Assembly (NCBI GenBank): GCA_937146805.1 | Contig: CAKZRR010000033.1 | Coordinates: forward strand, 1-64,000 | DNA: 64,000 nt | From: an uncultured Owenweeksia sp. | Lineage (GTDB): Bacteria; Bacteroidota; Bacteroidia; Flavobacteriales; Schleiferiaceae | Direction: 5' to 3' | In this document: positions 1-64,000 of the stretch, one piece after another | How positions within the stretch are numbered: position 1 is the first letter of the stretch | How the letters are laid out: every line of letters begins with the position of its first letter | Made by a program: the position numbers and the translations under genes | Notes under the pieces: model-generated | What the model saw: only the letters and a program-made list of their open reading frames with translations | Database searches by the model: none | Told to the model about the DNA's origin: nothing

Positions 1-12
1 TGAGCAGGCAAC

Positions 13-75
13 GCCAAAACAAAGTTTTGACGTTTAACAAAAAAGAAAATTAAAAGTAAAAACGTTTGTTTTGGC
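13..75. repeat. Inverted repeat at left window edge
   Basis: The 11-mer at 13-23 is perfectly complementary to 65-75, and 15-20/23-28 forms a smaller inner hairpin. It lies just upstream of the first accessory gene and may be the right half of another cassette-boundary palindrome cut by the window edge. The sequence cgttatgccc follows at 131-140, recalling the cgttrcc ends of the clearer palindromes at 1193-1385 and 4981-5106. Function is inferred only. Confidence 0.45.
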
Positions 76-151
76 TTGGTGGTAATCCGAAAGTGAAGTG
101 CTTTAATATGCCCTACTGTCCATACACAAAACGTTATGCCCAATTACAGAA

Positions 152-1186
152 ATGACCAGAGTTACTGATACAGAATTAGACGAATTATTAATTAAGCATA
201 AGGAAAACCCTAATGACCTTGATATAATTAATTCAATCGCAATTGGATATTTCCAAAACTACGAGAAGAATACAGACAAAGATGATTTTGATTTTTTCGA
301 AAAAGCTTATAATCTAAAAAAGACTGTTAAGTCAACTCACAACTTTGCTTGGTTCCTCTATTTTGAATGGTCAGAAATTCAATGGCGTTGGAAAGAAGAT
401 GACGCTATTAAAAAGGCATTAAAAATTCAAAAAGAATGCGTTGATTTAGAGCCTAACTCTTTTTATCCATATTACCAATATGGTTATATGCTAATGGAAG
501 AAGACAAATTTACTGAAGCCATTAGATACCTGAATATTGCTAAGTCAAAAACAAAACATAGAGGGATTGAACATAATTTAGGGTTTTGTCACTTTCGATT
601 AGGACAATATCAATTAGCTAAAAACCATTTTTCTATATCTTCCAAAGCAGAAGACCTAGAACAAAGAAGTCTTTTTAATCTAGCACTCACGGAATTCAAA
701 TTAAACAACCTTGACAAGTTCATAGAAATAATAGATAAACTTCAAAATCCAAGCGAAACAGATGCTCCTCTAATGGTTTATGAAATTGGACAACTTCTGT
801 TTTTAGTAAATGAATTTGAAAAATCAGCCCAATGGACAATAAAACAAGGCGTTGATGGAATTGACTTACTTGATTGGAAAGAACTTGCTTATTCTATTTA
901 CACAACTAATAAAAAGTTATTTAATATAGAATTGAAAAAAGGAATATCTGAAAGACAGATGTGGATTGATGAAATAAATGATAACCATCCAGACTGGACT
1001 GAGTATTCAGAGGAAGAAAAAAAAGAGAAACTAATAGAACTTGAAACTGAAATTAAATATCGAGAAAACATTGAGAGTGAATTTCAAAATAAACCTATTC
1101 TAAAAGTTGATGAGCTTTTAATAGTCGAACCTATTTACTGCTTATTATTTGACTGTAAACTACACGGGAATTTAAAAAATGATTAA
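152..1186 (+). CDS. TPR-repeat protein, function unknown
   Basis: A 344-residue protein without signal peptide or membrane segment, so probably cytoplasmic. TPR-like helical pairs are visible around residues 65-125 (NSFYPYYQYGYMLMEEDKFTEAIRY) and 135-185 (GIEHNLGFCHFRLGQYQLAKNHF), ending in a charged Glu/Lys-rich C-terminus. TPRs mediate protein contacts; no catalytic motif is seen. It is AT-rich, stands alone, and sits directly between two palindromic elements in the manner of a gene cassette. The ATG is the first in frame after the upstream palindrome. I do not recognise a specific family. Confidence 0.75.
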   Translation: MTRVTDTELDELLIKHKENPNDLDIINSIAIGYFQNYEKNTDKDDFDFFEKAYNLKKTVKSTHNFAWFLYFEWSEIQWRWKEDDAIKKALKIQKECVDLEPNSFYPYYQYGYMLMEEDKFTEAIRYLNIAKSKTKHRGIEHNLGFCHFRLGQYQLAKNHFSISSKAEDLEQRSLFNLALTEFKLNNLDKFIEIIDKLQNPSETDAPLMVYEIGQLLFLVNEFEKSAQWTIKQGVDGIDLLDWKELAYSIYTTNKKLFNIELKKGISERQMWIDEINDNHPDWTEYSEEEKKEKLIELETEIKYRENIESEFQNKPILKVDELLIVEPIYCLLFDCKLHGNLKND

Positions 1187-1192
1187 AAAAAA

Positions 1193-1385
1193 GGGCATAA
1201 CAAGGGCTATACGTAATGCGGGTTTTCTGCTAAATGAAAGGTCTGTGCATTTAATGAAGTCCGCCAATACTTTAATTTGGTATTTAAAGTGAATAAATTA
1301 AAAACAAAATATAAACTCTTGGCTACGTGCAAATTTGAAAACTCCGCTTTTCAAATCCCGCACTACGCATAGCCGGGTCGTTACC
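1193..1385. repeat. attC-like imperfect palindrome (cassette boundary)
   Basis: The left arm (1193-1222, starting gggcataacaagggctat) and right arm (1357-1385, containing atagccgggtcgttacc) pair over about 17 of 19 bases through the ggctatacgtaatgcggg segment, enclosing about 135 bases that include a second short IR (tttgaaa...tttcaaa near 1334-1355). It begins 7 bases after one gene's stop and ends 23 bases before the next ATG. Integron attC sites are structured this way, with simple AAC/GTT-containing ends, but no integron integrase is in the window. A second element with the same arms is at 4981-5106. Confidence 0.6.
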
Positions 1386-1408
1386 ATTAATTAACAAAAA
1401 CAGATAAT

Positions 1409-1855
1409 ATGTCAGAACACGCATTAAACTTGTCAGAAAGTAGTCCTTTGAAAAACAATGAAGACTTCAAGCAATTACTTCAAAATCTAAAGGAAGAAGA
1501 ACTTAAAGAAGTAGTAATAAGGTTTGCTAAAGACAAGAGCATTACGATTACAGAAGCTTCAAAAGTCAGAGATAACTTTTTCCAATTTATTTCACTTACT
1601 AAAATCTCGAATAATCCTATTTCACCCCCCATGATTGTGGACGAATTCTGGCACAAATTCCTGATTTTCACAAGACAATATCAAAATTTTTGCGATAAAC
1701 ATTTTGGTCATTTCATACACCATGAACCTTTATCTAAAGAATTAAGCAAAAAAAATAATTTTCAAGAAACGTCTAAGCTATTGTGGGATAATTTCAATGC
1801 AGTTGCTTGTTGTAATAATACTTGTGATGCAGATTGGCCAACAATACGGGGATAG
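1409..1855 (+). CDS. Conserved hypothetical with VDEFWH...FCxxxFGxFxHH motif
   Basis: A 148-residue cytoplasmic protein. Residues ~76-110 contain VDEFWHKF, then YxxFCxxxFGHFIHHEP. I have seen this signature in short uncharacterised bacterial proteins sometimes annotated 'glycine-rich domain-containing protein-like'; no reaction is known to me. The conserved His and Cys residues and a C-terminal CCNNTCDADWP tail suggest metal binding or a modified tail, which is inference. The stop codon directly abuts the GTG start of the next gene, so the two are likely translationally coupled and work together. AT-rich and cassette-like in context. Confidence 0.7.
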   Translation: MSEHALNLSESSPLKNNEDFKQLLQNLKEEELKEVVIRFAKDKSITITEASKVRDNFFQFISLTKISNNPISPPMIVDEFWHKFLIFTRQYQNFCDKHFGHFIHHEPLSKELSKKNNFQETSKLLWDNFNAVACCNNTCDADWPTIRG

Positions 1856-2887
1856 GTGAAAAACATAGTTTTATCAGAAGTTGACTATTCAATTATTGAG
1901 AAGAATGTTTCGTTTCTTGAAAATCAAACAAGAAATGTTGGGTGTTATTTCAATTTGTTAATGTCAGAAATAATTCATTCCAAAAGGCTTCCAGTACCAA
2001 AAAACATGGAGGCCTTTACAGAAACATATTTTCATAGATTACCTGGACATAATAGATCTTTTTATCACTCAGAGTCTGGTCATTTAATGAACCCAAAAAA
2101 TCCTAGTTTGAATTTTAAAGGGTTCGAAGTACTTAGCCAAAACCTTGAATTGGGCTTAAAATCAATATTTAACACCACACATAAGAATAGTGAACTATCA
2201 GTAGGAGAATATCTCATCTCGGTAGAAAATAAATTACCTTTTTGTTTATTGAATCATGAAGCGAAAAACGAATTTTCTATTGCCTTGGAACTTCAAAAAA
2301 AAGCTATTCGAATTGATCTCGAATTACATATTCCTTTGCCTTTATTATTGATAAAATTCAGTGATCATTTAGTAAAAAGGGTTAGTAAATTGATGAAAAA
2401 ATTTTCATCTAACCCTTTAATAGATAGTTTGATTAATAGAGGCTTGTATGGGTTTGTGTATCACTATACCAGTGTGCCAATTAGAATAGCTAATGTTATA
2501 CCTATATCTACAAAGAATGATTTTCTTGTGAATCTTGGGGTTAAAGATATTGAACAGTTATCTGAAAAATGGATCAATACATTTTTGGATTTATTTAAAC
2601 TAGGGGTTTTACCTATTAACTCTCTTCCTACTTTAAGAGGTAGCTATGTAGACCTAAATAATTCAATTCTTAATGGAGGGTTTTGCGATTTTGACACTGC
2701 TGTATTTATCAATGAGATGAATAAACATGAAATGAAAAACGCAATGCTAAATTCCGCAAGTATGTTGAGTAAGAGTCTATGTATTATTGAAGGAAAGCTT
2801 GATCATAAATACAAAGATCAGCTAACAAAAGACATATTATTAAAAATGAAAAAAATAACTAATGGTAACAAAGTATATGGCGCATAA
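1856..2887 (+). CDS. Unrecognised protein coupled to the upstream HxxF/Cys protein
   Basis: A 343-residue protein with no signal peptide or clear membrane segment. The GTG start at 1856 follows the previous gene's TAG with zero spacing, which decides this start. Recognisable points are an N-terminal stretch with FHRLPGHNRSFYHSESGH (~residues 59-77), a central hydrophobic HIPLPLLLIKF, and a C-terminal NGGFCDFDTAVF (~residues 275-286). I cannot place it in a family. Coupling implies a two-gene module with the upstream protein. The reading frame ends 91 bases before the IS481 element, and the stretch between (gcgcataacaccc...) may be the left arm of an interrupted cassette palindrome. Confidence 0.65.
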   Translation: MKNIVLSEVDYSIIEKNVSFLENQTRNVGCYFNLLMSEIIHSKRLPVPKNMEAFTETYFHRLPGHNRSFYHSESGHLMNPKNPSLNFKGFEVLSQNLELGLKSIFNTTHKNSELSVGEYLISVENKLPFCLLNHEAKNEFSIALELQKKAIRIDLELHIPLPLLLIKFSDHLVKRVSKLMKKFSSNPLIDSLINRGLYGFVYHYTSVPIRIANVIPISTKNDFLVNLGVKDIEQLSEKWINTFLDLFKLGVLPINSLPTLRGSYVDLNNSILNGGFCDFDTAVFINEMNKHEMKNAMLNSASMLSKSLCIIEGKLDHKYKDQLTKDILLKMKKITNGNKVYGA

Positions 2888-2978
2888 CACCCTTCGGGAT
2901 GATACGACACCATATACGGAAAGTTGGCACACATTAGGTACGATATACAAACATCCTTTACAGAGTTATATAAACATC

Positions 2979-4211
2979 GTTTACACTTTTTAGCTTGCAA
3001 TTTGAACCAAAATTCAGATTGTCATGCCTTGGAAAGAGAACACGATTATGGAACAAAAAATTGAATTTATCTGTGAATGGAAGACTGGTAATTACACCAT
3101 AACAGAACTTTGTAGAAGCTTTGAGATTTCCAGACCAACGGCTTATAAAATCATAGCTCGGTTTGAAAGTGAAGGGTATGAAGGCCTCAAAGAACTCTCT
3201 CGAAGACCTCGTGAGGCGCATCCTAATTCGACTAGTGAAAAGGTGGTAAATGGCATTCTTTCTCTAAAAGAAAAACACAAGCTCTGGGGTGCCAAAAAAA
3301 TCCACAAACTGTTGTATAACGATTTTTCAGATGAACTAATTCCATCTGTCTTGACTGTCCACAACATCCTCAAAAAACACGGTCTAGTATGCCCTCAAAA
3401 ACGCTTAAGAAGAGTCAAGCCCATACACCCTATTTTTGACCCTAAAGTGTGCAATGAAGTATGGAGTGCCGACTACAAAGGAAAGTTCTTAATGGGCAAC
3501 AAAATCTATTGTCATCCACTAACCATTGCTGACTCTAAAAGCCGATTTGTTTTTACGGCAAAAGGTCATTACAGAGAAAACTTTGACTCCGCAAAGACAG
3601 AGTTTAAAAGGGTATTTAGAAAATATGGTATCCCTAAGCAAATTCATACCGACAATGGAAGTCCCTTTGGATCTGTAAAAGCCATACAGCGTTTTACCAG
3701 GCTCTCTTATTGGTTTATTGAACTTGGTATTATGCCTGTGTATTCGGATCCATCACACCCTGAGCAAAACGGTAGACATGAACGCATGCACAGAGATTTA
3801 AAGGCTGCTTGCGCTAAACTCCTCAGCCTATGATTTAAAAGCCCAACAAAGGCGCTTAAATCAGTTTGTAAAAGAGTATAATCATGTAAGACCACACGAA
3901 GCTCTGGACATGAAAACACCCGCTACCGTACATGATTTTAAAACGCGACCTTTCCCTGAGAAAATCTCAAACTTTGACTACGAAACAGATATGAGAGTGC
4001 TTAAAGTAACGAAGAACGGATCAGTAAGATGGGGTTCTTACAACTGGGTTTATGTATCTGCCTCTCTACAAGGAAAACACATCGGGGCTCTAGAAATGGG
4101 TAATGGAATATGGAGGGTATTTTATAGAAACGTATTTTTAGGTTACTTTAACCAAAATGAATTAAGAACAAAAGAACAATCAGTAAGGTTAGAAACTAGT
4201 TTAGTGTAAAC
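2979..4211 (+). mobile_element. IS481-family insertion sequence, degenerate
   Basis: About 1.23 kb. A 9-base terminal inverted repeat is visible: gtttacact at 2979-2987 and agtgtaaac at 4203-4211. Between them lies one transposase gene in two frames. No matching target-site duplication is apparent in the immediate flanks (acatc versus cctaa), so the insertion is old, the ends are slightly misplaced, or flanking DNA has rearranged. The last ~75 bases and some downstream flank recur at 5794-5920. Confidence 0.75.
3024..4209 (+). pseudogene. IS481-family transposase, frameshifted
   Basis: The N-terminal part (3024-3833) begins MPWKEN and has a helix-turn-helix (ITELCRSFEISRPTAYKI) followed by the DDE/rve core: first Asp in WSADYKG, second in HTDNGSPFG, Glu in HPEQNGRHERMHRDLK. 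Translation then stops at 3831 after AACAKLLSL. One frame over, from about 3817, the protein continues AYDLKAQQRRLNQFV...HVRPHEALD into the C-terminal segment starting at the ATG at 3910. The IS481 family normally uses one uninterrupted frame of about 380-400 residues, so this is a true disruption (net +1 base or -2) near 3816-3830, or a sequencing error. All three catalytic residues lie upstream of the break. Confidence 0.85.
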
Positions 4212-4265
4212 CCTAATCTATAACTTTTGTAAAGCATGTATCTTAACGAACATTTGACCAAACCA

Positions 4266-4970
4266 ATGAAACATATTTTTTTAATCATAATTTTTTCCAC
4301 TTTTTTGGCGTGTAATTCCAACAAGGATAATGCGGTTTCTAAAATCAAAAATCCAAATCCAGAGAAAGTAATTCAAGAAAAATTAAGCGGAAAAGAAATC
4401 GTGTCTGAATTAGAAAAATTGGGTTATTTCAATTTGACCAGCGAATCTGAATTGGATACAGTCAAAGCTGACTTTCAAAAAGCGTATTCGGACTTACATT
4501 TCTTTCAAGGACCAATGCGTGGAGAAACTCTGAATTTTATGGATAATCGTTATCAATGGGTAGATTGTGAGGAACTTTTTGAGATTGGTGGATTAACAGA
4601 ATATTTAACCCAAGTAAAACCGACTTTTGAAAAACTTGGACTTGAATTAGAATTCGCAAACGAAAAAAGCGAACAAGACCAAAATAGTTGGAAACACACA
4701 ATTGAACTGAACGGAAATGAATACTCAGCGTTTGACGGACAATTTTCTGACTTGGATTGGGGAATTGCCTATGTGAATTTTATAGAAATGTTGAACGCTG
4801 AATTAAGAAGACAAAATTCGAACGAGCAGTTTTATCCAATAAATTGTGGAAATGATGGAACGTTCGTCTTGCTAACACCAAAACAATTGGACTTTGTAAA
4901 TCGGAATTATCCAATAGACAATGAACATCCGACAACAATGAGTAATTGGAAAAGTAGAAATGGAATATAA
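4266..4970 (+). CDS. Lipoprotein, function unknown
   Basis: I chose the ATG at 4266 because it starts a classical lipoprotein signal peptide (MKHIFLIIIF... FLAC, lipobox Cys ~16), giving 234 residues. The mature protein is soluble and mixed alpha/beta, with YQWVDCEELFEIGGLTEYL and NCGNDGTFVLLTPKQLDF segments; no family is recognised. It lies between the IS481 end and an attC-like palindrome, so it is probably a former cassette gene. Location: periplasmic face of a membrane. Confidence 0.65.
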   Translation: MKHIFLIIIFSTFLACNSNKDNAVSKIKNPNPEKVIQEKLSGKEIVSELEKLGYFNLTSESELDTVKADFQKAYSDLHFFQGPMRGETLNFMDNRYQWVDCEELFEIGGLTEYLTQVKPTFEKLGLELEFANEKSEQDQNSWKHTIELNGNEYSAFDGQFSDLDWGIAYVNFIEMLNAELRRQNSNEQFYPINCGNDGTFVLLTPKQLDFVNRNYPIDNEHPTTMSNWKSRNGI

Positions 4971-4980
4971 AAAACTGCAC

Positions 4981-5106
4981 ACAACAATGGCTATAAGTAA
5001 TTGCTTGTTCTCGCCTACTTCTGAAAATCCTCGCGGATTTTCAGCTTGGTGTGTACTTGCAAAGTTAATCGCTAAACCACGCAACTACTCATAGCCGAGA
5101 CCGTTG
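4981..5106. repeat. attC-like imperfect palindrome (second copy)
   Basis: Left arm acaacaatggctataagtaa (4981-5000, on to ttgc at 5004) pairs with right arm gcaactactcatagccgaga (5081-5100, on to ccgttg at 5106) at 14 of 16 positions in the core. An inner palindrome (tgaaaatcc tcgc ggattttca) occupies 5022-5043. The arms match those at 1193-1385 (ggctatanGtaat...atagcc...cgtt). It starts 10 bases after the preceding stop and runs to the next gene's leader. The next gene is followed at 5645-5660 by gtttggcaacaaag, resembling another left end. Confidence 0.6.
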
Positions 5107-5121
5107 CCAAACATTAAAAAA

Positions 5122-5643
5122 ATGAAAAGACTGACTTTAACAATTACCTTGACAATTTGGACTGTTTCTTTGTATGCTCAAAGTTCAACACCTTCTCAAA
5201 TAGATTCACTGTCAAATATTCTTGTTGGGGTATGGGAAATTGAGAAAACCATAGACAAAGAAGGAAATGAAGTTGAATCAATCACTAGGGAAACAAAAAA
5301 CTCTCCATTAGGCAACGAAATACGAATCAAAGCTACTGGACCAAAAATGACATTAAATCAAGACGGAAGCTATGAACTTCAATTTACTCCTGAAAATACG
5401 GGCAAAGGAAATTGGTTTTTAGAAAGCTCGACATCTCTTATACTCCAATTAGTGACTAAAAAAGGGACAATTAGTTATAACATGCTTAAGTCAGCAGCGG
5501 AAATGTTTGGAAAGACCTTAAAGTTTGACAAAGACGGCAATATTGTGGAGAACAATAAACGAGAAATCACAAAATTGGAATCAGACGAATTGTTAATACG
5601 CTACGAGACTGATTATTATCAAGTATATAAAAAGAAAAAATAA
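5122..5643 (+). CDS. Exported lipocalin-like hypothetical protein
   Basis: The ATG at 5122 is preferred over 5104 because it gives a clean signal peptide (MKRLTLTITLTIWTVSLYAQ). The 173-residue precursor has IxxLVGVWEIEKT near the mature N-terminus, then alternating beta-strands with NQDGSYELQF and a terminal ETDYYQVYKKKK. This is the usual look of Bacteroidota lipocalin-like secreted proteins; the ligand is unknown. It stands alone after the palindrome at 4981-5106. Confidence 0.6.
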   Translation: MKRLTLTITLTIWTVSLYAQSSTPSQIDSLSNILVGVWEIEKTIDKEGNEVESITRETKNSPLGNEIRIKATGPKMTLNQDGSYELQFTPENTGKGNWFLESSTSLILQLVTKKGTISYNMLKSAAEMFGKTLKFDKDGNIVENNKREITKLESDELLIRYETDYYQVYKKKK

Positions 5644-5704
5644 AAACGTTTGGCAACAAAGAACTGTGCTAAAATCCAACTAAAAACCGCCTTAATTTCT
5701 ATTT

Positions 5705-5758
5705 TATTTTTCTTTTGAAAGTCCTTTTTTAGGTGAAGGCCTATTCAAAAGAAAAATA
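5705..5758. repeat. 15-bp perfect inverted repeat
   Basis: 5705-5719 (tatttttcttttgaa) is exactly complementary to 5744-5758, with a 24-base loop. It sits between the exported protein gene and the IS481 3'-end copy. It could act as a terminator for 5122-5643 or be a small mobile-element relic; the sequence does not decide. Confidence 0.5.
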
Positions 5759-5793
5759 TTAGTGGGTTAACACACTGGTGTTGTAAGCTCTCC

Positions 5794-5899
5794 ATTTTTA
5801 GGTTACTTTAACCAAAATGAATTAAGAACTAAACCCGTCCGAATGGTTCAGCCGGGCGGAGAACAATCAGCAAGGTTAGAAACTAATTTAGTGTAAACC
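5794..5899 (+). mobile_element. IS481 3'-end remnant with internal insertion
   Basis: 5794-5829 matches 4134-4169 and 5860-5899 matches 4173-4212 with only a few differences, including the terminal agtgtaaacc. The two blocks are separated here by ~30 extra bases (5830-5859, with cccg...cggg arms). The next 20 bases (gtatcttaacgagcatttga, 5901-5920) also match the flank of the intact IS (4239-4258), so more than the IS end is duplicated. Confidence 0.75.
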
Positions 5900-5922
5900 A
5901 GGTATCTTAACGAGCATTTGAA

Positions 5923-6393
5923 ATGAGGGTAATAATATTCATATTAATGGTTCAAATATTTCCAATTCTTACTTTTGGTCAGAGTTCTGATCCAGCTTTT
6001 ACAACACCTTTGGTAAAGAAGTATATCAATCGCTGTATTGATGGTTTAGAATCTGTTGAATATCTGAAAAATAATAGCATTACCAAGGAAATGGACTTTT
6101 GCAATTTAGCAACTTGCTTTTCATTTTTAGAATCATATGACAAAGACTCTCTATTTAATGAAGCCATTTATGAGCGTTTAAGACAAATAGCTCAGGAGTT
6201 TTACAATGAAGGAACTCCTATATTAATAATTGGAAATGGAATGAATAGTGCTGAATTAAGCCAGAGGTTAAATAAAGAAGAAAATGGCTATGGAGTAACT
6301 TATGTTAGCTTAGGTAACTCCTGTCTTTCCTTTGGCTCTTTGGATAAAGGTATTACAAAATTCAATTTAGAGACAAAACTTCTTGTAAACTAA
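5923..6393 (+). CDS. Exported hypothetical protein
   Basis: 156 residues with a signal peptide (MRVIIFILMVQIFPILTFGQ). The mature part has three Cys (INRCIDG, DFCNLATCF) and a C-terminal SLGNSCLSFG stretch; no family is recognised. It starts 24 bases after the IS481 end copy, so its upstream control region comes from rearranged DNA. Low GC, last gene of the accessory region. Confidence 0.55.
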   Translation: MRVIIFILMVQIFPILTFGQSSDPAFTTPLVKKYINRCIDGLESVEYLKNNSITKEMDFCNLATCFSFLESYDKDSLFNEAIYERLRQIAQEFYNEGTPILIIGNGMNSAELSQRLNKEENGYGVTYVSLGNSCLSFGSLDKGITKFNLETKLLVN

Positions 6394-6471
6394 CAAGTAT
6401 CTGACGTTGAAAAATTGAAATAAAAACGTGAGGGCTTACAAAACGCTTTGAAATAAATTAAAAGAAATATT

Positions 6472-7392
6472 TCAGTTTAATTCTTTCGCAAATACCGAAA
6501 GCAACCAATCACTAACTTCTTCGGATCCATTTCTATTTAGATGATTTCCATCAGTCCAATTATTCAGGTTAGTAAAAATGGAGGAGGGAGGAAGGAGTAA
6601 ACTTCCCATTTCACGGTATTTTTCGGCATTGTTTGGTGCTGGGGAGTTACGCCCTAAGGCAGGTAAATACAAGAAGTACAGCTTTATATTGTGGCTCTTA
6701 CAGTATTTTGATATTCGTTTTAAGTATTGCTCTGGGTAATAGTCATCCATATCTCTTTTGAAGCCTGACGGTCGCTGAGTAGCAAGTCTTTTTTGCCTTA
6801 TAGAATCCAATTCATTGATACTGATACTGTATTCTTGTGGAGTAAATCCAAAAGTATTGGTTGAGTGCTTGTCCTCTATTTTGTTTCCCCAAAGCTTTTC
6901 TTTGCTTAACTGAAGTCGATATTGCCATGATTTGGACCAGTCGGAAATGTAATCCTTGTTAAAAAGGGGTTGACTTTGTATTAGATCTTTATTTGTAGCT
7001 AAATAGGGAAAGATGGGATGACTAAAGGGATTCTCATCTACGCGTACCTCCAAAACCAAATATTGTAAATGTTTTTTTTCTACAAGGTTTTTTAAAAGCC
7101 TTAGTTGGAGGTTTCTTCCGTAGCGACAATAGGCAAAATTTACAGTGGAAAGCTGAGGTAGCTCCTGCTGGAGCTCCCTGTCATTCACACTATTCATAGT
7201 TCGTGAGGAACCTATGAAAGCTAAATCAATGGGCTTAGAATTTTCATAAAGGCGGGAGTACATCCACGAGGCGCGATTATGGCAATCGTTTTTTAAACCA
7301 GAAGAAAGTTGTTTAGGGCTTATAGGAATGATGAGGATGCCTAAAAAAATCGGAAAAAGAAAAAGCAGCAAGTGGAGGGTTAACTTTTTCAT
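6472..7392 (-). CDS. SGNH-hydrolase-like partner of the MBOAT acyltransferase
   Basis: 306 residues with an N-terminal signal anchor (KLTLHLLLFLFPIFLGILI), the rest outside the cytoplasm. FIGSSRTMNS (~residues 60-69) fits the block I nucleophile Ser, and DGNHLNRNGSE near the C-terminus fits the Asp-x-x-His block V of SGNH hydrolases. Its ATG overlaps the MBOAT stop by one base (TAATG), so the two are coupled. In AlgI/DltB-type systems the membrane acyltransferase passes an acyl group to a periplasmic SGNH/AlgX/DltD-like protein that O-acylates a glycan or teichoic acid; this is the likely role, with unknown acceptor. Confidence 0.75.
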   Translation of the reverse strand: MKKLTLHLLLFLFPIFLGILIIPISPKQLSSGLKNDCHNRASWMYSRLYENSKPIDLAFIGSSRTMNSVNDRELQQELPQLSTVNFAYCRYGRNLQLRLLKNLVEKKHLQYLVLEVRVDENPFSHPIFPYLATNKDLIQSQPLFNKDYISDWSKSWQYRLQLSKEKLWGNKIEDKHSTNTFGFTPQEYSISINELDSIRQKRLATQRPSGFKRDMDDYYPEQYLKRISKYCKSHNIKLYFLYLPALGRNSPAPNNAEKYREMGSLLLPPSSIFTNLNNWTDGNHLNRNGSEEVSDWLLSVFAKELN

Positions 7393-8798
7393 TAGAATTG
7401 GAAATAAATAAAATTGGGTTTCACATCAAAGTTTCCAAGGAATAGAATACTTAAAACGAGGAGATAATAGAAAGCAAGGCGTACCACTTTGGAAGAGTGG
7501 TTAAAATGATCTATTTCGTTTCGATCCTTCATGCTATACTCGAAAGCCACAAAGACAAAAAATAATAAGGCAATGCTACCGTATCTATATAGGTCATTTA
7601 GGATGGAAACCGGAAAATGGGCGCCTTCTAAACTCAATAATTGAGCAATTAATGCTTGTAGATGATCTATATTTTCAGCTCTAAAAGGAATCCAAAAAAG
7701 GCAACAAACAAAGAAAATAACAAGCGGCTTAAATAAATTAGTGGTTTTGGTTTTCTTTTCTAAAATAAGAGCCAGGCCATGCAAAAACCCCCAAATTAAA
7801 AATGTGATATTCGCACCATGCCAAAGACCTGATAGTAAAAAAGTAGCCATCAGGTTAAAGTTTTTTCGTCCTTTACTTACTCTATTTCCGCCTAAAGGAA
7901 TATACACGTAGTCTTTAAACCAGGTGGACAATGAAATATGCCATCGGCTCCAAAATTCTCCAAAACTTGAGCTGAAGTAAGGCTTTTTAAAGTTGGCGGA
8001 AAGATCGAAGCCCAATGTTTTCCCTAGTCCAATAGCAATATCTGAATAACCTGAAAAGTCACAATAGATTTGAAAAGCAAAAAGGAGGGAGCCAAGTAGA
8101 ATTCCAAAGACGGAGTAATCACTAGGGTTAGCAAATATTTCGTCAACGAGTACTGCAAAGTTATCGGCAATCACAATTTTCTTAAACAAGCCCCAAAGAA
8201 TGAGTCTAAAGCCTTGAATTGCTTTATTGTAATTAAATATTTTACGATGGCCAAATTGGGGTAAAAAGCGTGCGGCTCGCTCTATTGGGCCGGCAACTAA
8301 CTGAGGGAAAAAGGATACAAAGGCAAAAAACTGAAGCGGACGATTGGTGGGTTTTATTTTGCCGCGATAAATATCAATACAGTAGCTCATAGTTTGAAAC
8401 GTATAAAAGCTAATGCCCACTGGAAGAATAATGTTTAAAGAAAAATAGTTTGCCTTAATTCCAAGTCCGGTTATTAATGTCTCAAATCCTTCAATAAAAA
8501 AGTTGAAATACTTAAAAAAGGCCAGTATCCCTAGGTTGATGACTAAACTTAGGATGAGGTAAAACTTTTTGGTTTTTGACGCTGCCGAGTTGCCGACTTT
8601 CAGCCCTAAAATGTAATCTGAAATGGAGCTAATTACAATTAGACCCAAAAACCGCCAGTCCCACCAGCCATAGAAAACATAGCTAGACGCGACTAAAAAA
8701 AGGTTAATAATAGGTGAAGAAGCCTTGCGATTTAGCCACCAGTAAAGGAAGAAAAATAGTAGGAAAAAGACAAGAAAACTAACAGAGTTGAATACCAT
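7392..8798 (-). CDS. MBOAT family O-acyltransferase (AlgI-like)
   Basis: 468 residues from the ATG at 8798, chosen because [12 protein letters not shown] is the standard AlgI-type N-terminus; an in-frame ATG at 8822 adds eight unneeded residues. Polytopic membrane protein. Conserved points: [56 protein letters not shown], and [16 protein letters not shown] with the catalytic His. Such enzymes move acetyl or other acyl groups across the inner membrane for O-acylation of exopolysaccharide. First gene of a two-gene operon with the SGNH-like protein; divergent from the ABC-SDR-dehydrogenase operon. Confidence 0.9.
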
Positions 8799-8934
8799 TA
8801 AGTGTTGGTGTTTCAGGAGCAATATTACTAAATCTTGTAAAGATTTATTTCTTGCCGTATTGCTTGTAATAGAGGGATTTTTTGAAATCTTTCCTCCCTA
8901 CTTCTTACCTTGCCATCCAAACCAAAATGGTACA

Positions 8935-9621
8935 ATGCAAAGCCTAATTGAGCTCAAACAAATTATTAGAAACTTCCCACTGGGTAATCAGGTGGTAAAG
9001 GTGCTCAAAGGCATTGATCTTAATATTGATAAGAATGAATATGTGGCTTTAATGGGCCCCTCGGGAAGTGGAAAATCTACCCTCATGAATATTTTGGGTT
9101 GCTTGGATACCCCTACTTCGGGGGAATATGATCTTAATAATCAAAATGTAAGTAAACTAAGCGATAATGAATTGGCCGAAATCCGAAACAAGGAAATAGG
9201 TTTTGTTTTTCAAACCTTTAATTTATTGCCGCGCTCCACGGCTCTCGAGAATGTGATGCTGCCGCTGGTATATGCGGGTATGAGCACAAAAGATAGAAAG
9301 GCGAGAGCTGAAGAAGTACTTACCCAAGTGGGTTTGGCCGATAGGATGGATCACCGCCCCAATCAGCTATCGGGCGGGCAAAGGCAGAGAGTGGCGGTAG
9401 CCAGAGCTTTGGTTAATAAGCCTTCTATAATTTTGGCCGATGAACCAACGGGTAATTTAGATAGCAAAACATCGGTAGAGATTATGGCGCTGTTTCAGGA
9501 AATTCAAGAAAATGGAAACACTGTAATTTTAGTAACTCACGAGGAAGAAATAGCCGAGCATGCTAAACGTGTAATTCGTTTGCGTGACGGCCAAATAGAA
9601 TCAGACAAAACAAAGAAATGA
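8935..9621 (+). CDS. ABC transporter ATPase, LolD/MacB type
   Basis: The ATG at 8935 begins a typical LolD/MacB ATPase of 228 residues; an in-frame ATG at 8788 would add a non-homologous leader. Walker [11 protein letters not shown]-loop [11 protein letters not shown], signature [15 protein letters not shown], Walker [13 protein letters not shown] and H-loop VTHEEE are intact. Family members energise extrusion of lipoproteins, peptides or drugs together with a FtsX-like permease; none is adjacent, so its partner must be elsewhere. The stop overlaps the SDR start (ATGA), tying it to the downstream catabolic genes. Confidence 0.88.
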
Positions 9622-10406
9622 ACATAGATTTAAAAGGAAAAAGAGCGCTGGTATGTGGTAGCTCAGATGGAATAGGAAAAGCTTCGGCAATGGAATTAGC
9701 CAACTTGGGAGCCCATGTGGTTTTGCTAGCGCGAAATGAAGAAAAGCTTCAAAATGTGCTAACAGAATTGGATCAAAGCAATGGGCAAAATCACGGCTAT
9801 CTGGTGGCCGATTTTGATAACCCAGAGGCGGTTGGTAAAGCAGTGAGCGATTATATAGCCAAAGGAAATTTGATAAATATATTAGTAAATAATACGGGCG
9901 GTCCACCCGCAGGCCCTGCGCACAGAGCCCCTTTGGATGAATACATTACAGCTTTCAGGAGGCACCTGTTATGCAGCCAAGTATTAGCCCAAGCTACCAT
10001 TGAGGGAATGAAATCTTCGGGCTATGGTCGTATCGTAAATGTGATAAGCACTTCGGTAAAAGCACCTTTGCCAAACCTTGGCGTGAGTAACACCGTGCGT
10101 GGCGCAGTAGGTAATTGGAGTAAAACTTTGGCTAATGAGTTAGGGATATTTGGAATTACGGTAAACAATGTTTTGCCAGGGGCTACGGAAACGGGAAGGT
10201 TGAGTTCAATCATTGAGAATAAAGCGAACAAGTTGAGCATCAGTGTTCAAGAAGCTTCTGATAAAATGACGGCTCAGGTGCCCATGAATCGTTTTGCAAA
10301 ACCAGAGGAGATTGCCAATGCCATTGCATTTTTGGCAAGCCCTGCTGCCTCTTATATCAATGGGATTAACATTCCTGTAGATGGAGGTAGAACTCCGGTG
10401 CTGTAG
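9618..10406 (+). CDS. SDR-family protein lacking the catalytic Tyr/Lys
   Basis: 262 residues with a Rossmann nucleotide-binding motif ([10 protein letters not shown], 13-22) and NNTGG (91-95) of classical short-chain dehydrogenases. The expected YxxxK is absent: 13 residues after Ser144 stands Ser157, and the Lys position is Arg161 (SNTVR). The C-terminus ([14 protein letters not shown]) is normal. It resembles the FabG-like SDR subgroup described as lacking a perfect catalytic tetrad. It overlaps the ABC ATPase by 4 bases and precedes an aminomuconate-semialdehyde-type dehydrogenase; related SDRs sit in kynurenine-degradation clusters. Reaction unknown. Confidence 0.85.
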
Positions 10407-10430
10407 GGTTTGAAGTTTGTTGATTAAGAA

Positions 10431-10480
10431 CTGTCACCCTGAGTGATTCTGACAAAAGGAAGAATCGTATCGAAGGGTGC
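10431..10480. repeat. Intergenic repeat (ctgtcaccctgagtg...cgaagggtg), copy 1
   Basis: Begins ctgtcaccctgagtg and ends tcgaagggtgc. This is the dispersed Bacteroidota intergenic element in which gtcacCCTgagc... pairs with ...gaAGGgtg(ac). A second copy lies at 10559-10604. Confidence 0.65.
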
Positions 10481-10510
10481 TGTTAAAACTTGAATTAGGT
10501 TTCGATACTT

Positions 10511-10535
10511 TAAAAGCTCTTTATTTGAGCTTTTA
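10511..10535. terminator. Hairpin between the two intergenic repeats
   Basis: taaaagctc (10511-10519) pairs perfectly with gagctttta (10527-10535) around a 7-base loop. It follows the SDR stop by about 105 bases. It could attenuate readthrough into the dehydrogenase gene or belong to the repeat cluster; there is no T-run, so terminator function is weakly supported. Confidence 0.35.
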
Positions 10536-10558
10536 AAACTCAGCCTGACATTACGTAG

Positions 10559-10604
10559 CTGTCACCTTGAGTGGCCGACCATAGGGAGGATGTATCGAAG
10601 GGTG
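10559..10604. repeat. Intergenic repeat, copy 2
   Basis: ctgtcaccttgagtgg ... tatcgaagggtg, same arms as 10431-10480 with a different centre. The pair fills most of the 272-base gap between SDR and dehydrogenase. Confidence 0.65.
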
Positions 10605-10678
10605 ATTGCGGATTTTAAAATGAAAAACGAGACGGCAAAAAGCCAGAGATAGTGTGCTGTCTGCAAAAAAAATACAAG

Positions 10679-12121
10679 ATGAAAAAGATACAGAACTATA
10701 TCAATGGACAATTGCAGGCACCCCTTTCGGGTAAATACATAGATAATGTAGATCCATCAAGAGGTGAGGTGTATAGCCAAATACCAAACTCGGATGCAGC
10801 CGATGTGCAGCAGGCGGTGGAAGCAGCTCAAGAAGCATTTCCTATTTGGAGCGCCATGAGCACCAAAGAGCGTTCGGATATCTTATTGAAAGTATCTCAG
10901 CTGATTGATGAAAAATTAGACTTTTTGGCGCAAGCCGAGAGTTTGGATAATGGTAAGCCTTTGAGCTTGGCAACCCATGTGGATATCCCAAGAGCTAGAG
11001 ACAACTTTGCTTTTTTTGCCACAGCCATTTTGCATGATGAAGCTCCATTTCATGATATGGGTGGAAAAGGATTCAATTATACTTTACGCCAGCCCATAGG
11101 TGTGGTAGGTTGTATTTCACCTTGGAATTTGCCGCTCTATCTTTTCAGTTGGAAAATAGCGCCAGCTCTTGCGGCCGGGAACTGTGTGGTGGCAAAGCCA
11201 TCTGAGGTAACTCCCATGACGGCCTACTTACTTTCAGAAATTTGCCAGGAGGCAGGAATGCCAGCTGGTGTATTAAATATTTTGCATGGATTAGGACCAT
11301 CCGTTGGGCAAGCTATTGTGGAGCATCCGCAAATCAAAGTGATTTCATTTACAGGAGGTACTAAAACGGGCGAACACTTAGCTCGAACTGCTGCACCTAT
11401 GTTCAAAAAGCTTTCGCTGGAGTTAGGAGGTAAAAACCCCAACCTAATTTTTGCAGATTGTGATTTTGATAAAGCGGTAAAAACTTCGGTGACTTCTTCT
11501 TTTTCTAATCAGGGACAGATTTGCCTTTGCGGAAGTAGAATTTTTGTGGAAAGAAGTATTTACGATAAGTTCAAAACAGCTTTTGTAGAAAGAGTAAAAA
11601 CCTTGAAAGTAGGCCCACCAACCAATGCCAATAGCCGAATGGGAGCCGTGGTGAGTAAGGATCATATGGAAAAGGTGTTAGGCTATGTGGACCTAGCCAA
11701 ACAGGAAGGCGGAACCATTTTGCATGGTGGGGAGCGTTTACAAATGGAAGGCGAGTATGAAAATGGGTTTTACATTTCGCCTACGGTGATTGAGGGTTTG
11801 AGCTATGATTGCCGAACCAATCAAGAAGAAATATTTGGGCCTGTAGTTACCATCACCCCATTTGATACCGAAGAGGAAGCATTGATGATGGCTAACTCTA
11901 CCCAGTATGGTTTAGCCGCTACCGTTTGGACTGAGAACTTAAACCGTGCCCATCGTGTCGCCAACAATTTGGAATCGGGGATAGTGTGGATCAACTGCTG
12001 GCTGGTGCGCGATTTACGCACTTTGTTTGGCGGAATGAAAAACAGTGGCGTAGGCAGAGAAGGCGGCTATGAGGCCTTGCACTTTTTTACAGAAGCTAAA
12101 AATGTGTGTTTGAGTTATTGA
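10679..12121 (+). CDS. 2-aminomuconic/2-hydroxymuconic semialdehyde dehydrogenase
   Basis: 480 residues from the ATG at 10679, which gives the normal family N-terminus MKKIQNYINGQ. Catalytic Glu is in LSLELGGKNP, catalytic Cys in SNQGQICLCGSR, and NAD-binding CISPWNLPLYLFSWKIAPALAAGN is present. The C-terminal INCWLVRDLRTLFGGMKNSGVGREGG...EAKNVCLSY is typical of HMSD/AMSDH-type aldehyde dehydrogenases. It would oxidise 2-aminomuconate semialdehyde to 2-aminomuconate in the kynurenine/3-hydroxyanthranilate route, using product of the ACMSD encoded at 41136-42188. Cytoplasmic, NAD+-dependent. A diverged fragment of a similar gene's 3' end lies at 12947-12998. Confidence 0.88.
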   Translation: MKKIQNYINGQLQAPLSGKYIDNVDPSRGEVYSQIPNSDAADVQQAVEAAQEAFPIWSAMSTKERSDILLKVSQLIDEKLDFLAQAESLDNGKPLSLATHVDIPRARDNFAFFATAILHDEAPFHDMGGKGFNYTLRQPIGVVGCISPWNLPLYLFSWKIAPALAAGNCVVAKPSEVTPMTAYLLSEICQEAGMPAGVLNILHGLGPSVGQAIVEHPQIKVISFTGGTKTGEHLARTAAPMFKKLSLELGGKNPNLIFADCDFDKAVKTSVTSSFSNQGQICLCGSRIFVERSIYDKFKTAFVERVKTLKVGPPTNANSRMGAVVSKDHMEKVLGYVDLAKQEGGTILHGGERLQMEGEYENGFYISPTVIEGLSYDCRTNQEEIFGPVVTITPFDTEEEALMMANSTQYGLAATVWTENLNRAHRVANNLESGIVWINCWLVRDLRTLFGGMKNSGVGREGGYEALHFFTEAKNVCLSY

Positions 12122-12139
12122 TAAATAGAGTAGACGAAA

Positions 12140-12574
12140 ATGAAAACTTCAACTTTTATCATAGCATCAATTTTCTTTCTGGCGACTATTACGTCATTTT
12201 CGCAGGTGCAGAGAATAGACTCGATAGTCCATCATCTCAATTCTGAGGGAATTGTATCTATTGGTAGTATCAAGGGTAATTCAATTGAAGAATTGTGCCT
12301 CTGTAGTGAAGGGCAAGCTTACGTTGGCCAAAAAGATAATCTTGTGTACGCCCAAGAAAGAATTAAAAACGACTTGGATTGTACAGTAATAGATTTTTAC
12401 TACGTGGAAATGGAATTGGTGTATGTTATTCATTCAACTCTCAAAGACCAGCAAATATCAACTACAGAAATCTATCTTGAGAATGGTGAAATTATTTTGT
12501 TTGAAGGAGATTTAAAAATTCAACAATTACTCTTATTGAAAGGCGAGGCTATTTTAGTTTCAAACAATAATTAA
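12140..12574 (+). CDS. Exported hypothetical protein
   Basis: 144 residues with a signal peptide (TSTFIIASIFFLATITSFSQ). A CLCSEGQ motif near residue 53 and alternating hydrophobic strands suggest a small beta-rich periplasmic or secreted protein; no family is recognised. It starts 18 bases after the dehydrogenase stop and lies inside the segment separating the intact dehydrogenase from the 3'-end remnant, so it was probably brought in with that segment. Confidence 0.5.
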   Translation: MKTSTFIIASIFFLATITSFSQVQRIDSIVHHLNSEGIVSIGSIKGNSIEELCLCSEGQAYVGQKDNLVYAQERIKNDLDCTVIDFYYVEMELVYVIHSTLKDQQISTTEIYLENGEIILFEGDLKIQQLLLLKGEAILVSNNN

Positions 12575-12674
12575 GAACCGCGTACGCCCTCTTCTCTAAG
12601 CAAGTTAAAATTGAAAACGAAACTTATAAATTAGCATTAAGACCTTGTAAAATGTTTTCTGTATTGTAACCCTT

Positions 12675-12938
12675 ATGAGAAAGATTCTTGCAATTATCGG
12701 ATTATTATTCTGTTTCATTTTACAGATGGAAGCGCAATTGTATTTCCCCCCAAAGCTGGGCTCGGCTTGGGATTCCGTGTCAGCGGCTCAGCTGGGCTGG
12801 TGCAGTTCCGAAAAGGACACAATCATTGAATACCTAGATCAGACCAATACCCACAGTTTTATGATTTTGCATAAAGGCAAGATTGTGATGGAAGAATTTT
12901 TCAATGGTTTTTTAAGGATAGTGTTACCAGCGAGATGA
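12675..12938 (+). pseudogene. Truncated serine hydrolase (beta-lactamase-like), N-terminal fragment
   Basis: 87 residues: signal peptide (ILAIIGLLFCFILQMEAQ), then AAQLGWCSSEKDTIIEYLDQ and SFMILHKGKIVMEEFFNGF, the usual start of Bacteroidota secreted serine hydrolases/class C beta-lactamase-like proteins of about 350+ residues. The SxxK catalytic region is missing: coding ends in RIVLPAR and a stop at 12936. Best read as a decayed 5' fragment. Confidence 0.65.
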
Positions 12939-12946
12939 CGTGACTA

Positions 12947-12998
12947 ATGCACTTTACGCTTTTTTACGGAAGCAAAGAACGTTTGTCTAAGCTATTAG
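12947..12998 (+). pseudogene. Remnant of a second dehydrogenase 3' end
   Basis: 12960-12998 encodes FFTEAKNVCLSY and a stop, identical in protein to the last 12 residues of the intact dehydrogenase (12083-12121) but with many synonymous base differences. Just upstream, gcactt (12949-12954) fits its Ala-Leu codons with a frame slip. So this is a diverged homologue's end, not a recent copy. Confidence 0.7.
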
Positions 12999-14317
12999 TC
13001 TTCAGAGCGGTCTATTAATTTTTGATTAATATCTTTTTTTGGCTTTAAGCCTAAGTTGCGCATGCCCTCTACTCTGCGTACTAAATTACCCGATCCGGTA
13101 CTTAGCTTTTTCATGGACTCTTGGTAGGTGCCTTGAACGGTATTTAGTTGCTTCCCTAGTGTTACTAAATCTTCAGTAAAGCCAACAAACTTATCATAAA
13201 GTAAACCTCCTTGGCGGGCAATTTCCAAGGCATTTTTATTTTGATACTCTTGTTTCCAAATAGATGAAATAGTGCGTAAGGTTGCTATTAAAGTAGATGG
13301 ACTTACAATGACAATGTTTTTGGCGTAGGCATCATTAAAGAGCTCTGAGTCGTGCTGCGTGGCGAGTGTAAATGCTGGTTCGATAGGTATAAAAAGTAGC
13401 ACAAAATCTAATCCGGTAACACCATATAAATCTTGGTAGTTTTTTTCTCCTAAGCCTTTTAAATGCGCTCGTACCGATTGAATGTGTGCCTTTAAATGAA
13501 GCTGTGATTCCTCTTCGGTAGCAGCGTTTACGCTGCGTTCATAGGCTATTAGAGATACCTTAGCATCTACAATAATGTTTTTATTGTCCGGCAGTTTAAT
13601 AACCACATCCGGCTGGTATCGCTTACCTTCCTCATTGGTTTCAGATACTTGCGTTTCGTATTCGCGCCCTTTTTCTAATCCTGATTTTTCAAGAATGCGT
13701 TCTAAAATTACTTCGCCCCAATTACCTTGTGTTTTGTTATCGCCTTTAAGCGCCTTGGTGAGGTTATCCGCTTTCTCAGTAATATCCTTATTTAGTTCGC
13801 TAAGATGCTTTATATGTGAAGCCAAGGCCGTATTTCGCTCAATACTCTCCTTGTTGGTGTCCTCAATCTTTTTTTGAAACTCACCAATTCGCTCACGCAA
13901 AGGGTTTAGTAACTCACCTAGGTTTGCCTTATTTTGATCGGCAAATTTCTTGCTTTTTTCGTCTAATATTTTGTTGGCCAGGTTTTCAAATTCGGTGCTA
14001 AATTTTTTATTGAGCTGCTCTATTTCTTGTTTTTGTTCTGATAATCGCTGTTGCAGGTTGGCATAATCGGCTCGGCTTTTACTTAAGTTGTTTTGGCATT
14101 CTAAATATTCTTGTTGCAATGCTTTTAGGTTGTTTTTTTCTTGTGAAAGATCTGTTTCTAAATGATTTACCCTTTCTTCCGCAACTTGCGTTTTGCTGCG
14201 CTCCTGCTCAATTTCTACACGATTAAGGCCTTCGGTCTCTTTCAATTTTGATTTTAACCACAGCCAAATAATTATTCCGCCAATAGGCAAACCAACAAAA
14301 ATACCTAGTAGTTCCAT
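12995..14317 (-). CDS. rmuC: RmuC-family DNA recombination protein
   Basis: 440 residues. N-terminal membrane anchor (LLGIFVGLPIGGIIIWLWL), long coiled coil to about residue 130 (Glu/Gln/Lys-rich heptads), then the RmuC nuclease-like core: TQGNWGEVILERILEKSGL, YQPDVVIKLPDNKNIIVDAKVSL and GLDFVLLFIPIEPAF, resembling PD-(D/E)xK folds. In E. coli RmuC limits inversion-type rearrangements at short repeats. The 3' end overlaps the dehydrogenase remnant by a few bases on the opposite strand. marC lies 4 bases upstream, so the two are probably co-transcribed. Confidence 0.92.
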   Translation of the reverse strand: MELLGIFVGLPIGGIIIWLWLKSKLKETEGLNRVEIEQERSKTQVAEERVNHLETDLSQEKNNLKALQQEYLECQNNLSKSRADYANLQQRLSEQKQEIEQLNKKFSTEFENLANKILDEKSKKFADQNKANLGELLNPLRERIGEFQKKIEDTNKESIERNTALASHIKHLSELNKDITEKADNLTKALKGDNKTQGNWGEVILERILEKSGLEKGREYETQVSETNEEGKRYQPDVVIKLPDNKNIIVDAKVSLIAYERSVNAATEEESQLHLKAHIQSVRAHLKGLGEKNYQDLYGVTGLDFVLLFIPIEPAFTLATQHDSELFNDAYAKNIVIVSPSTLIATLRTISSIWKQEYQNKNALEIARQGGLLYDKFVGFTEDLVTLGKQLNTVQGTYQESMKKLSTGSGNLVRRVEGMRNLGLKPKKDINQKLIDRSED

Positions 14318-14321
14318 TTTA

Positions 14322-14963
14322 CTAATTAAAGTGATTTTGATACAAACCTATTATGCCCGAAATGAGCATTTGAGCGGCTAAGGATCCTACGATTAAGCCC
14401 ATTAATCGGTTGAATACTTTAAGTCCGTTAACGCCCAGTTTTTTCTTAATAAAAGGCATCCGTTTAAAAATAATAAAACTGGCCAAAGCACACACCGCAA
14501 TAGCTCCAATTACTGAGGCATAGTTTTGCCATTTATGAGCATTAACCCCTAGGTTAACCAAAGTAGATGCCAAGCCAGGCCCTACCATAATGGGTATAGC
14601 CAGGGGCACCACGCTAATATCATTTCGCTCTTGAGCTGCCTTTTGATCTTGAGGTTTGTGGTTTACCTTTTTATCGTGGCCTTGTACCATGTTAAAACCC
14701 ATCATTAATAGAATAACACCACCAAATACCCGAAGACCAGCGGGTTGTATTCCGAAAAATTGAAAGATGTAATTACCGCTTAAAAAAATAATAACCATTG
14801 CGACAAACACGGCACGGCTATTTTTTATGGCCAAATGGTGAAATTCTTTTTTAGAGGTATTGCTTTCTACCAGCGTAAGCATAATGGCTCCGGCCGATAG
14901 CGGGTTCATAATAGTAAACATGGTAATAGAATCACCAAGCAGCGATTTAAGAATATCAAGCAC
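14322..14963 (-). CDS. MarC-family integral membrane protein
   Basis: 213 residues, about six membrane helices. Start: MLDILKSLLGDSITMFTIMNPLSAGAIML, with the NP motif of MarC/NAAT proteins; later VVPLAIPIMVGPGLASTLV, another family hallmark, and RLMGLIVGSLAAQMLISGI at the C-terminus. Once proposed as multiple-antibiotic-resistance or amino-acid transporters, their substrate is unproven. The stop lies 4 bases before the rmuC start. Confidence 0.9.
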   Translation of the reverse strand: MLDILKSLLGDSITMFTIMNPLSAGAIMLTLVESNTSKKEFHHLAIKNSRAVFVAMVIIFLSGNYIFQFFGIQPAGLRVFGGVILLMMGFNMVQGHDKKVNHKPQDQKAAQERNDISVVPLAIPIMVGPGLASTLVNLGVNAHKWQNYASVIGAIAVCALASFIIFKRMPFIKKKLGVNGLKVFNRLMGLIVGSLAAQMLISGIIGLYQNHFN

Positions 14964-15044
14964 CTGAATAATTTTAGCACAAAGTACCGATAATAATGGT
15001 TAGCGAATAAGGGTTTTCACAGCATTTTTCTAACAAGATTTGGA

Positions 15045-15052
15045 TATATTTG
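15045..15052 (+). promoter_or_regulatory. -7 element of the TPR-CHAT gene
   Basis: tatatttg fits the Bacteroidota -7 consensus TAnnTTTG and ends 20 bases before the ATG. No TTG is found at the usual -33 distance, so the call rests on the -7 box. Confidence 0.5.
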
Positions 15053-15072
15053 AGCGGCTCTAAATTCAGTTT

Positions 15073-18051
15073 ATGCGATTATTATATCCAAAGCAGTTAC
15101 TAGTAAAAGTGCTGTTTTTTTTAATACTCTCTTTTATCGGCACCTATGTGCCAGCACAGGATTCGTCTTTGATTTCGCAAACGAAATTTATGGCGAAACT
15201 CTCGAATTTTAGGAAAGCAAACAATTTTGAGGCGATTGCAGAAATAAGCCAAAGGAGGTTGACCGAATATGGCGATCAATTGTCTTATAAAAACAGGATG
15301 CAAACCGCACATGATCTTGGTAGAGCACTTTTTTTTCTGGGGGATTATAGAGAGTCTATTAATAGAATGAAGGAATATGTTACCGGTTACCAGTGTGTAA
15401 GTGATAGTTGCCAGATTATTAGTGATGGGATTTGGGAAATATTAGGTCATGATTATTCGGGTTTAGGAATATACGACAGTACGGTTTACGCAATTAATCA
15501 GGGCTTGTCCATTTTGTTGGGACAAGAAGTTTTGAATTACGAGAAAATAGTTAGGCGCTACGATCTACTGGTTTACATGTTTGAACATAGAATTGATAAT
15601 GTACCTCTTAGGGATTATTATTTGGAGAAGAATTGGTTTTATTTACAAAAGTGGGATGGAGATAAATATTGGCTGGAGAGGTATTATATGACCAAAGCAC
15701 GAATCTGCAGTCCTATCAATTTCTCCGTGGCACTTGAGTATTATTTCTTGGTTTTAAAGCAAGTTGATTCCACGAATGGCGTTGGCTTTAATGTTTGTTA
15801 TACCAACATTGCTAATGTGTATAATAGGAATGGAAACTTTGAAAAGGCCATTTCTTATTACCGAAAAGCTCTTCTTTATTTAGATTATAAGGGTCTAAAG
15901 GCACAACAAATACCATTAGAATTACTGAATTTGGGTAAAGCTTACTTTAAGATGGGGAATAGGGATTCAGCTATTTTTTATGTAGATAGGACAATCGCTA
16001 CCACAAAAGAACGTAATCTACAGGATGAACCCTATTTTTTAGAATTTTGGGCTCTTAAGGGAAAATATTTAAAGTCCTATGAAGAGGGAAGGCCTTATTT
16101 AGATTTCGCCTTAGCCAGGCTAACTGAATTAGGAGACGCAGGGCTAGATAGCCGAGAGGCGGTGATACAAGATTTCGCAGAATGGTTCAACGAGCAAGAT
16201 CAGTGGGATTCGGTCATTAAATATTCTGATATGATTTTATATCCTGATAAGGTAGGAGCAGGTCATGCCTTTAGTCCTTACCCTAAAAATAGGGACACAG
16301 AGTGGATGGCAGCTTTAAAGGCAAAATCACTATATGAACTAGGAATTAGTAGGAGCGATACTTTTTTGTTAGAACAAGCTTTGAAGTACTATCAAGAAGG
16401 TGCTCAGTATTTAACTGATCAAATATTGGCATTAAAAACAGCCGAAGGTCAATTGCAGTTTATACCAAAGGTAAATGAGATTTATGCTGATATGATTGAC
16501 GTAAGCTTGGCTTATTATAATTTGAGTGGTTCGGGTTTAGATTCTGTTTGGATGTGGATGGAGAAAGGGAAATCTACCATATTGAAGTCTCAAATGCAAA
16601 CAAATAAATACTTGCTGCGTAGTATAGACGATCAGGATGTTTTAACAAATATTTTGGACACTAAAATGGAAATTCGAAAACTGGAAATACAGGCGAAATC
16701 AGGCAACGCAGATGATGCTAAAATGCGTTTAACCTTATTTGCATTAAGAAATCGTCTGGACTCGATAGAAGGTTTGGTGGGTAATGAAGTTGAACATAAA
16801 GAGGATGAATTAATTAGTTACAGTCTATCGGATGTAAAAGAAGATTTGACGGGAAAGGATAAGGGCTTAATCCAGTTTTATGAAGGAGAAAATGCCCTTC
16901 AAATATTGTTTGTGGGTGATGGTGTGACTCAAGCGAAAACGGTTGAGGGAAAAGATTGGCTTATCCTTAAAGAACAAATTGAAGAGTTTCGAAAGCTTCT
17001 TAGCCAAGGTTATAGAATGGGTAGTGCAAAGCAAGACTTTAAAAGATATAATAAAGTGGCCTATCATATTTACGAAAAGTTGTTTTCGGGATTGGAATTA
17101 CCATCAGAATTGGAAATATTTCCATCGGGAGTTTTAAATTATATTCCATTTGAGGCTTTACTCAATAAACCCATAGCAAAAAACGCACGATTGGATTACG
17201 CCAGCTTGCCTTATTTGGTAAAAAAGCATCAAATTTCATACGCCTATTCGGCTTCTTGGTTGGCGATGCTTAAGAAGGGTTCAAATTTCAAGAAACCCGT
17301 TAATGGAGTTTTGGGTATGGCGGTTAATCTACCAACCAATTACAATCTGTCCGAGATAGACTGGCCGGCACTACCTGGCACTTCTAAGGAGATGAAATCG
17401 TTGGAGGCGTATTTGGGCTCTAGTTTTGAAGGATACTCGGGTGTGGAGGCAACGGAAGATTTATTTAAGCTTAAGCAAAATGATTTTGATGCGTTGCATT
17501 TGGCTTTGCACAATTGGGTAGATACAGTGAGTCAGGAAAACGGAGGCCTGTTGTTCTATCCTTCTAAAGAAGGAATTAAGGAAGATGGTGTTTTACACAG
17601 TTATGAAATGGTAGCGGGGTTCAAACCCAGCAGCTTGGTGGTGCTAAGTGCCTGTGAAACAGCTATAGGAGAATTAAACAGAGGTGAAGGCTTATTTAGC
17701 ATGGGTAGAGCTTTTGCGCAAAATGGAGCCCGTAATTTGGTGATCTCACTTTGGGCTGTTTCTGATGTGTACACCAGTAAACAAATGGCCAGTTTTTACA
17801 AGACTTTAAACGATGAGCAGATGCCTGCTGCAGCATTACGTGAGGCAAAGTTAAAATTGCTACTACAGGCAGATGAAATAGCCGCACACCCTTCTAATTG
17901 GGCGGCCTTTGTTGTTTTTGGAAACACGCCAATTGAGCTTAATACGGGCAGGCAATCAAGCTTTTATTTATGGAGCTCGTTATTGCTTTTAGGAATTCCT
18001 CTATTTGTTGTTATAAAACGTAGAAAACGGCTAGCCAAATTAGCTGCTTAA
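15073..18051 (+). CDS. TPR-CHAT protease-like protein, membrane anchored
   Basis: 992 residues. Signal peptide (VLFFLILSFIGTYVPAQ), TPR repeats at ~40-460 (e.g. NIANVYNRNGNFEKAISYYRK), a linker, then a C-terminal CHAT (caspase-like, clan CD) domain. Candidate dyad: His813 in HLALHN and Cys861 in VLSACETAIGELNRGEG. A last helix (FYLWSSLLLLGIPLFVVI) followed by RRKRLAK anchors the C-terminus in the inner membrane, which leaves TPR and CHAT in the periplasm. It converges with, and overlaps by 4 bases, a membrane TPR/anti-sigma-like gene followed by an ECF sigma gene. By analogy with TPR-CHAT proteases that cleave sigma-factor inhibitors, it may process that neighbour; this is inference. Confidence 0.9.
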   Translation: MRLLYPKQLLVKVLFFLILSFIGTYVPAQDSSLISQTKFMAKLSNFRKANNFEAIAEISQRRLTEYGDQLSYKNRMQTAHDLGRALFFLGDYRESINRMKEYVTGYQCVSDSCQIISDGIWEILGHDYSGLGIYDSTVYAINQGLSILLGQEVLNYEKIVRRYDLLVYMFEHRIDNVPLRDYYLEKNWFYLQKWDGDKYWLERYYMTKARICSPINFSVALEYYFLVLKQVDSTNGVGFNVCYTNIANVYNRNGNFEKAISYYRKALLYLDYKGLKAQQIPLELLNLGKAYFKMGNRDSAIFYVDRTIATTKERNLQDEPYFLEFWALKGKYLKSYEEGRPYLDFALARLTELGDAGLDSREAVIQDFAEWFNEQDQWDSVIKYSDMILYPDKVGAGHAFSPYPKNRDTEWMAALKAKSLYELGISRSDTFLLEQALKYYQEGAQYLTDQILALKTAEGQLQFIPKVNEIYADMIDVSLAYYNLSGSGLDSVWMWMEKGKSTILKSQMQTNKYLLRSIDDQDVLTNILDTKMEIRKLEIQAKSGNADDAKMRLTLFALRNRLDSIEGLVGNEVEHKEDELISYSLSDVKEDLTGKDKGLIQFYEGENALQILFVGDGVTQAKTVEGKDWLILKEQIEEFRKLLSQGYRMGSAKQDFKRYNKVAYHIYEKLFSGLELPSELEIFPSGVLNYIPFEALLNKPIAKNARLDYASLPYLVKKHQISYAYSASWLAMLKKGSNFKKPVNGVLGMAVNLPTNYNLSEIDWPALPGTSKEMKSLEAYLGSSFEGYSGVEATEDLFKLKQNDFDALHLALHNWVDTVSQENGGLLFYPSKEGIKEDGVLHSYEMVAGFKPSSLVVLSACETAIGELNRGEGLFSMGRAFAQNGARNLVISLWAVSDVYTSKQMASFYKTLNDEQMPAAALREAKLKLLLQADEIAAHPSNWAAFVVFGNTPIELNTGRQSSFYLWSSLLLLGIPLFVVIKRRKRLAKLAA

Positions 18052-18758
18052 AGACGGTTTAGTATTTCATCGGCCTTTTCCTGGTAGGGATTAGATCGCT
18101 GGCGTAAATATTTCAGGTTTTCTTTGGCCTTTTCTATTTCTCCAAGTTTTATTTGGGCTAATGCCAGATACCAGGTTATGGTGCTTTGCGGTACAGCTTC
18201 TTTTGCTTTAAGTTCTCCAAGAATTAGGGCTGCTTTTTGGTACTCTTTTAAGGCGAGGTAAGAGTGAGCCAAATAAAAGTCACGCTCATCACTTTTAGCT
18301 ACCGAGTTAAACAAATGAAGAGCCTTGTCGTAAACGCCTTGCTCATAGGCTTTTTGAGCTAGCTCAAAAGAACTTAAGTCTTTGGCCATGCCACGCTTAG
18401 TGATAGGCGCATAGCTAGTGTACGGCTCGTAAAAGTCCTTAAAAAGGCTGGCTTGCGAGGCCCCATACATGGTTAAATAAACCGATAAACTGGCTATCAC
18501 AATAGCACTGGCAGCAACTAGTGCTGGCCGCCATGTTTTACTTGAGCGTATGATAGGTGTTTGAGCACTGTCAATTTCCATAAGGTATTTTTTAAGCGCA
18601 GAGCGACCCGAATTTTCAATACCTTTTTTAAGGGTTTTTTCGAGTTCAATTTTATAGGCTATTTCGCGATCCACTTTAGCAAGTTCCATCAGTTCTCCGC
18701 TTTCTTTTTCAGAGAGTGTTCCTGCTACAAAATCTTCAATTTTTTCCTCGTAATTCAT
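18048..18758 (-). CDS. Membrane TPR protein, probable anti-sigma factor
   Basis: 236 residues. The N-terminal ~65 residues are charged and cytoplasmic (YEEKIEDFVAGTLSEKESGELMEL), resembling the short sigma-binding segment of Bacteroidota anti-sigma proteins. One membrane helix follows at ~75-95 (PALVAASAIVIASLSVYLTMY), then periplasmic TPR repeats (SFELAQKAYEQGVYDKALHLF, YLAHSYLALKEYQKAALIL). The start overlaps the ECF sigma stop by 4 bases (ATGA), the normal arrangement of a sigma and its regulator. It likely holds the sigma factor at the membrane until the periplasmic part is altered. Confidence 0.8.
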   Translation of the reverse strand: MNYEEKIEDFVAGTLSEKESGELMELAKVDREIAYKIELEKTLKKGIENSGRSALKKYLMEIDSAQTPIIRSSKTWRPALVAASAIVIASLSVYLTMYGASQASLFKDFYEPYTSYAPITKRGMAKDLSSFELAQKAYEQGVYDKALHLFNSVAKSDERDFYLAHSYLALKEYQKAALILGELKAKEAVPQSTITWYLALAQIKLGEIEKAKENLKYLRQRSNPYQEKADEILNRL

Positions 18759-19315
18759 GATGTGCTAGAATTTTTTGGGATTTCAGGTTTAACCAATTTT
18801 CTCAATTTTTGCATGCATTTGTATTTTTGGTTTTTAGCGGTATCTTCATTTTTATAGCCCAATTTTTCCGCTATCTCCCGTATGCTTAATTGGTCAAAAT
18901 AATACAATTGCAATATTTTTTGGCAAGCCGTTCCAAGTTCTTCTATTTTTTTGGCTACATGAGTGCTTAATTCTTCCTCATGGGTAGGCTCATTATCTTC
19001 TGTTTCTAAACTTAATGCTATTACACTCAGCTCCGTCTTTTTACTTTCACCCCGTTGGTAACTTAAATACTTGTTTTTACCTATAGCAAAAAGGTACGTT
19101 TTTATACTGCTATCTAATGTTTTCAATTTACCTCTCACAATGTTCTCATACATTGCAATTATAGTATCTTGATAAATATCAATACTCTCAGTTTCGCTTG
19201 CACCGTAGCTGCCTTGCAGCCATTGAACAAACTCACTCTTATGGCTTATGTATAGCTGTTCTAAAGCCTTTTTCTCACCCTTCTGTATAAGCGAAAGAGT
19301 TGAGTTTTTTGTCAT
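18755..19315 (-). CDS. ECF-type sigma-70 factor
   Basis: 186 residues. Region 2 is at ~25-95 (LYISHKSEFVQWLQ, IDIYQDTIIAMYENIV, SSIKTYLFAIGKNKYLSY) and region 4 at ~130-175 (LQLYYFDQLSIREIAEKLGYKNEDTAKNQKYKCMQKLRKL). No ECF accessory domain. First gene of a two-gene operon with the anti-sigma-like protein. Upstream are a housekeeping-type promoter (19354-19381) and one half of a mirrored bipartite motif (19324-19355) whose other half faces the subtilisin gene, suggesting autoregulation. Confidence 0.93.
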   Translation of the reverse strand: MTKNSTLSLIQKGEKKALEQLYISHKSEFVQWLQGSYGASETESIDIYQDTIIAMYENIVRGKLKTLDSSIKTYLFAIGKNKYLSYQRGESKKTELSVIALSLETEDNEPTHEEELSTHVAKKIEELGTACQKILQLYYFDQLSIREIAEKLGYKNEDTAKNQKYKCMQKLRKLVKPEIPKNSSTS

Positions 19316-19323
19316 TCAAATAA

Positions 19324-19355
19324 AGTTAATGTTTTGACTTTGAAAAAGTAACCCA
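19324..19355 (-). promoter_or_regulatory. Bipartite motif, sigma-gene side of mirrored pair
   Basis: On the minus strand: tgggttacttttt (19355-19343), 8 bases, aaacattaact (19334-19324). The same two boxes with the same 8-base spacing occur on the plus strand at 19399-19430. This could be the autoregulated ECF promoter, in which case the sigma mRNA has almost no leader because the inner box ends 8 bases before the ATG. Otherwise it is an operator. Confidence 0.65.
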
Positions 19356-19381
19356 AAAATAGATTTTTATTTAGCCCTCAA
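19354..19381 (-). promoter_or_regulatory. Housekeeping-type promoter of the sigma operon
   Basis: On the minus strand: TTG at 19381-19379, 17 bases, then tatttttg (19361-19354), which fits TAnnTTTG. The predicted start near 19347 gives a leader of about 30 bases. The -7 box overlaps the outer edge of the bipartite motif at 19343-19355, so binding there could block or replace this promoter. Confidence 0.5.
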
Positions 19382-19398
19382 AACTTTTTTTTCAAATG

Positions 19399-19430
19399 TG
19401 GGTTACTTTTTGTCCTTATAAACATTAACT
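19399..19430 (+). promoter_or_regulatory. Bipartite motif, plus-strand side of mirrored pair
   Basis: tgggttacttttt (19399-19411), gtccttat, aaacattaact (19420-19430): identical boxes and spacing to the minus-strand copy. It reads toward the subtilisin gene, but a hairpin with T-run (19482-19516) and a separate TAnnTTTG promoter (19586-19613) stand between, so its own transcript may be short. Confidence 0.65.
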
Positions 19431-19481
19431 CTAACCATTTTAGCAAACCTTCTCGCCATTACAGTATTACTGCTTTGGCTT

Positions 19482-19516
19482 AAAACACTAATAGTCAGTT
19501 GGCTGTTAGTGTTTTT
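19482..19516 (+). terminator. Intrinsic terminator or attenuator
   Basis: aaaacacta (19482-19490) pairs with tagtgtttt (19507-19515), followed by t and ggtt; the 3' arm forms a run of six T. It lies about 50 bases after the plus-strand bipartite motif and 157 bases before the subtilisin ATG. It would end a transcript of roughly 80 nt started at that motif. Confidence 0.5.
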
Positions 19517-19585
19517 TGGTTATTACCGTTGTTGTGTTGAATAGTCGGTTGTTGGTTTTTTATAAGAACCACACCGGCTATTTTT

Positions 19586-19613
19586 TTGACCACCCCTATT
19601 TCATGTACTTTTG
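19586..19613 (+). promoter_or_regulatory. Promoter of the subtilisin gene
   Basis: TTG (19586-19588), 17-base spacer, tacttttg (19606-19613) matching TAnnTTTG; the ATG follows 59 bases later. Spacing equals that of the sigma-operon promoter. Confidence 0.55.
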
Positions 19614-19672
19614 AATTTTCCATAATTATTGATGAGCGACTTTTTTTGAGGACTACTCTTTTATCTTTTGCT

Positions 19673-22282
19673 ATGAAACTTCGTTTTTACCTAAGTCTAT
19701 TTTTATCATTACTGACATTGGGCTCCTTTGGTCAAAATATAATGTCACCAAGGCTTTTATCACATATTAATACTGATGAACAATCCTTTTTGCCAGCCAT
19801 TATAGAGTTTGTTTCCAACGAAAGTTTAGAGGATTTTTTATCGCGCCAAGCAAATAGTACCACCCCAAGAGCACAATTGGTTAACCGTTATTTACTAAGC
19901 CAAGCTAAGGCACAAAATGAGGCCATTGATTACTTGAGTAACTGCCATGAGGAAATGGTAAGCGACTTTAAAACCTTTCATTTAGCAAATGTTATAGTAG
20001 TTGCGGCAAGGCCTGAGGTGCTGCGTTATTTGGCCAAAATGCCAAATGTTAAGTGGGTAGACTGGGCGGGAGATGAGCTTGTTGCTCATGATCCCATTTT
20101 AATGGGAGATTCCTTTGAGAAAGAATCACCAGGAGGAGTAGAACCCGGATTGTTAGCGATAAATGCCCCTGCTATGTGGGCCCTGGGTTATACCGGCAGA
20201 GGACGTAAGGTTTATAACTATGATACTGGGGTTTGGCCTAGCCATCCTTCTTTTAGAGACCGGTATTTGGGCGATTTTGGACCTGTATCTAATGCTTGGT
20301 ACGGTTATCAATCGCCCACACCTAATGGTAAAATTGGCAATCATGGAACACACACTTTAGGAACAATTGCAGGTTTAGATACGGCTACCAGTGATACCAT
20401 TGGAGTAGCTTTTGGTGCCTATTGGATGGCAAATGATTTTGTGGCTTCTACTGTGGCGGGCTTACCTCCTTTGGCACGCATGATTGATGCTTTTGAGTGG
20501 GCGTTAAATCCTGACGGAGATACAGCAACCAGCCATGATGTGCCAGATGTTATAAATAATAGTTGGCGTTGGCGCGATGACCCGGATACCGTACATTGTG
20601 GGGGCTATGTGGTAGATTTAATGAATGCCATTGAAGCGGCTGGAATAGCCAATGTTTTTTCAGGAGGAAATTCAGGGCCTAATAACGGTACGGTTAATTC
20701 TCCGCAACGTATTAATACCTCTAAAGTAAACACCTTCTCGGTGGGCAGTATCGATGCCAATCAATCCATGCCTTTCCCTATTTCGTCATTTTCTACTCGG
20801 GGTCCTACACAATGCCCCGGTTCTGGTAACCTACTAATTCACCCCGAAGTAGTGGCACCTGGCCAAAACGTACGATCGGCCTGGGGAATAGATGGTTATA
20901 ATAGTATTTCGGGAACTAGCATGGCAGCTCCCCATGTTTCGGGGGCAGTTTTGCTGCTAAAAGAGGCGTTTCCGTATTTAAATGGAGCTCAGTTAATGGA
21001 GGCTTTATATACCAGTGCCCTGGATATGGGGCCGGCTGGTGAGGACAATACTTTTGGTAACGGGTTGATTGATGTACATGCTGCTTATCAATATCTGGCT
21101 TTAAGCCACACACCAGTAAACCCAAATAATGTGCCTTGGGATGTGGCCGTAAAAAATATTGGTTACCCTTTGGGTGGCGAGGTAACCTGTGATAGTCTTT
21201 TTGCTCCCGAAATAGTTTTGGAAAATAAAGGCGATAGCGCCATTTCACAGGTTGCTTATACGGTATGGGTAAACGGAGTGCAAAGGCCTGTAAGTATGCC
21301 CACTTGGAACACCCCAAATTTAACAGGCAAAGGCAGCCTTCAAAAAGTGCAGTTACCTGCGATTGTTTTGCCTGCCTCGGGCTTATGTGAAATTAAGATT
21401 AAGGTTTTTTTGAACGGTAGTGCTGCTGAGTATGATTTGGTGAACAACCAACGGGTTATAAGGTTTAATAAACGAAATGTGGAAATGCTTCCATTTATGG
21501 AGGACTTTGAGCAGCCTAATAGTTTTGATGACTGGTATGTGAAGAATGAAGATTTTTTGAATACGTGGGATTCTATTGATGTGACTGGATGGGCTGGAAA
21601 CTCTACGGCTGCCTTAATGCCTTTTCACCAATATAACCCTAGAAGCAATCAAAAGGATGGCTTGTGGAGCCCCATATTTTCTTTGAAGGCTGGTAAAAAG
21701 GCTGGTTTGGGCTTTGACTTGGCGTACCAGCAGTTAAGTTCTATTTCTATTGTACAAGATACTTTTAGGGTATTCGTTTCTACCGATTGTGGAAAAACCT
21801 TTTCGCGCTTACTTTATGAAAAAGCGGGAGCGGACCTCAGTACGACAGGAATTAGCGCCCCCAATTTTAAACCTGCTAGCAAATCCGATTGGAGGCGTGA
21901 GTATGTTGATTTATCTTCTTTAGCAGGAGGTGAGATTCTTATATCTTTTCAAGGGACTAACCGTGGAGGTAACAATTTGTATTTAGATAATATATCCGTT
22001 TACGAAGGCTTGTGGGACCCTATAACTTTGGAGGAGTTGACAAAAGAAATGTTCCAGTTATATCCTAATCCAACCCATGAGTTTTTTCAAATTTCATCAG
22101 AGGTTTCAAGTTCCGACCCAATTGGGTTTCAAATTTTTGATGTTAACGGAAAAGAGGTTTCTACAAAGAGGGCTATTGAGCAAGATGAACTTATAGATGT
22201 TAGGCTTTTACCAAGAGGTGTATACATTCTTAAAGTGCAGCAGGGGAGGGAGGTTTCGAATTTACGGTTGTTAAGGGAGTAA
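19673..22282 (+). CDS. Subtilisin-like S8 peptidase with T9SS sorting domain
   Basis: 869 residues from the ATG at 19673, chosen because it starts a signal peptide (LRFYLSLFLSLLTLGSFGQ). The catalytic triad is intact: Asp184 (YNYDTGVWP), His224 (GNHGTHTLG), Ser416 (GTSMAAPHVSGA), with oxyanion Asn in SGGNSGPNNG. A prodomain precedes the catalytic domain. C-terminal beta-domains follow (one like a MAM/jelly-roll, FQGTNRGGNNLYLDNISVYEG), then a type A T9SS CTD: LYPNPTHEFFQI...DVNGKEV...LPRGVYILKVQ. Secreted or surface-bound endopeptidase. Divergent from the ECF sigma operon. Confidence 0.93.
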   Translation: MKLRFYLSLFLSLLTLGSFGQNIMSPRLLSHINTDEQSFLPAIIEFVSNESLEDFLSRQANSTTPRAQLVNRYLLSQAKAQNEAIDYLSNCHEEMVSDFKTFHLANVIVVAARPEVLRYLAKMPNVKWVDWAGDELVAHDPILMGDSFEKESPGGVEPGLLAINAPAMWALGYTGRGRKVYNYDTGVWPSHPSFRDRYLGDFGPVSNAWYGYQSPTPNGKIGNHGTHTLGTIAGLDTATSDTIGVAFGAYWMANDFVASTVAGLPPLARMIDAFEWALNPDGDTATSHDVPDVINNSWRWRDDPDTVHCGGYVVDLMNAIEAAGIANVFSGGNSGPNNGTVNSPQRINTSKVNTFSVGSIDANQSMPFPISSFSTRGPTQCPGSGNLLIHPEVVAPGQNVRSAWGIDGYNSISGTSMAAPHVSGAVLLLKEAFPYLNGAQLMEALYTSALDMGPAGEDNTFGNGLIDVHAAYQYLALSHTPVNPNNVPWDVAVKNIGYPLGGEVTCDSLFAPEIVLENKGDSAISQVAYTVWVNGVQRPVSMPTWNTPNLTGKGSLQKVQLPAIVLPASGLCEIKIKVFLNGSAAEYDLVNNQRVIRFNKRNVEMLPFMEDFEQPNSFDDWYVKNEDFLNTWDSIDVTGWAGNSTAALMPFHQYNPRSNQKDGLWSPIFSLKAGKKAGLGFDLAYQQLSSISIVQDTFRVFVSTDCGKTFSRLLYEKAGADLSTTGISAPNFKPASKSDWRREYVDLSSLAGGEILISFQGTNRGGNNLYLDNISVYEGLWDPITLEELTKEMFQLYPNPTHEFFQISSEVSSSDPIGFQIFDVNGKEVSTKRAIEQDELIDVRLLPRGVYILKVQQGREVSNLRLLRE

Positions 22283-22314
22283 GACTGTTTTATTGGACTG
22301 AAGCAAGTTTCTTA

Positions 22315-22349
22315 AAACAACAAAACCCCGCGAGTTGCGAGGTTTTGTT

Positions 22350-22350
<1 letters not shown>
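22315..22350 (-). terminator. Terminator of tRNA-Ala
   Basis: aacaaaacc (22318-22326) pairs with ggttttgtt (22341-22349), extended by a GC-rich inner stem (cgcg/tgcg). On the minus strand it directly follows the tRNA CCA end and runs into a T-rich stretch. It may also serve the plus-strand subtilisin gene that ends at 22282. Confidence 0.75.
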
Positions 22351-22427
<77 letters not shown>

Positions 22428-22461
22428 TTAAACTATACGTGGTTTGTATAAAATTAGGCGG

Positions 22462-22489
22462 CAAATATAACCGAAAATGTTAAGTGCAA
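22462..22489 (-). promoter_or_regulatory. Promoter of tRNA-Ala
   Basis: On the minus strand: TTG (22489-22487), 17 bases, tatatttg (22469-22462) fitting TAnnTTTG, 36 bases before the tRNA 5' end. Confidence 0.6.
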
Positions 22490-22577
22490 GCAACCTTGTC
22501 TAAAAATTAAATGAAGCTTTCCAATTATGATTCTGTGGTAAATTACTGTACTATTGTGAGTATAGAAAGGAGGGAAA

Positions 22578-24439
22578 ATGACACTAAATCAACTTATTAA
22601 AGGTAAAATTTTTGGGATAGTATTGTTGCTGTCAAGTTATATGCTTGTTGCTCAAACAGGTAGTATGGTTAGTCCTGAAAAAGTGAGATTGGAAAAAAGC
22701 TACCGGCAGGTGGTAACACAGTATGAAAACAGACCAGAGGCAGCCATTAAGGCTTTAAAAGCTTTGCTGCCAGAGTTAAAACCTTTCCATGGTTTAGAGT
22801 TAGATTGTTACAATTCCATGATTTACTTTTACGTGGATGCCAACCGGCTCGATTCGGCTGTGCAATTGGGAGCGCAACTGTTAGACAAGGCTTTGGCTTA
22901 CAAAGATTACGATAAAGTGTGCCATGCCTACAACACCCTGTCTCACACGCACAGTTCTGTTGGTGAATTGGAGATTTCCAGAAGTATGCTGGTTGCAGGC
23001 ATGGAGTAGCAAAGAAGCATAAACTAGAGCATGCCTTGTGGGAACTGCGCTATAGCTTATGCGTACAACAAGGTTTGGAGGCCGATCAACTAGAAGATGA
23101 AGAAAAGCAGCAACGCATTTACCTCAGTATTGTAAAAAGCTTAGACTCCCTACTGCTTGTAACTTTTAAAAAGACAGATAGCTTAGATGTAATTCAAACC
23201 CTGTGTGTTGGGCTGGCTGAAGTTGGAGACTTTGAAAGGTCTAACACTTTGCTAAAGAGCATTATTGCCGATGATTTGGAGAATAATATGCTAATTACCG
23301 CTGCCAATGGCGTTTTTAACTGGTCATACAATTTGTTAGAAATGGGAGATACATTGGCTGCTGGGGAAAAGATTTTGGAGGCGTGGGCCATAGTGGATAC
23401 CACGACCTTGTTTTATGATTTAGAATACATTAGCGAGGGAGCCGCACACATATTAGCTAGTGCTGAACGATACGAAGAGGCTTATCATTTTCAAAAGTTA
23501 CATGATAGTATTAAAGAGGTAAGCCAGAGCAAAAATGTATTGGCTAATATGAAGGTAACGGACGGAGCGCTTCTATTAAAATTAAGTAACCTAGAAAACG
23601 AAAAGCTGGAAGGTGATGTGAAGTACCAGAAACATTTGGCTTGGGGCATTACCACTTTATGTTTGGTGCTATTGGCAGGTGTAATTATGATGTTTGTATC
23701 TGGAAAAAAAAGAAAAAAATTATTGACGCAAGTGCAAGACCAGCATGAGGAGCTAAACGATCATAATCAGTTTAATACTCGAATTATTTCCATCCTATCA
23801 CACGATTTTCGCTCGCCTATAAATTCGCTCAACTCTATTACTACCATGGCTAAGGCCAAGATTTTAACCAACGAGGAGTTTAAAGAAGTGATAGGGGAGA
23901 TTGATGAACAGTTAGAAGCTACATCCAGCTATATTGGTGATTTATTGTACTGGGCTAAAAGCCGAATTAGTGGGGTAGAAGGGAAAGTAAGTAAGTTTGA
24001 ATTGGAAGGAAACCTCCAACAAATCAGCCAAAGTTTAAGGCTAATAAGTAAAGAAAAGGAGATAGGGATTGTTTCCAATATTGAAAAGGGTATGATGATA
24101 GAAACCGAGGAAACCTTGATAAATATTGTACTCCGAAACTTATTACACAATGCCCTTAAATTTAGCCCCAGTAAATCTCGAATTGAGGTAAGCGCTAAAA
24201 AAGTATCAAAAGGTTGGGAGTTATTTATTAGAGATTTTGGGGTAGGAATGACAAAAGAGGAGCTAGGGCGCTTGTTCACTTCTGAAAAAACATCTACCCA
24301 AGGAACACAATCTGAGCAAGGCAGTGGCATGGGTTTAGTACTTTGTAGAGATTTAATGCGAGCACTCGGGGGTAACCTAAGTGCAGAAAGCAAAAAAGGG
24401 GTTGGTACCACGATGTTTTTGTTTATTCCAAAAAAGTAG
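22578..24439 (+). pseudogene. TPR sensor histidine kinase, frame-disrupted
   Basis: Two frames make one protein. The first (22578-23009: signal peptide, TPR-like helices) ends SMLVAGME-stop; one frame over the sequence continues VAKKHKLEHALWELRYS. One missing base at ~23004-23008 explains the break. The second part has TPR-like helices, a membrane helix (GITTLCLVLLAGVIMMFV), HisKA with phospho-acceptor His (ISILSHDFRSPINSL), N-box NIVLRNLLHNALKFS, G1 FGVGM and G2 GSGMGLVL. A periplasmic TPR kinase of this layout is common in Bacteroidota. A strong aggagg-like site (gaaaggagggaaa) precedes the ATG, unusual in this phylum. No response regulator is adjacent. It is a true pseudogene or a base error. 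Confidence 0.8.
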
Positions 24440-24446
24440 GTTTTTA

Positions 24447-24851
24447 TTACACCTGTTTTCTTACTAAAAACGGAATTTGATGTTTATGTAAAAATAAGGC
24501 TAACGCGCTGCAAGCTGTAACTACCAAAGCCATAGTAAACAATCCACCACCATCATCTTGCACGGAAATACCTAATTTAGTTAGATGAAAGAAAATAGCC
24601 CCAGCCATCGTGCCCAGAGCTAAAATAGCTCCTGCCCAAATAGTCTTTGGTAATAGCAGTAAAATGCTGGCAATCAATTCTACAACTCCTGATCCAATTC
24701 TGCCCCAAGGCTCCATACCCAATTCGCTAAAAATAAACACACTTGCCGGGGCTCCCGAAAATTTGAAGAACAAAGTTTGAAGCAGAATGATAGCCGCTAC
24801 TAATCGACTAATCCAACTAATAATTTTAAGTGATTTAGACATTTCCATCAA
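24447..24851 (-). CDS. DoxX-family membrane protein
   Basis: 134 residues, four membrane helices: KIISWISRLVAAIILLQTLFFKFSGAPASVFIFSELGMEPWGRIGSGVVELIASILLL in outline, then AGAILALGTMAGAIFFHLTKLGI and a last helix near MALVVTACSALALF. This is the usual DoxX-like form with the FSELG-xEPWGR-xGSGxxE motif. Quinone or thiosulfate-linked roles are known for some relatives, not shown here. It lies 18 bases after batE on the same strand, possibly the operon's last gene, and converges with the disrupted kinase 7 bases away. Confidence 0.85.
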   Translation of the reverse strand: MMEMSKSLKIISWISRLVAAIILLQTLFFKFSGAPASVFIFSELGMEPWGRIGSGVVELIASILLLLPKTIWAGAILALGTMAGAIFFHLTKLGISVQDDGGGLFTMALVVTACSALALFLHKHQIPFLVRKQV

Positions 24852-24869
24852 TTTTGGTGAACCCCAAAA

Positions 24870-25610
24870 CTAAATCTCTTCAATGTCCTTGGCCGTAATC
24901 CAGCCGACCTTTCCATCGGCTAATTTTATTTTTTGCCACTCTTTGTAGCTCTCCGTTATATGGGCTTTAGTACCTTCATGTAAAATAAATACATCTTCGG
25001 CATTAGTACTGGGCCCGCTTTTTACATAGCTACTAGGGGCCTGTACAATAGCGGCTCTATACTGCTGCAAATGTGAGCTATGTCCATAGGCTAAACCAAC
25101 CGCTATTAGTCCTATCAAAAAACTGCTCAGTGCCAGTCCAAAACCCAATCTCTTTTTAGATCCAAAAAGGTAAACAGCTAGTCCAATAAGCACTAACCCC
25201 CAAAAACTGTATCCTATAATAGCCCAAATACTAGGGCTTAGTAAAGTTGTTATACCTTGGTAAAAGGAACGCAGCAAAGGTTGAGGTAGTTTCTCAAACC
25301 TATCTATAGTGGCTTGTTGCGCAATGCGTAAGTTTTGCTGAATGTCTTCATCATATGGGCTTAAAATCAAAGCACGTTCGTAAAACAAAATAGCAGAGGC
25401 TAATTGCTGGGTTTTGTAGTAAGCATTGCCCATATTGTAGTATAGCTCGGTGCTTTCTACGTTTTCCAAATTAATTTGCTGGTACAAAGTCAAGGCAGAA
25501 TCGTATTGTTCTTCTTCGTATAGCTTGTTAGCGAGGGTAAAATTATTGGTATTGGAGGCTTGGGCAATCCATCCACATATAACGAATAAAATAAGGCAGC
25601 ACTTTTTCAT
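24870..25610 (-). CDS. batE: BatE-like TPR/SH3 protein
   Basis: 246 residues. Signal peptide (CLILFVICGWIAQAS), TPRs (ANKLYEEEQYDSALTLYQQI, YYNMGNAYYKTQQLASAILFYERAL), two membrane helices (~130-185), and a C-terminal bacterial SH3 domain (VQAPSSYVKSGPSTNAEDVFILHEGTKAHI). This is BatE architecture. The SH3 lies in the periplasm and may contact peptidoglycan or partner proteins. Overlaps batD by 4 bases. In Bacteroides the Bat genes were linked to oxygen tolerance. Confidence 0.88.
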   Translation of the reverse strand: MKKCCLILFVICGWIAQASNTNNFTLANKLYEEEQYDSALTLYQQINLENVESTELYYNMGNAYYKTQQLASAILFYERALILSPYDEDIQQNLRIAQQATIDRFEKLPQPLLRSFYQGITTLLSPSIWAIIGYSFWGLVLIGLAVYLFGSKKRLGFGLALSSFLIGLIAVGLAYGHSSHLQQYRAAIVQAPSSYVKSGPSTNAEDVFILHEGTKAHITESYKEWQKIKLADGKVGWITAKDIEEI

Positions 25611-27376
25611 AATTCGCGCTCTAATTGGGTGAGTAGGGTTACAGTTTCGTCATAATCCTTTTTAGGCGAAGCACCGCCAATACTGGTATATCTTGCCATT
25701 TCGGCACGGCCTAGTATGTTGTTAACTTGTTCAATAAGCTCGGGCGCAGTGTTTTTTTCCAATAGGCCCACTTCAATTTTTTCTTTGCTCATTTGGCTGT
25801 TGCTGATGTTCAACTTATCAGAGAAATACCCCCAAAGTGCATCTGCCAAGGCATCGTAAAAAGCCGTGTTGTCACCTTTTTGAAGTTCTTTGTTGGCTAA
25901 GCTCAAGTGCTTTTTAGCCAATTTACTGGCTTTTTGGCTACGTGCTTTTTGTTGATCGGTTTGCCGGCTGTATACCAACTGATGATATAAAATCATACCT
26001 AAAAAAACAAGGCCTAAGCCCGCCCCAATAGAGTAGAATAACCCGCTTTTAAAAAAAGCCGTGTTTTTAGGTTTAAAGCCTGTGTTTTGGGTTTTTATAA
26101 AGAGAATATCGTTGCCAATAAATTGTACTTCTTCTTTGGTGCTACTGGCTATACCGGGTTCGGTTCCTAAGGGGGCAGCAGCTCCGCTAACCGTAATTTC
26201 TTGTTCTTCGGTTTGCAGCGTTTTATAGCGCTTAGCCGAAGGGTCAAAGTAGCTAAACTTCATAGGTGGAATTTTATAAGTGCCACCATAGCGTGGTATT
26301 AAAAGGTATTCGTAGGTTTTGGTGCCCGACATACCCGAGCCGTTTACTCGAATATTTTCTTTAATTTTTGGATCAAAGAGTTCAAAGGCCGATGGTATCT
26401 CGGGTTCGGCTAATTCAATGAGTTTGAGGTTTCCATTTCCCGAAAGGGTAAACTTTAAACTCAACGATTCATCCGCGCTAAGTTCGTTTCTGCTTACAGC
26501 AAGTTTAAGCTTGTACTGGCCCACTGCTCCATTAAAATGGGAAGGCTTACCCGCACTAGGCAAGGGTTTAATGGTAATGGTAGGAAACGTGGCTTGTACA
26601 TTAAGGTTAACGGTTTGTGTCATTGGTCGACCAAAAACATCGCGCCTTTTTGTGGGCACCCCAGTGGGTACTGTCATACCAACATTGCCTGGCTTTTGTG
26701 GTCCTGTTTGCTGCGGAATGAGAACCAATTGTCTTAGTATGGCTGTTTCAAACTGTTGATTTTGATAGGTCTCAGTTTTGCCCTGATAAGATTTTATCTC
26801 AATGGGACTTTTATAAAAACCGGTAAAATCGGGTTCTTCATTAAAGTTAAAATTGCCCACCTGTGCTCGGTAATACAGCTTGTAAGATGCAACAATGGGT
26901 TCCCCTTGATAGGCGGTAGTTTTGGAACAAACTAAACGTAACAAAACGTTTTTACTGGCCTGGCTATAGGGGTCGTTGGGGTTGCTGGCGCGAGGGCTTT
27001 GTTTGGTTACTGTTACTACAAACGGCTTACTTTGGTACGTTTTTCCGTTGGCGTTTACCTGAGCAGCGCCAATGGTAAATTGTCCCACTTTTCGTGGACG
27101 CAAGATGTAGGTAAAGCTGATTTCTTCACTTCGTTTAAAGTTTACAATATTGGTGCGTTGTGAGCGAGAAGGACCTTGTAATACAGTAAAATCATTAAGG
27201 TTGGGCGGCTTAAAGCCATTACCCTTGGCATTTAGGCTAAAGCTAATTCTAAACTGTTCTGTTTTGCCCACTTTGGTACTGCTGGCTTTAGCCGTAAACT
27301 GGGTTTGACCGATAGCTACAACTCCCCATAGTATTAGGAAGCACGATAAGGCAAAATGTAAAAAGTGTTTTTTCAT
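25607..27376 (-). CDS. batD: BatD (oxygen tolerance) protein
   Basis: 589 residues. Signal peptide ending VVAIGQ, three or more Ig-like beta domains of the BatD family (FTAKASSTKVGKTEQFRISFSL at the start; LRPRKVGQFTIGAAQV; PRYGGTYKIPPMKFSYFDP), a membrane helix (LFYSIGAGLGLVFLGMILYHQLV) and a cytoplasmic helical tail with DALADALWGYFSDKLNI. Family length and order are normal. It is immediately downstream of the charged TPR protein (stop to start 0 bases) and overlaps batE by 4. Confidence 0.9.
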   Translation of the reverse strand: MKKHFLHFALSCFLILWGVVAIGQTQFTAKASSTKVGKTEQFRISFSLNAKGNGFKPPNLNDFTVLQGPSRSQRTNIVNFKRSEEISFTYILRPRKVGQFTIGAAQVNANGKTYQSKPFVVTVTKQSPRASNPNDPYSQASKNVLLRLVCSKTTAYQGEPIVASYKLYYRAQVGNFNFNEEPDFTGFYKSPIEIKSYQGKTETYQNQQFETAILRQLVLIPQQTGPQKPGNVGMTVPTGVPTKRRDVFGRPMTQTVNLNVQATFPTITIKPLPSAGKPSHFNGAVGQYKLKLAVSRNELSADESLSLKFTLSGNGNLKLIELAEPEIPSAFELFDPKIKENIRVNGSGMSGTKTYEYLLIPRYGGTYKIPPMKFSYFDPSAKRYKTLQTEEQEITVSGAAAPLGTEPGIASSTKEEVQFIGNDILFIKTQNTGFKPKNTAFFKSGLFYSIGAGLGLVFLGMILYHQLVYSRQTDQQKARSQKASKLAKKHLSLANKELQKGDNTAFYDALADALWGYFSDKLNISNSQMSKEKIEVGLLEKNTAPELIEQVNNILGRAEMARYTSIGGASPKKDYDETVTLLTQLEREL

Positions 27377-27913
27377 TTACCAGTCCTTTTCAGTTCGCTT
27401 TGGTTTCCCTTTCAATTTTTCTTTGCTCAATTTTTCTTGTACTTTTTGTTCTTCTTTTTGCAAAGATTCTAGTAGCCGCTCAGCTGCCTCTCTAGATATT
27501 TTGCCTTCTTTTGGCTTGCCTTCTGGCTTTTCTTTAGAAGGGTCTTCTTTTTGGTCGCCTTCACCTTCCTTTTCCTTATCGTCCTTGGGTTCGTCCTTTT
27601 TTTCGGGGTCCTTTTCTTGATCTTTTTGATCCTTGTTCTCTTTGTCCTCGCCTTTATCCTTATCTTCGTTTTTATCCTTGTTTTCGTCTTTTTTGTCAAT
27701 TTTAGCAAGTAGGTCAATAAGCTTTTTATCGCCAGGATACTGTTGCAAAGCATCTGTTACAATTTGCTTGGCTAAATCAGAGCTACCCGATACGTACTCC
27801 TTGGCACCAGCTTCAAAAGCTGCTTGCGCACTTTGTGCATTCAGTTGTTGCCCAAAAACAATGAGCATAGCTAAAAGAGCTACTATTTTATTGGCTTTCA
27901 ATTTCAACAACAT
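27377..27913 (-). CDS. Exported TPR-like protein with long Lys/Asp/Glu tract
   Basis: 178 residues. Signal peptide (KIVALLAMLIVFGQQLNAQ), one TPR-like pair (AFEAGAKEYVSGSSDLAKQIVTDAL), then about 70 residues of almost only K, D, E, P, G and Q (~75-145), and a C-terminal helix REAAERLLESLQKEEQKVQEKL. A second, shorter BatC-type member of the Bat operon. The charged linker is probably disordered and periplasmic. It overlaps the preceding BatC gene by 26 bases and abuts batD. The REAAERLLESL helix is shared by Bat-associated proteins as I recall. Confidence 0.75.
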   Translation of the reverse strand: MLLKLKANKIVALLAMLIVFGQQLNAQSAQAAFEAGAKEYVSGSSDLAKQIVTDALQQYPGDKKLIDLLAKIDKKDENKDKNEDKDKGEDKENKDQKDQEKDPEKKDEPKDDKEKEGEGDQKEDPSKEKPEGKPKEGKISREAAERLLESLQKEEQKVQEKLSKEKLKGKPKRTEKDW

Positions 27914-28538
27914 CTTGCAATTTTTTAATAAAGCTTTGGTAATAAGCTACTGTTTCATCTTTTTTTAAACCTGCTTGCATTAAACCAAAGGCCTGTGCAA
28001 ACCGATGATTTCTAACCAAAGCATCGCATTTGGCTTTTAGTTGCTTAGCATATTCTGAAGGTTTAAGATCATTTTCTTTTTCTTTTTGCTCCTGCTTTTG
28101 TTGCTGTTGCATTTTGCGTAAGCTGTTGGTTAAATTAGCTCTTGTTTCCTCATCATTTGGGTTTAAACGCAAGCTGTTTTTGTAGGCAGCAACAGCCTCT
28201 TTTAGTTTTTCTTGTTTTACCAAGGCATTGCCTAAGTTATGCAAGGCCTGCGCTTTTAGAGCCTCATTTTCTGTTTGATTGGCTACTTTGGCAAATTGCT
28301 CAGCCGCTTCTTCATACCTTTCTTGTTTGTATAAAGCATCTCCTAGGTTAAATTCCCATCGGCTATCCGATTTGTTATTTTCTTCGGCCATAGCTTGGCG
28401 GTATTTTACCTCTGCTTCGTCATACTTGCCTTGGTTGTATAAGGTGTTTCCATCCTTTACGTTATTTTTTAGGTTTTGACCCTGTAACATAGCCACACCA
28501 AGCAAACAAAGTAAACTAAGTATCTTTTTCATTTTCAA
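27888..28538 (-). CDS. batC: BatC TPR protein
   Basis: 216 residues. Signal peptide (ILSLLCLLGVAMLQGQ), then three TPRs: GNTLYNQGKYDEAEVKYRQAM, LGDALYKQERYEEAAEQFAKV, LGNALVKQEKLKEAVAAYKNSL, followed by a Gln/Lys/Glu-rich helix. Matches BatC. Periplasmic scaffold of the Bat complex. Overlaps batB by 23 bases and the next gene by 26, so translation is tightly coupled. Confidence 0.88.
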   Translation of the reverse strand: MKMKKILSLLCLLGVAMLQGQNLKNNVKDGNTLYNQGKYDEAEVKYRQAMAEENNKSDSRWEFNLGDALYKQERYEEAAEQFAKVANQTENEALKAQALHNLGNALVKQEKLKEAVAAYKNSLRLNPNDEETRANLTNSLRKMQQQQKQEQKEKENDLKPSEYAKQLKAKCDALVRNHRFAQAFGLMQAGLKKDETVAYYQSFIKKLQDVVEIESQ

Positions 28539-29559
28539 AAAGTCCTAAGCGTTTAATCCATTGGGTTTTTCGTTCCAGCACAAAAGTATCTAACAGCAGC
28601 AGCACAAATGCAATGCCTAAAAACCACTGAAATTGATCCTCGTAATCTGCAAAAACCTGCGATTCAAATTCTTTCTTTTCCATATTGGCAACGGTTTCCA
28701 ATAGGGCCTCCACGGTTTCCTTGCTGTCTTTTCCGTGCAAATAACCACCATCTGTTAAAGTGGCCACTTCTTTAAGGGTTTGGGTATTCAATCTCGAAAC
28801 TACTACTTCACCTGCTCTGTCTTTTTTATAGCCCAGTGTATAACCATTTCTAACATCAGGAATCGGAGCGCCCCTTTCGGTTCCCAACCCAATAGTGTAA
28901 ATTTTTATACCTCTTTCCAGCGCTTTTTTAGAGGCTTCCTTTAACCCTTCTTCATGGTCTTCACCATCCGAAAGAATAACGAGTAAACGGTTTTTTTGGT
29001 TTTCGTCATCAAAATATTCGGTGGCCAATTCAATAGCTTCGGCAATAGCGGTGCCCTGCGAAGGAATTAAATTGGTATTGGTAGTTTTTAAAAATAATCG
29101 GGCAGCAGCGTAATCGGTGGTAATGGGTAGTTGGGGGTAAGCACGACCGGCATAAATAATAATGCCCACTCTATCACTTACCAGTTGATCTAGCGATTTG
29201 GAAATAATTTGCTTGGCTTTTTCCAGCCTGTTAGGTCTTACATCTTCGGCCAGCATACTTTTACTAATGTCAATAGCAAACACAATATCTACGCCTTCCC
29301 TTTTTACGGTTTCTAACCTAGATCCAATTTTAGGGTTAACCAAACCAATACTAAAAGCAACGGATGTCACTAGTATGATTATTAGTTTGATATAAGGTTT
29401 GTTTTTGCTTTTGTTGGGGCTTAATTTTTGAAGTAATTCGATATCGCCAAAAGCCTGTTGTGCACGTTTTTTCCAAAGAGCCACGGCTAAAAACCCAACC
29501 AAAAGTAGCGGTACGGAAAGCAATAAGTAGAGATACTGTGGATTTTCGAGTTCGTACAT
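28516..29559 (-). CDS. batB: BatB von Willebrand A domain protein
   Basis: 347 residues. Two N-terminal membrane helices (~10-28 and 58-77), a VWA domain with MIDAS DxSxS (FAIDISKSM), Thr in ITTDYAAARL and SDGEDHEEG, and a C-terminal helix (FLGIAFVLLLLDTFVL). Layout is normal for BatB. The VWA domain binds a divalent metal and partners. It follows batA after one base. Confidence 0.9.
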   Translation of the reverse strand: MYELENPQYLYLLLSVPLLLVGFLAVALWKKRAQQAFGDIELLQKLSPNKSKNKPYIKLIIILVTSVAFSIGLVNPKIGSRLETVKREGVDIVFAIDISKSMLAEDVRPNRLEKAKQIISKSLDQLVSDRVGIIIYAGRAYPQLPITTDYAAARLFLKTTNTNLIPSQGTAIAEAIELATEYFDDENQKNRLLVILSDGEDHEEGLKEASKKALERGIKIYTIGLGTERGAPIPDVRNGYTLGYKKDRAGEVVVSRLNTQTLKEVATLTDGGYLHGKDSKETVEALLETVANMEKKEFESQVFADYEDQFQWFLGIAFVLLLLDTFVLERKTQWIKRLGLFENEKDT

Positions 29560-29560
29560 A

Positions 29561-30562
29561 TTAAATAAAACTCTTAAATAAGGTGAAACGCAATATTTGC
29601 TCCGCTAAAAATAGCCCCATCGCGATTAGGGCAAAGAAGCTAAATTTTTCATCGTAGCTGTAATATTTTAACTCTTGTAATTTGGTTTTTTCCAAAGCAT
29701 CTATTTCTGAATAAATTTTCTCAAGCTTCTCATTATCAGTTGCTCTAAAATACTTCCCGTCAGTTTGTGCCGCAATTTCTTTTAGTAACTCCTCGTCAAT
29801 ATTTACTTGGGCTTGGCCGTATACCAATCGTTTATTGTAATCATAACCAATGGGCGATTGCGCCATTCCCTGCGTTCCCACTCCAATGGTATAGGTGCGT
29901 ATTTTAAACTCCTGAGACAGTTGTGCCGCGGTAATTGGGTCAATTTCACCAGAGTTGTTTTCGCCGTCTGTTAGTAGAATAATCACTTTGCTTTTGGCTT
30001 CGCTCTCCTTTAATCTATTTACGGCCGTAGCCAAACCCATTCCAATAGCGGTGCCATCTGCAATTTTTCCGTTGCTTACCTCTTTAAGTGAGTTTAGCAC
30101 AATTTTGTGATCGCTCGTTAGAGGAGTTTGTGTGTAACTTTCGCCAGCATATACCACTAACCCTAGTCTGTCGTTAGGTCTATCTTTAATAAAGTTAGCG
30201 GCTACTATTTTGGTTGCTTCCAGTCTGTTAGGTTTTAAATCTCTAGAGAGCATACTGGTGCTAACATCTACCGCCATTACAATATCAATTCCTTCCGCTG
30301 ATTTTGTTTTAGAGTTTTCTTCGCTGGTGCGTGGGCGGGCTAAGGCAATAATAAGTAGGGTTAAAGTAGCAAGGCGCAGTACTGGTAATAGGGATCTGAA
30401 ATGCACTAATAAGTTACCAGATTGCTTTGCCAAGAAATCGGTGCCAGGGTATTTAACCTCCGGTAGTTGCCTAAAGTATTTGCGCCATTGCCAAATAACT
30501 AACAAGGGTAGCAAGGCGAACAGCCAGAAAAATTCAGGATTTTCGAATTGATAATTACTCAT
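29561..30562 (-). CDS. batA: BatA von Willebrand A domain protein
   Basis: 333 residues. N-terminal helices (FFWLFALLPLLVIWQW; LRLATLTLLIIALA), VWA domain with MIDAS DVSTS (VMAVDVSTSML) and LTDGENNSGEIDP, C-terminal helix (FSFFALIAMGLFLAEQIL). Pairs with BatB to form the membrane VWA partners of MoxR. Overlaps the upstream gene by 8 bases. Confidence 0.9.
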   Translation of the reverse strand: MSNYQFENPEFFWLFALLPLLVIWQWRKYFRQLPEVKYPGTDFLAKQSGNLLVHFRSLLPVLRLATLTLLIIALARPRTSEENSKTKSAEGIDIVMAVDVSTSMLSRDLKPNRLEATKIVAANFIKDRPNDRLGLVVYAGESYTQTPLTSDHKIVLNSLKEVSNGKIADGTAIGMGLATAVNRLKESEAKSKVIILLTDGENNSGEIDPITAAQLSQEFKIRTYTIGVGTQGMAQSPIGYDYNKRLVYGQAQVNIDEELLKEIAAQTDGKYFRATDNEKLEKIYSEIDALEKTKLQELKYYSYDEKFSFFALIAMGLFLAEQILRFTLFKSFI

Positions 30563-31460
30563 GGAGATCCTTTTTTTCCGTGGGTTTTAAGGCGAGTAAA
30601 AATGCTTTGATAGTTTCCATAGCTTCCTTGTGGCTATTGCCCGAGGCTTCTTTTTTGGCAAATTTAACCATCATGCTAAGCTCCATAAGTTGTTTCATAC
30701 GAGCCAGTAAAAGCTCGTTTAAAGCTAAAGGCTCCATCATTTCGTTTACTTCTTGAGCGGTGCTTTCCATGGCTGGTAAATTTGCTTGTTGGTTTAAAAA
30801 CAAACGGGCCACATCTGTAATTCTGGTGTAATATTCTTTTAGCTTGTTTTGCTGCCAGAGTTGTTCTCTCTCAATTTTTTGCAATTGCTGTAGGGCATAA
30901 TCATACGGGCTTATAGTTTGTGTATTGACAGCGGCTGGTAAGTCTTTGCGTTTTTTGATGGTACGCACAATAGCCCAAATGATAAGGGCGGTAACAAGAA
31001 TGCCGCAAACAACCAGTAGTATCAAAAGCCAATTAATAGGGGCGTCAATAGGTTCTTTAATGTCATAGAGATCCTGTTCTTCTTGCAATTTTGGCAAGTC
31101 CACCTCAATTCCTATAGCCGTGCTGCTTATTAGTTTGTCATCAATACCTAGGGTTAAGGGAGGTATAGCCGCATAGCCACTATCAAACGAGGTAAGTTTG
31201 ATAGCCTGGTGAAGCTCCCAAATGTTGTCCTTAAGTACGGTGTCAATGGAGCCGTTTTTTACAACTTCTATATGTTGCAGAGTATCAGATAGTATAGGCC
31301 AAACAAAATTGCTTCCTTGGGTTACTTGGGCGTAAAGGTGTAGGGTTACTTGTTCACCAATTAATATAGAATTGGTGTCGCAATGGGCGTTAAATTTTGC
31401 CTCTTGTGCCTGTGTTTGAATGGCAATAGGGAATAAAAGGAGTAGCAACCACTTTTTCAT
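30555..31460 (-). CDS. Bat-operon membrane protein with Ig-like periplasmic domain
   Basis: 301 residues. Signal peptide (WLLLLLFPIAIQTQAQ), a periplasmic beta-domain like the first BatD domain (HCDTNSILIGEQVTLHLYAQV), one membrane helix (~147-167, WLLILLVVCGILVTALIIWAIV) and a cytoplasmic helical region (QKIEREQLWQQNKLKEYYTRITDVARLFL). This is the DUF4381-like member found between DUF58 and batA in Bacteroidota. The cytoplasmic part may contact MoxR. Overlaps both neighbours (8 and 4 bases). Confidence 0.78.
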   Translation of the reverse strand: MKKWLLLLLFPIAIQTQAQEAKFNAHCDTNSILIGEQVTLHLYAQVTQGSNFVWPILSDTLQHIEVVKNGSIDTVLKDNIWELHQAIKLTSFDSGYAAIPPLTLGIDDKLISSTAIGIEVDLPKLQEEQDLYDIKEPIDAPINWLLILLVVCGILVTALIIWAIVRTIKKRKDLPAAVNTQTISPYDYALQQLQKIEREQLWQQNKLKEYYTRITDVARLFLNQQANLPAMESTAQEVNEMMEPLALNELLLARMKQLMELSMMVKFAKKEASGNSHKEAMETIKAFLLALKPTEKKDLHE

Positions 31461-32329
31461 TTTGCCGATTTTTGTTTAAAGTAAGCCAATAGTTTTGATG
31501 GATAGGATTCGTCTATCCGAATGGAAATTTTGCCTGAGCCACTCCGTAAAAAGCTCTCATTAAAGTAGTCTTCGTTTTTAAGGAAGTTGGCTTTTAACTG
31601 CCGGTTTAGTTTTTTTGAAGAAGTATGAATCCAGCGAGTTTTGCCCGTTTCGGGATCTAACATAGGCACAAGACCTAATTTAGGTAGTTGTTTCTCGGAT
31701 GGATCGAAAATACGAATGCCGGTAACATCGTGTTTTTGAGCCATAATTTTCAGAGAATCTTTGTAGTCATCATCCATAAAATCAGATAGCACAAAAGCAA
31801 TTGCTCTCTTTTTTTGAATACCCGCCCAATACTTTAAGGCCAAACCAATATCGGTTTTTTTACTTTGAGGTTCTATTTCAATAAGCTCACGTATTATTCT
31901 TAAAATATGTGACTTACCTTTTTTTGGCGGTATGTACTTTTCAACTTGATCGCTAAAAAACAAGATGCCAACTTTGTCATTATTTTGAAGTGCAGAGAAA
32001 GCCAAGGTGGCGCAAATTTCGGTAATCATTTCGCGCTTAAGCTGCACGCGTGAACCAAAGTTTCCAGAGCCACTTACATCCACCAATAGCATAAAGGTAA
32101 GTTCACGCTCTTCTTCAAAAACCTTTATGTAAGGCTCATTTAACTTGGCAGTTACGTTCCAGTCAATAGACCGAATATCATCACCGGCTTCGTATTTTCT
32201 AACTTCGCTAAAAGCCATGCCGCGCCCCTTAAAGCTACTGTGATATTCGCCCGAGAAGATGTGATTAGACAATCTTCGGGTCTTTATCTCAATACGTCTT
32301 ACTTTTTTTAAAAGTTCTTGCGTGTTCAT
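31457..32329 (-). CDS. DUF58 domain protein
   Basis: 290 residues, soluble. Central motif SFKGRGMAFSEVRKYEAGDDIRSIDWNVTA in outline (residues ~31-60) is the DUF58 hallmark, followed by a VWA-like fold with MLLVDVSGSGNFG (DxSxS retained) and FVLSDFMDDD. DUF58 proteins are standard partners of MoxR ATPases. 66 bases downstream of moxR and overlapping the next gene by 4. Confidence 0.9.
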   Translation of the reverse strand: MNTQELLKKVRRIEIKTRRLSNHIFSGEYHSSFKGRGMAFSEVRKYEAGDDIRSIDWNVTAKLNEPYIKVFEEERELTFMLLVDVSGSGNFGSRVQLKREMITEICATLAFSALQNNDKVGILFFSDQVEKYIPPKKGKSHILRIIRELIEIEPQSKKTDIGLALKYWAGIQKKRAIAFVLSDFMDDDYKDSLKIMAQKHDVTGIRIFDPSEKQLPKLGLVPMLDPETGKTRWIHTSSKKLNRQLKANFLKNEDYFNESFLRSGSGKISIRIDESYPSKLLAYFKQKSAK

Positions 32330-32395
32330 TCCTAGGAAATAACGGGCGAATTATAGAAGTTATACAAGTGAATTAAAATCTGCTTAGCGTAATAA

Positions 32396-33400
32396 TTATG
32401 GAACCTCTACTTTATCAAGTATCTGGTTAATAATATCTTCACTGGTAATGTTCTCTGCTTCTGCCTCATAGGTAATACCAATTCGGTGTCTCAATACATC
32501 ATGGGCTACAGCGCGCACATCTTCTGGTATTACATAACCTCTGCGTTTTATAAAGGCATACACTCTGGCGGTATTTGCTAAGCCAATACTTCCACGAGGC
32601 GAAGCACCAAAATTGATAAGAGGACTTAGGTTGGGTAATTTATAATCAGCAGGGTTACGGGTAGCAAAGATGATATCGAGAATGTACTTCTCAATCTTTT
32701 CATCCATGTAAACTTCTTTTACTTGCTCTCTTGCTTTTAGTATGGTTTCTACGTTTACTACCGGTTTAATTTCGGCAAAACCACCTTTAAGGTTTTGACG
32801 CATAATTTCACGTTCCTCCTCTAATTTAGGATAGGTGATAACCGTTTTTAGCATAAAACGGTCGCTTTGGGCCTCGGGCAAAGGGTAGGTTCCCTCTTGC
32901 TCTACAGGGTTTTGAGTGGCTAACACCAAAAAGGGTTTTGGTAAAGGATAGGTTTTATCACCAATGGTAACCTGCCGTTCTTGCATGGCCTCTAGCAAGG
33001 CACTTTGCACTTTGGCGGGCGCTCGGTTTATCTCATCTGCTAAAACAAAGTTGGCAAAAATGGGTCCCTTTTTAATGGCAAAATCGTTTTTGGCCATATT
33101 GTAAATTTGGGTACCCACTACATCCGATGGAAGCAGATCGGGTGTAAACTGCACACGACTAAAATCGGCATCTACGGCTTTGGCTAGAGAGGTAATGGCT
33201 AAAGTTTTGGCCAGACCAGGAACTCCTTCTAGCAGAATATGGCCATTGCCTAATAAGGCTAAAAGCAGGCGCTCCATCATGTGTTTTTGACCTACAATAG
33301 ATTTATTGAGTTCCATCAATAATAGGTCAATAAAGGCGCTTTCTTGCTTTATACGTTCGTTTAATTCCTGAATGTTGGTTTGTTCACCAGTTGTTTCCAT
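32396..33400 (-). CDS. MoxR-family AAA+ ATPase
   Basis: 334 residues. Walker A GVPGLAKT, Walker B VLADEINRAPAK, sensor 1 VLATQNPVEQEGTYPLPEAQSDRF, sensor 2 region SPRGSIGLANTARVYA. Complete and of normal length. MoxR ATPases act as chaperones for metal insertion or complex assembly with VWA proteins. First gene of the Bat operon, with a -7-like box 27 bases upstream. Confidence 0.93.
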   Translation of the reverse strand: METTGEQTNIQELNERIKQESAFIDLLLMELNKSIVGQKHMMERLLLALLGNGHILLEGVPGLAKTLAITSLAKAVDADFSRVQFTPDLLPSDVVGTQIYNMAKNDFAIKKGPIFANFVLADEINRAPAKVQSALLEAMQERQVTIGDKTYPLPKPFLVLATQNPVEQEGTYPLPEAQSDRFMLKTVITYPKLEEEREIMRQNLKGGFAEIKPVVNVETILKAREQVKEVYMDEKIEKYILDIIFATRNPADYKLPNLSPLINFGASPRGSIGLANTARVYAFIKRRGYVIPEDVRAVAHDVLRHRIGITYEAEAENITSEDIINQILDKVEVP

Positions 33401-33426
33401 AGGTTCTTCTGCAAATTTTAGGGACG

Positions 33427-33434
33427 CAAAAATA
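33427..33434 (-). promoter_or_regulatory. -7 element of the moxR-bat operon
   Basis: On the minus strand tatttttg, fitting TAnnTTTG, 27-34 bases before the moxR ATG. No clear TTG at -33. Confidence 0.45.
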
Positions 33435-33748
33435 AATTTTTCTGGCTGCTAAACCAGCGCTTTGTAGCGGATACAAATTTGAATTGAAATTTATGGAATG
33501 CAAGTTAAAGGCTTGTTAAAATTAAAAGGGCTTGTTGGCAAATAATGTTTGGCACGTGAGTGTGCTTTTTAGCAATAATCCGTTGAGGTGTTTTAGAAGC
33601 TTTCTCTAAATTAGGATGCTTCCAATATTGCGAATATTTCCCAGTTTGAAATTATTTGATACATTTGATTTTCAGTAACTTTTTGATTGTTACTACATTA
33701 AATTATCGGGCTAATTCTTGCTGTTGAGGTATGACTAATAAGACTTAG
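33435..33748. other. Non-coding gap
   Basis: Divergent intergenic region between moxR and the hybrid kinase. AT-rich; I see no RNA gene, repeat or long ORF. It presumably holds the control regions of both genes. Confidence 0.6.
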
Positions 33749-36142
33749 GTGAGGACATTTTTTAATCTACTTGTGGTTTTGTGCTTTGGCACTTCGTTAT
33801 TGGCAAATAACGAAGCGAGCAAGGGTGTCCTAGATCTTAGCAATCAGGATTTTAAATCAAGCGGAATTATTTGTTTATTGGGCGAATGGGAAATCTATCC
33901 GGGTCAGGTTTTGAGTCCTTCCGATTTTGCCAATGCCCATGTGACTCAGCCATTTTATGGTGATTTGCTTACTGAATGGAGTAGCTATAAAGAATTCCCA
34001 AACACCTTTAAAGAATTTGGTAATGTTACCTATCGGTTGGAGGTGATTATGCCTAATGAGTTTCCGGGTCAAAATATCTTTTTAAAGAGAGTTAATTCCA
34101 GCTATCGCTTGTTTGTGAATGGCGAAGAATTAATTGAAATGGGCACCATTGCGCATTCAGAGGAGCAAGCTAAGCCAGCATGGGGTTTAATCAACAAAGT
34201 GCTTAATCTACAACCTGGGAAAAATGAAATCGTAATACAAGTTTCTAATTTTTCACATGCAAAGGGTGGTTTTGATTACACCGTGCAAATGGGGCCTTCG
34301 GAAGAGTTGAATGTTTTTAGTGAATTAGAGGTTGGAGGAATTTTGTTTTTACTGGGCTGTTTACTATTGGCAGGTACTTTTGCCTTGGGTTTATTTTGGT
34401 TTAGAACCACTGATGTTACGGGTTTATTCTTTTTCCTGTTTTGCGTTTTTTACGCCTGTTGGAAGTTGAATACAGAGTATCATCTCTTGGATTACTTTTT
34501 TCAAGATTTAACTTGGAGCTTTACCATTCGATTTAAATATATCGCTCTTATTGCAGCTGTTACTAGCTATGCCTATTTTTTGGCGCGCTTTTTCTCCGAG
34601 TTTGTTTCCATTCGTTTGGCGCACAGCCTTTCGGTTATTAACGCTGTTTATTTGGCTTTAACACTCCTTGCACCTATTTGGCTTACTACGGCTATTTTAC
34701 CTTTTTACATTTCAATTTTGGGTCTTTATTTAGTAGCGCTGGCTATTATCATTGTGCCTACTTCTAATTTTGTTCATAAACTAGCTTGGGTAAATACGCT
34801 TGGCTTTATGGCGTTAGGCGTTGTGGTGGTAGAAAAGCTGTTGGTGCTTTATAATTTGTCAAGCGCCAGCCCTTTAATAAATATAGGAGCTAATGCCCTT
34901 TTTGTTTTTTCGCAAGCATTAGGTTTAGCGGTTCGTTTTGGACGAAATTACCGCGAATCTGCGGCAGCCGCGTTGGCAGCGGCACGTACGCGAGATGAAT
35001 TTTTGAATACGATGAGTCATGAACTAAAAACACCCATGAACGCTATTTTGGGGATGAGTACGTTTTTGGAGAAATCGGAATTAAATGCAGAACAGCGTTA
35101 TAAGCTTAAAGCGATAAAGGAGAACGGGCAGTCTTTGATGGGACTGATTACGGATGTCTTGAGCATGTCGGAAGTAGGAACAGGGCACATCAAATTGAAG
35201 AAATCAACCCTTAATATTGAAAGTTGCATTGATTCGGTAGTAAGTCTTTCTAAACAGCATTTAAAGTCGCAGCGTGTGGTTTTTGCATCTGAAATTGATG
35301 AATCCATACCGGATTTTATCAGTGGTGACTCTTCTAGGCTTAAGCAGATTTTGATGCACTTATTGAGCAACGCATTTAAGTTTACCGAAAAAGGGCGGGT
35401 TGATTTAAAAGTTCATCGCTTAAATACGGAAAAGAATGAAGTGAGATTGCGTTTTGAAATTATAGACACGGGCATTGGCATGAGCTCTAAGGGCAGAAGT
35501 AAGTTGATGAGTGTATTTACACAAGGCGATGCTGGAAATACGCGAAAGCAAGGAGGGATAGGCCTAGGCTTACCCTTAGTAAGCGAGCTTGTAGAATTAA
35601 TGGATGGTGAATTTAGCATTAAAAGTAAAAAAGGAGCGGGTACAACGGTAACAGTAGATATTGGTTTTGAAGAGCATGAAATGGAAGGGCCGAGGCTAAC
35701 ATCCATTTTTGAGAGGAATGAGGTGGATACAAGCCTAAAGGTTTTATACGCTGAGGATAACCCGGTCAATCAAAAGCTGATTTCTATGATGATGCAAACC
35801 TTGGGAATGAAGGTGGATATTGCTAAGGATGGTGTTGAAGCTGTTAAGATGGCAAGCAAAAAGTATTACAACATCATTTTAATGGATATTCAAATGCCTA
35901 ATATGGATGGCATAGAAGCTACTAAACGGATTATTGATAGTTGCATTGCACGTCCTATTATTGTAGCTACCACGGCTAATATGGCTGCCATAGATCAAAG
36001 AAAGTGTTTTGAGGCAGGCATGAATGATTTTATGGCAAAGCCTGTGCACATGGATGATTTGAAACTCACCTTTATAAAGTGGCAAGGCCTTAAAAAGTAC
36101 TTGGATGTTTCGGGAACAGAGTATCTAAAGTTGCCATCTTAA
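33749..36142 (+). CDS. Hybrid sensor kinase, 7TMR-DISM type
   Basis: 797 residues with a GTG start; a signal peptide (TFFNLLVVLCFGTSLLA) follows at once and no better start exists. Domains in order: periplasmic beta-domain resembling 7TMR-DISMED (SSGIICLLGEWEIYPGQVL), seven membrane helices (~190-400), HisKA with FLNTMSHELKTPMNAIL, HATPase (MHLLSNAFKFTEKG, IIDTGIGM, GGIGLGLPLVSEL) and a C-terminal receiver (LYAEDNPVNQ, ILMDIQMPNMDG with the phospho-Asp, MAKPVHMDDL). Such kinases likely sense carbohydrate-like or envelope ligands. No output regulator is adjacent. Confidence 0.9.
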   Translation: MRTFFNLLVVLCFGTSLLANNEASKGVLDLSNQDFKSSGIICLLGEWEIYPGQVLSPSDFANAHVTQPFYGDLLTEWSSYKEFPNTFKEFGNVTYRLEVIMPNEFPGQNIFLKRVNSSYRLFVNGEELIEMGTIAHSEEQAKPAWGLINKVLNLQPGKNEIVIQVSNFSHAKGGFDYTVQMGPSEELNVFSELEVGGILFLLGCLLLAGTFALGLFWFRTTDVTGLFFFLFCVFYACWKLNTEYHLLDYFFQDLTWSFTIRFKYIALIAAVTSYAYFLARFFSEFVSIRLAHSLSVINAVYLALTLLAPIWLTTAILPFYISILGLYLVALAIIIVPTSNFVHKLAWVNTLGFMALGVVVVEKLLVLYNLSSASPLINIGANALFVFSQALGLAVRFGRNYRESAAAALAAARTRDEFLNTMSHELKTPMNAILGMSTFLEKSELNAEQRYKLKAIKENGQSLMGLITDVLSMSEVGTGHIKLKKSTLNIESCIDSVVSLSKQHLKSQRVVFASEIDESIPDFISGDSSRLKQILMHLLSNAFKFTEKGRVDLKVHRLNTEKNEVRLRFEIIDTGIGMSSKGRSKLMSVFTQGDAGNTRKQGGIGLGLPLVSELVELMDGEFSIKSKKGAGTTVTVDIGFEEHEMEGPRLTSIFERNEVDTSLKVLYAEDNPVNQKLISMMMQTLGMKVDIAKDGVEAVKMASKKYYNIILMDIQMPNMDGIEATKRIIDSCIARPIIVATTANMAAIDQRKCFEAGMNDFMAKPVHMDDLKLTFIKWQGLKKYLDVSGTEYLKLPS

Positions 36143-36154
36143 TAAGGATGGATT

Positions 36155-36784
36155 TTAGGGTAGCAGAGCCATACACCTAAAGCCTAAATCTTGGCTAGGC
36201 ACTATAAAATCGCGCTGCTCTAAGCAGGTATTTCTATTATATCCTTCAATGGCAATACCTTCAACATTAGTCATTTCAGCGGCATTTTCGCAAATTCCTA
36301 AAAAGGTTCTAAAACCAATTTTAGTTGAAAATAAACCCTCGGCTGTTTTGTTGGGATTTAAGTTCCCACTCATCTTGTAAACCTTAAGTGTAGGTAAACT
36401 GTAATTTACGGTTCTGTTTTCTTTTGCTGATACTATTTTAGATCGCCAGGCGCAGTAATCTAAGGCTTGTTGGTAGCTAATGCCTACCACAGGGTAATAA
36501 TCGTACTTACTACTATTGAGACCCACAGTTGGGTAAGCCTGTTTCCAAACGGCAATATCAAACTGAGCTGATTTGTATGATTCGGAATCTGCCCCCTCTT
36601 CATTTTTTAGGTAATACAAGTATTCGCGCCAAACGATATTAGTAATTTCAATCTTATCTAAAAATACATTGGTTAAACCAGGTACTTTACTGGTGCCTGC
36701 AGGTGCCTTTTTATTCATAGGGTAGCTCCCACTTAGTAAGGCTAGGCTTAAGGCAAAAAGACATAGGTTTTTAGTGAAGTTCAT
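36155..36784 (-). CDS. FGE/sulfatase-modifying-factor-like exported protein
   Basis: 209 residues. N-terminal signal sequence (NLCLFALSLALLSGS), then LTNVFLDKIEITNIVWREYLYYL, YYPVVGISYQQALDYCAWRS and a terminal QDLGFRCMALLP, the backbone of the FGE-sulfatase (SUMF1) fold. It is shorter than formylglycine-generating enzymes and lacks their paired active Cys region, so a structural role like gliding proteins GldJ/GldK is likelier than catalysis. It converges with the hybrid kinase (12 bases apart). Confidence 0.75.
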   Translation of the reverse strand: MNFTKNLCLFALSLALLSGSYPMNKKAPAGTSKVPGLTNVFLDKIEITNIVWREYLYYLKNEEGADSESYKSAQFDIAVWKQAYPTVGLNSSKYDYYPVVGISYQQALDYCAWRSKIVSAKENRTVNYSLPTLKVYKMSGNLNPNKTAEGLFSTKIGFRTFLGICENAAEMTNVEGIAIEGYNRNTCLEQRDFIVPSQDLGFRCMALLP

Positions 36785-36801
36785 AGCTTGTATAAAAGTA
36801 A

Positions 36802-36831
36802 AAAACCCTTTCGTAAAAACGAAAGGGTTTT
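36802..36831 (-). terminator. Terminator of the S46 peptidase gene
   Basis: aaaaccctttcg (36802-36813) and cgaaagggtttt (36820-36831) form a perfect 12-bp stem with a 6-base loop. On the minus strand it starts 22 bases after the peptidase stop and ends in T-rich sequence. Confidence 0.85.
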
Positions 36832-36852
36832 AAAATTACTTACTAAGGTTAC

Positions 36853-39135
36853 TTAGTTTGTTTTGTTCTCAACGGCTTTGTCCGCATCAGTACTCTCTTT
36901 ATCTACCATTGGAAATGTATTCCTTTTGGCAAAAGTCATTTCATCAATTAGGTTAGTAGCGCCTGCATATTTATGAACTATAAAAAGAATGTATCGTACA
37001 TCTACTGATATAGTACGTTGCAATTGAGTTTCAAAGAAAATATCACCACTCATAGCTTCCCAGTTGCCATCAAAGGCACAGCCTATTAGCTCTCCTTTAC
37101 CATTGATAACGGGGCTTCCTGAGTTTCCACCAGTAATATCGTTATTACTAATAAAGCAAACAGGTAGTTCTCCTTCTGCATTAGCATAGTTACCGTAGTT
37201 TTTCTCCTTTAATAAGGGAATTAATTTTTCAGGCAATACAAACTCGTGGTCGTTAGGGTTTTCTTTTTCCAAAATACCTTCTGCGGTGGTATAATAATCG
37301 TAAAACACGCCATCACGAGGGTAATAACTACCTACATTACCGTAGGTCATACGCATGGTGCTATTAGCATCTGGATAGTAATTTTTGTCGCTGTTCATTT
37401 CGCGTAAGCCGGCAGTAAATAGTCTGTAGCCCTCATCCTTTTTTTCGTTGGTAAGCGCATGACTTGTACGGGCATTGCGGTACTTAGCAATTAGTTCCAT
37501 ACCAATTTGCGATGCCAAATCTTTGTCTAGTGCTTTACGGCTTGGGTTCTCCAAAAATTCTTTCACACCTTCTTCAGATACCATAAATGAGCTGCTGTAT
37601 ACTTTGTCAGCAAATTTATTCCAATCTCCTTTGTACTTTTTGTTTACCATGGCAAAAAACGTGGGTTGGTACATAGTAGGAACATCCTTGGCATACATGG
37701 TAAAAAGTGAAGTAAAAACTTCTTGATCTAAAGTAACATTGTAGTTTTTAAAGTGCTCTTCTACCAATTCGTTTATCGCTGCCATAATAGCGGTGCTACG
37801 CGCACCATATTTATCCTTAATGGCTTTTTTGTCGTCTTCCGATTCAGCTTGGCCCATCAAGGTATCCATTGCCTCTTTAGTACTCAGGGAACGGCTTACG
37901 AGGCTGTTAAAACGAAAAGCAAAAAGAGGAAGATCAGAGCCCGTTAAACCAGCTTCTAAAACGTACACATCGCTGGCTACGTAGTCATCCGATTCCATGT
38001 AACTCTCTTCTAGTAATGACAAAGCCTCACCGTATTTTTCGGCATTAGCAGGATTAGAATTCACCCACTTTCTGAAATCATTTTCAATAGCTTCTTTTTT
38101 CTGACCCACCTTGTTTTTGGTAAGTTGTTCGGTTTGCCCGATGAAGTATTTCCAGTAGTTTGAAACACGGGCATGTTTAGAGGCATATTGAATACGAGTT
38201 AAATCATCTGCCGCCATATAGCGGTTCATAATGTCTAATTTTTCACTTCTAATTTTAACTACCGTAGGGTTGTATTTGTCTATTGCCTGTTGTACGCCAT
38301 AGCTGCTTAAGTAGCGATCCGTGCTTCCGGGGTAACCAAAAATCATGGTAAAGTCACCTTCTTTAACACCATCAAGCGAAATGGGTAAGTGGTGCTTAGG
38401 TACCATAGGGATGTTGTCTTCTGAATATTCAGCGGACTTTCCATCCTTATCAGTGTATACTCTAAACATAGAGAAATCACCAGTCTGACGAGGCCACATC
38501 CAGTTATCGGTGTCTCCACCAAATTTGCCTACCGAGCTAGGAGGAGCACCCACCAAGCGCACATCGTTAAACACCTCATAAACAAATAGGTAAAATTCGT
38601 TGCCATGGTAAAAGCTTTTTACGTTGGCTTCGTATTTTGTATCTTTTATAGCTTCTTTTTGAATTTCCTTGCTCAGTTCAGCAATTTTCTTGCTTCGCTC
38701 AGCAGCCGTCATATTATTGTTGAGTTCCTTATTAATGCGCTGGCTTACATCTTCCATACGCACTAAAAAGCGAACAAATAAACCTTCGTTGGGTAACTCT
38801 TCGCTGTACGATTTAGCCCAAAACCCGTCCGTAAGGTAATCTTTGTCAACGCTGCTGTGTGTTTGAATGGCTTCAAAACCACAATGGTGATTGGTTAGAA
38901 TAAGACCGTTTTTAGAAATAATTTCTCCTGTGCAAAAACCTCCAAAAGAAACAATGGCATCTTTAATACTTGGTTGGTTAATGGCGTAGAGTTGCTCTGG
39001 AGTAAGCTGCAATCCATGCGCTTTCATATCCTCGTAGTTTCTTCCTAATAAAAGGGGTAACCACATTCCTTCGTTTGCAACGGCCGGTAGGCTCAGCGCC
39101 AAAGCCATAAAAAAGGCCAAAATCTTCTTCATCAT
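36853..39135 (-). CDS. S46 dipeptidyl-peptidase, DPP7-type
   Basis: 760 residues, full family length. Signal peptide (ILAFFMALALSLPAVA), mature start NEGMWLPLLLG. The triad is His in TNHHCG, Asp in GGDTDNWMWPR and Ser in TGGNSGSP. Eighteen residues after the Ser stands Gly (AFDGNWEAMSG). In P. gingivalis enzymes this position is Gly in DPP7 and Arg in the acidic-specific DPP11, so a hydrophobic/broad P1 preference is expected. Periplasmic; trims dipeptides from peptides imported for nutrition. Monocistronic, with a strong terminator. Confidence 0.9.
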   Translation of the reverse strand: MMKKILAFFMALALSLPAVANEGMWLPLLLGRNYEDMKAHGLQLTPEQLYAINQPSIKDAIVSFGGFCTGEIISKNGLILTNHHCGFEAIQTHSSVDKDYLTDGFWAKSYSEELPNEGLFVRFLVRMEDVSQRINKELNNNMTAAERSKKIAELSKEIQKEAIKDTKYEANVKSFYHGNEFYLFVYEVFNDVRLVGAPPSSVGKFGGDTDNWMWPRQTGDFSMFRVYTDKDGKSAEYSEDNIPMVPKHHLPISLDGVKEGDFTMIFGYPGSTDRYLSSYGVQQAIDKYNPTVVKIRSEKLDIMNRYMAADDLTRIQYASKHARVSNYWKYFIGQTEQLTKNKVGQKKEAIENDFRKWVNSNPANAEKYGEALSLLEESYMESDDYVASDVYVLEAGLTGSDLPLFAFRFNSLVSRSLSTKEAMDTLMGQAESEDDKKAIKDKYGARSTAIMAAINELVEEHFKNYNVTLDQEVFTSLFTMYAKDVPTMYQPTFFAMVNKKYKGDWNKFADKVYSSSFMVSEEGVKEFLENPSRKALDKDLASQIGMELIAKYRNARTSHALTNEKKDEGYRLFTAGLREMNSDKNYYPDANSTMRMTYGNVGSYYPRDGVFYDYYTTAEGILEKENPNDHEFVLPEKLIPLLKEKNYGNYANAEGELPVCFISNNDITGGNSGSPVINGKGELIGCAFDGNWEAMSGDIFFETQLQRTISVDVRYILFIVHKYAGATNLIDEMTFAKRNTFPMVDKESTDADKAVENKTN

Positions 39136-39204
39136 TATATAATTTTTTAAGTGTCGCGAAATTAGTGAATTTTAAAATGTGCTGTACGTTGGCGTAACCT
39201 ACGG

Positions 39205-41103
39205 TTAATACGCTCTTACGTTCTTTCCTTCGTAAAAGTTAAGAAAAGCTTTGTTTACCACGCGCATTCCACCTGGGGTTGGAAAGTCGCCCGTAAAATA
39301 CCAATCGCCAGTACTGGTTGGGCAAGCTTCGTGTAAAGCAGATATGCCTTGGTAAATTATTTTTACCTCAGCACGTACCGTTTTGGGCGTAAGTAACTCT
39401 GCAATTTTATCTGAAATCTGTTCTGGAGTAAATGGGTCGTAAATTTCTTTGACAAAGTTTACTACCTCTTCATCTGGAAGGCCAACCTGTGCTGCACATT
39501 TGTCGTAAACATCATCAATTAGGTTGTCTCTACCGCTTTCTTTTAGCAAGGCAATAGCTGCTCTAAAGGCAATAAAGTCTCCTAATTTGGCCATGTCTAT
39601 ACCATAACAATCGGGGTAACGAATTTGAGGTGCTGAGGAAACAACCACTATTTTTTTAGGCCCTAAACGATCTAATATTTTTAGAATACTTTGTTTAAGA
39701 GTGGTGCCTCTTACAATACTATCATCTATTACTACTAGGTTATCCGTAGGTCTTACTGTTTCATATGTGAGGTCGTAAACATGCGAAACCAAATCATCGC
39801 GACTGCTATCTTCGGTTATAAAGGTGCGCATTTTCACATCTTTCCAAATCGCTTTTTCGAGGCGCGGTGAAAAGGATAACAATTCATCAAGCTTCTCGCC
39901 ATCAAGCTCTCCTTCGTACTTTAATATTTTGTCACGCTTCATTATGTTAAGGTAATCATCCATTCCCTTTACCATGCCGTAAAAGCTAATTTCGGCTGTG
40001 TTGGGTATAAAGGATAATACGCTGTTTTTTAAATCGTGATCAATTTCTTCGAGAATAGCCGGGCAAACTTTTCTGCCTAATTCAATACGCTCACGGTATA
40101 TGTCGGCATCGTTGCCACGTGAAAAGTAAATACGCTCAAAAGAGCAAGACTTCTTTTCTAAGGGTTCTTTAATTTTTTTAAGCTGGGATTCGCCATTCTT
40201 TTTTACAATAAAAGCATGACCAGGTTCTATTTCTTTAATCTCCTGCAAAGGCACATTAAAGGCCGTTTGAATAACGGGTCTTTCAGAGGCTACCACGGCA
40301 ATTTCATCATCATCGTAATAAAAAGCTGGGCGAATACCAGCTGGGTCGCGAAGTACAAAAGCATCGCCATGACCAAACAAACCAGCTATAGCATAACCGC
40401 CATCCCATTTTTTGGCACTCTTTCGTAAAATATTGGCAATATTTAGTTCTTCGGCAATTTTGTTTGAAATGTCCTTTTTAGCAAAACCTTGTTTTTTGAA
40501 CCCACGGTAGAGTTTCTCATTTTGCTCATCCAAAAAGTGTCCAATTTTTTCCAAAATTGTTACCGTATCAGCTTTTTCCTTAGGGTGTTGTCCTAAATCT
40601 ACCAATTGGTCAAACAGCGTGTCTACATTGGTCATGTTAAAATTACCCGCTAAAATAAGGTTGCGTGTAACCCAGTTGTTTTGACGTAAAAAGGGGTGAC
40701 AGGCTTCAATGGAATTGCCTCCGTATGTACCATAGCGCAAGTGCCCTAAATATAATTCGCCCACATAGGGTAGATTGGTTTTTAACCAATCGGGGTCTTG
40801 CAATCGACTTCTATCGCTGCCCACACCATCATTAATGCGGGTATTTACATGCTGAAATAAATCTTGAATAGGTGTTTTATCGTTGGAACGGTGACGACTA
40901 ATGTAGCGTTGGCCAGGTTCCATATTTAGCTTAATGTTTGCCAAACCAGCACCATCTTGACCTCGATTGTGCTGTTTTTCCATTAACAAGTACATCTTGT
41001 TTATTCCGTAAAGCGCTGTTCCGTACTTTTCTAAGTAGTACGATAGCGGTTTTTTTAATCGGATAAGGGCAATTCCGCACTCATGCTTTAAGGCATCGCT
41101 CAT
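39205..41103 (-). CDS. Amidophosphoribosyltransferase, long Bacteroidota type
   Basis: 632 residues, longer than PurF (~500). Nucleophile Cys9 follows a short propeptide (MSDALKHE-CGIALIRL). The glutaminase domain has EKQHNRGQDGAGL and LGHLRYGTYGGNS; the PRTase domain has the PRPP loop VVIDDSIVRGTTLKQS. About 80 extra C-terminal residues (LTPKTVRAEVKII...NFYEGKNVRAY) lie beyond it. It would make 5-phosphoribosylamine from PRPP and glutamine, first step of purine synthesis; the long form may be a paralogue with changed duty. ACMSD lies upstream on the same strand. Confidence 0.85.
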   Translation of the reverse strand: MSDALKHECGIALIRLKKPLSYYLEKYGTALYGINKMYLLMEKQHNRGQDGAGLANIKLNMEPGQRYISRHRSNDKTPIQDLFQHVNTRINDGVGSDRSRLQDPDWLKTNLPYVGELYLGHLRYGTYGGNSIEACHPFLRQNNWVTRNLILAGNFNMTNVDTLFDQLVDLGQHPKEKADTVTILEKIGHFLDEQNEKLYRGFKKQGFAKKDISNKIAEELNIANILRKSAKKWDGGYAIAGLFGHGDAFVLRDPAGIRPAFYYDDDEIAVVASERPVIQTAFNVPLQEIKEIEPGHAFIVKKNGESQLKKIKEPLEKKSCSFERIYFSRGNDADIYRERIELGRKVCPAILEEIDHDLKNSVLSFIPNTAEISFYGMVKGMDDYLNIMKRDKILKYEGELDGEKLDELLSFSPRLEKAIWKDVKMRTFITEDSSRDDLVSHVYDLTYETVRPTDNLVVIDDSIVRGTTLKQSILKILDRLGPKKIVVVSSAPQIRYPDCYGIDMAKLGDFIAFRAAIALLKESGRDNLIDDVYDKCAAQVGLPDEEVVNFVKEIYDPFTPEQISDKIAELLTPKTVRAEVKIIYQGISALHEACPTSTGDWYFTGDFPTPGGMRVVNKAFLNFYEGKNVRAY

Positions 41104-41130
41104 GGGCCAAGTCTATAAAATTGTGAGCGG

Positions 41131-41138
41131 CAAAGTTA
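41131..41138 (-). promoter_or_regulatory. -7 element of the amidophosphoribosyltransferase gene
   Basis: On the minus strand taactttg, fitting TAnnTTTG, 28 bases before the ATG and overlapping the 3' end of the ACMSD gene. No TTG at -33. Confidence 0.4.
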
Positions 41139-42188
41139 GCTGTTTTTGTAAATGCTTTGTTGATTTTTAGAATTTCCGTTTCCCATAAAACGGCTTTTAT
41201 CAATGTTAAGCCACTCTAAGGTGGAGTTGCAAAAAATGTCTTCTACTGTATTTGTACTTAAATCCATTTGATTGATAAATTCACCAATCTCCAAATCGCC
41301 TAGTGGGAAAGGGTAATCAGAGCCTAGACATACTTTTTTAGAGCCTTGTAAATCTAAGATGTACTGTAGCATTTTAGGATCATGAGTAATACAATCTACC
41401 CAAAAATCGCCCACATAGCTGCGCGGGTTAATGTTGTTGTGAATGGCTACTAAATCAGGTCGGCAGTTAAAGCCATGCTCTACTCTACCTAATGTGGGTA
41501 AAAAGGAGCCGCCCGCATGGGAAAAACAGACACGTAAGGCGGGCAATTTTTCGAGAACGCCTCCAAAAATTAATGAACAAGCTGCACGGCTCGTTTCGGC
41601 AGGCATGCCTACCAGCCAGGGTAACCAATATTTGCGCATGCTGTCCATTCCCATCATGTTCCATGGGTGAATCATTACGGCCATTCCTAACTCGGCACAA
41701 GCTTCAAAAATGGGGAAAAACTCAGGTTCACTAAGGTTTTTGTCGTTAATGTTAGATCCAATTTGAACACCCAACAATCCAATTTCTTTACAACGTTGCA
41801 ATTCTTTAATAGCCTCATCGGCATCTTGCATGGGTATGGTGCCTAAACCTAAATAGTTTTGAGGATAATTGTTGCAGAGCTCGGCAATATCATCATTCAA
41901 AAATTCAGAAAGTTGACGGCAATCCTTGGCTTTGGCCCAATAACTAAACATTACTGGGATGGTACAAACTACCTGTACTTGCGTGTCAAAATTCTGGTAT
42001 TCTTTTATTCGAACCTCGGGGTTCCAGCAATTGGATTCTATTTTACGAAAAAACTTTTCGCCCTGCATCATATTGGCCGAGCCATCGTTATTTGATATAA
42101 GGTGGATGAACTCGCCATAGCCAAATTTATCTGCAAAGTTGGGAAGCTTTTCAGGTAAAATATGGCTGTGCATATCTATTTTAAGCAT
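41136..42188 (-). CDS. 2-amino-3-carboxymuconate-6-semialdehyde decarboxylase (ACMSD)
   Basis: 350 residues, amidohydrolase TIM barrel. Metal ligands fit ACMSD: His7 and His9 (DMHSHILP), a mid-chain His (MIHPWNMMG), His in CFSHAGGSF and Asp in CLGSDYPFPLG. Decarboxylates ACMS, made by 3-HAO (46443-46973), to 2-aminomuconate semialdehyde, the substrate of AMSDH (10679-12121), and so diverts carbon from quinolinate. Cytoplasmic, zinc enzyme. It lies 12 bases downstream of a response regulator. Confidence 0.9.
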   Translation of the reverse strand: MLKIDMHSHILPEKLPNFADKFGYGEFIHLISNNDGSANMMQGEKFFRKIESNCWNPEVRIKEYQNFDTQVQVVCTIPVMFSYWAKAKDCRQLSEFLNDDIAELCNNYPQNYLGLGTIPMQDADEAIKELQRCKEIGLLGVQIGSNINDKNLSEPEFFPIFEACAELGMAVMIHPWNMMGMDSMRKYWLPWLVGMPAETSRAACSLIFGGVLEKLPALRVCFSHAGGSFLPTLGRVEHGFNCRPDLVAIHNNINPRSYVGDFWVDCITHDPKMLQYILDLQGSKKVCLGSDYPFPLGDLEIGEFINQMDLSTNTVEDIFCNSTLEWLNIDKSRFMGNGNSKNQQSIYKNS

Positions 42189-42200
42189 GTTTTGTATGTT

Positions 42201-42578
42201 TTAGCCAAGCAGTGAAGCAATGGTTTGGCATTTGGTAATATCAAGTGGCTTTTCCATGTAGCCAATTACCTGATCGTACTCTTTTGCCTTTGCGTGGTCT
42301 TTTTCATCTATAGATGAAGAAACCATCACTACTTTAATTTTGTTAATGTTAGGCAAATTTTGGGCGGCATCCAAAAAATCCCAACCACTCATTTCGGGCA
42401 TTTTTATATCCAATAGAAGCAAAAAGTCGTTTGTAGAATCATTTTTTACATATTCCAAGGCCTCTACTGGGTTGGAGAATTCAGTGGTAGTTTCGGCTAA
42501 GCCACTTTTTACCACCATCTTTTTTTGAATAAACAGTACTACTTGGTCATCATCAATGATTAAAACTTTTTTAGGCAT
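42201..42578 (-). CDS. Single-domain response regulator
   Basis: 125 residues, receiver domain only: acidic pocket LIIDDDQVV, phospho-Asp in LLLDIKMPEMSGW, Thr/Ser in VMVSSSID and Lys in YMEKPLD. No output domain, so it acts by protein contact or phosphorelay. It overlaps the multi-PAS protein by 8 bases, making that its likely partner. Confidence 0.92.
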   Translation of the reverse strand: MPKKVLIIDDDQVVLFIQKKMVVKSGLAETTTEFSNPVEALEYVKNDSTNDFLLLLDIKMPEMSGWDFLDAAQNLPNINKIKVVMVSSSIDEKDHAKAKEYDQVIGYMEKPLDITKCQTIASLLG

Positions 42579-45150
42579 TGGCTTTAGGTTTAGTTTTATT
42601 TGAAATTTGGCGAATAACAGAGTCTAGTTCTAGAGCAGAGTCCATTGCGTTTTCCAGCATTAAAGGTACCTCATCACCATTTAATTGGCTTTGTTTAATA
42701 AGTTGAATGATACCTAAAATACGAGCTAATGGTGCTCTTACCACATGCGATTGTAAATAGGCAATTTCTTCAAAATGTAGGTTTTGTTTTTCGATGGTTT
42801 CCAGTTGTAGTTTCCTTTCGCTAATGTCTTGTATGGTTCCTGTAAAAACGTTTTTGCCATCGCTATTTAGAGTTACATAAGTGGTGGTAGAAAGATGCTT
42901 TAAATGACCATCATTCGCAATAATTCGAAAGTCACTAAAAAGGGTTTTTTGCGTTTGTTTAATTTCATAGAACCTATGTGAAACCAACTCTAGGTCTTCT
43001 GGGTGCACGTGATCAAAAAATAGACTTGTACGTGGTCGTGTGCCTAATTTTTTGTCATTAAGATTATAACCTAAAATGGAATACATTTCATTGGACCAAG
43101 TGGAGTTATCTTCTCCTTCAATCATTTCAAAGTAACCCAGTTTGGCAATTTCGTTGCTACGTTTTAGTTGCTCATTAGTTTTTATTAACTCTTCGCGTGT
43201 TTTTAATTTTTCAGTAATGTCGTTTATAAGCACCAAGGCCGATTTTTCACCAAGGTACTCTATAACATGGTTAGTAATTTCTACATTCATTATTTCGCCC
43301 GTTTTTTTGCAATGACGCCAAACGGATTGATTGCGCCCTCCAATATTAATATCTTGGGTAAGGGCTTCTTCCATTTTTTTACGATCCTCGCTTGGGCGAA
43401 TATCAAGCACAGACATGCCAATAAACTCCTCTCTTAGGTAACCGTAATTTAATAAGGTTTGCTCATTACAATCTAAAATTTTGTGTGTATCAAAACTGTA
43501 GATAAACATGGGTTGAGGATTGGAGTTAAACAGATAACGGTACTTTTCGTCACTGGCTTGTAATCTCCGTTCGGCTAATTTTCGGTTGGTTATATCTTGC
43601 ATGGCACCCAATATTCTTTTAGGAGAGCCGTCTTCATTATAGGTTACTAGTGAGCGGTCAAAAATATCACGGTACTCTCCCGAGCCCGTTTTAAAACGAT
43701 ATTCAGACATTAACTTAGGATGTTGTAATGTAAGTCCGTTTTCAAACAATTTAAAAACACGCGCTCTATCGTTTGGGTGAATCCGATTAAAAAATACTTC
43801 TTTATTGATTTTATCTGGATCTTGATTAGGCCCGTACAACTGTAAAAGCCGTTCATTGGCCCAGGTTTTATCCGTAGCCGCATCCCAATCCCAAATTCCA
43901 TCGTTGGTAGCCTCTACGGCACTTTCAAAGCGTTCGTTGGATTCCCGTAGTTGATCAGCCGCTAGTTTTTGTTCGGTAATATCTCGGGTAACCCCTAGTA
44001 CACAACGCTCGCCACTTTGTTCATTTTTAAAGGGTAAGGCATGAGTTTCCATCCATTTTATACCTCCCTTCATTCCTTTGAGCTGAAAAATCAACTTGCC
44101 ACTTTGCCCTTCATACGCATTGATGTAGAGCTTTTTATAGTCTGACTTATAACCAGGCATTACTAGGCCTAAGATAGATTTACCAATTACATCTTTTCGG
44201 TTGGTTGTTTCAATTTGCTTTAAACCCGCTTTGTTTATTTCAATTAAATCCAGGTTTTTACTTACTAGTTTTACACAGCTAGGTACTGTTTCTAACGTAG
44301 CTTTTAAAATGTATTCACTGCGTTGCAGTGCCATTTCTTTGTTTTTTTCATCTGTAATGTCTCGAAAAACAGAAACAATACTGCCATTTCTAAGACGGGT
44401 GGCATTCATCCGTATTCTTCGTTCTTCACCATTTTTTCGATTGATACCTCTTTCTAATGTTACGCTGGCATCAAATTTAACGAGGTTAAAGTCTATAGGG
44501 CGTTCTTTTAGGCTGCTTTCAGAGACGAAGTCAACTAAATTCATTGTTAAAAGCTCTTCCTTAGAATATCCTGTTAGCCTAGTGGTAGCCTCATTAACCG
44601 AAAGAATGTTTCCGTTTGGATGGCTGCTAAAAATGCCATCGGTTAAGTTTTCAATAATAGTTTGAAATTGATGCTCCTCTACGCTCTTAGTATTTACGAT
44701 GGTTCTAATAACATGTGTCACTACATGTTTCTCATTTAAAATGGGGCTGCATTTCACTTCCCACATGGATTCGGTAGTGCCTGGAAAAGTAACTTCCTCC
44801 TTTTTATCAATTACCTGATTAAGCACTTCCAACATTTCCTCCGTGCTCTTGGCACTGGTTCCTTGGCTAAAAAACTCGGTAAAGCTTTTTCCAACAATAT
44901 CTTCCCGCTTAAGGCGGTGCATTACATACAAATCAAGCAATGCGTTATTTACATAGCAAATAGTAAACTGCGGACTATCGGCTTTTAATAAAACTTGGGG
45001 GAGAGGATTTAAATCTAAACTTGCGTAAAAATTTTCGGTTGAAATCAATTTGGTTTGGTTTAAAATTCGCGCTTCTGTTCCTAAACTTATCTGCCTATGC
45101 GATGCTACCAATATACAACGCAGGCTCACTGGTTTGGCAGATGCCCTCAA
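42571..45150 (-). CDS. Multi-PAS sensor protein with HisKA-like end, no ATPase domain
   Basis: 859 residues, soluble. About six PAS/PAC units (e.g. GNILSVNEATTRLTGYSKEELL, ATNDGIWDWDAATDKTWANERLL, HKILDCNEQTLLNYGYLREEFIGM). It ends with a HisKA-like helix pair (EEIAYLQSHVVRAPLARILGIIQL) and stops about 45 residues later; no HATPase motifs exist. The His may still receive phosphate from another kinase, or the protein dimerises kinases. Start uncertain: the first ~25 residues (MRASAKPVSLRC...) do not look like PAS sequence, and a non-ATG start near ISTENFYASLDL is possible. Coupled to the receiver gene. Confidence 0.82.
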   Translation of the reverse strand: MRASAKPVSLRCILVASHRQISLGTEARILNQTKLISTENFYASLDLNPLPQVLLKADSPQFTICYVNNALLDLYVMHRLKREDIVGKSFTEFFSQGTSAKSTEEMLEVLNQVIDKKEEVTFPGTTESMWEVKCSPILNEKHVVTHVIRTIVNTKSVEEHQFQTIIENLTDGIFSSHPNGNILSVNEATTRLTGYSKEELLTMNLVDFVSESSLKERPIDFNLVKFDASVTLERGINRKNGEERRIRMNATRLRNGSIVSVFRDITDEKNKEMALQRSEYILKATLETVPSCVKLVSKNLDLIEINKAGLKQIETTNRKDVIGKSILGLVMPGYKSDYKKLYINAYEGQSGKLIFQLKGMKGGIKWMETHALPFKNEQSGERCVLGVTRDITEQKLAADQLRESNERFESAVEATNDGIWDWDAATDKTWANERLLQLYGPNQDPDKINKEVFFNRIHPNDRARVFKLFENGLTLQHPKLMSEYRFKTGSGEYRDIFDRSLVTYNEDGSPKRILGAMQDITNRKLAERRLQASDEKYRYLFNSNPQPMFIYSFDTHKILDCNEQTLLNYGYLREEFIGMSVLDIRPSEDRKKMEEALTQDINIGGRNQSVWRHCKKTGEIMNVEITNHVIEYLGEKSALVLINDITEKLKTREELIKTNEQLKRSNEIAKLGYFEMIEGEDNSTWSNEMYSILGYNLNDKKLGTRPRTSLFFDHVHPEDLELVSHRFYEIKQTQKTLFSDFRIIANDGHLKHLSTTTYVTLNSDGKNVFTGTIQDISERKLQLETIEKQNLHFEEIAYLQSHVVRAPLARILGIIQLIKQSQLNGDEVPLMLENAMDSALELDSVIRQISNKTKPKANA

Positions 45151-45412
45151 AATTTTATTCCTACAGCGGTTATATTTGTTCTTTTTTCACATGTTTTTGT
45201 TTTAAGTATTGATTTACAGACTATATATGATAGTCTAAAATCTGCACTCGTTGCTGGGGGTATTTTTTAATTTGCTTAAAACTAGCTACTTGTATTGTGT
45301 GTTGACCTCCCAATTTTTGGCGCGTTTTATGCTTTTTTTGGAGTAAATTTTGCCTGCCATTAAGAAATTTGATGTAACGAATAGGATGGAGTTGGTTGAT
45401 TTTTAAGACAGG

Positions 45413-46018
45413 TTACTCAGACTTTTTGTACATCGTAAAAAACATAAAGGGGAGATAACCAAACAGAAATAGAAATGCCCCGACTACTAATAGAACATTG
45501 GCGCCCATAAGATGTAAGAGTTTAAAAACTATAGATAAGCTAAATATTATGGCAGCAGTTAAACCAAATAGATAGCGCATTTTATCGCTGGCTATTTTGT
45601 GGGCATTTAAGCGGTATTTATAAAGTGTAAACGAGGGTATAAAGACAAACCCTAAGCCAAGAGCCCCAGAAATGGACAATATGGTGCCACCAGGCCAATG
45701 CATAAGTTTGAACAAAAAGCCCAGCCCTAAGGCCATTGAAAAAAGCAAGCCTGTACTAAACATGAATCGTTTCATAAGTGTAATTTTTTTTGAGTTTAAT
45801 AGATAAATGGTTTCTTGTTGTAATTCGTTAAGCCCATTGGGGCAAATGTCTAGTTTGGCTTGCTTAAACCCTTCTTCAAAGGGTAAACCTCTACTTATGT
45901 AAATTTCAATAGCACAGCAAAAGTGATCTATCAAATCATCTTTTAACTCTTTAGATTTGAGGCTGCTATTTTCAATTTCGGAAACAATAGTTTGTACTTG
46001 TTTGTTGGTAAGGTTCAT
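45413..46018 (-). CDS. Membrane protein paired with a PadR regulator
   Basis: 201 residues. The N-terminal ~80 residues are helical and soluble (NKQVQTIVSEIENSSLKSKELKDDLIDHFCCAIE), like the HAAS-type domains in PadR-linked membrane proteins. Four membrane helices follow (FSTGLLFSMALGLGFLFKLMHW; LSISGALGLGFVFIPSF; YLFGLTAAIIFSLSIVFKLLHL; VLLVVGAFLFLFGYLPFMFF), with a repeated FKLxHxxG motif. Overlaps the PadR gene by 4 bases. It probably responds to or is controlled by PadR; function unknown. Confidence 0.75.
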   Translation of the reverse strand: MNLTNKQVQTIVSEIENSSLKSKELKDDLIDHFCCAIEIYISRGLPFEEGFKQAKLDICPNGLNELQQETIYLLNSKKITLMKRFMFSTGLLFSMALGLGFLFKLMHWPGGTILSISGALGLGFVFIPSFTLYKYRLNAHKIASDKMRYLFGLTAAIIFSLSIVFKLLHLMGANVLLVVGAFLFLFGYLPFMFFTMYKKSE

Positions 46019-46359
46019 TGAAGCTGAAAGTTAAAATCTGGAAAAAGCATGTTTTTAAGAGTGCTCATAAAGGCTTTGAGCTGTTCTGATTCTACCTGTT
46101 CTCGCTCCGTTCCGGCCGGAGTTAAGTAATAATACTTGCGAACCCGCTTACCGATATATTGCTCTTCAAATTGCAGTAATCCGTCCTTGGTAAGCTTATG
46201 AAGCGCTGGATATAAAGAGCCATCCTTTAAAAGGATTTTCTCATCAGACATTTCTTTTACTTTTTGGGCTAATTCGTACCCATACATTTTACCCTCTTTG
46301 GCCAGTAGTTTTAAAACAATGGTGGTGAGGGTTCCTTTTAGTAGTTCTTTATTATACAT
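46015..46359 (-). CDS. PadR-family transcriptional regulator
   Basis: 114 residues. Winged-helix PadR domain: KGTLTTIVLKLLAKEGKMYGYELAQKV, LKDGSLYPALHKLTKDGLLQF and KYYYLTPAGTEREQ. Such repressors often sit beside the membrane gene they control; this one overlaps it by 4 bases. An AT-rich stretch with tatataatata-like sequence just upstream (46365-46385) may be the operator. Confidence 0.9.
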   Translation of the reverse strand: MYNKELLKGTLTTIVLKLLAKEGKMYGYELAQKVKEMSDEKILLKDGSLYPALHKLTKDGLLQFEEQYIGKRVRKYYYLTPAGTEREQVESEQLKAFMSTLKNMLFPDFNFQLQ

Positions 46360-46442
46360 AGCACAAATATATATAATATATCAATACATTGTATTTCTAT
46401 GTATTTACAAATAAAAGGAAATCTTGAATTTGAAGCAAAAAA

Positions 46443-46973
46443 TTACTTGGTAAATCGTTCGTCTACCTCCATAACAGCTGCGCAGCTAGTGCAGGTTCTC
46501 ATTTGCTCAGAACTATAATATTCCCGGAAACGGGGTAAAAAGTCTTGTTCAATATTGCTAAGCGGGAAATAGGTTTCGTGCAATTTAGTATTGCAATTAT
46601 CGCAAAACCACATAAGGCCATCGGTGTGCTCGGGTTTACGCACGCGCTCTATTACTAGGCCTATAGAGCCAGCCGAACGAATAGGAGAATGTGGAACATT
46701 AGGCGGCAGTAAAAACATATCACCTGGGCCTAAATTAATTTCACGGGCTTTTCCATCCTCCTGAATTTTTACGGTAATAGTGCCTTCTAGCTGATAAAAT
46801 AACTCCTCGGTTTCGTTGTAGTGATAATCTTTGCGGGCATTGGGGCCACCCACAATCATTACAATGTAGTCTTCGCCAGCGGGGTATAGGTTTTTATTGC
46901 CTACAGGTGGTTTTAGCAAATCACGATTTTCATTTATCCACTTTTGTAAGTTGAAGGGTGCTGCAATAGCCAT
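46443..46973 (-). CDS. nbaC: 3-hydroxyanthranilate 3,4-dioxygenase
   Basis: 176 residues from the ATG at 46973, matching the bacterial enzyme length; an in-frame ATG at 47060 adds 29 unlikely residues overlapping the upstream gene. Cupin iron ligands fall at the known numbers: His51, Glu57, His95, with substrate Arg47 and Arg99. The C-terminal rubredoxin-like site is CDNC (124-127) and CTSC (161-164). Opens 3-hydroxyanthranilate to ACMS for the ACMSD at 41136-42188. Downstream of the SCO1-like gene on the same strand. Confidence 0.93.
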   Translation of the reverse strand: MAIAAPFNLQKWINENRDLLKPPVGNKNLYPAGEDYIVMIVGGPNARKDYHYNETEELFYQLEGTITVKIQEDGKAREINLGPGDMFLLPPNVPHSPIRSAGSIGLVIERVRKPEHTDGLMWFCDNCNTKLHETYFPLSNIEQDFLPRFREYYSSEQMRTCTSCAAVMEVDERFTK

Positions 46974-47050
46974 AGCCGTTTTATTTAGAGGATGCAAGTT
47001 AAAAGTTTTGGGAGAATCGTTTTTTGCAATGGAAATTAGGAATTCTGTAC

Positions 47051-47722
47051 CTAGTCGCATTCATCCAATAGCCAACGTACATCTTCCACTAATCTATCCA
47101 CATCTTCGGCTAAGGTGCCATCGTAAAATCCACGGATACGCCTTTGATGATCTACCAACACAAAGTTTTCGGTGTGTATAAAATCATCTTCATTACCATT
47201 GCCGCCTTCATCTAGCACAGCAAAGTAAGATTGGCGTGCTAGTTTGTAAATCTGAGGTTTATCGCCCGTCATTAGGTGCCACTTGTTTTTAAGGGCGCCT
47301 TGGCGCTGGGCATATTCAGCTAGCACCGAAACAGAATCGGCCACGGGTGTAACACTATGCGATAAGAGCACGATGGCCGTATCATTCTTAAATTCTTCTT
47401 GCAGCCTACGCATTTGCACGGCCATATCTTTACAAATACTAGGGCAGGTGGTAAAAAAGAAATCGGCTATTACAATTTTGCCTTCCACCGTTTTTTCGGT
47501 AACGGTTTCTCCGTATTGGTTGCTCAAACTAAAATTTAGGGTGCGGTGCCTAAGGCCTTGGCTTTGTATACTGGGATGCACCAAGCGCTCATCTAATTGC
47601 GATGGATTGTAAATAGGCAAGGATTTTTGAGGCTTTAAAATTTGGTAACCAAAATATAAACCAGTAAAAAATATAATGGCCAATGCGCCTATTTTTAGGG
47701 CGTCTGCTTTTCTAAGTTTCAT
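47051..47722 (-). CDS. SCO1/SenC-family thioredoxin-fold protein
   Basis: 223 residues. N-terminal anchor (IGALAIIFFTGLYFGYQIL), then a thioredoxin fold with copper motif CPSIC (FFTTCPSICKDMAVQM) and the distant His in DDFIHTENFVLVDHQRR. SCO proteins deliver copper to the CuA centre of cytochrome oxidase or manage its thiols. It lies upstream of the dioxygenase gene (77 bases), probably one transcript. Confidence 0.9.
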   Translation of the reverse strand: MKLRKADALKIGALAIIFFTGLYFGYQILKPQKSLPIYNPSQLDERLVHPSIQSQGLRHRTLNFSLSNQYGETVTEKTVEGKIVIADFFFTTCPSICKDMAVQMRRLQEEFKNDTAIVLLSHSVTPVADSVSVLAEYAQRQGALKNKWHLMTGDKPQIYKLARQSYFAVLDEGGNGNEDDFIHTENFVLVDHQRRIRGFYDGTLAEDVDRLVEDVRWLLDECD

Positions 47723-47780
47723 GCGGTAAATTTCGGAATAAGCTTTTTAGTATTTTTAAAAAATTGTGGCATTTTACAAT

Positions 47781-47788
47781 TAATTTTG
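47781..47788 (+). promoter_or_regulatory. -7 element of the lipoprotein gene
   Basis: taattttg fits TAnnTTTG, 26 bases before the ATG at 47815. The only TTG upstream is 14 bases away, shorter than usual. Confidence 0.4.
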
Positions 47789-47814
47789 CCTTTCTATTTT
47801 TAATATCCTGTTTT

Positions 47815-48261
47815 ATGAAAAATGTAATGGCCATTGGGTTTTTTGCCCTAATACTATGTTCTTGTTCCAACTCCAATACATCCCACGAAAGTGGCAATAG
47901 CAGCAACATTGAGACCTCACAAGAGGAAACGGTTTTGGATATTTTGAAGCGCGATATTATGGACTCGCACGATATTACCATGGCTAAAATGAACACCATG
48001 GCCAAATTGCGCGGAGAGCTAAAAGATACGTGGAAAACACAAAAAGATACCGCTGAATATTACAATGCCTATATGGATTTGGGGCAAGCCAAAACGGATA
48101 TGATGGACTGGATGCATGCCTTTAAAGATATGACGGAGATGGAGGCCACGGATGCCGAAAAGGAGGCGTATTTGAGAGAGCAATTTGCCAAAATGAAGAA
48201 CCTAGAGGAGTACACTATGAGTTCTATAAAAGTGGCAAAAAAGCTTTTGGGTAAGGGCTAA
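47815..48261 (+). CDS. Lipoprotein, function unknown
   Basis: 148 residues from the ATG at 47815, chosen for its lipoprotein signal (NVMAIGFFALILCSC, lipobox Cys ~17). The mature part is a helical hairpin rich in Met/Lys/Glu (ILKRDIMDSHDITMAKMNTMAKLRGEL, DWMHAFKDMTEM), like other Bacteroidota viral A-type-inclusion-like lipoproteins. Divergent from the SCO1-like gene; possibly metal-related given its many Met, but that is a guess. Confidence 0.65.
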   Translation: MKNVMAIGFFALILCSCSNSNTSHESGNSSNIETSQEETVLDILKRDIMDSHDITMAKMNTMAKLRGELKDTWKTQKDTAEYYNAYMDLGQAKTDMMDWMHAFKDMTEMEATDAEKEAYLREQFAKMKNLEEYTMSSIKVAKKLLGKG

Positions 48262-48267
48262 AAGCTT

Positions 48268-48783
48268 TTACTTTTTGTACACCGGAACGGTGGAGCAGGC
48301 TTCGCCAAACATGAGGCTTTTTACATGAGGTCTTAGTAAAGTAGCGGCTCTTAGGTAAGCATTTGCTGGAATGGGTAAATCACTGCAACCTTTGAGTATT
48401 ACGCGCTTGTCTTGGTAAACCGAGAAATCTACTTTGGCTAGACTTTCTTCCATTAAAAGGTTTTCCATTTCGTGCTTTGAACCAAAAATTACTTTTTGCG
48501 CAATGCTTTGCAAAGCAGCCCCCAATAGTAAGTAGGCCCATTGCGGAATAACAGCATCGGCTGTGCAAATAATATTTACAAAGGCGTTTTGGTATGTGCT
48601 CCAGTTGTGGTTTTTTACGCTTTCGCGGAAATCTTTTTCACGTAAAATTAGACCTTCATATAACCAAGGAGCAATATCCAATTCTAATCTTTTGCCTACG
48701 GTATAGTAGTCCTCTAAGCTTAAAGTAATTAAGCTTGAGTTGGCCACGCGATTTATTATTTCATCTTCGTTTTTAAGTGCCAT
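48268..48783 (-). CDS. DUF2480 family protein
   Basis: 171 residues, soluble. IAPWLYEGLILREKDFRESVKNHNW in outline and ADAVIPQWAYLLLGAAL mark DUF2480, found almost only in Bacteroidota beside SUF genes. Conserved Cys (IICTADA, LKGCSDLP) hint at Fe-S related work, which is unproven. It lies 79 bases downstream of the SufT-like gene on the same strand. Confidence 0.85.
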   Translation of the reverse strand: MALKNEDEIINRVANSSLITLSLEDYYTVGKRLELDIAPWLYEGLILREKDFRESVKNHNWSTYQNAFVNIICTADAVIPQWAYLLLGAALQSIAQKVIFGSKHEMENLLMEESLAKVDFSVYQDKRVILKGCSDLPIPANAYLRAATLLRPHVKSLMFGEACSTVPVYKK

Positions 48784-48862
48784 GGATGTATAAAAAGTTA
48801 TATGTTAATGGTTATAAGGGAGCTAATGTTATTGATCTTTAGAACCTTTTACTCAATACCAG

Positions 48863-49198
48863 CTACAACATTCCCAATTCTAATTTGGCCTCTTCGCTCA
48901 TTAGGTCTTTGGTCCAAGGGGGCTCAAAGGTTATTTCCACTTCCACCTCTTTTACCTCATCTATACTTTTTACTTTTTCCTTTACCTCTTCGGGTAAGCT
49001 CTCGGCTACCGGGCAATTGGGCGAAGTTAGTGTCATCAAGATTTTAATATCTACGTTATCGCTTACATGTACATCGTAAATAAGCCCTAATTCATAAATA
49101 TCAACTGGAATTTCGGGATCGTAAATAGAGCGTAATACCTCTACCGCTTTTTCTCCTATGGCCTGTAATTCTGCGTCTGTCATCTTTTTATCTGGCAT
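48863..49198 (-). CDS. SufT-like MIP18/DUF59 protein
   Basis: 111 residues. The DUF59 core is complete: LRSIYDPEIPVDIYELGLIYDV and ILMTLTSPNCPVAESLP, with the single conserved Cys, and TFEPPWTKDLMSEEAKLELGML at the end. It helps in Fe-S cluster assembly or maturation of Fe-S proteins under stress. Normal member of the Bacteroidota suf cluster, here cut off from sufE by two plus-strand genes. Confidence 0.9.
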   Translation of the reverse strand: MPDKKMTDAELQAIGEKAVEVLRSIYDPEIPVDIYELGLIYDVHVSDNVDIKILMTLTSPNCPVAESLPEEVKEKVKSIDEVKEVEVEITFEPPWTKDLMSEEAKLELGML

Positions 49199-49346
49199 TT
49201 AGCCGTTGGTCATTAACCTTAGCATTTCCCTTTAAAAGGAAGGATTTATACATCCCTTAATTGTTTTGGCAAAGGTATCTACTATTTCGCCTTGAGCATC
49301 ATTCGGTTAACTTTATTAGAGGTGTTTTTACAGTTTATGGATTTTC

Positions 49347-49354
49347 TATATTTG
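49347..49354 (+). promoter_or_regulatory. -7 element upstream of the T9SS protein gene
   Basis: tatatttg fits TAnnTTTG, 46 bases before the ATG at 49401. No clear TTG at -33. Confidence 0.45.
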
Positions 49355-49400
49355 TAAGCATACGCTTTCCCTGTATACCTTAATTTAAAATTGAAGAATC

Positions 49401-50393
49401 ATGAAAAAAATTATTCTATTATCTACCATGCTAGTAGGAACCATGCTAATGGCACAACAACCTTTTGGTAAAAATGCTACTTGGGTAATTGTTTATGGCG
49501 AAGGCGGGTATGGCGGCTTTCGGGAGATTACCTACAGTCACGATACAATTATAAATGGTGAGGCATGGCAAAAATTCAGCGAATCGGGTGTCAGCGAAAT
49601 TCGCACGGGGCCTAAGCCCTCTGATTTAAGACAAACCAAATACTCGGGAAAAACATTTGGTTTTATGTTTTTAACTCGCAACGATTCTGTTTTTAGAATG
49701 GACCAACAAGGGCAAAGCAGCCTGCTATACGATTACAATGCCCAAGTGGGGGATGAATGGCAGTTTGCCCCGTGGGACACCACCTTGGCCAGCTGTTTAG
49801 ATACGCCTATTGTAACCGTTACGGCCATAGGTTTTGATACCATACAAGGGCAAGCTATTAAGTATTGGGATTTAGAGGATAGAAAGGATACCATAAAGGC
49901 CTATACGCCAAATGTATATCGTTGTTCCTCGGGCTGGTGCATGGGTGGCCGCTTGTACGAAAGGATTGGAGGTATGGCAGCCCCATTACCTTTAGCCACG
50001 AGTCAATACTTTGGTCCTATCCCAAATCTATGTAATGGCGCATCTTTTCAGTTGCCGTCCTATATTTTACGTTGTTACAGCGATGCTAACATTAATATCA
50101 ATTTAACTAGCGATTCCTGCGATCATTGGGATTTTGTAGGTTTAAATGAACACACTTTAGTGGATTTCAATTTGTATCCCAACCCTAGCAACTCTCAAAA
50201 AATAGAGATAGATAGCCCCGCTAGTTTTAACCAAATAAATATTTATGGTTTACATGGTGAGCTTTTGTTAAGTCAAAATGTAAAGAACACCCAAAACACC
50301 ATTATGGATATTGATTTACCCATTGGTTTGTATGTATTACAGCTAAAACAAGACGGGCAGTTGCTGGGCGGCAAAAAGTTGATGGTGAGGTAA
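49401..50393 (+). CDS. T9SS-exported protein, function unknown
   Basis: 330 residues. Signal peptide (IILLSTMLVGTMLMAQ), an unrecognised ~240-residue beta-rich passenger (FREITYSHDTIINGEAWQKF, VFRMDQQGQSSLLYDYNAQVGDEW) with several Cys, then a type A CTD: DFNLYPNPSNSQKIEI, IYGLHGELLLS, LPIGLYVLQLKQDGQ. Family length and layout are typical of Bacteroidota secreted proteins. It is plus-strand inside the otherwise minus-strand suf region. Confidence 0.8.
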   Translation: MKKIILLSTMLVGTMLMAQQPFGKNATWVIVYGEGGYGGFREITYSHDTIINGEAWQKFSESGVSEIRTGPKPSDLRQTKYSGKTFGFMFLTRNDSVFRMDQQGQSSLLYDYNAQVGDEWQFAPWDTTLASCLDTPIVTVTAIGFDTIQGQAIKYWDLEDRKDTIKAYTPNVYRCSSGWCMGGRLYERIGGMAAPLPLATSQYFGPIPNLCNGASFQLPSYILRCYSDANININLTSDSCDHWDFVGLNEHTLVDFNLYPNPSNSQKIEIDSPASFNQINIYGLHGELLLSQNVKNTQNTIMDIDLPIGLYVLQLKQDGQLLGGKKLMVR

Positions 50394-50501
50394 TAGCCGT
50401 AAAAAAAGAGTGGATTTTAACGTTTTTCAAAGGTTTTCCGTGGAGTTTGTATGTTTTTGCTAGTAAGCCCGTTACTAGACTAATCAAAAAATAACGAAAC
50501 G

Positions 50502-51272
50502 ATGAAAAGATATCTGCTTGTGTTTGTGGTGCTGCTGGCTTGGGCGAACAGCTTTTCGCAAACAAGAACCATTCATGTATTTGTTGCTTTATGCGATAAT
50601 CAGTTTCAAGGAATCGTTCCGGTTCCGGAAAGTTTAGGGGACGGTAAAAATCCATCTCAAAATTTATATTGGGGTGCCATGTATGGGGTAAAATCCTTCT
50701 TAAAATTTCGTGCGCAAGATTGGGTGCTGGTAGAGCAATTGAAATCAACAAACCCTCTTATTTTAGAGAGAATACTTTTTAAGCATGCCAAAGAGAATGT
50801 TTACCTTTTAGCGGATGCCTACGATGGAGAACATATAAAAACTTGCACTGAGGATTTTTTAAGAGCCTCTAATGCACAAAATCCAATAAAAATTAAACAC
50901 AATAGTGCCTATTTGAGTTTTGGGGGCGCTGCTGGTTTACTGGCCTATATTGGGCATGATGGATTAATGGATTTTGATGTAAATATTGATTATAAGGCTG
51001 TGGAAAGGGAAAAAAGGGACGTAATAATACTGGCCTGCTATAGCGAAGATTTTTTTACCCCAGAAATTGAAATGGCCAGGGCAAACCCTTTATTATGGAC
51101 CACCCATTTGATGGCGCCTGAGGCCTATACTTTAAAAGCTGCAATTGACGGATGGATGAAAAATGAAACAGGAAGCCAAATAGAAGAAAGAGCGGCACAG
51201 GCCTATCATAAATATCAAAAATGCGGAATGACGGGCGCTCGAAATTTGTTTACCACAGGGTTTAACGACTAA
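50502..51272 (+). CDS. Exported caspase-like (clan CD) protein, putative
   Basis: 256 residues. Signal peptide (YLLVFVVLLAWANSFSQ). Conserved VFVALCDNQFQGIVPVPESLGDG near the mature N-terminus, NLYWGAMYGVKSF, then LAYIGHDGLMDF (His152) and RDVIILACYSEDFF (Cys179). A hydrophobic strand ending in His-x-Gly and another ending in Ala-Cys, ~27 residues apart, is how caspase/gingipain-like clan CD folds look. I recall similar uncharacterised proteins in several phyla but no assigned function. Proteolytic activity is inference. Confidence 0.65.
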   Translation: MKRYLLVFVVLLAWANSFSQTRTIHVFVALCDNQFQGIVPVPESLGDGKNPSQNLYWGAMYGVKSFLKFRAQDWVLVEQLKSTNPLILERILFKHAKENVYLLADAYDGEHIKTCTEDFLRASNAQNPIKIKHNSAYLSFGGAAGLLAYIGHDGLMDFDVNIDYKAVEREKRDVIILACYSEDFFTPEIEMARANPLLWTTHLMAPEAYTLKAAIDGWMKNETGSQIEERAAQAYHKYQKCGMTGARNLFTTGFND

Positions 51273-51286
51273 CTAAGTTTTGCTTT

Positions 51287-51706
51287 TTAACCAGCCTGCA
51301 AGGCTATAGCATAATACTTCATTTGTTTAACCATACTTAACAATCCATTGGCACGTGTAGGAGACAAATGCTCTTTTAAACCAATTTCATTTATAAAATC
51401 CATATTGGCGGAAGCAATGTTGGCGGGACTTTGACCCGATAATACGCGTACCATTAAAGCAATAAGACCTTTGGTTAAAATGGCATCGCTGTCGGCTGTA
51501 AAAATGATAGCGTCATCTTTTAGCTCGGCATGAAGCCACACTTGGCTTTGGCAACCTTTAATAAGGTTTTCCTCCACCTTATACTTTTCGTCAATTAGTG
51601 GCAGGGTTTTACCCAAATCAATCAGGTATTCATAACGACCCATCCAGTCGTCAAACATTTCAAACTCTTCAATGGTATCTTGCTGTAACTGTGTTATGCT
51701 AGGCAT
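51287..51706 (-). CDS. sufE: SufE sulfur acceptor
   Basis: 139 residues. Active Cys in LIKGCQSQVWLHAEL (~residue 51), with the SufE fold signature YLIDLGKTLPLIDEKYK and HLSPTRANGLLSMVKQMK. It accepts persulfide from SufS and hands it to SufB for cluster building. Normally next to sufS; here separated by a hypothetical gene and a methyltransferase. Confidence 0.93.
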   Translation of the reverse strand: MPSITQLQQDTIEEFEMFDDWMGRYEYLIDLGKTLPLIDEKYKVEENLIKGCQSQVWLHAELKDDAIIFTADSDAILTKGLIALMVRVLSGQSPANIASANMDFINEIGLKEHLSPTRANGLLSMVKQMKYYAIALQAG

Positions 51707-51907
51707 GGGTACATTTTAAAGGGCAAAGTTCCGAAAAGAGCAAGGAGCAGGCAAGTACTAACAGCGATAATTGGTTGGCACTTGACAGAGCCTTTATTTT
51801 TCTTTCTTTGCTTTGGGGAAGGGGGTAGTTCAGGATTTTAGAGACCAGGTGCTCTGGATATCACTTACCGCACGTTTTAGGTAGAATTTGTAAGGTAACA
51901 AAAGAAA

Positions 51908-52387
51908 ATGATCAGGATACTTTTTGACGAAATTGGAGACTCTCACCTTGACATCTTTTTGAAAGTAGATGCAATGCCTTCATTCTTGCAAATTGCTGAC
52001 ACCTACTTTCTAAGTGACTTTTTAAACAAAAAACTTGAAACGAAAGAAGAAATTGTACTTGGTTATCTAGAGTATTTTGAAAAGCAAGTTAAAGGATTAA
52101 ATGATAATCAGACTTTCATTGCCTTTGATCTTTCTGACCAGTATGTTGGAGGTTTAATTATAACCAAGGCGAAAAAAGGGCTAATCAAAGTAGAATACGG
52201 CTGTATCGAGGGAATTACAGGGTGGAAAGTTAGACAGAAGTCAATAGTTAATCTAATAAATAAAAATAGGAAAGATTTTAGAGTCGACCGAGAATGGCTA
52301 TTGTCAAAAAGCGCTGTAATTGAAGGCTTAACCTGGAGTATTGAAAAAATAAAAAAACTACCTAATGTAAAACCAAAACGACATTGA
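51908..52387 (+). CDS. Hypothetical protein inserted in the suf region
   Basis: 159 residues, soluble, no signal peptide. FIAFDLSDQYVGGLIITKAKKGLIKVEYGCIEGITGW in outline; no family recognised. It is AT-richer than its neighbours, on the opposite strand to the suf genes, and followed by cttacccaaaacgtt, recalling accessory-cassette ends. Probably a later insertion between sufE and the methyltransferase gene. Confidence 0.5.
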   Translation: MIRILFDEIGDSHLDIFLKVDAMPSFLQIADTYFLSDFLNKKLETKEEIVLGYLEYFEKQVKGLNDNQTFIAFDLSDQYVGGLIITKAKKGLIKVEYGCIEGITGWKVRQKSIVNLINKNRKDFRVDREWLLSKSAVIEGLTWSIEKIKKLPNVKPKRH

Positions 52388-52418
52388 AACGCGGCTTACC
52401 CAAAACGTTAAAGGAATT

Positions 52419-53120
52419 CTACTTACCCATTATTTTTTTTAAACCCAAAAACATCTTTCTGAGTAAGCCATTTGGGTTTTCGTACATGTGCATGGTAGTG
52501 TGGTGGCGCGTGTAAGACTTAAGCGTATAAAACTCTTTAAAGTGCATCCCATCACGATCATCCTTTTTATTCACCTTGGTAAATAGTGCCATATTTTTAT
52601 TGGGCACAGGTACCTCTTTGTAATCTTTACGGTTATCCCGGATAAACTGTAAAACTAATTGGGTACTACGCATCCACGTATCGTGAAACATTAGATAACC
52701 TCCTTCATCAATCAAAAAATCGGAGTAGTAAAAATCTACAAAAATGCCATCAAATTTGTGGTCCCCATCAATAAAAATGAATTCAAATTTGCGGCCTTCT
52801 TCCATAAACCTTGGTAAAACGCTGTGCGAGAAATCACGAATCAATTCCAGTTGGTCACTTAGTCCTAAGGTTTTTACGTTTTGCACCCCCAAATTTTGGT
52901 AATGATCCTGAAAAGGATCCATGGCAATGTGAGGGCTATTGGTAGCCGCCATAATATGCGAAGCTGAACGACCGTAGGCAAAGCCAATTTCCAAGGTTTT
53001 GGTAATACCTTTCGATTTTAATAAATCGTAAATGGTTAAGGCTTCTACAGGTTTTACAGGTGTGGTAGAGTCCTCTTGAGGAATAGTTAGTTGTTCATTT
53101 ATTGCATTGGGCGTAAGCAT
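52419..53120 (-). CDS. Class I SAM-dependent methyltransferase
   Basis: 233 residues. SAM motif I TLEIGFAYGRSASHI, then FIFIDGDHKFDGIFVDFYYS and GGYLMFHDTWMRS, as in the Methyltransf_24 type. Substrate unknown; sugar or lipid O-methylation is common in this group. Same strand as and 81 bases downstream of sufS. It may be an operon passenger, as nothing links it to Fe-S assembly. Confidence 0.82.
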   Translation of the reverse strand: MLTPNAINEQLTIPQEDSTTPVKPVEALTIYDLLKSKGITKTLEIGFAYGRSASHIMAATNSPHIAMDPFQDHYQNLGVQNVKTLGLSDQLELIRDFSHSVLPRFMEEGRKFEFIFIDGDHKFDGIFVDFYYSDFLIDEGGYLMFHDTWMRSTQLVLQFIRDNRKDYKEVPVPNKNMALFTKVNKKDDRDGMHFKEFYTLKSYTRHHTTMHMYENPNGLLRKMFLGLKKIMGK

Positions 53121-53201
53121 AGCGCAGGTAAATTTTGGGTTGCAAATTAAGGCCTTTTGAAAATGATGTGAGCCAATTATTTACGTAGTTCTAAATTGAG
53201 A

Positions 53202-54440
53202 TTACGAAAGCATGCTATTTACTTTTTTAAGAGCGTTGATAAAGGTATCTACTTCCTCAAAAGTATTGTACACCGAAAAGCTTGCTCTTACAGTTCCCGG
53301 AATGCCAAACTGCGCCATAATAGGTTGTGTGCAATGATGGCCTGTTCTTACGGCAATTCCCATTTTGTCTAAAATCATTCCCACATCGTACGGGTGATGA
53401 TTTCCTAGCAAAAAGGAAACTACACTGGCTTTATTTTCGGCTTCACCAATAAATCGGATGTTGTCAAATTTGGCCAGCTCTTGATGAGCATATTCTAATA
53501 AGTCATTTTCGTGAGCTGCGATGTTTTCCATCCCTAGTTCATTCATAAAATCGATAGCAGAACCTAAAGCTACACCTTCCGCAATGCTTGGAGTGCCGGC
53601 TTCAAATTTATGGGGCAACTCTGCATAGGTGGTTTTTTCAAAAGTCACGGTTTTTATCATTTCGCCACCACCTTGGTAGGGAGGAAGTTTGTTGAGTAAA
53701 GCCTCTTTCCCATAAAGGATACCAATACCAGTAGGGCCATAAATTTTGTGCGAACTGAAAGCATAAAAATCAGCATCTAAATCTTGTACGTCAATGCTTA
53801 AATGCGGAGAAGCCTGTGCGCCATCTACCATTACCCAAGCACCTACGGCATGAGCCATTTGTATCAATTCTTTAGCAGGATTAATGGTTCCCAAAGCATT
53901 GGACACATGACAAAACGAAAGCAACTTAGTTCGTTCACTTAAAATTTCTTTGGCAGCATCTAGCTCTAATTCGCCTGCAGAATTCATCGGGATTACACGT
54001 AAAGTGGCACCCGTTTGTTCGCAAAGCATTTGCCATGGCACAATATTACTGTGGTGCTCCATAGCGGTAATTACTATTTCATCACCAGCTTTTATTAGGC
54101 CTTTGCCTAGGCAAGAAGCCAAAAGATTAATGCCTTCAGTGGTTCCTCTTGTATAAATTACTTCATGAGCTTTGGCAGCATTAATATGCTTCCGCACTTT
54201 TTCGCGGCTAAGCTCATAGGCATCTGTTGCTACCTGGCTAAGATGGTGCACCCCACGATGCACATTGCTATTGATAGTTTTGTAATAGGTGTCCATCGCT
54301 TGGATCACCTCAAGAGGCTTTTGATTGCTCGCGGCATTGTCAAAATACACCAAATCCTGCCCATTTACTTTTTGATTTAAAATGGGAAACCGTGCTCTAA
54401 TCTTTTGAATGTCAAGACTCGATTGGGCGCTGCTTATCAT
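53202..54440 (-). CDS. sufS: SufS cysteine desulfurase
   Basis: 412 residues. PLP Lys in FYAFSSHKIYGPTGIG, PLP-stacking His in TAMEHHSNIVPWQ, catalytic Cys in VRTGHHCTQPIM, which is the group II (SufS) form. Start MISSAQSSLDIQKIRARFP is normal. Takes sulfur from cysteine and passes it to SufE. Overlaps sufD by 4 bases. Confidence 0.95.
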   Translation of the reverse strand: MISSAQSSLDIQKIRARFPILNQKVNGQDLVYFDNAASNQKPLEVIQAMDTYYKTINSNVHRGVHHLSQVATDAYELSREKVRKHINAAKAHEVIYTRGTTEGINLLASCLGKGLIKAGDEIVITAMEHHSNIVPWQMLCEQTGATLRVIPMNSAGELELDAAKEILSERTKLLSFCHVSNALGTINPAKELIQMAHAVGAWVMVDGAQASPHLSIDVQDLDADFYAFSSHKIYGPTGIGILYGKEALLNKLPPYQGGGEMIKTVTFEKTTYAELPHKFEAGTPSIAEGVALGSAIDFMNELGMENIAAHENDLLEYAHQELAKFDNIRFIGEAENKASVVSFLLGNHHPYDVGMILDKMGIAVRTGHHCTQPIMAQFGIPGTVRASFSVYNTFEEVDTFINALKKVNSMLS

Positions 54441-55756
54441 AGTTCAAAATCTAAATCTACACCAAGTTTGCTTGCTATTAGCTTATTTAGTTTTTTTCGG
54501 AGCTCTGCTATTTTTATGTTTCTAAGACTGTCGTTAGCAAAAGCATATAGCAAAAGCGCTTTGGCCTCTTTAGCAGGAATACCTCTGGCTTGCAAATAAA
54601 ACATAGCGTCTTCATCTAACTGACCAATGGTACAGCCATGCGAACATTGCACATCATCTGCAAAAATCTCTAGTTGAGGTTTGGTGTCGATAGACGCTTT
54701 ATCCGTAAGTAGGATATTGTTATTCTGCTGAAAAGCATTGGTTTTTTGCGCAACGCAATGCACCATTACTTTTCCGTTAAATACTCCTTTGGCATTACCA
54801 TCGTAGATACCCTTGTAAGTTTCGTTACTATAGCAATTGGGCATTTTATGGTCGGCCAAAGTATGGTGATCTACCAATTGGCCTTCGCCTATCAGGCTAA
54901 TGCCGTCCATATAGGTTTCGGTACGTTCATCCTCTAAAAAGAAGTTGAGGTTGTTGCGCACCAATTTTCCACCAAACGAAAAGGTGCCCAAGTTTACCAT
55001 GCTGTGCCCATATTGCTTTACCGAAGTATTATCTACCAAAGAAGCTTGCTTGGTGTCGTTTTGTACCTTGGAATAGTGCAGGCGTGCATGTTTTTCTACA
55101 AAGATTTCGGTAGCGCTATTCGTAAAAACCTCATGTGAGCTTAACGATTGATGGCGCTCTACTACTTTTACTTCGGCATTTTCTTCTAATATGATGAGGT
55201 TACGCGGTTGCTGCATTACCTCTTGATCTTGAGAGCTGGTAAAGAAAATTAGCTGCACCGGTTTTTCTACCGTTTGATTTTTCTTGATTCTAATAAAGGC
55301 GCCTTCGTTTGCAAAAGCCGTGTTAATAGCCGCCATAGGTTCTTCTTGCGGAAGCGCCTGATTAAAATATTTATCAGCTACCTCAGGATATTTTTCTAGC
55401 ATAGAGCCGAAAGTGCAGATATCAAACTTTTCGTGAGTGGTTTCGCTCAACCAGCTACTAAATTTACCATCTACAAACACCAATTTATACGAATCTACAT
55501 CGCTTAAAAAGTACTTGCGTACATCGGCAAAGTCTACGTTGTTTTCATTGTGATGAAAAACACGAAAATCCTTTTTTAGAATGGGCTTTAGGTTGGTGTA
55601 TTTCCACTCCTCATCTTTCTTGGTAGGGAATCCTTTTTCTTCAAAAACCTTAAAGGCCTTTTGCCTTACTTGGTGGATGTAATTTTTAGAATGGCCGTTT
55701 AGCTCGTTTTCAAAAACGAGGAATGACGATTCTAATTTATCTTTTAATGCTTCCAA
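54437..55756 (-). CDS. sufD: SufD scaffold protein
   Basis: 439 residues, beta-helix of the SufB/SufD family: LVFVDGKFSSWLSE, NLGTFSFGGKLVRNNLNFFLEDE, DHHTLADHKMPNCYSNETYKGIYDG and KPQLEIFADDVQCSHGCTIGQLDEDAMFYL in outline, the last with the conserved Cys/His near the SufB interface. Forms the SufBC2D complex. 31 bases after sufC. Confidence 0.94.
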   Translation of the reverse strand: MEALKDKLESSFLVFENELNGHSKNYIHQVRQKAFKVFEEKGFPTKKDEEWKYTNLKPILKKDFRVFHHNENNVDFADVRKYFLSDVDSYKLVFVDGKFSSWLSETTHEKFDICTFGSMLEKYPEVADKYFNQALPQEEPMAAINTAFANEGAFIRIKKNQTVEKPVQLIFFTSSQDQEVMQQPRNLIILEENAEVKVVERHQSLSSHEVFTNSATEIFVEKHARLHYSKVQNDTKQASLVDNTSVKQYGHSMVNLGTFSFGGKLVRNNLNFFLEDERTETYMDGISLIGEGQLVDHHTLADHKMPNCYSNETYKGIYDGNAKGVFNGKVMVHCVAQKTNAFQQNNNILLTDKASIDTKPQLEIFADDVQCSHGCTIGQLDEDAMFYLQARGIPAKEAKALLLYAFANDSLRNIKIAELRKKLNKLIASKLGVDLDFEL

Positions 55757-55787
55757 TCTATCTGATTTTTTGCGATGAAAATTCGGC

Positions 55788-56540
55788 TTACAGCGCCATT
55801 TCTTCTTTAATCCAATCGTAGCCTTTGGCTTCTAGCTCAAGTGCCAATTCTTTTCCTCCGGATTTTACAATACGTCCTTTGTATAGCACGTGTACAAAAT
55901 CAGGCACGATATAATCTAATAACCTTTGATAGTGTGTAATAAGCAATACCGCGTTGTCTTTAGATTTTAATTTATTTACGCCATTGGCTACAATACGCAA
56001 GGCATCAATATCAAGACCTGAATCGGTTTCGTCTAAAATGGCCAGCTTAGGTTCTAGCATTGCCATCTGAAAAATCTCATTTCTCTTTTTCTCACCACCT
56101 GAAAATCCGTCATTTAATGATCGACTCAAAAAGCCTTTGTCCATTTCTAACAAGGCCATTTTTTCACGCATTTTTTTCAACATAATGTTGGCAGGCATAG
56201 GTTCTTCGCCTTTTGCCTTGCGAGTTTCGTTAATGGCGGTTTTCAAGAAATTGGTAACGGTTACTCCCGGTATTTCTATTGGATATTGAAAAGACAAGAA
56301 AATACCTTTATGGGCTCTTTCTTCTGGATCTAAATCCATCAAATCTTCCCCTTCAAAATCAATAGCTCCTTTGCTTACTTCATATTCTTCCCGGCCAGCT
56401 ACTACGCTCGAAAGTGTGCTCTTGCCAGAACCATTAGGTCCCATGATAGCATGCACTTCTCCGGGCTTAATTTCAAGGTTAATCCCCTTTAGTATTTCGT
56501 TGCCTTCTATACCGGCATGTAGGTCGTTAATTTTTAACAT
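55788..56540 (-). CDS. sufC: SufC ATPase
   Basis: 250 residues. Walker [10 protein letters not shown], signature [11 protein letters not shown], Walker [13 protein letters not shown] and H-loop LITHYQRLL, all SufC-specific. Drives conformational change of the SufBD scaffold for cluster assembly. Full length, between sufB and sufD. Confidence 0.95.
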
Positions 56541-56666
56541 TTTCTATTCTTAAGTTTCACGTCAAGCCCCAAGGCTCGCTGAGGTTTTAAAATTTTATTT
56601 TGATGGTGTCAGTTTGTGACTTTTATTACTCCACCTAGCGTCTTTGCGTGAGATTGCAAGCGTGAA

Positions 56667-58109
56667 CTATCCAACACTTCCTTCCAAGCTAATCGCTAAT
56701 AACTTTTGAGCTTCTACCGCAAACTCCATTGGTAATTGATTCAGCACATCTTTGCAATACCCATTTACAATTAGGGCAATGGCTTCTTCAGTTCCAATTC
56801 CACGCTGGTTACAGTAAAAAATTTGGTCTTCTCCAATTTTTGAAGTGGTGGCCTCATGCTCCACTTTGGCGCTTTTATTTTGTGTTTCGATATAGGGGAA
56901 GGTGTGCGAACCGCAGCTACTTCCCATCAATAATGAATCACATTGCGAAAAGTTTCGCGCGTTTTCAGCCCTTGGTCCAATTTTTACCAAACCACGGTAG
57001 CTTCCATTACTTTTTCCAGCACAAATACCTTTACTAATAATGGTGCTCTTGGTGTTTTTTCCAAGGTGAATCATCTTGGTACCTGTATCGGCTTGTTGGT
57101 AATTGTTTGTTACCGCCACCGAGTAAAACTCACCAATGGAGTTTTCGCCCTTAAGAATACAGCTTGGGTATTTCCATGTAACTGCTGAACCAGTTTCAAC
57201 TTGTGTCCAAGAAATTTTCGCGTTTTTCTCGCAAATCCCTCTTTTGGTTACAAAATTGAAAACACCACCTTTTCCGCTGGCATCACCAGGGTACCAGTTT
57301 TGAACGGTTGAATATTTTATTTCCGCATCATCCATTGCGATAAGTTCCACAACGGCTGCGTGTAATTGGTTTTCATCGCGCGTAGGCGCAGTACAACCTT
57401 CCAAATAACTTACATAACTTTCCTTATCGGCAATTAGCAAGGTGCGCTCAAACTGCCCAGTACCGGCCTCATTTATTCTGAAGTAGGTGCTCAGCTCCAT
57501 AGGGCATCGCACGCCTTTTGGTATGTAGCAAAACGAACCGTCAGTAAATACCGCAGAATTTAAAGCGGCATAGTAATTATCTGTTTTAGGAACTACAGTG
57601 CCCATGTATTTTTTAACCAGTTCTGGATGTTCTTGTATGGCTTCAGAAATGGGGCAAAAGATGATGCCTTTTTCCGCCAACGTCTTTTTGAAAGTAGTGG
57701 CTACTGAAACAGAATCTACCACAACATCCATGGCAACATTACTTAGTCTTTTTTGCTCATCTACCGAAATGCCCAGTTTGGTAAAGGTCTTTAGTAACTC
57801 AGGGTCTACTTCATCTAAACTAGCTAGTTCCTTTTTTTGCTTGGGAGCTGAGTAAAAAGAAATGGCCTGTAAGTCGGGCTTCGCATAGGTAACATTGGCC
57901 CAATCGGGTTCGGTCATTTTTTGGAACTTCTCAAAAGCATCCAAACGCCAATCCAACATCCATTGCGGCTCATTTTTTTTGGCAGAGATAATTCGTATTA
58001 CTTCCTCGTTCAGTCCAGCGGGTACTTTATCCGCTTCTATATCTGTATAAAAGCCGTATTTGTACTCGGATCCAGTAACCTCTTCCAATAATTGCTCTTC
58101 GCTGCTCAT
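56667..58109 (-). CDS. sufB: SufB scaffold protein
   Basis: 480 residues from the ATG at 58109 ([20 protein letters not shown], the family start); an in-frame ATG at 58151 would overlap sufA. Conserved [51 protein letters not shown] and [16 protein letters not shown] are present. Main site of cluster assembly in SufBC2D. 17 bases after sufA; the sufB-sufC gap (126 bases) shows no gene. Confidence 0.95.
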
Positions 58110-58126
58110 CTCTCTAATTTGTTGGG

Positions 58127-58456
58127 TTAAACCGCAAAACTTTCGCCACAACCGCAGGTGCGCTGTGCATTGGGGTTATTAAAACTAAAGCCCTTTCCAT
58201 TTAGCCCGCCACTGTATTCCAGCGTAGTGCCTACCAAGTATAAAAAGCTTTTTTTATCTACGATGATTCGCACACCAGCATCTTCAAAAACCTTATCCTC
58301 ATCCAATAATTGGCTGTCTATTTTTAAATCGTAACTCAAACCACTACAGCCGCCACTAGTAACCCCTACTCGTACATAGGCATTTTCAAGGGTATTGCCC
58401 TCTTCTGTCATTAAACCCGACAACTTGTTACGTGCTGATTCAGAAACCTTTATCAT
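58127..58456 (-). CDS. sufA: SufA/IscA-type A-type carrier
   Basis: 109 residues. The three cluster-binding Cys are in [11 protein letters not shown] and [10 protein letters not shown]. Carries Fe-S clusters to target proteins. First gene of the operon, with a TAnnTTTG box 29 bases upstream. Confidence 0.92.
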
Positions 58457-58484
58457 TCTAATTTAGATTTAGTATAAATCCATG

Positions 58485-58492
58485 CAAAGGTA
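58485..58492 (-). promoter_or_regulatory. -7 element of the suf operon
   Basis: On the minus strand tacctttg, fitting TAnnTTTG, 29 bases before the sufA ATG. A one-mismatch -33 (TTC) stands 17 bases further up. No IscR-like operator was recognised. Confidence 0.45.
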
Positions 58493-58595
58493 CTAAAGAA
58501 GTATTGATTGAAAAACATATTACCCTGAACTCTCTATGGCCTCATCGAATTTTTGACTCTCGTAAACTAAGCGCCTGATAGCTGCTAAATAGCAG

Positions 58596-58625
58596 TTGCT
58601 TACCTTGTAGGAATTAGTAAATTTG
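58596..58625 (+). promoter_or_regulatory. Promoter of the first giant repeat protein
   Basis: TTG (58596-58598), 19-base spacer, taaatttg (58618-58625), fitting the Bacteroidota consensus; 57 bases to the ATG. Confidence 0.65.
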
Positions 58626-58682
58626 TTTTTGGCTTAGTGGGGTTTCTAATATTTTTTACTGAGTTTGGATTTTTTAGAAAAA

Positions 58683-61600
58683 ATGAAGACGAGATATTTC
58701 GCTTTTTTTTTATTGCTTGTTTCGTGGCACAGCAGTCAGCTGTTGTCACAAGCCCCTGTTATTAACTGGGCACCTTCCATTAGTTTTTGTCAAGGGAATT
58801 CTTTTGTGCTAAACGCAGGAAACCCAGGGGCTGTTTACAGTTGGAGTACAGGCGCTTCTACCCAAACTCTTACGGTAAACACTTCAGGAACCTACTGGGT
58901 TACCGTTAGCAATACTTATGGTACGGCATCAGATACAATAAGGGTGTATGTAAGTCAGGTGATGAATGTTAATTTAGGCCCAGACCGAACGATATGCAAT
59001 AGGGGAAACAATGTTATTTCGGCACCGCTACAGCCAGGAGCTAGTTACCTTTGGCAGGATAATTCTACTAGTCCAAGTTATACGGTAACTCAATCAGGGC
59101 AGTATCACGTAAAGGTAACTAACAGTTGTGGGGTGTATCGCGATACGGTAAATCTTATAGTAATTCCGGCACCGGTAGTTAATTTGGGTCCTGATATAAA
59201 CAACTGCAGCCCAACAACCAATACCCTAAGCATACCGCCAATTACAAATGGCAATGTAATTTGGAGTACGGGAAGTCAGAACAATTCTGTTTCAGTAAGT
59301 AACCCAGGTATTTACTGGGTAAAAGCTCAAAACTCTTGCGGTATTTTTACTGATACGATAAAGATTACCCTTAACGGTGGTTCAAGCCTAAATTTAGGAG
59401 GAACCATCCATAAGTGTCCTAATAACACCGTAACCATAATGGCCAATGTTACAGGCGGAACCTATCAATGGAATACCAACCATACTACACAATCTATTAC
59501 GGTGGCTAATGCCGGAAGTTATTGGGTAAAATACACCGATAACTGTGGCACTTATTACGATACCGTACTGGTGGTAAACAGCGGTAAGGCGCAAGTTGAT
59601 TTAGGTGCTGATACGGCCGTTTGTACAAATGCCAATTTCTATTTAGACCCAGGCTACCCGGGAAGTAATTTTGTTTGGAGCACCGGTAAATCAAGTCAAA
59701 CGATTAGGGTAAATACAGCCGGGGTATATTGGGTAGGAGTTGACAATGGCTGTGGTTATGCTTTTGACACTATTGTGGTTACCACGTTAGTGGCCCCTGA
59801 TACAGCAGCGTTGCAGGATACTCTCTATTACTGTGATTCTACTAAAGTACCAGTAACACTTGATGCCGGTTACTGGGGCCCACAAAGCCACTATTTGTGG
59901 GATGATTTATCTACAAATCAAACAAACAGCTACAGCCAGCCAGGTTATCATACGGTAGTATTTGGTAATGAGTGTGATACTATTACGTTCAGCTTTTATG
60001 TGTTAGCAGTAGATCCTCCCATGTTTGACCTTGGCCCAGATACATTGCTCTGCGATACTTTGTACACCCTTTTTGCCGCGGTACCCCGAATAGGCAATAC
60101 CATTGTATGGTCTACAGGGGGCTCGGATAGTATATTGGAGTTACAAAATTCGGCTTGGGTTACTTTAACCGTTACCAATGAATGTGGATACCACACTGAT
60201 ATGGTAAAAGTGGATTTAATCTACCCTAGAGGTATAACAGGAGGTAAAAAAGTGAAGCTTTGTTATGGAGGTGCTATTACGCTGTCTTCGTTGCAATTAC
60301 CGTTTACCAAATATTTATGGAGCACCAATGATACTACCAATAGTATAGTAGTTAATCAATCAGGTATTTACACCCTAACTATGTCCAACCAATGCGATAC
60401 TATTACGGATACGGTGGAGGTTGAGCTAGTTTATCCTATAAACCTAAATTTAGGCCCCGATACCACTATATGCGCTCCTGATGTTTTGGTTTTAGATGCG
60501 AGTATGTTCGATACGGATTCTTTAAAATGGTCGGGAGGTTCACGTAATGGTGTTTTGCCAGTTATGCGATCAGGAACCTATTGGGTAACAGCTTATAATG
60601 CTTGTGGTGTTTTTAGAGATACTATTTCGGTGACCGTAAACGAGCTGCCAAAGCATTTGCTTTACGATCAAAGCATTTGCAGAGGTTCATCGGTTGTGCT
60701 AGATGTAACCCAACCCAACAGCACTTTTCAGTGGAGTACCGGGGCGGTAACGCCAACTATTACGGCTACGCAGCAAGGCTGGTACCGCGTTTTTGTTACC
60801 AATGGCTGCGGAACCATCAAAGATTCTTGCTTTGTTAGAACCGATATTACAGTCCCTCCGCTTAATTTGGGTAACGATACCATTTTTTGTGAAGGCTCTA
60901 TTATACTAGATGCAGGTAACTGGGGCGGAGCCCAATACTTTTGGAATACAGGAGGCTTTTCGCAAACGTTGTTTGTAAATAAATCGGGGACTTATTGGGT
61001 AACCAAAACAAATGCTTGTAATTCTATTTCAGATACTATTCACGTATTAATTACAGGTCCGCCAAAATTGGCTTTGGGTCATGAAGTCCGTTTTTGTACG
61101 GGTAGTTTCTTTGATCTAAATGCCCAAAACCCTGGCAGCACTTACAATTGGAATACAGGTGCCCAAACCCAGGTTTTAAGGGTGAGCACCGCAGGTTTGT
61201 ATTGGGTTACCATTACCAATGATTGTGGTGTGCTTACGGATACCGTTCAGGTAATTATTGAATTCCCGATGGATAGTTTGGACTTGGGAGCTGATACGAT
61301 TTTGTGTCACGGAACCAATCGCATTTTAAACTCGGGCTACCCCGATGCACAGGCAAGATGGAGCAATGGTGCTATTGGTAGCAGTTTGCAAATTCATACT
61401 GGGGGAGTTTATTGGGTGGAACTGATGAATAGTTGTGGTGTTTGGAGCGATACCATTGAAATAGAATTAATTAAAACACCCAAATTCAGTTTAGGCCCAG
61501 ACACAGTAATATGCAATATAGACGGTTCGGTACGATTAACAGGCCCACCTCAGATGGAGGGTTATTTATGGAGTAATGGAGACACTACAGCGAGCACCAC

Positions 61601-62387
61601 TTTTTTAAAAGCGGGAAAAAAATGGCTAACCGTAACCAATGAGTGCTTTAGCTATACAGATAGCATTGTATTATCAGGCGAAAACCCTATATCAGTTGTT
61701 TTGGGCCCCGATACGGTACTTTGTTTTGGAGAAGGCTTGTATTTAGACCCGGGGCTTAGTGGATATACAGTACATTGGGATAACGGCTTAATAAGCCAAA
61801 CAAGAGAAGTAACCAGAAGCGGACATTATTGGGCGCGGTCGCAAAATAGTTGTGGTGTATTTGCAGATAGCCTTAGGGTACAATTTGATTATCCTTTAAA
61901 CTTACCCGTAAGCGATACATCAGTTTGTGAAGGCGATACAGCAGTATTTGATTTTAGTAAAAGCACCGTACAAATTACATGGCAAGATGGTTATAGTCAA
62001 GCGCAACGTAAAATATGGGAACCAGGAATTTATCTGGCTACCTTAACTAATCAATGTGGCAGTTTTGATAAAACCTTTGAGGTTATTCAATCTAATTGCG
62101 ATTGCCCTTTTTACGTACCCAATGTATTTACACCTAACGATGATGGTTTAAATGATGTTTTTGGCCCAATACATTCTTGTGATATTTATTCTTTCGAGAT
62201 GCTGATATTTAATAGATGGGGTCAAAAGGTATTTGAAACCACTTCATTAAGCCACCTTTGGCAAGGCACCATGAATGGAGAAATAGCACCTATAGGCACC
62301 TACAATTTTAAGATAAACTACAGCTGGAAAGTGTATGGTTTAGAGATTGAAAGGAGCAAGGCAGGAAGAGTACATTTAATTCGATAG
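58683..62387 (+). CDS. Giant surface repeat protein with CHU_C sorting tail
   Basis: 1234 residues from the ATG at 58683 (signal peptide TRYFAFFLLLVSWHSSQLLSQ; an upstream TTG is less likely). Sixteen Ig/PKD-like repeats of ~65-85 residues follow, each built on LGPDTxxC...YxWSTG...SGTYWVxVxNxCGxxxDTIxV. Most repeats carry two Cys (LGPDTxxC and NxCG), enough for one disulfide each. The tail CDCPFYVPNVFTPNDDGLND...FNRWGQKVFET...GTYNFKINY is the CHU_C/gliding-motility type B domain exported by T9SS. Likely a cell-surface adhesin or filament. A paralogue follows in tandem. Confidence 0.9.
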   Translation: MKTRYFAFFLLLVSWHSSQLLSQAPVINWAPSISFCQGNSFVLNAGNPGAVYSWSTGASTQTLTVNTSGTYWVTVSNTYGTASDTIRVYVSQVMNVNLGPDRTICNRGNNVISAPLQPGASYLWQDNSTSPSYTVTQSGQYHVKVTNSCGVYRDTVNLIVIPAPVVNLGPDINNCSPTTNTLSIPPITNGNVIWSTGSQNNSVSVSNPGIYWVKAQNSCGIFTDTIKITLNGGSSLNLGGTIHKCPNNTVTIMANVTGGTYQWNTNHTTQSITVANAGSYWVKYTDNCGTYYDTVLVVNSGKAQVDLGADTAVCTNANFYLDPGYPGSNFVWSTGKSSQTIRVNTAGVYWVGVDNGCGYAFDTIVVTTLVAPDTAALQDTLYYCDSTKVPVTLDAGYWGPQSHYLWDDLSTNQTNSYSQPGYHTVVFGNECDTITFSFYVLAVDPPMFDLGPDTLLCDTLYTLFAAVPRIGNTIVWSTGGSDSILELQNSAWVTLTVTNECGYHTDMVKVDLIYPRGITGGKKVKLCYGGAITLSSLQLPFTKYLWSTNDTTNSIVVNQSGIYTLTMSNQCDTITDTVEVELVYPINLNLGPDTTICAPDVLVLDASMFDTDSLKWSGGSRNGVLPVMRSGTYWVTAYNACGVFRDTISVTVNELPKHLLYDQSICRGSSVVLDVTQPNSTFQWSTGAVTPTITATQQGWYRVFVTNGCGTIKDSCFVRTDITVPPLNLGNDTIFCEGSIILDAGNWGGAQYFWNTGGFSQTLFVNKSGTYWVTKTNACNSISDTIHVLITGPPKLALGHEVRFCTGSFFDLNAQNPGSTYNWNTGAQTQVLRVSTAGLYWVTITNDCGVLTDTVQVIIEFPMDSLDLGADTILCHGTNRILNSGYPDAQARWSNGAIGSSLQIHTGGVYWVELMNSCGVWSDTIEIELIKTPKFSLGPDTVICNIDGSVRLTGPPQMEGYLWSNGDTTASTTFLKAGKKWLTVTNECFSYTDSIVLSGENPISVVLGPDTVLCFGEGLYLDPGLSGYTVHWDNGLISQTREVTRSGHYWARSQNSCGVFADSLRVQFDYPLNLPVSDTSVCEGDTAVFDFSKSTVQITWQDGYSQAQRKIWEPGIYLATLTNQCGSFDKTFEVIQSNCDCPFYVPNVFTPNDDGLNDVFGPIHSCDIYSFEMLIFNRWGQKVFETTSLSHLWQGTMNGEIAPIGTYNFKINYSWKVYGLEIERSKAGRVHLIR

Positions 62388-62397
62388 AAACAGGTGT

Positions 62398-62427
62398 TGG
62401 TATATTGTTCTGAATACCAGTGTTTTG
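62398..62427 (+). terminator. Possible terminator after the first repeat protein
   Basis: tggtat (62398-62403) pairs with atacca (62414-62419), extended by G-U pairs, followed by gtgtttt. Weak, but 11 bases after the stop. Confidence 0.4.
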
Positions 62428-62472
62428 AAAGTCATTTAAAATGTTTATTTTCGTTAGCACTAACCGCCTAAC

Positions 62473-64000
62473 TTGCTTTATAAAACTTTCATATCACAGC
62501 GCTTTTGTGTCTTTATCCTATTTTCATTAGGGTTTGCGGGGTTATTGTCCGCACAGGCTCCATCTATTAATTGGGCTCCAAGCGTTAGTTTCTGTAGTGG
62601 TAATTCATTTTCGCTAAATGCTGGAAACCCAGGTTCGGTTTTTATTTGGAGTACCGGAGCAAGCACGCAATCTATTTCCGTATCAACATCGGGAACTTAT
62701 TGGGTAACAGTTAGTAATTCTTATGGTTCTACATCAGATACCATTCAGGTATATGTTCAAAATATAGTGTTGCCTAATTTGGGTATGGATAGACAGGTAT
62801 GCTCTACCTCTCAAACTTTGCTTAGAGCTCCTTACCACCCCAATACCCAATATTTGTGGCAGGACAGTAGTACATCTAACATTTTTAATGTAACTCAAAG
62901 TGGTCAGTATTTTGTAAAAGCTTCTAATAGTTGTGGTACTTATAGCGATACCGTAAATATTACGGTAATTCCAGCGCCCATAGTAAACCTTGGTCCAGAC
63001 ACGAACTTATGTCAGATTGATACTTTAGTTTTTCGAGTTTCAAAGCCAGTAAACGGAAACCTAGCTTGGAGTAATGGGCATAATTCAGATTCCATAATAA
63101 TAACTGAACCAGGGGTGTATTGGGCTCAAACTCAAAACTTTTGTGGTAATTTTTACGATACTGTTGTTGTTACGATAGGTAATGGTGATTTTTTGGATAT
63201 TGGGGATACGATATATAAATGCCCACAAAACCAGCTCACTTTAAGCTCAAATATTAAAGGAGGTACTTTTTTGTGGAGCACTTATCATACTTCTAAGTCA
63301 ATATCGGTGGCAAACCCTGGTGTTTACTGGTTACAGTATAGCGATAATTGTGGAGTTTATTACGATACAGTGGTGGTGGTTAGTGGAAAAGCTCAAGTAG
63401 ATCTTGGATCAGATACAACTTTATGTGATGGGGAATTGCTTATGCTGGATCCAGGCTATCATGGAAGTACGGTAATTTGGTCTATAGGCGGATCTAATCC
63501 AACCAATTTGATTTCATTACCAGGCACTTACTGGGTGGGTGTTGATAATGGCTGCGGCTTTGTTTACGACACAATTAAGGTTCAAATGACTCCAAGTCCA
63601 TCTACAGCGGGAATGCTTGATACAGTTTTCTATTGCGCATCATCTGGAAGTATTCAGATAGACGCTAAGGACTGGGGTGTAAATAGTTTTTATTTTTGGA
63701 GTGATTCAACCGCAGGACGTTTTAATTCATTTTCACAAGCTGGTAATTACTATGTAACTTTTGGAAACAAATGTGATACGGTTACCCATCATTTTTACGT
63801 TCAGCCAATGTCTCCCCCAGTTTTTGATTTGGGGCCGGATACGGCCACGTGTGATTTGTATTATAGAGTTTCGGTGTCCGTGCCAAAGTCTGGAAACACC
63901 TTTTTTTGGTCTACGGGATCTGCAAGTAATCTCGGCACGGCTAGCAGAACGGGTTTTTTGGGATTATCAATTACAAATGTATGCGGTACTTTTACTGATA
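62473..64000 (+). CDS. Second giant surface repeat protein, partial
   Basis: Open frame to the window end, no stop. There is no ATG before the signal peptide: the in-frame TTG at 62473 is the best start (LYKTFISQRFCVFILFSLGFAGLLSAQ), and an ATA at 62491 is the only other; an in-frame stop lies at 62461. The mature start APSINWAPSVSFCSGNSFSLNAGNPG matches the first protein (58683-62387) closely. At least seven repeats are visible in the same order as there: repeat 5 begins SGKAQVDLGSDTTLC and repeat 7 PPVFDLGPDT. A tandem duplicate. Confidence 0.8.
   Translation, partial: MLYKTFISQRFCVFILFSLGFAGLLSAQAPSINWAPSVSFCSGNSFSLNAGNPGSVFIWSTGASTQSISVSTSGTYWVTVSNSYGSTSDTIQVYVQNIVLPNLGMDRQVCSTSQTLLRAPYHPNTQYLWQDSSTSNIFNVTQSGQYFVKASNSCGTYSDTVNITVIPAPIVNLGPDTNLCQIDTLVFRVSKPVNGNLAWSNGHNSDSIIITEPGVYWAQTQNFCGNFYDTVVVTIGNGDFLDIGDTIYKCPQNQLTLSSNIKGGTFLWSTYHTSKSISVANPGVYWLQYSDNCGVYYDTVVVVSGKAQVDLGSDTTLCDGELLMLDPGYHGSTVIWSIGGSNPTNLISLPGTYWVGVDNGCGFVYDTIKVQMTPSPSTAGMLDTVFYCASSGSIQIDAKDWGVNSFYFWSDSTAGRFNSFSQAGNYYVTFGNKCDTVTHHFYVQPMSPPVFDLGPDTATCDLYYRVSVSVPKSGNTFFWSTGSASNLGTASRTGFLGLSITNVCGTFTD

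Follow-up and report, generated by a model that had tools for sequence, protein, structure and literature searches.

What does a TPR-CHAT protease do beside the genes for an ECF sigma factor and its apparent membrane inhibitor? The question is raised by a locus within a 64,000-nucleotide stretch of DNA from an uncultured Owenweeksia sp. (hereafter, the window), the features of which are collected in Table 1. The open reading frames confirm the arrangement described in an initial annotation: the CHAT gene converges on that of the putative anti-sigma factor with a 4-base overlap, and the latter is coupled to the sigma factor gene through an ATGA. It had been suggested from this that the CHAT domain cuts the anti-sigma factor outside the membrane and thereby frees the sigma factor; the analysis presented below supports that reading, the mechanism being something that we infer. 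Overall, we consider it likely that the locus encodes a sigma switch that spans the membrane, with the CHAT protein acting on the anti-sigma factor as a separase-like site-1 protease.

Table 1. Features of the locus, numbered from the first letter of the window
Feature	Position	Strand	Basis
TPR-CHAT protease, 992 aa	15073..18051	+	ORF call
CHAT protein signal peptide, aa 1-28; TPR solenoid, about aa 31-540; then caspase-like region			
CHAT protein C-terminal anchor helix, aa 960-991, with Arg/Lys tail			Sequence and AF2 model
CHAT domain (Pfam PF12770), aa 677-951	17101..17925	+	Pfam match
Catalytic His813	17509..17511	+	Invariant in 51/51 sigma-linked CHAT proteins
Catalytic Cys861	17653..17655	+	Invariant in 51/51 sigma-linked CHAT proteins
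Glu773, proposed S1-pocket acid	17389..17391	+	Covariation with linker residue
Asp898, proposed S1-pocket acid	17764..17766	+	Motif and helix position resemble separase Asp1082 / D2151
Putative membrane anti-sigma factor with C-terminal TPR domain, 236 aa	18048..18758	-	
Anti-sigma N-terminal helical domain, aa 3-65, proposed to bind sigma, predicted cytoplasmic	18564..18752	-	AF2 model, positive-inside charge bias
Anti-sigma transmembrane helix, aa 78-97	18468..18527	-	
Anti-sigma extended linker from transmembrane helix to TPRs, aa 110-129, predicted periplasmic	18372..18431	-	AF2 model
Arg122, proposed P1 residue, predicted CHAT cleavage site ITKR↓GMA	18393..18395	-	
Anti-sigma TPR domain, aa 130-235, predicted periplasmic	18054..18371	-	
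ECF sigma factor, 186 aa	18755..19315	-	
Predicted sigma promoter GGGTTAC-TTTTT-N11-CATTAA, facing the sigma operon	19326..19354	-	
Predicted sigma promoter, second copy, facing the subtilase gene	19400..19428	+	
S8 subtilase carrying a T9SS sorting domain, predicted output gene	19673..22282	+	

The CHAT domain scores 164.5 bits against its Pfam model (E-value 4.9e-48), above the gathering cut-off of 24, and carries the His/Cys dyad, such that it belongs to PF12770 on both counts. The dyad, which the annotation had described as apparently intact, is invariant across a set of CHAT proteins (n = 51) encoded within 6 kb of a sigma factor gene. The top structural matches of the modelled protein are Csx29 chains (Z about 30), and the separase ctSPD is matched with a Z-score of 26.6 and an rmsd of 3.6 over 325 aligned residues. 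PADLOC returned no defence-system match for the CHAT protein, the anti-sigma factor or the sigma factor, except for a weak TPR match. The signal peptide and C-terminal anchor noted earlier are recovered in the sequence and in the AF2 model as a signal-like helix and a C-terminal helix, respectively. Across the 51 sigma-linked proteins, a hydropathy rule finds a C-terminal transmembrane helix in 44; the corresponding N-terminal rule on its own passes only 24, and most of the set have a signal-peptide-like N-terminal helix as judged by eye. These topology calls, like those for the anti-sigma factors, are rule-based predictions, and they place the body of the CHAT protein, with its catalytic domain, in the periplasm rather than the cytoplasm, and thus on the same side of the membrane as the TPR half of the anti-sigma factor.

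The sigma factor passes the NCBIfam model TIGR02937 with 64.7 bits (cut-off 42.9). That the middle protein is its anti-sigma factor is suggested by context and modelling: its gene follows that of the sigma factor, and the AF2 model (pLDDT 88) presents an N-terminal helical domain, a transmembrane helix and, after an extended linker, a set of TPRs. The models matching 43 members of its family are mostly TPR models, with no Pfam anti-sigma domain among them. Likewise, a search against the Pfam and NCBIfam collections gave no Csx30 match for the protein. Lys and Arg together number 4.1 in the 15 residues that precede the transmembrane helix of the anti-sigma factors and 1.0 after it, and from this roughly 4-fold bias a periplasmic location is predicted for the TPR half. 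Both the charge bias and the models therefore agree with the earlier placement of this half in the compartment of the CHAT domain, at the level of prediction.

The linkage of the three genes is conserved across the Bacteroidota, as the annotation would have it, and far beyond chance. Among 246 genomes of the order with at least 90% completeness, 31 encode the CHAT protein and 35 a member of the anti-sigma family (scored at 90 bits or above, that is, at least 90); all 31 of the former are included in the latter, leaving four genomes with the anti-sigma factor only and 211 with neither (Fisher p = 2e-35). The genes are also close neighbours: an anti-sigma gene lies within 12 kb of 48 of the 53 CHAT genes in this set, the 48 pairs being divergent (26), convergent (19) or codirectional (3). 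Within the family, anti-sigma matches were found in six genomes, in each of which a CHAT gene adjoins, and a profile picked up a seventh anti-sigma-bearing genome (G002). A scan of named genomes gave a like picture in many Flavobacteriaceae, Saprospiraceae, Cytophagales-type and other Bacteroidota records and, in a set gathered by means of the sigma factor, the fetched stretch contained a CHAT gene for 16 of 20 strong anti-sigma matches. The sigma family also pairs with a different, CHAT-free membrane partner of about 365 aa, and for this reason we rejected the sigma family alone as a marker of the system.

In all four genomes of the order that have the anti-sigma factor and lack the CHAT protein, either the sigma factor or the anti-sigma factor is missing or damaged. 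In G116, the anti-sigma factor has no adjoining sigma match and its linker Arg (see below) is absent. In G192 and G223, which are close relatives of each other, a deletion joins the front of the sigma factor to the rear of the anti-sigma factor, such that the N-terminal domain of the anti-sigma factor and region 4 of the sigma factor are gone; a CHAT remnant of 38 residues is retained in G223. The sigma factor has also been lost from G208, where a 68-residue CHAT remnant is left, although this case is weaker evidence of dependence than that of G192 and G223, because a single deletion running through the neighbouring genes may explain it.

The linker between the transmembrane helix and the TPRs of the anti-sigma factor is variable except for one residue, located a median of 25 residues past the helix, with Gly, Ser, Asp or Asn as its usual next neighbour. 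With the slot assigned by pattern and by eye in 85 linked pairs, this residue is Arg in 75, Lys in 5, Met in 4 and Leu in 1; of 38 unrelated sigma partners, 15 also show the simple pattern of an Arg plus a small residue. In selected examples, the Met of Met-type linkers lies 11 residues from an upstream Tyr, as does the Arg in some Arg types, the distance being 13 in other Arg types.

The identity of this residue is mirrored in the CHAT domain. Asp898 is present in 75 of 75 Arg-type pairs and is replaced by Glu or Ser in seven CHAT proteins, the partners of which carry Lys (3) or Met (4) in the linker slot. In a scan of 322 CHAT columns, only 773 (Glu) and 898 (Asp) combined invariance in the Arg-type pairs with a change in each of the seven. 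There are exceptions to the match, since both E773 and D898 are retained in two Lys pairs (L075 and L071) and in a Leu pair (L034). A Met-type CHAT query was then used to collect 40 further loci, which were read at a later stage: where an anti-sigma factor was present, an altered 773 was accompanied by Met in 9 of 9 pairs, and E773/D898 by Arg in 15 of 15. The p-value of 7.6e-7 for this 24/24 fit is uncorrected for ancestry and overstates the independence of the cases, because eight of the nine altered CHAT proteins belong to one clade. One locus, L268, combines Leu773 and a retained Asp898 with a linker Met. In a published model of Caenorhabditis elegans separase, the P1 Arg is held by two acids, namely, Glu917, at the start of the β1-α1 insertion, and Asp1082, close to the N-terminal end of helix α4 (PMC4626109). 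In our AF2 model, E773 is located in a helix past the strand formed by residues 744-750, and D898 opens the helix 898-912; on the basis of motif, secondary structure, helix position and the literature, we propose that they are the equivalents of these separase acids.

Such covariation might be an accident of shared ancestry, with the linker Arg serving another protease or a structural role, given that the Met-type pairs fall mostly in one clade and the Lys-type pairs in one clade, and that three pairs misfit. We nevertheless regard this as very improbable, in view of a tree of 108 CHAT proteins from which columns 773 and 898 had been left out. On this tree, the linker residue changes five times, position 773 four times and position 898 three times, and all four separate changes at 773 (in the Lys clade, the Met clade, L089 and L268) coincide with non-Arg linkers; a rough count that assumes equal branches puts this coincidence at 6e-8. 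Across 316 CHAT columns, 773 alone changes in all four lineages, and only 898 and the poorly conserved 697 change in three of them. Moreover, 773 and 898 are the proposed counterparts of the acids named by the separase model (PMC4626109). The covariation amounts to about four independent changes, with most Met cases lying within one large clade, and the events are too few for the independent-pairs sign test of the tree tool to reach significance.

The concerted changes in pocket and linker are suggestive of a single cleavage site, and from this covariation we infer that the CHAT domain would cut the anti-sigma linker after Arg122. A bound inhibitor would also give such matching: the linker could be a pseudosubstrate that blocks the active site of the CHAT domain, which, once released, would cut something else. 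Securin controls separase in this way, as a bound inhibitor, and separase–securin structures are among the structural matches of the CHAT model. However, securin-type pseudosubstrates usually deviate at or near P1, whereas the residue in the P1 slot here suits its pocket, being Arg with the acids and Met or Lys without them; additionally, the damage to sigma or anti-sigma factors upon CHAT loss fits a CHAT protein that acts on the switch. We therefore judge a pseudosubstrate role to be unlikely and retain the linker as a probable substrate.

The intergenic region between the sigma factor and subtilase genes contains two divergent copies of the element GGGTTAC-TTTTT-N11-CATTAA, which are the only perfect ones in the genome. 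L009 and L010 have similar pairs at the equivalent position, and a promoter profile, trained on six sites picked by eye, scores 23 of 89 further loci above shuffles that preserved single-base composition only. In a genome-wide search for further copies, looser matches occurred at control level, and thus we do not claim a wider regulon. The subtilase with its T9SS tail diverges from the sigma factor in the window and also in the genus-mate L009, one gene further on; the diverging genes of other loci differ, a T9SS-tailed M43 peptidase and an FG-GAP protein being among them. We rejected the S8 subtilase as an alternative site-1 protease, since the gene that diverges varies among genomes while the CHAT gene is constant. 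The promoters also bear on whether the sigma factor has the CHAT protein as its output or effector, the proximity of the two reflecting co-expression. In 26 of the 53 cases, the CHAT operon diverges from the sigma gene and may be under its control, but the region upstream of the CHAT gene in the window is without a predicted sigma promoter element, and co-expression alone predicts no matched changes in pocket and linker. A purely effector role is, in our estimation, most unlikely; the CHAT protein could be both regulator and target of the sigma factor.

Taking the CHAT protein as the site-1 protease, the switch might operate as follows. The anti-sigma factor would tether the ECF sigma factor at the membrane via its cytoplasmic N-terminal domain and expose its linker and TPR domain to the periplasm, where the CHAT protein would be held by its C-terminal helix. 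The long TPR part of the latter may sense a signal, perhaps a peptide or a misassembled surface protein, upon which the separase-like CHAT domain would cleave the linker after Arg122. The trimmed anti-sigma factor would then be removed by a site-2 protease (one M50 protease of this type is encoded in the genome) and by cytoplasmic proteases. Once free, the sigma factor would activate the operon in which it is encoded as well as the diverging gene, which in the window is that for the T9SS-secreted subtilisin.

We know of no assigned target for the large group of bacterial separase relatives to which this protease belongs. The present model offers this group a testable substrate and cut site, proposes a dedicated site-1 protease for a Bacteroidota anti-sigma family, and suggests a possible origin for the part of type III-E CRISPR systems that releases a sigma factor. 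Since the residue to be cut (Arg, Lys or Met) can be predicted from the pocket, a single substitution in each partner would put the entire model to the test. When the literature was searched for CHAT proteins in conjunction with anti-sigma factors, only the Csx29 paper was found; the subscription literature, including that on ECF classification and DdvA, lay mostly outside the reach of this search, such that an earlier mention is possible.

In its proposed logic, the system would work like both DegS/RseA and Csx29/Csx30. Sigma E is controlled by regulated intramembrane proteolysis through DegS, RseA and RseP, DegS being a PDZ serine protease. The likeness lies in a periplasmic site-1 cut of a one-helix anti-sigma factor, followed by site-2 and cytoplasmic proteolysis; the difference is that the site-1 protease here would be a cysteine protease of the CHAT type with a TPR part of its own. 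With separase (peptidase family C50), it shares the catalytic fold, the dyad and, as proposed here, two acids for a P1 Arg, although it is bacterial and predicted to be periplasmic, would have another substrate, and carries a TPR part in place of the long helical N-terminal part of separase.

In type III-E CRISPR systems, the TPR-CHAT protein Csx29 cuts Csx30, an inhibitor of CASP-sigma/RpoE (PMC10028731, PMC9729208). Common to these and the present locus are a TPR-CHAT protein with a His/Cys dyad and a separase-like fold, a sigma inhibitor encoded nearby as the substrate (predicted here), and an ECF-type sigma factor that is thought to be released. In contrast, the CHAT protein described here is exported and membrane-anchored by prediction, and the anti-sigma factor is a one-helix membrane protein. 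The specificities would also differ: in Craspase, a Lys replaces D2151, the separase residue for P1 Arg, and Csx30 is reported to be cut after Leu (PMC9729208), whereas the pocket here keeps Glu and Asp and predicts Arg at P1. The genome, which is 98.9% complete, gave no match to RAMP proteins (PF03787; Cas7-11/gRAMP) and, therefore, the system is not of type III-E, which fits its original description as CRISPR-free.

The closest characterized arrangement is that of DdvA from Myxococcus (PDB codes: 8rot and 8rw5, as 'CHAT domain-containing protein'), which is also a transmembrane ECF anti-sigma factor with a CHAT domain; the latter is matched both by the CHAT profile (E-value 3.7e-7, residues 834-977 of 991) and by Foldseek. 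DdvA unites anti-sigma factor and CHAT domain in one polypeptide, whereas they are encoded here by two separate, convergent genes. The cognate DdvS governs an antiphage island (PMC12288465), and none is seen beside the present locus. It is possible, and we suggest it tentatively, that CRISPR-independent periplasmic separase-like site-1 proteases are widespread regulators of the membrane anti-sigma factors of Bacteroidota, with a specificity that can be read from two pocket residues, and that this envelope switch is the older system, of which the Csx29–Csx30–CASP-sigma module would be a captured version and DdvA a fused one.

The CHAT gene is flanked by RmuC and MarC genes both in the window genome and in its genus-mate G028 (locus L009), and, on the basis of these shared neighbours, the common ancestor of the genus probably already had the CHAT locus. 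Two further genus-mates, G026 and G027, lack both CHAT and an anti-sigma of this family. Downstream of the subtilase gene, the FimS-like TPR histidine kinase occupies two reading frames, the break reflecting either a frameshift or an assembly error.

A further copy of the predicted sigma promoter, with two mismatches, lies 48 bases upstream of the start of a hybrid histidine kinase gene; in a whole-genome search, two-mismatch copies were at the level of the controls.

In the divergent locus L165 and its relatives L144, L142, L163 and L166, a secreted PKD/DUF7849 protein is encoded between CHAT and sigma, together with a protein of 320-330 aa, for which a Pfam search returned no match. Up to five CHAT genes stand in tandem in L067 and L026, adjoining one sigma/anti-sigma pair. 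In L173-L200, the sigma belongs to the same family as that of the window and is partnered, without CHAT, by a different membrane protein of ~365 aa.

Coordinates of the features (window positions unless a locus is named)
Feature	Position	Strand	Basis
FimS-like TPR histidine kinase	22578-24439	+	
Frame break in this kinase	near 23009/23036		
Predicted sigma promoter copy, two mismatches	33674-33701	+	
Hybrid histidine kinase	33749-36142		
Divergent locus with the PKD/DUF7849 and 320-330 aa proteins (example)	L165:5292-8408		
Membrane partner of ~365 aa (example)	L173:9790-10884
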